Virus record (IMG/VR): IMGVR_UViG_3300001282_000083
Span: 1 to 21,698 of that record
DNA from: a virus
Length of the DNA: 21,698 bases
Strand: one strand, 5' to 3'
Both the position numbers and the translations under genes were made by a program. Each line of letters starts with the position of its first letter. Position 1 is the first letter of the stretch. Below, one piece after another: positions 1-21,698 of this stretch. Under the pieces are notes generated by a model. The model was given only the letters and a program-made list of their open reading frames with translations, was not told the DNA's origin and ran no database searches.

Positions 1-1
1 T

Positions 2-190
2 AATGGATCTGCAAATACAGGCGGCGGTGGTGGTTCAGGTGGATCTGGTGGTTCAGGTGTTCTGGTTATTGCATACCCAGATACACTCAAAGCACTTACT
101 GTTGGATCTGGCTTAACTTACGATCAGCCAACCCGTGCAGGGTATAGAGTTTATAGATTTACAGCGGGATCTGGAACAATTACTTTCTAG
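2..190 (+). CDS. C-terminal end of a glycine-rich tail fibre/minor tail protein (5' truncated)
   Basis: An open frame enters from the left edge and ends at a TAG at 188-190, leaving 62 residues. It starts with a run rich in Gly and Ser (GGGGGSGGSGGSG), followed by VLVIAYPDT, a stretch ending GYRVYRF, and the terminal GSGTITF. Gly-rich linkers followed by a 'GGSGVVIIRYP ... YRIYKFTGSGSITF' type ending are recurrent at the C-termini of phage minor tail and fibre proteins, where the final domain is thought to be a small beta-structured cap exposed at the tail tip. The family resemblance comes from memory of such proteins, and the exact role (receptor binding or trimerisation) is inference. It directly precedes other fibre genes, which supports the call. 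The start lies outside the window. Confidence 0.75.
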   Translation, partial: NGSANTGGGGGSGGSGGSGVLVIAYPDTLKALTVGSGLTYDQPTRAGYRVYRFTAGSGTITF

Positions 191-201
191 CCTTTAGCAC
201 T

Positions 202-216
202 TATAATTGGTATAAT
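202..216 (+). promoter_or_regulatory. Tandem -10 promoter before the fibre operon
   Basis: The 42-base gap between the first two genes holds two TATAAT hexamers, at 202-207 and 211-216. The second is preceded by TGG (208-210), making an extended -10. No good -35 is visible at 17-base spacing (TAGCCT at 188-193). The pair also forms an inverted repeat (TTATA-ATTGG-TATAA), flanked by TAGCCT (188-193) and AGGCTA (217-222). A ribosome site AAGGAG (222-227) follows, five bases before the ATG at 233. Confidence 0.5.
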
Positions 217-232
217 AGGCTAAGGAGAATAA

Positions 233-1981
233 ATGCCAAATACTAGTAAGGGATTTCCATATCCCACCTCGTCTGATGACCCAAATGTGCCGCAAGATAT
301 TCAATTGCTTGCACAGGCAGTAGATGCTACCTTAACTAATTATTCACCTACAACCCATACCCATACTGGCGTATATGCTACAACTACCCACACACATGAC
401 GGGGTTTATGCAAATACCACCCACACCCATAATGAATATCTAGAGCCGTCAGATCTTGCAGGATATTCTCAGACTACACACACCCACGATTCTTTATACT
501 CTAATCTTGCACACGTTCACAACGATTATTTAAGTACAGCGGCTATTAGCGGAACAAAGGGAGCTATTCCTATTGGAACCGCCAGCGGTGTTTCTATTAT
601 TACTCCTGGAACTAACGACTACGTTCTCGTTTCAGACTCCACAACCGCAACAGGAACTAAGTGGGCAAACGTAGCGGCGGTAGGAACAGTAGTCCCAAAC
701 ACATTTTCTAATATTGCAGTATCTGGACAGACAACAGTTTCTGCAGATACAACCGTAGATACACTTAACCTTGCTGCTGGAACTAACGTTACAATTACAA
801 CAGATGCGCTTACAGATACAATTACAATTAGCGCAGCAGGCGGGGATTTATCAGGACACTTAGCTGCTACAGATCCACACCCACAGTATTTAACACAATC
901 AGAAGCAGATATACTTTATGATGCTGATGGATCTGCGGCGGCTGCACAATCAGCAGCTAACATCTATACAGATACAGCAATATCAAATTTAGTAAACGCT
1001 GCTCCGTCTACTCTTAATACACTTAAAGAATTATCAGACGCTTTGGGCGGGGACGCATTATTTGCAACCACAGTAACAAACGCCTTAGCTTCTAAAGCCC
1101 CAATTAGTAATCCATCATTTACTGGAACAGTTAATTTCTCTGGAGCTACAATTTCTGGATACTCCCCATTCCCAACACAGACAGGTCAGGGAGGAAAGTA
1201 TTTAACAACAAATGGCACAGCGGTATCTTGGGCAACAATTGATTTAACTCCATATTTAACATCATCTGCGGCTGCTTCAACATATTTAACTACAACCACT
1301 GCTTCAAATGTTTATGCTCCAAAAGCATCTCCAACATTTACTGGAACAGTAGATTTTACTGGTGCTACAGTTACTGGGTTATCAGCAAACCTTCCATCAC
1401 AAATTGACAATACTGGTAAATTTTTAAGCACAAACGGTAATACGGCTCAATGGGTTTCAATTTATCAAATTCCAGATCAAACAGATCAGTCTGGTAAGTT
1501 TTTAACAACAGACGGGACAACTGCTTCTTGGACAGATGTATCATCAACACCAGCTGCAGGATCAATTACATCAGCAATGATTGCAGATGGAACAATTGTA
1601 GATGCAGATATAGCAATAGCAGCAGGAATTGATGCAAGCAAAATTTATGGTTATGCCGTTACCAAAACTGACACAGGCTCAGTCACCAACACGATGCTTG
1701 CTGGATCTATTGCAAATAACAAACTTGTAAATTCATCTATAACAATTAATGGAACACAGATATCATTGGGTGCGTCAACAACAATTGATACACTCCCACC
1801 ACAAGCTACAAATAGCGGAAGATATTTAAGTACTAACGGAACGACTGCCTTTTGGTCTACCATTACAACTAACAACTACTCTAACGGAACAAATACCTCT
1901 ACTGCTAACAAAATATTTTATAACAATACGGGGTCTTTTCCTTCAGCAACCGCAGCGGGCGATATTTATATCCAGTACTAG
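233..1981 (+). CDS. Tail fibre protein with HxH array and repeated beta modules
   Basis: This 582-aa protein starts at an ATG with AAGGAG five bases upstream. The N-terminus (GFPYPTSSDDPNVPQDIQ, about residues 7-24) resembles the start of many actinophage fibre proteins. Residues 41-100 carry five HxH motifs, at 42-44, 53-55, 64-66, 83-85 and 94-96, mostly spaced 11 residues. Such motifs are known to bind metal in trimeric phage fibres and needles. Further on are two TFTGTV-x-F-x-GAT modules (near residues 295 and 368) and four copies of GK(Y/F)L(S/T)TNG...W (319-333, 393-407, 419-433, 527-541). A SITSAMIADGTIVDADI segment common in phage fibres lies near residue 445. The composition is rich in Ser, Thr, Ala, Gly and Asn, as expected for beta-helical or triple-stranded fibres. 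The likely role is adsorption to the host. The receptor cannot be told. It is followed eight bases later by the next fibre gene. Confidence 0.8.
   Translation: MPNTSKGFPYPTSSDDPNVPQDIQLLAQAVDATLTNYSPTTHTHTGVYATTTHTHDGVYANTTHTHNEYLEPSDLAGYSQTTHTHDSLYSNLAHVHNDYLSTAAISGTKGAIPIGTASGVSIITPGTNDYVLVSDSTTATGTKWANVAAVGTVVPNTFSNIAVSGQTTVSADTTVDTLNLAAGTNVTITTDALTDTITISAAGGDLSGHLAATDPHPQYLTQSEADILYDADGSAAAAQSAANIYTDTAISNLVNAAPSTLNTLKELSDALGGDALFATTVTNALASKAPISNPSFTGTVNFSGATISGYSPFPTQTGQGGKYLTTNGTAVSWATIDLTPYLTSSAAASTYLTTTTASNVYAPKASPTFTGTVDFTGATVTGLSANLPSQIDNTGKFLSTNGNTAQWVSIYQIPDQTDQSGKFLTTDGTTASWTDVSSTPAAGSITSAMIADGTIVDADIAIAAGIDASKIYGYAVTKTDTGSVTNTMLAGSIANNKLVNSSITINGTQISLGASTTIDTLPPQATNSGRYLSTNGTTAFWSTITTNNYSNGTNTSTANKIFYNNTGSFPSATAAGDIYIQY
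353..532 (+). repeat. 33-bp-period repeat encoding 11-residue HTH(x)xxY units
   Basis: Degenerate DNA repeats, each with an ACCCAYACNCAY-like core, encode units of the form TTHTHxxxY. HxH codons begin at 356, 389, 422, 479 and 512. Three of the four spacings are exactly 33 bases, and one unit is interrupted by 24 extra bases. Confidence 0.8.
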
Positions 1982-1990
1982 GAGAAGACT

Positions 1991-3547
1991 ATGGGATTAA
2001 GAGTATACGATAATAATACATGGAATCAAGCAAGGGCTTTAAGATTATATAACGGTTCTTCCTGGAGTAATGCCACAAGATCATGGATCTATAATGGATC
2101 AACTTGGTCTATGAATTATCCAGAAAATCCTGTATTTACTGTATCACCAAGTATTTCTTATGTTGGGACTGCACAACCAGTTCCTGGAAATGGTCTTTCA
2201 GTAAATACTGGAACAGTCAATACAGACCCAGCCTATGCACCTAGCTCTTATTCTTATCAATGGACAAGAAATGGTGCAGCAATTTCTGGGGCCACATCAA
2301 ATTTATATTACTTAACAACAAGCGACTTAGGTACAACTGTTACATGTACTGTTACTGCAAATAATAATCGTGGGTCAACTCCAATATCAGCAACAGGTGG
2401 CGTATATGTTTTTCCAGCGGCCCCAACTGGGTTGACAATCACAGACAATACTGTTACTCCTAATCAGCCATCATTTGTTACCGTAACAACATCAGCTAAC
2501 TCATGGTCTGCAAGCTGGGGATCGTCTTCTCCTTTATCTTACTATTCAGTTTCTTCAAATAATGGTGCTCCATCAAACTCATCTCCAACTGGAACGAGCA
2601 CATCATCAAGTAGTGCATCTCCTGGATCGGTAACAGTTTTTGTTAGTGCTGTAAATAATTCAACCACAGCTAGAATAGCGTGGAATGCCGTTCCTGGTGC
2701 TACCTCCTACTTAGTACAGCACTCATTTGGAACAATTACTACAACCAATACTTTTCTTGATATAACAAATCAATATGGAACTCTTAATGCAACGGTAACC
2801 TCTCTTTTTAATGGCAATGGTGCATATCAATCTACTGCAAATGGATCAATATTATCAAGGCAATCTGGTACGGCTTCAGGTTCGGCAACAGTTCCATCAC
2901 CACCAGGAACACCATCGCCAAGTACTAGCTCTGTAACATCAAATAGTTTTGTTGTGTCTTGGTCTCCAACTTCTAACACAGATTCATATCAGATTGATGT
3001 TGGAACTTTTAGTGGAGGAAGCAACATATTAAGTACAGCAACTACTAGTACATCAAGAACCGTTACTGGCTTATCTGGACTCACAACATATTATATTACC
3101 GTTAAGGCATATGGAAATGCTTATGCTGGATATGGGGGGTCTGGAACTACTTCGGTTCAAACATTAGAAGCTTATGTCACCCCAAGTATAGGTACGGTAA
3201 GCTTAAGCTCTACCAATTTCCAAAGATACTCTGTATCTGGATCAAACCAGGGTATGAAGTGGGGATGGGACAACGTGTTTTGGTCTGGATCAGTGGCAGA
3301 ACCTTTGTGGATGGAATGGGAGATATACTTTGTATCTTCTGGAGGATCTTATCAGTACTACGGATTTGAAAATTATTTTGCGGGACAGCAAAGCTCTCCA
3401 TTAGTTAATGGGTATACATGGAGCTATCTTGTATATACCCCAGGAGACTTGCCTTACTCTACATCCGCTAGATATTTAAGATGTAGGTTCTCGGTTTATG
3501 ATACAAATTATGCAATTAAAAGCGGAGCATGGTCTAATAGAATATAA
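1991..3547 (+). CDS. Minor tail/fibre protein with Ig-like and fibronectin III-like domains
   Basis: This 518-aa protein has TAGGAG a few bases before its ATG and starts just after the previous gene stops. The first 40 residues contain three Y-x4-W units with a 14-residue period (Y6/W11, Y20/W25, Y34/W39: YDNNTW, YNGSSW, YNGSTW). Residues about 75-140 look like an Ig-like domain (YSYQWTRNGAAISGAT and a later DLGTTVTCTVTA). Residues about 300-390 resemble fibronectin type III (SFVVSWSP, TVTGLSGLTTYYITVKA), and an earlier FN3-like copy lies near residues 220-270 (ARIAWNAVPGATSYLVQ). The C-terminal 120 residues are aromatic-rich and unassigned. Such adhesive domains are typical of virion surface proteins that bind carbohydrates or cell envelopes. 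The role in host recognition is inferred from domains and neighbours. The end overlaps a possible ATG at 3547. Confidence 0.75.
   Translation: MGLRVYDNNTWNQARALRLYNGSSWSNATRSWIYNGSTWSMNYPENPVFTVSPSISYVGTAQPVPGNGLSVNTGTVNTDPAYAPSSYSYQWTRNGAAISGATSNLYYLTTSDLGTTVTCTVTANNNRGSTPISATGGVYVFPAAPTGLTITDNTVTPNQPSFVTVTTSANSWSASWGSSSPLSYYSVSSNNGAPSNSSPTGTSTSSSSASPGSVTVFVSAVNNSTTARIAWNAVPGATSYLVQHSFGTITTTNTFLDITNQYGTLNATVTSLFNGNGAYQSTANGSILSRQSGTASGSATVPSPPGTPSPSTSSVTSNSFVVSWSPTSNTDSYQIDVGTFSGGSNILSTATTSTSRTVTGLSGLTTYYITVKAYGNAYAGYGGSGTTSVQTLEAYVTPSIGTVSLSSTNFQRYSVSGSNQGMKWGWDNVFWSGSVAEPLWMEWEIYFVSSGGSYQYYGFENYFAGQQSSPLVNGYTWSYLVYTPGDLPYSTSARYLRCRFSVYDTNYAIKSGAWSNRI
2003..2113 (+). repeat. Three 14-residue Y-x4-W repeats
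   Basis: At the N-terminus of the 518-aa protein, Tyr6/Trp11, Tyr20/Trp25 and Tyr34/Trp39 recur every 14 residues (42 bases), with YNG(S)(S/T)WS as the core. The repeat is visible in protein and partly in DNA (tataaYggW...tgg). Confidence 0.7.
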
Positions 3548-3561
3548 TGGAGGTATATGAT

Positions 3562-3768
3562 ATGATAAGTAATGCAGAAAAAATTCAGATTATAGATGGT
3601 CATCTAAAGCAGCTGGCCTACGAAAAATATAATGCTGAACTTAAGCTAGAATACAATAGCATAAATGAAGAATTAAACGATTCTGAAGTCACCAATCTAA
3701 CAAATATTTTGGCAGACATTAATGCAAAAATTCAAATGCTTGAAACTAAAAAAACACAACTAGGATAA
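3562..3768 (+). CDS. Small coiled-coil protein between fibre genes, copy 1
   Basis: I place the start at the ATG at 3562 because GGAGG at 3549-3553 then sits eight bases upstream. The ATG at 3547, in frame, would have no usable ribosome site but would give five more residues and overlap the previous stop (TAATG). From 3562 the product has 68 residues, begins MISNAEKIQI and is almost wholly charged and helical, with heptad-like spacing of Leu and Ile. It is a paralogue of the next gene, sharing SNxEK, a Leu-x-Y-x-x-Y-x-x-E segment, and an Asn-x-Ile/Asp-x-x-Ala/Ile-x-Ile tail. The function is not recognised. Its place inside a fibre cassette suggests a small structural or assembly partner of the fibres, which is inference. 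Confidence 0.75.
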   Translation: MISNAEKIQIIDGHLKQLAYEKYNAELKLEYNSINEELNDSEVTNLTNILADINAKIQMLETKKTQLG

Positions 3769-3778
3769 GGAGAAAGAA

Positions 3779-3985
3779 ATGCCAACATATAGCAAACTAA
3801 GTAATGACGAGAAGACTGCAATTAAGGAGTCTTTGGTCCGTAACCTTGAATACCAGATGTATTCATTGGAAATGGAAATTGTTGCGGAAAACGCTAAAGC
3901 TACACCAGACTCATCAAAGATTGAAATTATTCAATCAAACATTGATGATAAAGTAGCACAAATCGCTGCAGTAAACGCAGAATAA
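3779..3985 (+). CDS. Small coiled-coil protein between fibre genes, copy 2
   Basis: This 68-aa product starts at an ATG with AAGGAGAAA just upstream, ten bases after the previous stop. It opens MPTYSKLSNDEK and, like its neighbour, is predicted from composition to be mostly helical and acidic. After a short offset the two align along most of their length (SNAEK/SNDEK; LAYEKYNAEL/LEYQMYSLEM; ILADINAKI/IQSNIDDKV). This points to tandem duplication followed by divergence. No enzyme motif is present. A fibre-associated or fibre-chaperone role is possible but unproven. Confidence 0.8.
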   Translation: MPTYSKLSNDEKTAIKESLVRNLEYQMYSLEMEIVAENAKATPDSSKIEIIQSNIDDKVAQIAAVNAE

Positions 3986-3998
3986 ATAGGGAGATAAA

Positions 3999-6443
3999 TT
4001 GGGTTATAGAGAAGTAGTAATGTCTCAAAGCCCACTATCATTTTGGCCACTAGATGACGATGTTACGACAGGTATCGCTAAAGAGGCTACTGGTAGTGGG
4101 AATAATGGCGCATATGCTGGCTCTATATTTGATGAAGCAATCCCACTTGTTGCCAATGGAATTTATGGAACAAGACTAACAGACTCTACTGCTGGTATTT
4201 ACTATCCGCTTCCAGGAGCATCTGGAGCGGGACAGTCATGGACAGATCCAAGTATCTGGACCAAAGGTAAAAGCAATCAGTCATTTAGTATTGAGTTATA
4301 CTTTAAATTAAATGAAGATTCATTGTCAATATCAGACGAAATAGTTTTATTTGGAAATAAGACTTTACTTCAGTCTTCAGAAAATTCTGCTATACAGACG
4401 TACACAGATTTGATCGACGACTATGAAACCTATACTGATGTGCTAGCGGCATTCGATACCTATGACGAAATCCTAAACGCCACTATTCTTGCACCTTACG
4501 GAGTATATGTTTATAAAAATAAGATTTATTTTAGACCAGACCCGTTAATAAATTATTATGTGTCTTATGAAGTTCCAGACTGGAAGCGTAGATATCACAT
4601 TGTTGCTAACTATTCGTCTAACGGAATATCTCTTATTGTAAATGGAACAAATGTATCTACAAAATCATCTTCTGAACTATCCGACATATTTCAGTTTAGC
4701 CAGAACCATGGGGCTATGAGAACATATGGTTCTGATAATTATGACATAACAGTTGATGGTGTCGCAGTATACGGATACGTTCTTGATTATGTTAGGGCAA
4801 CAGAGCACCTTAATCTATCTAGAAAAACAATTCTTAAAGATAGATACTATAATGCAAATTCTCAAGTAACTTACATACCTAATAATAAAGACTGCTTGAT
4901 AGCTTATAAGTTTGCCAACAACTGGACAGGATTTGATTTTACAAATGCATTGGTTAATTCAATTAATCAAGTAACACTAAGATATATATCTAACGCAACT
5001 GTATCTGGTGGTACTGGAACCCAATCAGTAGTAGATGCTAGAAGCTGCCTATCTCTAGGTGCTGGCGCATTCCTAGACCTGTCAACAGTAGCAAGATTGG
5101 CTGAGGGTGGCACAGCAATATCTGTAAGTTTTTATCATGACCCACTAACGCCAGAGAAGGGCCTTGTATCTATGTACAACTTCCAGTCTAGCCAAAGCTT
5201 AACAATAAGAATAAATGGCTCTGACGACTTTGTTTTTAATTTGAATGGGGTGGACACAACCACCACATCTAGCCCAGTGGCGGGATGGAACGAGATCCTT
5301 GTAGAAAACAAAACGGGATCCCTAAAAGCATACCTAAATGGTACAAGTATATTTACCTCAGTAGATTATCTACAAACAATAACAGATTTATATATTGGAA
5401 AAGTAAATGACCTATATGCAGCATGTCCAGTTACTTGGATAGCAATTAAGTCAGGAATTCAATATGAAATCTTAACTGATTACACATTATACAATGAAGA
5501 AGCAACTTTCATTCTCAAGATGAATAACAATCTTAAATGGTCTCAGTATGGAAAGATTGAGGGTCTATTAACATTGCCTGCAGTCGATTACAGCGGTTCT
5601 CTGGCCTTTTATACAACTTCCTCGCCGAATGTATCGGTTACCTATAATAACGGCTTAGAATGGCCTAGAATGGCTTCTATGCCTACCCTGTTGGATGATC
5701 CAACAAATCAGGTAACGTCATATGACATAAAAGCTACATTATTTACAAATGACTCAGAAGATGATCTACCAATCTTATCAAACATTGGGCTATACGCATA
5801 TACCCAAGGAATGAAGCGGGTAGTTTCAGACAATACAAATGAAGCTGCCGTAATAGTAAATTCAGACAATTGCGTTATCTTTGATGACGACGTTGAGGTA
5901 TTGGATAGACTGGATCAGTCTGGTATTAGATTATCTGGGAGCTCATATTTGAAGATCCCGTCACAATCAAGTAATTATGACTCTGGCGGATTCAATGGAA
6001 CAAAGTCTATTTCTTTAGTCTTCAAGATAAATGAACCTTTAGTGGCAAATAAGTACATTCTGGAATCTGGATCAAAGTCTTTATATTGGGACGGGTCAGC
6101 ATGGCAACACCCAGGATTCTCTAAGATGTATGTAAATGGTCAGGAGACATTTGATAATCAGGCTATGGTAAATGATTGGGTTCATGTCGTATTAACCTCA
6201 ACATCAAAAATAAATGCTGGAACAGATATATATGTTGGAGCAGACGACGCAGGAGCAAATCAAACAGATATTACCTTGGGTCTATTTGCAATGGCTGCCT
6301 ACACCCTAGATCAATTTGATGCAGAGACAGAATACGAGGTTCTTGTTGGATACCCACAGGAGGGCCTAGGTCAGGAACAAGTTTCCTTCAATATAATCGA
6401 TTATGGCCTAATTCCGTACAAAGTTGCTTGGCAAACAGCATAA
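3999..6443 (+). CDS. Large minor tail protein with LamG/concanavalin-like domains
   Basis: This 814-aa protein starts at a TTG with AGGGAG five bases upstream. An in-frame ATG at 4020 is an alternative with a poorer site. Residues 9-270 begin SPLSFWPLDDD and continue with GSGNNGAY, the usual entry to a concanavalin A-like (LamG) jelly roll, and end with a VDGVAVYGYVLD strand. A second jelly-roll-like block spans about residues 295-490 (ISVSFYHDP, WNEILVENKTGSLKAYLNGT). A third spans about 640-790 (LSGSSYLKIP, KSISLVFKINEP, WVHVVLTST). Within the first block, residues 134-160 hold three decapeptide repeats (TYTDLIDDYE and variants). LamG domains in phage virions commonly bind glycans, so a receptor-binding or tail-tip role is likely. 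It is the last gene of the fibre cassette. Confidence 0.75.
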   Translation: MGYREVVMSQSPLSFWPLDDDVTTGIAKEATGSGNNGAYAGSIFDEAIPLVANGIYGTRLTDSTAGIYYPLPGASGAGQSWTDPSIWTKGKSNQSFSIELYFKLNEDSLSISDEIVLFGNKTLLQSSENSAIQTYTDLIDDYETYTDVLAAFDTYDEILNATILAPYGVYVYKNKIYFRPDPLINYYVSYEVPDWKRRYHIVANYSSNGISLIVNGTNVSTKSSSELSDIFQFSQNHGAMRTYGSDNYDITVDGVAVYGYVLDYVRATEHLNLSRKTILKDRYYNANSQVTYIPNNKDCLIAYKFANNWTGFDFTNALVNSINQVTLRYISNATVSGGTGTQSVVDARSCLSLGAGAFLDLSTVARLAEGGTAISVSFYHDPLTPEKGLVSMYNFQSSQSLTIRINGSDDFVFNLNGVDTTTTSSPVAGWNEILVENKTGSLKAYLNGTSIFTSVDYLQTITDLYIGKVNDLYAACPVTWIAIKSGIQYEILTDYTLYNEEATFILKMNNNLKWSQYGKIEGLLTLPAVDYSGSLAFYTTSSPNVSVTYNNGLEWPRMASMPTLLDDPTNQVTSYDIKATLFTNDSEDDLPILSNIGLYAYTQGMKRVVSDNTNEAAVIVNSDNCVIFDDDVEVLDRLDQSGIRLSGSSYLKIPSQSSNYDSGGFNGTKSISLVFKINEPLVANKYILESGSKSLYWDGSAWQHPGFSKMYVNGQETFDNQAMVNDWVHVVLTSTSKINAGTDIYVGADDAGANQTDITLGLFAMAAYTLDQFDAETEYEVLVGYPQEGLGQEQVSFNIIDYGLIPYKVAWQTA
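4398..4478 (+). repeat. Decapeptide repeat inside the first LamG-like domain
   Basis: Residues 134-160 read as TYTDLIDDYE, TYTDVLAAFD and TYDEILNA, with Thr-Tyr recurring exactly every ten residues (134, 144, 154). The segment is an acidic, probably helical insertion between beta strands. Confidence 0.7.
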
Positions 6444-6488
6444 AGTTGTCACATTCTAGTACAAAGTATAGACTTTGGCAATAAAAGA

Positions 6489-6497
6489 TGGTATCAT
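6489..6497 (+). promoter_or_regulatory. Extended -10 promoter, probably giving a leaderless transcript
   Basis: TGG (6489-6491) followed by TATCAT (6492-6497) lies six bases before the ATG at 6504, where transcription would be expected to start. There is no Shine-Dalgarno site for that ATG. A second possible promoter sits just upstream (TTGTCA 6447-6452, 17-base spacer, TAGACT 6470-6475). A weak hairpin (CAAAGT-ATAG-ACTTTG, 6463-6478) overlaps it and is not a convincing terminator. Confidence 0.5.
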
Positions 6498-6503
6498 TAC
6501 TAT

Positions 6504-6833
6504 ATGAAATCAATTAAAACATCCGTTGTTGAGGAAACTACCCTTGGGGTCTACATTTGGCAAATGCCAGACGGACGTTGGGTCGGAGACGATGAGGGAA
6601 ACTTTCTCTCTATTTCTGCATTCAAAAATGACCAAAATAGAATCAACGCTCTAAAAGAAGCTGTCAGAGGTTATGGGATACAGACAGGCAAGGCCGTATT
6701 TTTGTCAGGACAAAGAAAGATTAATGACGAAGAATATGAAGAGCAGCAACAGCGTTTGAGGTGGGGACTAACACCAGACCCACTAGATATTGGTGAGTAC
6801 AAAGACAGTCTAAAGAATTTGAGGAACGATTAA
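6504..6833 (+). CDS. Conserved-looking hypothetical protein upstream of portal
   Basis: This 109-aa protein opens with MKSIKTSVVEETTLGVYIWQ and then MPDGRWVGDDEGNFLSI, followed by a charged helical region (QNRINALKEAVRGYG and EEYEEQQQRLRWG). I do not recognise a named domain. Small proteins of this kind are often found directly before the portal gene in actinophages, but their role is unknown to me. Its stop overlaps the portal ATG by one base (TAATG), so the two are translationally coupled. The start is chosen from the extended -10 six bases upstream and the lack of any other start. The mRNA is probably leaderless. Confidence 0.75.
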   Translation: MKSIKTSVVEETTLGVYIWQMPDGRWVGDDEGNFLSISAFKNDQNRINALKEAVRGYGIQTGKAVFLSGQRKINDEEYEEQQQRLRWGLTPDPLDIGEYKDSLKNLRND

Positions 6834-8404
6834 TGTCAGACGCAATTGAAGATAATTTAAATGAAGTATCTGCAGTTCTTTCTGGTGACTTTTTCACAGA
6901 AAGACCAGCGGAAGAATCTGATCCCTTTTATGTAAAGGCTGAAGAGCTTTCTAAGTATCGTGGATTCTCTCCAAACTTTAAGAGAAAGAATACACGTCTT
7001 ATACAAAAGTTTCAGCAGGGTGCAGACGGACAAGCAAGATCAAAGAAGTATGAGCAAGAAATTCTCATGGGTTATGACATCCTTGATGTTATAACACCGC
7101 CATACAACCTAGACTACTTGGCTAAGATTTATGAGGTATCTTCACCACACTTTGCGGCATGTAATGCAAAGGCAGCAAACATTGTTGGGCTTGGCTATGA
7201 CTTTTCGCACACTCGTGCTACTAAAGAAAAGATAGCAGATCTTTCTGATACACCAGAAAGCCTACAAAGATTCCGTGCAAAATTAGAGCGGATGAGAGAA
7301 GACCTATACGACCTACTTGAGTCTATGAACCAAGAGGATACATTCACAGAAACCCTTACAAAGGTATACCTAGATTTTGAAGCCACAGGAAATGGATACA
7401 TTGAGGTTGGCCGTAAAGTAAACGGAGAAATAGGCTTTGTTGGCCATATTCCAGCAACATCTATGCGTGTTAGAAAAGACCGTGATGGATTCGTTCAGGT
7501 AATTGGAAACAAGGTTGTTTTCTTCCGTAACTTCCAAGACAAGGCAACACCAAATCCAATTGGCGATGATGAAAGACCTAACGAGGTTATTCATATTAAG
7601 AAGTACACACCAACAAACGGATATTATGGTGTGCCAGATATTATTCCAGCAAAGACTGCGCTAGCAGGAGATGAATTTGCATCACGCTTTAACCTTGATT
7701 ATTTTGAGAACAAAGCTGTTCCAAGATATATCATTACAGTAAAGGGAGCTACACTTAGCCGTGAAGCTGAGCGTAAGTTGCTTGAGTTCTTCCAGACAAA
7801 CCTTAAGGGTAAGAACCATAGATCTATCTATATTCCGCTACCAGCAGATGATGACGGAAATAAAGTAGAGTTTAAGATGGAAGCTGTTGAAGCGGATGTT
7901 CAAGACTCTTCATTCAACAAATACCGTCAGCAAAATAGAGACGAAATTTTAATTGCTCACAGAACTCCTATCTCAAAGCTAGGACTTCCAGAGGGCGTAT
8001 CCCTTGCAGCAGCAAAGGACGCAGACAAGACATTTAAAGAGCAGGTTGCTAGACCAGCACAAAGAAACCTAGAGAAGAAGCTAAACCGTTTGATTGCAGA
8101 ATTTACGGATGCTTTTGTTTTGAAATTTAATGAACTTACTCTCACAGACGAGGACACACAGTCCAAGATTGATGAGCGTTACCTACGAATGAAGACCATT
8201 GTGCCTAATGAAGTTCGTGCAAGACTTGGTATGCCAGGCATGCCAGGGGGCGATCAGCCAGTTGTCCTAACAGGACAGCAAGCCGCCGACCAAACTGCGA
8301 GGGGAACAGGAAACCGTAGAAGAGATCAGGAAAGAACCGCAAATGCTACTGATTCTAACGGTGAAGCAAGAAATCCTCAAGGTGATGGTCGAGTTGCGCC
8401 CTGA
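6833..8404 (+). CDS. Phage portal protein
   Basis: This 523-aa protein matches the HK97/PBSX type portal family in length and motif order. It has an early segment on the clip/stem side with YEVSSPHFAACNAKAANIVGLG. A mid-protein FEATGNGYIEVGR motif near residues 182-195 is followed by VIHIKKYTPTNGYYGVPDI, a hallmark of this family. A later helix-rich region carries LIAHRTPISKLGLPEG and an acidic-basic helix before the tail. The last 55 residues are disordered and rich in Gly, Gln, Arg and Pro. The portal forms the dodecameric ring at one capsid vertex, through which DNA is packaged by the terminase (not in this window) and later ejected. The ATG overlaps the previous stop. GAGG lies about nine bases upstream. 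Confidence 0.92.
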   Translation: MSDAIEDNLNEVSAVLSGDFFTERPAEESDPFYVKAEELSKYRGFSPNFKRKNTRLIQKFQQGADGQARSKKYEQEILMGYDILDVITPPYNLDYLAKIYEVSSPHFAACNAKAANIVGLGYDFSHTRATKEKIADLSDTPESLQRFRAKLERMREDLYDLLESMNQEDTFTETLTKVYLDFEATGNGYIEVGRKVNGEIGFVGHIPATSMRVRKDRDGFVQVIGNKVVFFRNFQDKATPNPIGDDERPNEVIHIKKYTPTNGYYGVPDIIPAKTALAGDEFASRFNLDYFENKAVPRYIITVKGATLSREAERKLLEFFQTNLKGKNHRSIYIPLPADDDGNKVEFKMEAVEADVQDSSFNKYRQQNRDEILIAHRTPISKLGLPEGVSLAAAKDADKTFKEQVARPAQRNLEKKLNRLIAEFTDAFVLKFNELTLTDEDTQSKIDERYLRMKTIVPNEVRARLGMPGMPGGDQPVVLTGQQAADQTARGTGNRRRDQERTANATDSNGEARNPQGDGRVAP

Positions 8405-8406
8405 TT

Positions 8407-8435
8407 TTGCATTACTAACAAATACTTGATAAAAT
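8407..8435 (+). promoter_or_regulatory. Extended -10 promoter before protease/scaffold gene
   Basis: TTGCAT (8407-8412), a 17-base spacer ending in TGA, and TAAAAT (8430-8435) form a promoter ten bases before the ATG at 8446. The expected start site leaves a leader of only a few bases and no Shine-Dalgarno site. The 41-base gap holds nothing else. Confidence 0.5.
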
Positions 8436-8445
8436 TAGTGTTGCT

Positions 8446-9756
8446 ATGGAAATAAAAAAGGCAAACTGGCATTCCGACGGAGATAGTCTCCGCCTATCGA
8501 TGCCTATCGCAAAAGTCGATAGAGAAAAAAGAATCGTATCGGGTTTCGCCACACTAGACAATATTGATCAGCATGGAGACATTGTTTCTTCAGACGCTTC
8601 TGCTAAAGCATTCGAAAGATTCCGTGGGAATATTCGTGAAATGCATCAGCCACTTGCAGTAGGTAAGATGGTATCGTTCCGCAAGGAAAAACTGTTTGAC
8701 AAGTCAACAGGAAAAGAGTACAGCGGAGTTTTCGTAAATGCATACGTATCAAAGGGTGCACAAGATACTTGGGAAAAAGTTCTTGATGGCACACTATCAG
8801 GTTTCTCAATCGGTGGTAACATTACCAAGGCGGTTGACGAATATAATCCAACACTAGAAAAATCAATCCGTGTAATTAAAGAATATGATCTAACAGAACT
8901 TTCATTGGTAGACAATCCAGCAAACCAACTTTCAAACATTGTTTCTATTGAGAAGACAGTAGACGGAACTGTATTTAAAGGAATTGCTACAGAAGTACAA
9001 GTAGAAAATGTTTTTTACGATAAGGAAACAGACGAAGTTTATTTGTCTACAGAATCAGAATTTACATCACCAACTACAAACAAAAATCTAGAAATGATTG
9101 GTTGGGTAGAAACAGCAGATACAAATAAGTCTGCAGAAATCTCAAGAATCCTTGACGCATACAAGCAGTCTAAGGTACAACCTGATATCGCAAAGCAGGT
9201 TGAAGAAAATCAAAACACAGAAGGAGGTGTTACTGTGGCAGAAGATACAACAACTACCGTTGAAGAGACTACAACTGAGCAAGTTGCTCAAGTTGAAGAA
9301 GTCACAGAAACGGACCTCGCCAAGTCAGCTGATGCTCCAGAAGCACCAGCAACCGAAGAGGCACCGAAAGCAGAAGCTGAAGAAGCTCCTGCTGCTGTTG
9401 AGGAAGCCGCAGACATTTCCGAAGTTGAAGTTGAAGAGACTGACTTTGCAAAAATGTTTGACGAAATGAAAAGCTTCATTTCAACAGAAATTAGCAAGAC
9501 TGCTACTGCAGAAGCAGTATCAAGCCTTGCATCACAGGTTGATCAGAAAATTGCTGAAGTAACCAATAAATATAATGAACTCGCAGAGGTTGTCAATAAC
9601 ATTAAGTCAACTATCTCAGGCGTCGAAAAGAGGGTCGACGGAGTAGAGAAGGATACTGCGATTCGTAAGTCTTCTGATCTGGACGGGTCAGATGTAACAA
9701 TACAAAAAACAAACACTAAGTGGGGCGGGCATTTCCTCAGCGTCCGCAACATCTAA
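8446..9756 (+). CDS. Prohead protease fused to scaffold protein
   Basis: This 436-aa protein has two parts. Residues 1-170 are a phage prohead serine protease of the S78/XkdF-like group. They include KRIVSGFATLDNIDQHGDIV, a candidate catalytic His67 in REMHQP, a candidate Ser121 in LSGFSIGG, and the family signature ELSLVDNPANQ near residue 155. Residues from about 262 form an acidic, Glu/Ala/Thr-rich linker, then a coiled-coil region (SQVDQKIAEVTNKYNELAEV) and a terminal WGGHFLSV, as in scaffold domains. The scaffold directs assembly of the procapsid, and the protease removes it during maturation. The start is an ATG without ribosome site, close to an extended -10. A second, strong internal start at 9235 is listed separately. 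The major capsid gene follows after 33 bases. Confidence 0.85.
   Translation: MEIKKANWHSDGDSLRLSMPIAKVDREKRIVSGFATLDNIDQHGDIVSSDASAKAFERFRGNIREMHQPLAVGKMVSFRKEKLFDKSTGKEYSGVFVNAYVSKGAQDTWEKVLDGTLSGFSIGGNITKAVDEYNPTLEKSIRVIKEYDLTELSLVDNPANQLSNIVSIEKTVDGTVFKGIATEVQVENVFYDKETDEVYLSTESEFTSPTTNKNLEMIGWVETADTNKSAEISRILDAYKQSKVQPDIAKQVEENQNTEGGVTVAEDTTTTVEETTTEQVAQVEEVTETDLAKSADAPEAPATEEAPKAEAEEAPAAVEEAADISEVEVEETDFAKMFDEMKSFISTEISKTATAEAVSSLASQVDQKIAEVTNKYNELAEVVNNIKSTISGVEKRVDGVEKDTAIRKSSDLDGSDVTIQKTNTKWGGHFLSVRNI
9221..9237 (+). promoter_or_regulatory. Internal ribosome-binding site and in-frame GTG start
   Basis: AAGGAGGTG (9221-9229) is a near-perfect complement of the 16S rRNA 3' end and lies five bases before GTG at 9235, which is in frame with the protease gene. 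It falls exactly at the boundary between protease and scaffold parts. It encodes the short EGGV linker in the full-length protein. Confidence 0.65.
9235..9756 (+). CDS. Probable nested scaffold protein (internal start in protease gene)
   Basis: Starting at the in-frame GTG at 9235, preceded by AAGGAGGTG, the product would be 173 aa (AEDTTTTVEET after the start Met) and would consist only of the acidic linker, coiled coil and C-terminal scaffold motif. This parallels lambda, where scaffold Nu3 is made from an internal start within the C protease gene. The internal ribosome site is far stronger than that of the full gene, which has none, fitting the need for much more scaffold than protease. 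The start is directly visible. Its use is inference. Confidence 0.55.
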   Translation: MAEDTTTTVEETTTEQVAQVEEVTETDLAKSADAPEAPATEEAPKAEAEEAPAAVEEAADISEVEVEETDFAKMFDEMKSFISTEISKTATAEAVSSLASQVDQKIAEVTNKYNELAEVVNNIKSTISGVEKRVDGVEKDTAIRKSSDLDGSDVTIQKTNTKWGGHFLSVRNI

Positions 9757-9789
9757 ATCTATAAAAATAACGGAGGTGAAAATAAAAAA

Positions 9790-10776
9790 ATGAGCGATAT
9801 TCTACAAAAAGTAGTAGACACAACTAACGTTGGATCAGCAAATGGTGGTCTTCTCAATACTGAGCAAGCAAACCGTTTCATTGATTACATGTTTGATGCT
9901 ACAATCCTTGCCCGTGCAGCCAGAACAGTTCGTATGCGTTCTAACACTGCCGACATTGATAAGGTAGGTGTTGGTACTAGATTGATGACAGTTGCTACAG
10001 AAGCTACCCAAACAGGTGCTAATGCAGCAGTTACATTCTCCAAGATTTCTCTTACCACAAAGAAACTACGTCTTGACTGGGAACTTTCAAGCGAAGCACT
10101 AGAAGATAACATCGAAGGTGCAGACCTAGAAGACCACATTGCTCGCCTAATGGCTACTCAAGCTGGTAACGATATTGAAGATCTTTTGATCAACGGTGTT
10201 GGAACTGGTACAGGCCTAATGTCAGCATTCGCTGGATTCCGTGCACTCGCACTTGGTTCAGCTAACGTTGTAAACGCAGGCGGTGCAAACATCAGCAAGG
10301 CAGTATTCAACAATGCAATCAAGGCTATGCCACGTAAGTACAAGCAGCGTCGTAATGAACTACGCTTCTTTACAGGTTCAAACCTTGTGCAGGATTATCT
10401 CTATAACTTGACAACCATTGGTAACGGTGGAACTCCAGAAGACATTGCATCGTCAATTCTTCGTGGAAATCCAAACGGACCAGCAGGTGCGCCAGGTGGA
10501 GTTACTCCATTCGCATTTGGTATTCCAGTCGTTGAGGTTCCTCTAATCGATGAAACTCGTGACGGAGATTACTCAGGTGCTACAGGTGACCATGGTGATA
10601 TCCACTTGACATTTGCTAACAACTTTGTTGTTGGTGTCAAGCGTGAAATCCAGGTTTACCGTGAATTCAAGCCAAAGAAGGATACAATTGAATACACAAT
10701 GTTCGTAAGAACAGGGTGTGCAATTGAAAACCCAGAGGCTTTCGTTGTGGTTAAGAACGTAAAAGTTTCAGCCTAA
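9790..10776 (+). CDS. Major capsid protein (HK97-fold)
   Basis: This 328-aa protein has the size and sequence pattern of HK97-like major capsid proteins. An N-terminal arm (FIDYMFDATILARAARTVRM) is followed by the E-loop/strand region with TFSKISLTTKKLRLDWELS. The spine-helix segment is LEDHIARLMATQAGNDIEDL, followed by LINGVGTGTGL. A later P and A domain has FAFGIPVVEVPLI and a conserved C-terminal FANNFVVGVKREIQVYREF. The protein forms the icosahedral shell. CGGAGGTGA lies upstream with a spacing of 10-13 bases, longer than usual but with strong complementarity. Arg is mostly CGT/CGC here, unlike the AGA-rich neighbours, which fits high expression. A terminator follows the gene. Confidence 0.93.
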   Translation: MSDILQKVVDTTNVGSANGGLLNTEQANRFIDYMFDATILARAARTVRMRSNTADIDKVGVGTRLMTVATEATQTGANAAVTFSKISLTTKKLRLDWELSSEALEDNIEGADLEDHIARLMATQAGNDIEDLLINGVGTGTGLMSAFAGFRALALGSANVVNAGGANISKAVFNNAIKAMPRKYKQRRNELRFFTGSNLVQDYLYNLTTIGNGGTPEDIASSILRGNPNGPAGAPGGVTPFAFGIPVVEVPLIDETRDGDYSGATGDHGDIHLTFANNFVVGVKREIQVYREFKPKKDTIEYTMFVRTGCAIENPEAFVVVKNVKVSA

Positions 10777-10798
10777 CAACCTTTAAAAACTAAATAGT

Positions 10799-10834
10799 CT
10801 AAAGGGGAACCCCATAAAAAGGGTTCCCCTTTAG
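10799..10834 (+). terminator. Strong hairpin terminator after major capsid gene
   Basis: CTAAAGGGGAACCC (10799-10812) pairs perfectly with GGGTTCCCCTTTAG (10821-10834), a 14-bp stem with an 8-base A-rich loop. The T tract is short (TTT), and the A run on the left side would let it work in both directions. Confidence 0.85.
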
Positions 10835-10843
10835 TCATATGGG

Positions 10844-10852
10844 TGCTATAAT
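10844..10852 (+). promoter_or_regulatory. Extended -10 promoter for the connector genes
   Basis: TGC-TATAAT (10844-10852) follows the terminator by ten bases and precedes the ATG at 10881, which has AGGAG close upstream. No -35 is evident at the 17-base position, which lies in the terminator stem. Confidence 0.6.
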
Positions 10853-10880
10853 TAGAAGGAAAAGACTGAGAGGAGAATAA

Positions 10881-11279
10881 ATGTCTTTTAATAATATGAA
10901 GCTTGAAGAGCTTCGAAAGGTCGCAGAAACCTTTGCGGTAGACCACGAGTCAGCCAAGAATAAGGCAGACCTAGTTGCCCTACTCGCAGAAGAGGGCGTA
11001 AGCTACGATATGTATTCTAGTTTTAATAATGCAGAAAAGGCTGAAGCAGAGCTAGAGCCAAGAAAAACAACAGGATCAAAGCCAGTAACCGAACTTAAGG
11101 GTGGCCAGGTTCTAGTAAAGATGGAAAGAATGAATCCAAGATACGATGTAAATGAGTTTACATTTACAAAAGAAAATCCATTTATTGTAATGTCCGAAAA
11201 GGACGCACAGGAGATTTTTGACACACAGGAAGGTTTCAGACTTGCCACTCCCAAGGAGGTACAGGAGTTCTACTCCTAA
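10881..11279 (+). CDS. Head-tail region protein with SAP/HeH-like N-terminal motif
   Basis: This 132-aa protein starts at an ATG with AGGAG five to eight bases upstream. Residues about 6-40 (KLEELRKVAETFAVDH and ADLVALLAEEG) look like a helix-extended-helix fold of the SAP/LEM/Rho-N type. A charged linker follows, then a compact domain with VLVKMERMNPRYDVNEF, ENPFIVMSEKDAQEIF and the ending GFRLATPKEVQEFY. Proteins with this pattern commonly sit just after the capsid gene in actinophages and are annotated as head-tail connector or capsid-associated proteins, but a defined role is not known to me. The end of the gene carries AAGGAGGT and a hairpin likely used by the next gene. Confidence 0.7.
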   Translation: MSFNNMKLEELRKVAETFAVDHESAKNKADLVALLAEEGVSYDMYSSFNNAEKAEAELEPRKTTGSKPVTELKGGQVLVKMERMNPRYDVNEFTFTKENPFIVMSEKDAQEIFDTQEGFRLATPKEVQEFYS

Positions 11280-11289
11280 TTAGTTAATG
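11253..11289 (+). promoter_or_regulatory. Distant ribosome site bridged by a hairpin before the ATG at 11287
   Basis: AAGGAGGT (11253-11260) lies 26 bases before the ATG, too far for normal use. Between them AGGAGT (11263-11268) pairs with ACTCCT (11272-11277) around a three-base loop. If folded, only about 11 unpaired bases separate the site from the start codon. Confidence 0.5.
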
Positions 11290-12219
11290 GAGTTATACAC
11301 AGGTCTCACCCAAGACATATACCTTGATGTATATGAAGAGGATGAATTAAGATTAGCGGATTCTAATCCGACAGTATCAATTTATGACGGGGACACAGAT
11401 GTTCTAATCATCAGTGGATTTGCAAGCCCTGAAATAAATGATGAAGGACACTATTCTTTTAGGGTTCTAGACAATTATGTAATGACAGACAAGAGCCTGA
11501 AGGCTGTTTGGAGTTACGCAATTGACGGCAACCCAATGACTTCTACAAATTATTACTCTGTTGTAACTCCATATCTCTCCATTTCTGAGGCTTATTCCAG
11601 ACTTCATGCTGGGCGTGAAGAAGGGGATCAAAACTACATTCATTTCCATGATATGCAGCAAGCTGAGAAGTTTGCTCGTTTTATGGTAGAAAACTATACA
11701 GGCGTAAAGTTTGGCAAGTATACCAAGACAATTACGGCCTATGGTCAGGATGCCGACGTACTTTACTTGGGGGAAAGAATTATTTCCTATACAACAATTA
11801 AAGAGAACGGCAAGACAGTAATCGATACCGTAGCAAATACAAACAGCTTTAATTTCCCAGTAGAAATTACAGACACAAACCATTCGTTGAGAATCGTTTC
11901 CCTTGGAGATGACATCAATGAGGGTGGCAAGCTGGATATTGTTTATCCGCTTCGTGGTAATTTTTACAACGGATATAGATACGATATTACTGGTGTATTC
12001 GGATGGAAGTTTGTGCCAGAAAAAGTTCAACAGGCAATGATCATGTTGATGAAAGACTATTTTGGTAAAGATAATATTTGGAGAGCCAGATTTGTACAGA
12101 ACGTATCTTATGGCGATACAGATATGGAATTTTCTAAACTAGCTTTCAGGGGGACAGGTAACTTCTACGCAGACAAGCTCCTAGATGAGTTTAAGTCTAC
12201 AAACATGGCGGTGATCTAA
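11287..12219 (+). CDS. Head-tail connector protein (adaptor Ad1-type)
   Basis: This 310-aa protein starts ATG GAG seven bases after the previous stop. No earlier in-frame start is possible because TAG lies at 11281-11283. The N-terminal 100 residues look beta-rich (TVSIYDGDTDVLIISGF). A middle part resembles a head-completion fold with YLSISEAYSRLHAGREEGD and an amphipathic helix (HDMQQAEKFARFMVENYTG). The C-terminal FVPEKVQQAMIMLMKDYF and FYADKLLDEF match helices typical of siphophage adaptor proteins that sit under the portal (gp6/gp15 types). It likely binds the portal ring and connects it to the stopper. Its ribosome site is unusual (see the separate entry). The stop overlaps the next ATG by one base. 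Confidence 0.75.
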   Translation: MELYTGLTQDIYLDVYEEDELRLADSNPTVSIYDGDTDVLIISGFASPEINDEGHYSFRVLDNYVMTDKSLKAVWSYAIDGNPMTSTNYYSVVTPYLSISEAYSRLHAGREEGDQNYIHFHDMQQAEKFARFMVENYTGVKFGKYTKTITAYGQDADVLYLGERIISYTTIKENGKTVIDTVANTNSFNFPVEITDTNHSLRIVSLGDDINEGGKLDIVYPLRGNFYNGYRYDITGVFGWKFVPEKVQQAMIMLMKDYFGKDNIWRARFVQNVSYGDTDMEFSKLAFRGTGNFYADKLLDEFKSTNMAVI

Positions 12220-12647
12220 TGATTGGGTCATATTCTGTGGAAGCAAAATACGCCATGACTATGGACGTATACCGTGTACAAATTGCTCAAAGCGCAACTG
12301 GGCAGGTAAAAAGAGAATGGATCTACGCAGAAACCGTTCCATGCCTAGCTAAATCAATTATATCTTCTGGTGTAAGAACACCATCAAACGACAGAACAGT
12401 TGACGCCAGATACTTAATTGAAGAAATTATCAAGGTCATGACTCTTGATAAGCTTCCTAGAAACGCTAAGATAAGCAACATAAAAGATTTGCAGGGTAAT
12501 GTTCTGTGGGAAGAAGCAGAAGTTCTTAATAGCCCGCCTACAATATTTAATATCGTAGGATCTACTCCGATACTTGACGGCTTTGGACAGATACTAGAAT
12601 ACGAAAATACATTACAGAGGAGCGACATACAAGGTGCCTTCTCTTAA
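12219..12647 (+). CDS. Head-tail stopper / head closure protein
   Basis: This 142-aa protein starts with TAATG overlap. GGCGGTGATC seven bases upstream is one mismatch from the ideal ribosome site. Length, position (after the adaptor, before gp10-like and tail terminator genes) and the beta-rich pattern (MDVYRVQIAQSATGQVKREW, and a terminal FGQILEYENTLQR) fit the small stopper proteins that close the portal channel before the tail joins (gp16/FII type). Sequence similarity in this family is weak, so the call rests partly on order. Confidence 0.65.
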   Translation: MIGSYSVEAKYAMTMDVYRVQIAQSATGQVKREWIYAETVPCLAKSIISSGVRTPSNDRTVDARYLIEEIIKVMTLDKLPRNAKISNIKDLQGNVLWEEAEVLNSPPTIFNIVGSTPILDGFGQILEYENTLQRSDIQGAFS

Positions 12648-13383
12648 AATAGATTCAAATGCTTTAGATGCCATGAGAAATGTTGGGGCATATGTCGAGG
12701 GTGTAGCAACAGCCACACGCTCATTTGATATAGATAAAGAAATCGGTCAAGCCATAACAACTATTGCCAAGGTATCTCTTGGAAAGTTTATAGACTCAGA
12801 AGCTAGACTTAGCCCAAAGGCTTTACACCATGTGTATGAGTGGAATCAAACTGGGAAGCCTCTAGGAAGATTGTGGAAAATTGATGGAACATATAAGGCT
12901 GGATCTATTGTTTTGTCATCAGAGTTTAGACCGTCAAAAACATTTTCCCCAAATAAATATGGACCAAGAAGAAGTAAGTTTATATTTAAAGCAGAGGTAA
13001 TGGAAAAAGGTCAGCCAGTAAGAATTACAGCACGTAATGCACAAGCATTACATTTTTATTCTAAAGACGGGGACCCAGTATTTATTCCAAGAGGTAAGTA
13101 TGTAACAGTAAAGACTCCTGGTGGAAAAGAAGTAAAAGGGTCATACAGAAAAACAATGAATAGATTTTTAGCAAGCTCAAGACTCCTTGTAGATATACAA
13201 GAGTCTGGAATTATTGCTAGAATAGAAGCAGCGCAAGCCATGGCGGGAAGAGAAATGCCAGCGGCAGTATCTGGTAGAGTATCAACTGGATCATTTAAGC
13301 GTATAGCAGAATCAAATGTATCTAAGCACATAAGACAAGTAACTAGAGCGTATCAATATGCGGACGAGGTAGCAAATGGCTGA
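12634..13383 (+). CDS. Neck protein, HK97 gp10-like (tail completion)
   Basis: This 249-aa protein starts at a GTG, with GAGGAG 11 bases upstream, and overlaps the previous gene by 14 bases. A helical N-terminus is followed by SLGKFIDSEARLSPKALHHVYEW and a Gly/Lys-rich core (GKYVTVKTPGGKEVKGSY). A C-terminal helix region follows (IIARIEAAQAMAGREMPA, then HIRQVTRAYQY). The position between stopper and tail terminator, and the 'HHVYEW...G..LG.LW' pattern, fit the gp10-like neck proteins (Ne1) that bind at the head-tail junction. The family assignment is moderate. Confidence 0.6.
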   Translation: MPSLKIDSNALDAMRNVGAYVEGVATATRSFDIDKEIGQAITTIAKVSLGKFIDSEARLSPKALHHVYEWNQTGKPLGRLWKIDGTYKAGSIVLSSEFRPSKTFSPNKYGPRRSKFIFKAEVMEKGQPVRITARNAQALHFYSKDGDPVFIPRGKYVTVKTPGGKEVKGSYRKTMNRFLASSRLLVDIQESGIIARIEAAQAMAGREMPAAVSGRVSTGSFKRIAESNVSKHIRQVTRAYQYADEVANG

Positions 13384-13894
13384 TTATACTAAAACAGCAA
13401 TATCAGATGTAATTGGTATTTTATGGAAAGAGCTAAAAGATAACGGGGCTTTAGTAGACACAGATTATCCAGTAGTTGGAGGGCAAAGATTAATGCCTAT
13501 ATTCCCAACACAAGAAGACGAAACAAAGAATTTAATATCAAATCCAAATGCTCCATACCTAGTATATGACTTTGACACAATGTCCTACGATGTAGAATGG
13601 GTAATATGTAAAGAAAGATTAACATTCAAGATATATGCTCCAGATTTTGACAAGGTTGTAGAAATCATGAATATCATGTTAGACCTATTTAGAAGATTTG
13701 ATGAATCAGCGGCTACGGTCAATGCCTACGTAAAGACGGTAAATCCGACCAGCCCATTTAGGTACAAATACTTTTCCCTGACAGAGGCAAACTCTCCAGA
13801 TCCAGCCGACGAGTTGGCGGGACGCCTGGAGGCAGACATATCAATAGTCTACGCCTACACAAGGAATTTAAATACGGAAGGAAGATTTGCGTAA
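13376..13894 (+). CDS. Tail terminator protein (Tc1-like)
   Basis: This 172-aa protein overlaps its predecessor by eight bases. GAGG sits six bases before the ATG. The N-terminal helix with TAISDVIGILWKEL is followed by APYLVYDFDTMSYDVEW, KERLTFKIYAPDFDKVVEIM and a LFRRFDESA helix. This order, a beta sheet with a long helix, is typical of tail terminator proteins that cap the tube and stop tail elongation. Location directly before the major tail protein supports it. Arg is mostly AGA here. Confidence 0.65.
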   Translation: MADYTKTAISDVIGILWKELKDNGALVDTDYPVVGGQRLMPIFPTQEDETKNLISNPNAPYLVYDFDTMSYDVEWVICKERLTFKIYAPDFDKVVEIMNIMLDLFRRFDESAATVNAYVKTVNPTSPFRYKYFSLTEANSPDPADELAGRLEADISIVYAYTRNLNTEGRFA

Positions 13895-13920
13895 TAACCC
13901 CAGTTCAAGTATTATTGGAT

Positions 13921-13949
13921 TTGAGGAAATGCCGCAAAACTTATATCCT
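13921..13949 (+). promoter_or_regulatory. Probable promoter before the major tail gene
   Basis: TTGAGG (13921-13926), a 17-base spacer and TATCCT (13944-13949) lie in the 83-base gap before the major tail gene. GGAGGTGA (13961-13968) follows, nine bases before the ATG. The -10 is imperfect and lacks the TG extension, so this is the weakest promoter of the set. Confidence 0.4.
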
Positions 13950-13977
13950 ATAAAAAAGGAGGAGGTGAAAAATATAA

Positions 13978-14649
13978 ATGGCAACAAACGTTCGTAATAT
14001 TATTATCGGTGCAGCAAGAATTTTTATTTCTGCAAAGGACTCAACATCACCAGACTGGTCTGACTCATATCAGGATGGTCTAGATCCATTCGCTGTTAGC
14101 CCACAACCAACAGGTTCATACGTCTCAGACGCAAATCTTGGATCAGGTAAGGTTTTGGACTCAACAAAGTGGAAGGACGTCGGATTCACATCCGAAGGTC
14201 TTGAAGTTATGTATGAACCAACATACGGTGAAGTAGAAGTTGACCAGCAGCTCGACGTTGCGAAGCTCTTCAAGTCTTCACAGCGTGTTATGCTTCGTAC
14301 AACTCTTACAGAAGGTACACTTCGTAACCTTATGGTGGTCTTTGGTGAAAAAGAATCAAATCTTAAGTCTTATGACAGCGTAGCTGACTCCCGTCTTGAT
14401 CTCTCAGTAGGTGCTCTTAACGAAGAGCCAACAGAGCGTCAATTCATTGCAGTTGGAAACGCACCAACAACCGCCACAGGTGGAGACCGTGAGCGTATTT
14501 ACTATGCTCGTCGTGTTCTTTCTGTTGAATCTTCAACACACTCATTGCGTCGTAACGAAGCTACAGTTTTCCCAGTGACATTCCGTCTCTTGGGTGACCC
14601 ACGCTACTCAGACACATACGGAAGAATCGTTGATCGCTTGATCGGCTAA
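13978..14649 (+). CDS. Major tail tube protein
   Basis: This 223-aa protein begins MATNVRNIIIGAARIFIS and has the core pattern WKDVGFTSEGLEVMYEPTYG followed by EVEVDQQLDVAKLFKSS and VMLRTTLTEGTLRNLMVV. That pattern is characteristic of actinophage major tail proteins. The protein polymerises as stacked hexamers around the tape measure to form the tube. It has one of the strongest ribosome sites of the window (GGAGGTGA) and CGT-biased Arg codons, both fitting a protein needed in hundreds of copies. It is isolated by a terminator downstream. Confidence 0.9.
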   Translation: MATNVRNIIIGAARIFISAKDSTSPDWSDSYQDGLDPFAVSPQPTGSYVSDANLGSGKVLDSTKWKDVGFTSEGLEVMYEPTYGEVEVDQQLDVAKLFKSSQRVMLRTTLTEGTLRNLMVVFGEKESNLKSYDSVADSRLDLSVGALNEEPTERQFIAVGNAPTTATGGDRERIYYARRVLSVESSTHSLRRNEATVFPVTFRLLGDPRYSDTYGRIVDRLIG

Positions 14650-14667
14650 ATTTAACCAAAATTGGCT

Positions 14668-14705
14668 AGACCCCCTCCAGAAATGGCGGGGGTCTTGTCT
14701 TTTTA
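14668..14705 (+). terminator. GAAA-capped hairpin terminator after major tail gene
   Basis: AGACCCCC (14668-14675) pairs with GGGGGTCT (14688-14695). An inner CCA-GAAA-TGG (14677-14686) continues the helix with one mismatch and a GNRA-type tetraloop. TTGTCTTTTTAT follows. This is a classical intrinsic terminator. Confidence 0.88.
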
Positions 14706-14723
14706 TATTATTGTTGCTATAAT
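14695..14723 (+). promoter_or_regulatory. Strong promoter overlapping the terminator tail
   Basis: TTGTCT (14695-14700), a 17-base spacer ending in TGC, and TATAAT (14718-14723) form the best promoter of the window. Its -35 shares bases with the terminator's right arm and T tract. AGGAGGT (14738-14744) follows for the TTG start at 14749. Confidence 0.7.
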
Positions 14724-14748
14724 TATTAAGACTATTTAGGAGGTCACT

Positions 14749-15084
14749 TTGGCTACCCAGCTATACGATATTGTAGAAGTAGAACTACAGGACGGCAGAA
14801 AGGTAACATTAAAACCGCTGCCAATTAAACGACTAAAGGAATTTATGAAGGTCGTTACAAAATTAGATACAGTAAAAGATGAAGAAGAAGCAATTGATAT
14901 TTTTATCGAGGCTTGTGCAATCGCTTTGAAGAAAAGCTTGCCAGAACTAGCCGATAATAAAGAGGCTCTAGAGGAAGCTCTGGACGTTCCGACTATTTGG
15001 AAAATTATGGAGGTCTGCGGAGGTATTAAGCTAGGCGACCCAAATTTAATAGCGGCAGCGGCCAAGATGAGTGGAACCAACTAA
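14749..15084 (+). CDS. Tail assembly chaperone, short form
   Basis: This 111-aa protein starts at a TTG with AGGAGGT upstream. The pattern VTLKPLPIKRLKEFMKVVTKL, an acidic helix region, and DVPTIWKIMEVCGGIKLGDP near the C-terminus match the first open frame of siphophage tail assembly chaperones (G of the lambda G/GT pair). It probably coats the tape measure protein during tube assembly. A -1 slippery site near its 3' end joins it to the following open frame. The position directly before the tape measure gene is universal for this pair. Confidence 0.88.
   Translation: MATQLYDIVEVELQDGRKVTLKPLPIKRLKEFMKVVTKLDTVKDEEEAIDIFIEACAIALKKSLPELADNKEALEEALDVPTIWKIMEVCGGIKLGDPNLIAAAAKMSGTN
15039..15048 (+). 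other. Programmed -1 frameshift site (overlapping CCCAAAT and AAATTTA)
   Basis: In the frame of the short chaperone the codons read GAC CCA AAT TTA. Both C CCA AAT and A AAT TTA fit the X XXY YYZ rule, so two slippery heptamers overlap in CCCAAATTTA. The -1 frame is open from 15030 (after TAA at 15027-15029) to 15461. No strong downstream stem is obvious to me. Confidence 0.8.
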
Positions 15085-15461
15085 CAAATAAAACCAAGTC
15101 TTCCACAACGTGGGAGAATCTTGATCTCGCTGCCTTAGAAAAACAAGCTTTCCTTCTTGGTATTTGGAAAAACTACGAGGAATTAGAAGAGAGTATTTCT
15201 CTCGTTGAACTTATTCATACTCTAGAAGAGGCGAATAAGAAAGAGTACGAGGACAAGAAGTTCCTTGCTGCCCTACAAGGGGTGGACTTGGATGAAGGAA
15301 ATTCTTCAGGTGCTAAAACATTTGAAGATATTAGGAGGGAAGCACTGGGAGACGATCCTGCTACAAACGATGTGGCTAACCTTAAGGGATCACTTGCAAG
15401 ACAAGAAGGCTTTGGTGTAGGCCAAGGTTTAATGTACGAAGAGTGGGACGCTAGGGCGTAA
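15048..15461 (+). CDS. Tail assembly chaperone, frameshifted extension (GT-like T domain)
   Basis: This -1 frame segment has no usable start codon of its own near its beginning and would be read after slippage at 15039-15048. That gives a fusion of 100 residues of the short form plus about 137 residues. It reads TWENLDLAALEKQAFLLGIW, then YEELEESISLVELIHTLEE, KKEYEDKKFLAALQGVDLDE, and ends GFGVGQGLMYEEWDARA. These are recurrent features of the second chaperone frame in actinophages. The fusion is thought to bind the major tail protein and bring it to the tape measure. The region is listed here because it would otherwise look like a gap between 15085 and 15490. Confidence 0.85.
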   Translation, partial: NSGSGQDEWNQLTNKTKSSTTWENLDLAALEKQAFLLGIWKNYEELEESISLVELIHTLEEANKKEYEDKKFLAALQGVDLDEGNSSGAKTFEDIRREALGDDPATNDVANLKGSLARQEGFGVGQGLMYEEWDARA

Positions 15462-15475
15462 TAGGATCGAAAATC

Positions 15476-15484
15476 TGGGATAAT
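15476..15484 (+). promoter_or_regulatory. Extended -10 promoter, probably giving a leaderless tape measure transcript
   Basis: TGG-GATAAT (15476-15484), followed by TAG, lies six bases before the ATG at 15491, the same spacing as at 6504. There is no Shine-Dalgarno site and no clear -35. Confidence 0.5.
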
Positions 15485-15490
15485 TAGCAT

Positions 15491-18400
15491 ATGGCCCAAC
15501 AAGTTGTAATTAGCTTTAATGCGAATGCCAACTTTTCCGATTTAATCGGGGAAGTTCGTCGTGCAAACGCAGAAATTGCTACGCTTCAAACACAGCTTAA
15601 TGGGCTTGGGTCTGCTTCATATGCCTCTTTAAACAACTTAAATTCACAGTTTATTGAGGGTATGCGTAATACCCGTTTATGGTCTTCGTCATTCGTAGAC
15701 GTAACAAATGAAACAAGAGAATTTGGTCGGCACTTAGACCAAGGTAGATTGAAGCTAAAAGATTATTTCCGAGAATTTAATACACAAGTTCGGGGCCAAA
15801 GAGGAATGATCAGAAGACTTGCTGAAGAGCAGGTCAAATTGCAGAGATCTATATTAACAACGACGGTTGGTCCACAGGGTGAAGCTAGAAACATTTTGTC
15901 AACACCCACAGGTCTAGATAGACTTGACCCATCAACAATGAAGGCTCTACGTGCAGAGCAGTTCAAAATTATTGGAAGATCCATTCAAGGTGTCTCTACA
16001 GAGCTTATTAACTTAGGTAAAAACACCCAGTGGGCTGGCCGTCAGTTAACAGTTGGTTTAACAGTTCCCCTAACAATTTTTGCATCAACAGCAGCAAATG
16101 CATTCCGTGAAACAGACAAGCAACTCACACGTTTGGCTAAGGTTTATGGAGATATAGGTGGGGCAACCACAACAGAGATTGAAAGAATAAAAACTCAGAC
16201 AGCTAGTTTAGCTAAAGAGTTAGCATCATCTCTAGGTGCTGCAGCAAATGAAACTATAGGATTGGCTGCTGATATTGCAGCGACTGGTAAAACAGGAAAT
16301 GAGTTGTTAGAGTCTGTAGCAGAAACTACACGTCTTGCGATCCTTGGTGAAGTAGATAGACAAGAGGCTATGTCAGCAACTCTATCTCTACAAAGCGCAT
16401 TTAATTTAAATACTAAAGAGCTAGCAGAATCAATTAACTTCCTTAACGCAGTTGAAAACCAAACTTCTACATCTCTCAACGACCTTGTAGTAGCAATCCC
16501 TAAAGCAGGTCCTGTTGTCAGACAGCTCGGTGGAGACGTACAAGATCTAGCACTATTCCTTACCGCTATGCGTGAGGGTGGTATTAACGCAGCAGAATCA
16601 GCTAACGCACTAAAGTCTGGCCTTGCTTCTATAATTAACCCAACAGAAAAAACTGTTGATGTTATGAGTAATTTTGGTGTGGATATCTTGAGCATAGTTA
16701 ACTCAAATGCTGGAGATCTTGTAGGAACAGTATCTGCATTAAAGGATGCTCTAAATACACTTAACCCACTAGCTAGAGCACAAGCAATTGAGCAGCTATT
16801 CGGTAAGTTCCAGTTTGCTCGTATGTCAGCATTGTTTGATAACTTGGGCAGAAGTGGAAGCCAGACCTTACAGGTTATGGAATTGATGGGGGCATCAACA
16901 GCAGACCTAGCAGCAATTGCTGAGCGAGAATTAACAACATTAACAGAGTCTGCATCAGGTAAGTTTGCTAGACAGATGGAAACACTTAAGGCAAACCTAG
17001 CATTGGCTGGAGAAGGATTCCTTGGAATATTCTCAAAGGTTATTGGTGTAGTAAACAAGCTTATGGACGGATTTAATAACCTACCAGACGGCGCAAAGAC
17101 AGTTCTTACAATTATAGGTGCCATAGTTGGACTAGCTGGACCACTAATCATGCTTTCTGGTGTATTCCTTAACTTTATTGGATACGTAGTAAAGTCTATT
17201 GGATTCTTGGGAAGACTATTTACAAGTACTAAGAAATTTGAATTACTAGATGAACAGATGATGGCGGTAAAGCTATCTGGAGATAAGGCTGCTAATGCTA
17301 TGTATAGCGAAGCAGATGCTGCAAAAGCAGCAGCAATGCAAATACAAAATCTTATCTCAAGAATGAGAGAGTTAGTAGAACTACAAAATACTTATGCAGC
17401 AGGAGCAGAAGCAGCACCTGGCTTTGCAGGATCTAGATTTATGCCTTCACCAGAGTTTGGAACAGGCAGCGGAGTAAGACCTACGGGAATTGAAAGATCA
17501 CACTTGCTTAATAGAGCAAGACGTAGAGCAATCATGGGGGATGTTGGGCTAACAGACGAAGAATTGGTAAAGGTATCTGGAGTTTCTGGCGGAAGAAAGA
17601 CAGCTGGCGTAGGAAATATTAATAACCCACTAGAAGCATTAAACGCTCCAGTTATTGCGGTACCAGCAGATAGTATTGCTGCACAAATCCAAGGAGCTTT
17701 TGCAGAGAGTATGCCAAACACTATAGTTGCTCCAGGCACAACATTTGAGCAAAAGAGAGGCATGCTTTCAGATATTGCCGCAGGCGGAACAAACAAAGAA
17801 GCTCAAAAAATTATGGCTGCTGCTATGAGAGATCCAGAAAGATACAATGTTGGTATAGAACAGGTTTTCCAAACCAGCGAAGAGTATGCAAAGATTCAAG
17901 CAACACATGTTGCAAATATGACAGCTATTAATGATGCATACAAGGGAAGCGCAGTAGAGGGCGAAAAGTTTGCAAACCAAATGAAAGATGCTTGGACAAA
18001 AGAATTTGCTGCTACACAAGATCCAGCAGCTGCAGCAAGAGCAGCGGCACAGTTGGCTAGAGAAAGAATAGGAACTAGCTATGATGATGTTATATCCACA
18101 ACAAACGCAAGCATACTAAGAGCATTTGAAGATGGCGGTGCTGACTCTGCAGTTATTGAAGCAACAAAGAGAGAGGTCGCTGCTATGCAGGGTGGCATAC
18201 TAAAGAATGCAGCGGCAACAACAGTAGAAAGAACTGGAAGACTTTCATTAGCAATTGCACAGGCTTCTGCACAGATAGATGCAGTAATGAATGCAGAAGA
18301 GATTAAAGTTAAGACTGGAACTAAGAGTTTAGGAACTGCTACAGTAAAAATGGTAGATGGAGTTGTTCAAGTAATAACAGAATCTGGCAGAGTCTTGTCT

Positions 18401-21043
18401 GAAGATGCAGTAAAGAACCCACAAATAAAAGCTAAAATCGCAGAGCTTAGAGCTAAAAAAGCTCAGCTAGAACAAGAAAAAGTTAAAGAAATTCAAGAGA
18501 TTATCAATATAGAGAACGCTGGCATATCAACATTAGCAGCGGATAGCCCAGCAGCTAAGGTAGGACTTCTTGGAAGAGCAAAGAATGGTATGCGTGGAAT
18601 GTTTACTGGAAGGGCTGGACTAGGTTCTTCTATGGCTATGATGGGCTTAGGAATGGCTACATCTATGGTTCCACAAACTGGTGGGGTTGGAAATATTGCA
18701 GGCGGAGCAATGATGGGTGCATCGATGGGTATGATGTTTGGTGCTCCAGGTGCAGCAGTAGGAGCAGCATTGGGTGCTTTAGTTCCTGCAATTAAGATGA
18801 CTATAGATTATTTTAAGAAGTTGGCAGATATACAAGCATTAAGTATTAGACAATACCAGATAGATAAAGAGTATGCAAAAGCTGCTGGATTAAGCTTAAA
18901 GACAATTGGAGATATACAGTTAACACAAGTAACTGGTAAATCTGAAGAAGCGGCAAGCGCATTAGAGATACTAGCCCAAGCTGCACTAGAAGCAGCAACA
19001 TCTACATCAACTGGTGCCTTGCGTGAAAAGACAAAGGGAGCGGACAGCTTTAAGGAAGTTCAAGATGAGTTCTTAAGCCAGTATCTAAGTTATATTGCTG
19101 CAGGAGTATCAGAAGAAACCGCTAAGCAAATGATGGCTGCTATTCTTAAAGCTGCAGGCAAAGAAGGATTCGCTACAGATCTAAAGATGCTTCTTGCAGG
19201 AGAGTCTGGAGTAACTCAAACTGGAGCATTAAAGAGAAACCTAGAAAGAATTAAGGGTAGTGCTGGATCAGTTGTTGGAACTGAATTCTCAACATTATTG
19301 GGTCAAGCAGGACAGTTCGGTATCGACCAGGGAATAGCTCAAAGAATGGCTATGTATGGAGAGGATGCTAGTGGCTTTAGTCCTGAAGCAGCTAAATACA
19401 TAACAGATTTAACAACAGCCTATCAAAAATTAAATGCAGCACAAAGAGACAATGTATATTTTGGAACTGCTACAAAGCAGGCCATTGAAGCTATAAATAA
19501 TGCAATGGCTAACTCAGATGCTGCAACATTTGCAGAAGCAATGAAAGAAGTTGCTGGTTCTGGTCTTATTACTCAGGAAGTAGTTGATGGAGTAGCTGGA
19601 TCAATTGAGGGATTAACAAGGACAGACAAAACGGTTCTTGAAGGTTTAAAGAAAAATGGTGTTGATTCAGAAGCTCAAATGCTGGCACTTAAGATGCGTA
19701 TTGAGGGAATTATTCCTAGCCTAGAAGCAGTTAAGAATTTTGATGGAATGAGAATCCGTGCCTACTTTGAGTTGTATCAAGCAAATCAAGCATTAGACAA
19801 AGCGAAGTCAGACTTGCAAGCATCGCTACAGGGAATGTTTGCTGGTGGAGCAGCAGGACCAAATAAAGATGCTCAGAAGAAAGCAATTCAAGCACAGATC
19901 GATGCGCTTGAAGAAATTGAGCGTAAAGAAAAGAATATTAATAAGATCAAGGAGCTTCAACTTAAGTACGAAGAAAAGCGTAGAAGCTTAGCGTTAGATT
20001 ATCTAGGAGCATTAAGTTCTGGAGATATGGAAGGTGCTTTAAGAGCACAGCTAGAAATGCAAGCAGAGTCCGCTAGATTCTTAAAAGAAAAAGCAGAGAC
20101 TGAAAAAGAAATTGCTAGAGACGACAAGAAAAAAGCACTTCAAGATAAGCTAAAAGCATTAGATAACGCTGCTGCTGGATCTGTAGCTAATGTAGCCAAC
20201 AAAGCTAAAGATCTAGAAAAGAATATTAATGATGCTATACAGACTGTTCTTGGAGGATTCCAAAAGGATGGTAAGGTAACAGTATCATTTAAAGAGTTTG
20301 TGGAGAGCGAAGCATTTAGAAACTTTGAGTCTAAATTCAAGGGTGCTCTTTCTGGAGACGCTTTGCAAAAAGCAATGGCAACATTAAAAGCATCATTTAA
20401 GCAGTTAGAAGCAGATCTGGCTAATGTCGGAGGATTGACCGATGGTCCTGGTACATCAAAGAGCCCAAGAGATATTACAGTGGCGGCGGCAGCAGCTGGA
20501 ATTACAAGTGCTGAAGGAAAAGACGGTGTTGCAACAGCACTTAGTGGAGACCAGAAACGAAAGCTGCTCTCATATCTTGCTGGACGTGGAGAGTCTTTTG
20601 TTGAAAATGAAATAGTAACCTTATTTGGTGAAAAGTATAGATATGATAAAGACAAAAATGACCTTATTAGAAATGATAAGAAGTGGATGGGCGGTAAGGT
20701 TCGTGGATATTATGGTGGCGGATTTATAACTGGTCCAGGAAATAGCGTTTCAGATAGCATTAATATTTCTGCATCAAATAATGAGTTTATGATGAATGCT
20801 AGAGCAGTATCGAAGTACGGCGTAGCAAATATGGAAAAGATAAACAATAGAACATTAGATCCACGAGCATTTGAGACTATGCGTAATGCTGGTTCATATA
20901 ATGAGGGTGATGTTCGTGTTAATATTAATAATATAAATATTACAGATCCAGGCTGTTCACCAGAAGAAATTATTGCTAGAATTAAGAAGGACCTTGGTGC
21001 AGCCATCAAGAGAACAACTGATGATAGGAGGCTAAGCGTATGA
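15491..21043 (+). CDS. Tape measure protein
   Basis: At 1850 aa this is by far the longest gene and lies directly after the tail assembly chaperone. Residues about 176-225 (WAGRQLTVGLTVPLTIFAST) and about 347-386 (REGGINAAESANALKSGLAS) match the core of TP901-type tape measure proteins. Hydrophobic stretches lie at about 538-573 and 1043-1103, the second rich in Met and Gly. Residues about 1456-1570 are a long charged coiled coil. The C-terminus has a GGGFITGPGNSVSDSI motif followed by NNEFMMNARAVSKYGV (about 1740-1780), the usual tape measure ending. It sets tail length (very roughly 0.15 nm per residue, so near 270 nm) and is ejected ahead of DNA, probably crossing the membrane. I see no peptidase motif. 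The mRNA start is probably leaderless. Confidence 0.93.
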   Translation: MAQQVVISFNANANFSDLIGEVRRANAEIATLQTQLNGLGSASYASLNNLNSQFIEGMRNTRLWSSSFVDVTNETREFGRHLDQGRLKLKDYFREFNTQVRGQRGMIRRLAEEQVKLQRSILTTTVGPQGEARNILSTPTGLDRLDPSTMKALRAEQFKIIGRSIQGVSTELINLGKNTQWAGRQLTVGLTVPLTIFASTAANAFRETDKQLTRLAKVYGDIGGATTTEIERIKTQTASLAKELASSLGAAANETIGLAADIAATGKTGNELLESVAETTRLAILGEVDRQEAMSATLSLQSAFNLNTKELAESINFLNAVENQTSTSLNDLVVAIPKAGPVVRQLGGDVQDLALFLTAMREGGINAAESANALKSGLASIINPTEKTVDVMSNFGVDILSIVNSNAGDLVGTVSALKDALNTLNPLARAQAIEQLFGKFQFARMSALFDNLGRSGSQTLQVMELMGASTADLAAIAERELTTLTESASGKFARQMETLKANLALAGEGFLGIFSKVIGVVNKLMDGFNNLPDGAKTVLTIIGAIVGLAGPLIMLSGVFLNFIGYVVKSIGFLGRLFTSTKKFELLDEQMMAVKLSGDKAANAMYSEADAAKAAAMQIQNLISRMRELVELQNTYAAGAEAAPGFAGSRFMPSPEFGTGSGVRPTGIERSHLLNRARRRAIMGDVGLTDEELVKVSGVSGGRKTAGVGNINNPLEALNAPVIAVPADSIAAQIQGAFAESMPNTIVAPGTTFEQKRGMLSDIAAGGTNKEAQKIMAAAMRDPERYNVGIEQVFQTSEEYAKIQATHVANMTAINDAYKGSAVEGEKFANQMKDAWTKEFAATQDPAAAARAAAQLARERIGTSYDDVISTTNASILRAFEDGGADSAVIEATKREVAAMQGGILKNAAATTVERTGRLSLAIAQASAQIDAVMNAEEIKVKTGTKSLGTATVKMVDGVVQVITESGRVLSEDAVKNPQIKAKIAELRAKKAQLEQEKVKEIQEIINIENAGISTLAADSPAAKVGLLGRAKNGMRGMFTGRAGLGSSMAMMGLGMATSMVPQTGGVGNIAGGAMMGASMGMMFGAPGAAVGAALGALVPAIKMTIDYFKKLADIQALSIRQYQIDKEYAKAAGLSLKTIGDIQLTQVTGKSEEAASALEILAQAALEAATSTSTGALREKTKGADSFKEVQDEFLSQYLSYIAAGVSEETAKQMMAAILKAAGKEGFATDLKMLLAGESGVTQTGALKRNLERIKGSAGSVVGTEFSTLLGQAGQFGIDQGIAQRMAMYGEDASGFSPEAAKYITDLTTAYQKLNAAQRDNVYFGTATKQAIEAINNAMANSDAATFAEAMKEVAGSGLITQEVVDGVAGSIEGLTRTDKTVLEGLKKNGVDSEAQMLALKMRIEGIIPSLEAVKNFDGMRIRAYFELYQANQALDKAKSDLQASLQGMFAGGAAGPNKDAQKKAIQAQIDALEEIERKEKNINKIKELQLKYEEKRRSLALDYLGALSSGDMEGALRAQLEMQAESARFLKEKAETEKEIARDDKKKALQDKLKALDNAAAGSVANVANKAKDLEKNINDAIQTVLGGFQKDGKVTVSFKEFVESEAFRNFESKFKGALSGDALQKAMATLKASFKQLEADLANVGGLTDGPGTSKSPRDITVAAAAAGITSAEGKDGVATALSGDQKRKLLSYLAGRGESFVENEIVTLFGEKYRYDKDKNDLIRNDKKWMGGKVRGYYGGGFITGPGNSVSDSINISASNNEFMMNARAVSKYGVANMEKINNRTLDPRAFETMRNAGSYNEGDVRVNINNINITDPGCSPEEIIARIKKDLGAAIKRTTDDRRLSV

Positions 21044-21495
21044 GTTGGGTAGTAAATGGACTTAAGGATTCCCTTATTTATGTAAAGGGAGTTGGGGCTA
21101 CATCCTACACAAAAATAACAGACCATAACAGACGCCCCCTAGGAATAAGCATTGAAGAAATATCAACATCTCAAAGAACAGCAAACGGAACTATGCGTAA
21201 AAATGTCATCGCTCAAAAGCATAGCTTTAATATTTCTTGGGAAGATGTTCCAAACACCTCTACCTATACTGTAGATGGTGGGTGGGGTGCAAGTCAAATA
21301 TACGAGTTTTACAAGAATAACAAGCAGCCTTTTTATATTAAGATAGTACAAAAATTCAGTACAACAGGTACTGATGCATTTCAGGAGTTTTTAGTTAATT
21401 TCTCATCGTGTTCGTTTGATATAGTCAAGCGTAATCCAAGTGCGACTACACCATACATACGCATGAATATGAACATATCGCTAGAGGAGGTTTAA
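21040..21495 (+). CDS. Distal/minor tail protein
   Basis: This 151-aa protein overlaps the tape measure stop (ATGA), with AGGAGG eight bases upstream. It begins MSWVVNGLKDSLIYVKGVG and continues with aromatic, beta-rich sequence (KHSFNISWEDVPNTSTYTVD, GGWGASQIYEFYKNN, EFLVNFSSCSFDIVKRN). No named domain is recognised. Genes directly after the tape measure encode distal tail or baseplate hub components, and a tube-like or hub-like beta fold would fit. The functional call rests on position. Confidence 0.65.
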   Translation: MSWVVNGLKDSLIYVKGVGATSYTKITDHNRRPLGISIEEISTSQRTANGTMRKNVIAQKHSFNISWEDVPNTSTYTVDGGWGASQIYEFYKNNKQPFYIKIVQKFSTTGTDAFQEFLVNFSSCSFDIVKRNPSATTPYIRMNMNISLEEV

Positions 21496-21698
21496 TGTTA
21501 AATTTCCCAGCTATTAAGACCAAGATTGACACGTCTCATAATATAGAGCCATCCCAGAAGGTGTGGCTTGAATGGAACTATAATGCTACGGCAGGAATCC
21601 AAGAGATGGGTATTGATGACGTAAAGCTATATGAGTGGGACAATGATAAGTCTGAGTTAAAAGTTCTAGAGACATCTACGGTATACAACAAATATTAC
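21495..21698 (+). CDS. Minor tail protein (3' truncated by window end)
   Basis: The ATG overlaps the previous TAA by one base (TAATG), and GAGGAGG lies four bases upstream. Sixty-eight residues are visible (MLNFPAIKTKIDTSHNIEPS, then VWLEWNYNA and KLYEWDNDKSELKVLE), after which the window ends with the frame open. The place after the distal tail gene suggests another minor tail or hub protein. The visible part is too short to name a family. Confidence 0.65.
   Translation, partial: MLNFPAIKTKIDTSHNIEPSQKVWLEWNYNATAGIQEMGIDDVKLYEWDNDKSELKVLETSTVYNKYY

Follow-up and report, generated by a model that had tools for sequence, protein, structure and literature searches.

A conserved in-frame start within the head maturation protease gene of actinophages and their relatives predicts a nested scaffold gene below a probably leaderless outer start

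How does a head protease gene work whose own start codon has no ribosome site, and which carries a strong one in its middle? A 21,698-base virus contig (the window, i.e., the whole stretch of DNA analyzed) raises this question with its head maturation protease gene, located between the portal gene (6833-8404) and the major capsid protein gene (Table 1). In phage lambda, an in-frame internal start in the head protease gene C yields the free scaffold Nu3 from the same 3′ part. An earlier note on this DNA had proposed that the same logic is combined here with a leaderless outer start, and both parts of the proposal can be examined in relatives of the gene.

An internal start between the protease and predicted scaffold parts

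The internal site consists of the Shine-Dalgarno (SD) sequence AAGGAGGTG, a five-base gap (TTACT, 9230-9234) and GTG (9235-9237). The GTG is in frame with the outer ATG, 263 codons away, and both frames end at the same stop codon (9754-9756). The duplex energy of the site with the anti-SD tail of 16S rRNA, -13.5 kcal/mol, is the best of the 19 starts in the window. Among the 198 internal in-frame ATG, GTG and TTG codons of all window genes it also ranks first, the runner-up being at -9.8. The description of an AAGGAGG-type site five bases ahead of an in-frame GTG was thus correct. In single-strand folds of the window, the SD sequence itself is open (0.73 unpaired) but the start codon is often paired (0.07 unpaired), which counts against a nested start.

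The N-terminal part is an S78 protease, with matches to Peptidase_S78 (PF04586, 28.5 bits, cut-off 21) and S78_2 (PF14550, 26.6 bits, cut-off 24) above the curated cut-offs and a match to phrog_9427 (Table 1). The S78 match ends at residue 172; behind it lie a further, small beta domain and a helix. A fold model was built with 67 relatives, a single-sequence prediction (pLDDT 37) having been discarded. It is folded to residue 244 and disordered from 245 to 331, after which come the two helices given in Table 1 and a loose tail. The best Foldseek match of the folded part was the Epstein-Barr virus protease (1o6e, E 6e-4, probability 1.00), followed by the proteases of VZV (1vzv, probability 1.00) and HCMV; TM-scores were low (0.33-0.38 of the target), limiting the assemblin-like resemblance to the core. 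His67 and Ser121 are invariant in the 67 sequences and are presumably the catalytic residues, by the known family pattern. The small beta domain at residues 185 to 225 has a zinc-ribbon-like CxxC pattern in the Streptomyces phages and in the L198 and L199 clades; the cysteines are lost in the window's clade, and the domain is absent in NiceHouse.

The inner start corresponds to residue 264, in the disordered linker about 20 residues past the end of the modeled fold. It therefore lies between the protease and scaffold parts, as the earlier note had it, but it does not coincide with the end of the protease domain, whether this is placed at the end of the S78 match or near residue 244. The nested product is acidic, its helices are coiled-coil-like in the model, and its C-terminal region is conserved. 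In the capsid protein, the PF05065 match begins at residue 19 of 328, leaving no room for an N-terminal delta domain. From its position, helical content, acidity and conserved C terminus, and from the delta-less capsid protein, we infer that the nested product is the scaffold. Such features would be consistent with a scaffold whose C terminus binds the capsid protein, by analogy with herpesviruses.

Table 1. Features of the protease, scaffold and capsid unit in the window
Feature	Positions	Strand	Description
Promoter of the protease unit	8407..8435	+	TTGCAT 8407-8412, 17-nt spacer, TAAAAT 8430-8435, 10 nt before the ATG; position conserved in relatives, spacer drifts
Full-length head maturation protease-scaffold, 436 aa	8446..9756	+	Start without SD, probably leaderless; Peptidase_S78 2e-6, phrog_9427 9e-128
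Internal SD AAGGAGGTG	9221..9229	+	Kept in 230/233 distinct relatives; other codon phase in the L198 clade; synonymous minimum
Predicted nested scaffold gene, GTG start	9235..9756	+	173 aa, 18.6 kDa, pI 4.2; helices 334-351 and 356-403 (full-protein numbering), conserved C-terminal tail
SD GGAGGTG and major capsid protein gene	9773..10776	+	CDS 9790-10776, 328 aa; PF05065 residues 19-322; SD energy -10.8
Hairpin 3′ of the capsid gene, where the transcription unit likely ends	10799..10834	+	15-pair stem (the scan lists it for the other strand)

Conservation of the internal start

Sources of relatives were virus contigs, isolate phages and genome assemblies; 233 distinct reading frames were kept, ranging from near identity to about 30% protein identity and including phages of Streptomyces (Stanwilliamsviridae) and of Rhodococcus. 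In 230 of them, across about ten clades, an SD motif lies at the same place with GTG or ATG in frame behind it, and no other codon occurs at the start position. The remaining three have an interrupted outer frame and retain the inner start codon. A TAA at codon 242 (L129) and an early stop (L390) both leave the inner site intact; in L354 the stop directly precedes the inner ATG and the SD sequence is weaker. Protease and scaffold are thus separate reading frames in L129 and L354. The two contigs with a stop that splits the protease from the scaffold (L129/L047 and L354) represent natural variants or sequence errors. The earlier note had named the loss of AAGGAGG and the GTG in relatives that keep the protein as an observation that would speak against a nested start; no such case occurs among the 233 distinct relatives.

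Conservation of this kind might reflect the protein, i.e., a Glu-Gly-Gly linker, or chance, with only the full-length product being made and the scaffold freed by proteolysis like that of phage P2 gpO. EGG is indeed common in many relatives, and related head proteases of known phages cleave their own C-terminal part. However, the residues over the motif vary (EGG, QGG, KGG, DGG, KEE, EEE, KED, KGD) while AAGGAG(G) is constant. The L198 clade (about 60 distinct frames) has the motif in a shifted codon phase, so that it encodes K/E-E-E/D instead of E-G-G; other relatives retain AAGGAGG or GGAGG although Gln, Lys or Asp has replaced the Glu. The reading in another phase shows that the DNA, not the protein, is conserved. 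Moreover, the start position is solely GTG or ATG, and synonymous diversity is minimal at the inner start. In 85 freshwater sequences, codons 256 to 265 are nearly without synonymous variation (Gly GGA in 85/85, Gly GGT in 83/85, Val GTG in 81/81), and they contain the lowest four-codon mean of synonymous diversity in the gene (median ratio 0.75). Conservation of the linker followed by proteolysis is thus very improbable. A chance origin of the inner SD sequence was rejected on the basis of the synonymous minimum, the conservation in two phases and the top rank among the 198 internal starts.

Free scaffold might also, or mainly, be made from an internal promoter of its own 5′ of codon 264, as for UL26.5. 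Consistent with this, the L107 clade shows synonymous constraint around codons 235 to 265, including a TTGCCT as in the outer -35 box. This stretch is kept neither in the window nor in the Streptomyces and Rhodococcus phages, though, no -10 box was found at the proper distance, and the promoter score is low at the inner start (median 7). We looked for a scaffold promoter inside the protease gene and found none, and we regard this source of free scaffold as decidedly unlikely. The unusually low synonymous diversity at codons 235 to 250 of the L107 clade, 45 to 90 nt 5′ of the inner start (TTGCCT...ATTGCAAAACAGGC), is not explained by the ribosome site, and the window's own clade does not share it.

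The outer start and the probable transcription unit

The SD energy of the outer ATG, +0.6, is the weakest of the 19 starts in the window, bearing out the claim that the full-length start has no ribosome site. The medians over 122 sequences are +0.15 for the outer start, -13.5 for the inner start, -8.6 for the capsid gene and -6.3 for the portal gene. No strong SD sequence precedes the outer ATG in any clade, the best value in the larger set being -6.5. The outer start codon is ATG in all 232 relatives tabulated.

Nearly all relatives have a -35 box (TTTGC in most) 5′ of this ATG and, after a spacer of 16 to 18 nt, a -10 box that ends 6 to 10 nt before the start codon; the -10 boxes read TATAAT, TAAAAT, TATTAT or are weaker. 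When 62 distinct upstream regions from a single clade are compared, information is mostly 1.4 to 2 bits in the box columns and much lower in most spacer columns. A single upstream region has a promoter score reached by 9% of shuffles, which is not significant alone, and a general promoter scan of such AT-rich sequence was uninformative (45 found, 42 expected). The assignment is therefore based on the consensus of the boxes and their conservation across relatives. A strict version of the motif has few occurrences in eight relative records of 27 to 131 kb and marks the protease gene in six of them.

With the predicted promoter in this position, transcription would start at the outer ATG itself or no more than about four nt 5′ of it. 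A leader of about 3 nt is possible where 10 nt separate the -10 box from the ATG, as in the window and the L199 clade. The outer start thus has the layout of a leaderless mRNA, i.e., a -10 box 6 to 10 nt before an ATG without an SD sequence, and the promoter found at this distance in every clade supports the leaderless start that had been suggested.

Alternatively, the nested start could be real and the outer gene not leaderless but weakly translated from read-through mRNA, through upstream coupling or SD-independent initiation, the boxes being an AT-rich coincidence. The shuffling result for a single region is in line with this, as is the StarPlatinum group, with weak boxes (4 of 6) located within the preceding gene. 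The annotated protease start of that group overlaps the end of the preceding gene, so that translational coupling is possible and may contribute there. In the window, by contrast, 41 nt separate the portal stop from the outer ATG, which is far for coupling. An AT-rich coincidence hardly accounts for boxes that keep a near-fixed distance in all clades despite a variable spacer, for the rarity of the strict motif in the larger records, or for an invariant ATG, as expected of leaderless starts. A non-leaderless outer gene thus appears unlikely.

The annotated protease starts of Rhodococcus phage Trina (L090) and Streptomyces phages Tomas (L088) and StarPlatinum (L084) overlap or abut the -10 box. 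The downstream ATG homologous to that of the other relatives seems the likelier start.

The protease gene does not have the only leaderless-like start of the region, an idea that we rejected. The 109-aa gene before the portal gene (start 6504) also has a conserved promoter (at 6470-6504; TGGTAAAAT/TATCAT, with TTGACA in many relatives) that ends 6 to 8 nt before the ATG, giving a second such start in the head region. For the tape measure gene, GATAAT before 15491 suggested a leaderless start, which was likewise rejected, as most relatives have an ordinary SD sequence there. Judging from these patterns, leaderless-like starts appear to be a habit of the head region, with ordinary sites at the capsid, tail and tape measure genes.

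A strong hairpin lies behind the capsid gene in 91/91 distinct downstream regions of relatives, followed in the examples examined by a new promoter-like TATAAT (10847-10852 in the window). Because of these two elements, the mRNA likely comprises the protease-scaffold, the nested scaffold and the capsid protein. A similar layout occurs at 14685-14723, where a hairpin with a T-run directly precedes an extended -10 promoter (TTGTCT-17-TATAAT with TG); the gene at 14749, with a TTG start, has a leader with an SD sequence. After the ORF at 14749-15084, an open frame that lacks a start codon extends in the -1 frame to the tape measure gene, as expected for a programmed frameshift. This region (14749-15463) is likely a tail assembly chaperone pair.

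Proposed expression of the unit and known systems

The conservation in relatives and the promoter position support a nested logic of the lambda C/Nu3 type combined with a putative leaderless outer start. As expected of genes of this type, an internal SD sequence and in-frame start kept in relatives lie between the protease and scaffold parts, and the capsid protein has no delta domain of its own. It is very probable that one mRNA for protease, scaffold and capsid protein carries a leaderless start for the protease-scaffold and an SD-dependent start for the scaffold. Transcription from a dedicated sigma-70-type promoter would begin at the outer ATG or a few nt from it, and the protease-scaffold would be initiated as a leaderless message by ribosomes entering at the 5′ end of the mRNA. 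Other ribosomes would enter at the strong internal SD sequence and GTG, giving free scaffold, and then at the SD sequence of the capsid gene, the unit ending at the hairpin behind it. The shared C-terminal part would carry a few protease molecules into the prohead together with free scaffold, as lambda, Mu and the herpesviruses suggest. On mRNA reading through from the portal gene, only the inner start would be usable, which would yield scaffold without protease.

Translation of leaderless mRNAs is less efficient in E. coli but robust in mycobacteria (PMC7148126). It is plausible that the protease-scaffold fusion is a minor product relative to free scaffold, but this reading does not fix their ratio, since such mRNAs can be efficient templates in actinobacteria (PMC7148126). 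We give an even chance to the broader proposal that throughout a group of actinophages and their relatives this ratio is set by two initiation modes on one mRNA, so that it can shift with the promoter used (the leaderless one of the unit or portal read-through) and with the state of the host ribosomes.

Nested scaffolds as such are known from lambda Nu3, Mu Z and herpesvirus UL26.5. Lambda C is a different type of protease expressed from a long late mRNA, in contrast to the S78 fold, dedicated promoter and leaderless-like outer start found here. In phage Mu I/Z, the in-frame scaffold start lies within the protease gene, as here, and one was proposed for gene 27 of Pseudomonas phage PaMx73, at a Val start with an SD sequence (Val 177 behind ACGAGGA; PMC4378225). 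That paper describes no leaderless outer start, and the likeness drawn here is one of layout. In herpesviruses, the assemblin-fold protease UL26 is fused to the scaffold, which is also made alone from the in-frame overlapping 3′ gene UL26.5, and the scaffold C terminus binds the capsid protein (PMC4498786). UL26.5 is a separate overlapping gene, unlike the internal ribosome site on the mRNA here. Leaderless SigA-like promoters have been predicted in cluster O mycobacteriophages (PMC4351075), but not reported for the protease gene nor combined with a nested start.

What is new, then, is that a nested start is combined with a putative leaderless outer start, that a large phage group conserves this combination and that annotations lack it. 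Twelve isolate regions, from phages of Streptomyces (Stanwilliamsviridae) and of Rhodococcus, are annotated here just as "capsid maturation protease" or "head maturation protease". A search of the open literature, with most subscription papers outside its scope, found no description of a nested start in this phage group.

With the nested start, a large group of phages would gain a capsid gene that annotations have missed, and the annotated protease starts of Trina, Tomas and StarPlatinum, which run into the -10 box, may need correction. The unit would offer a natural system with leaderless and SD-dependent initiation on one mRNA, and it would strengthen the parallel between phages and herpesviruses in head assembly.
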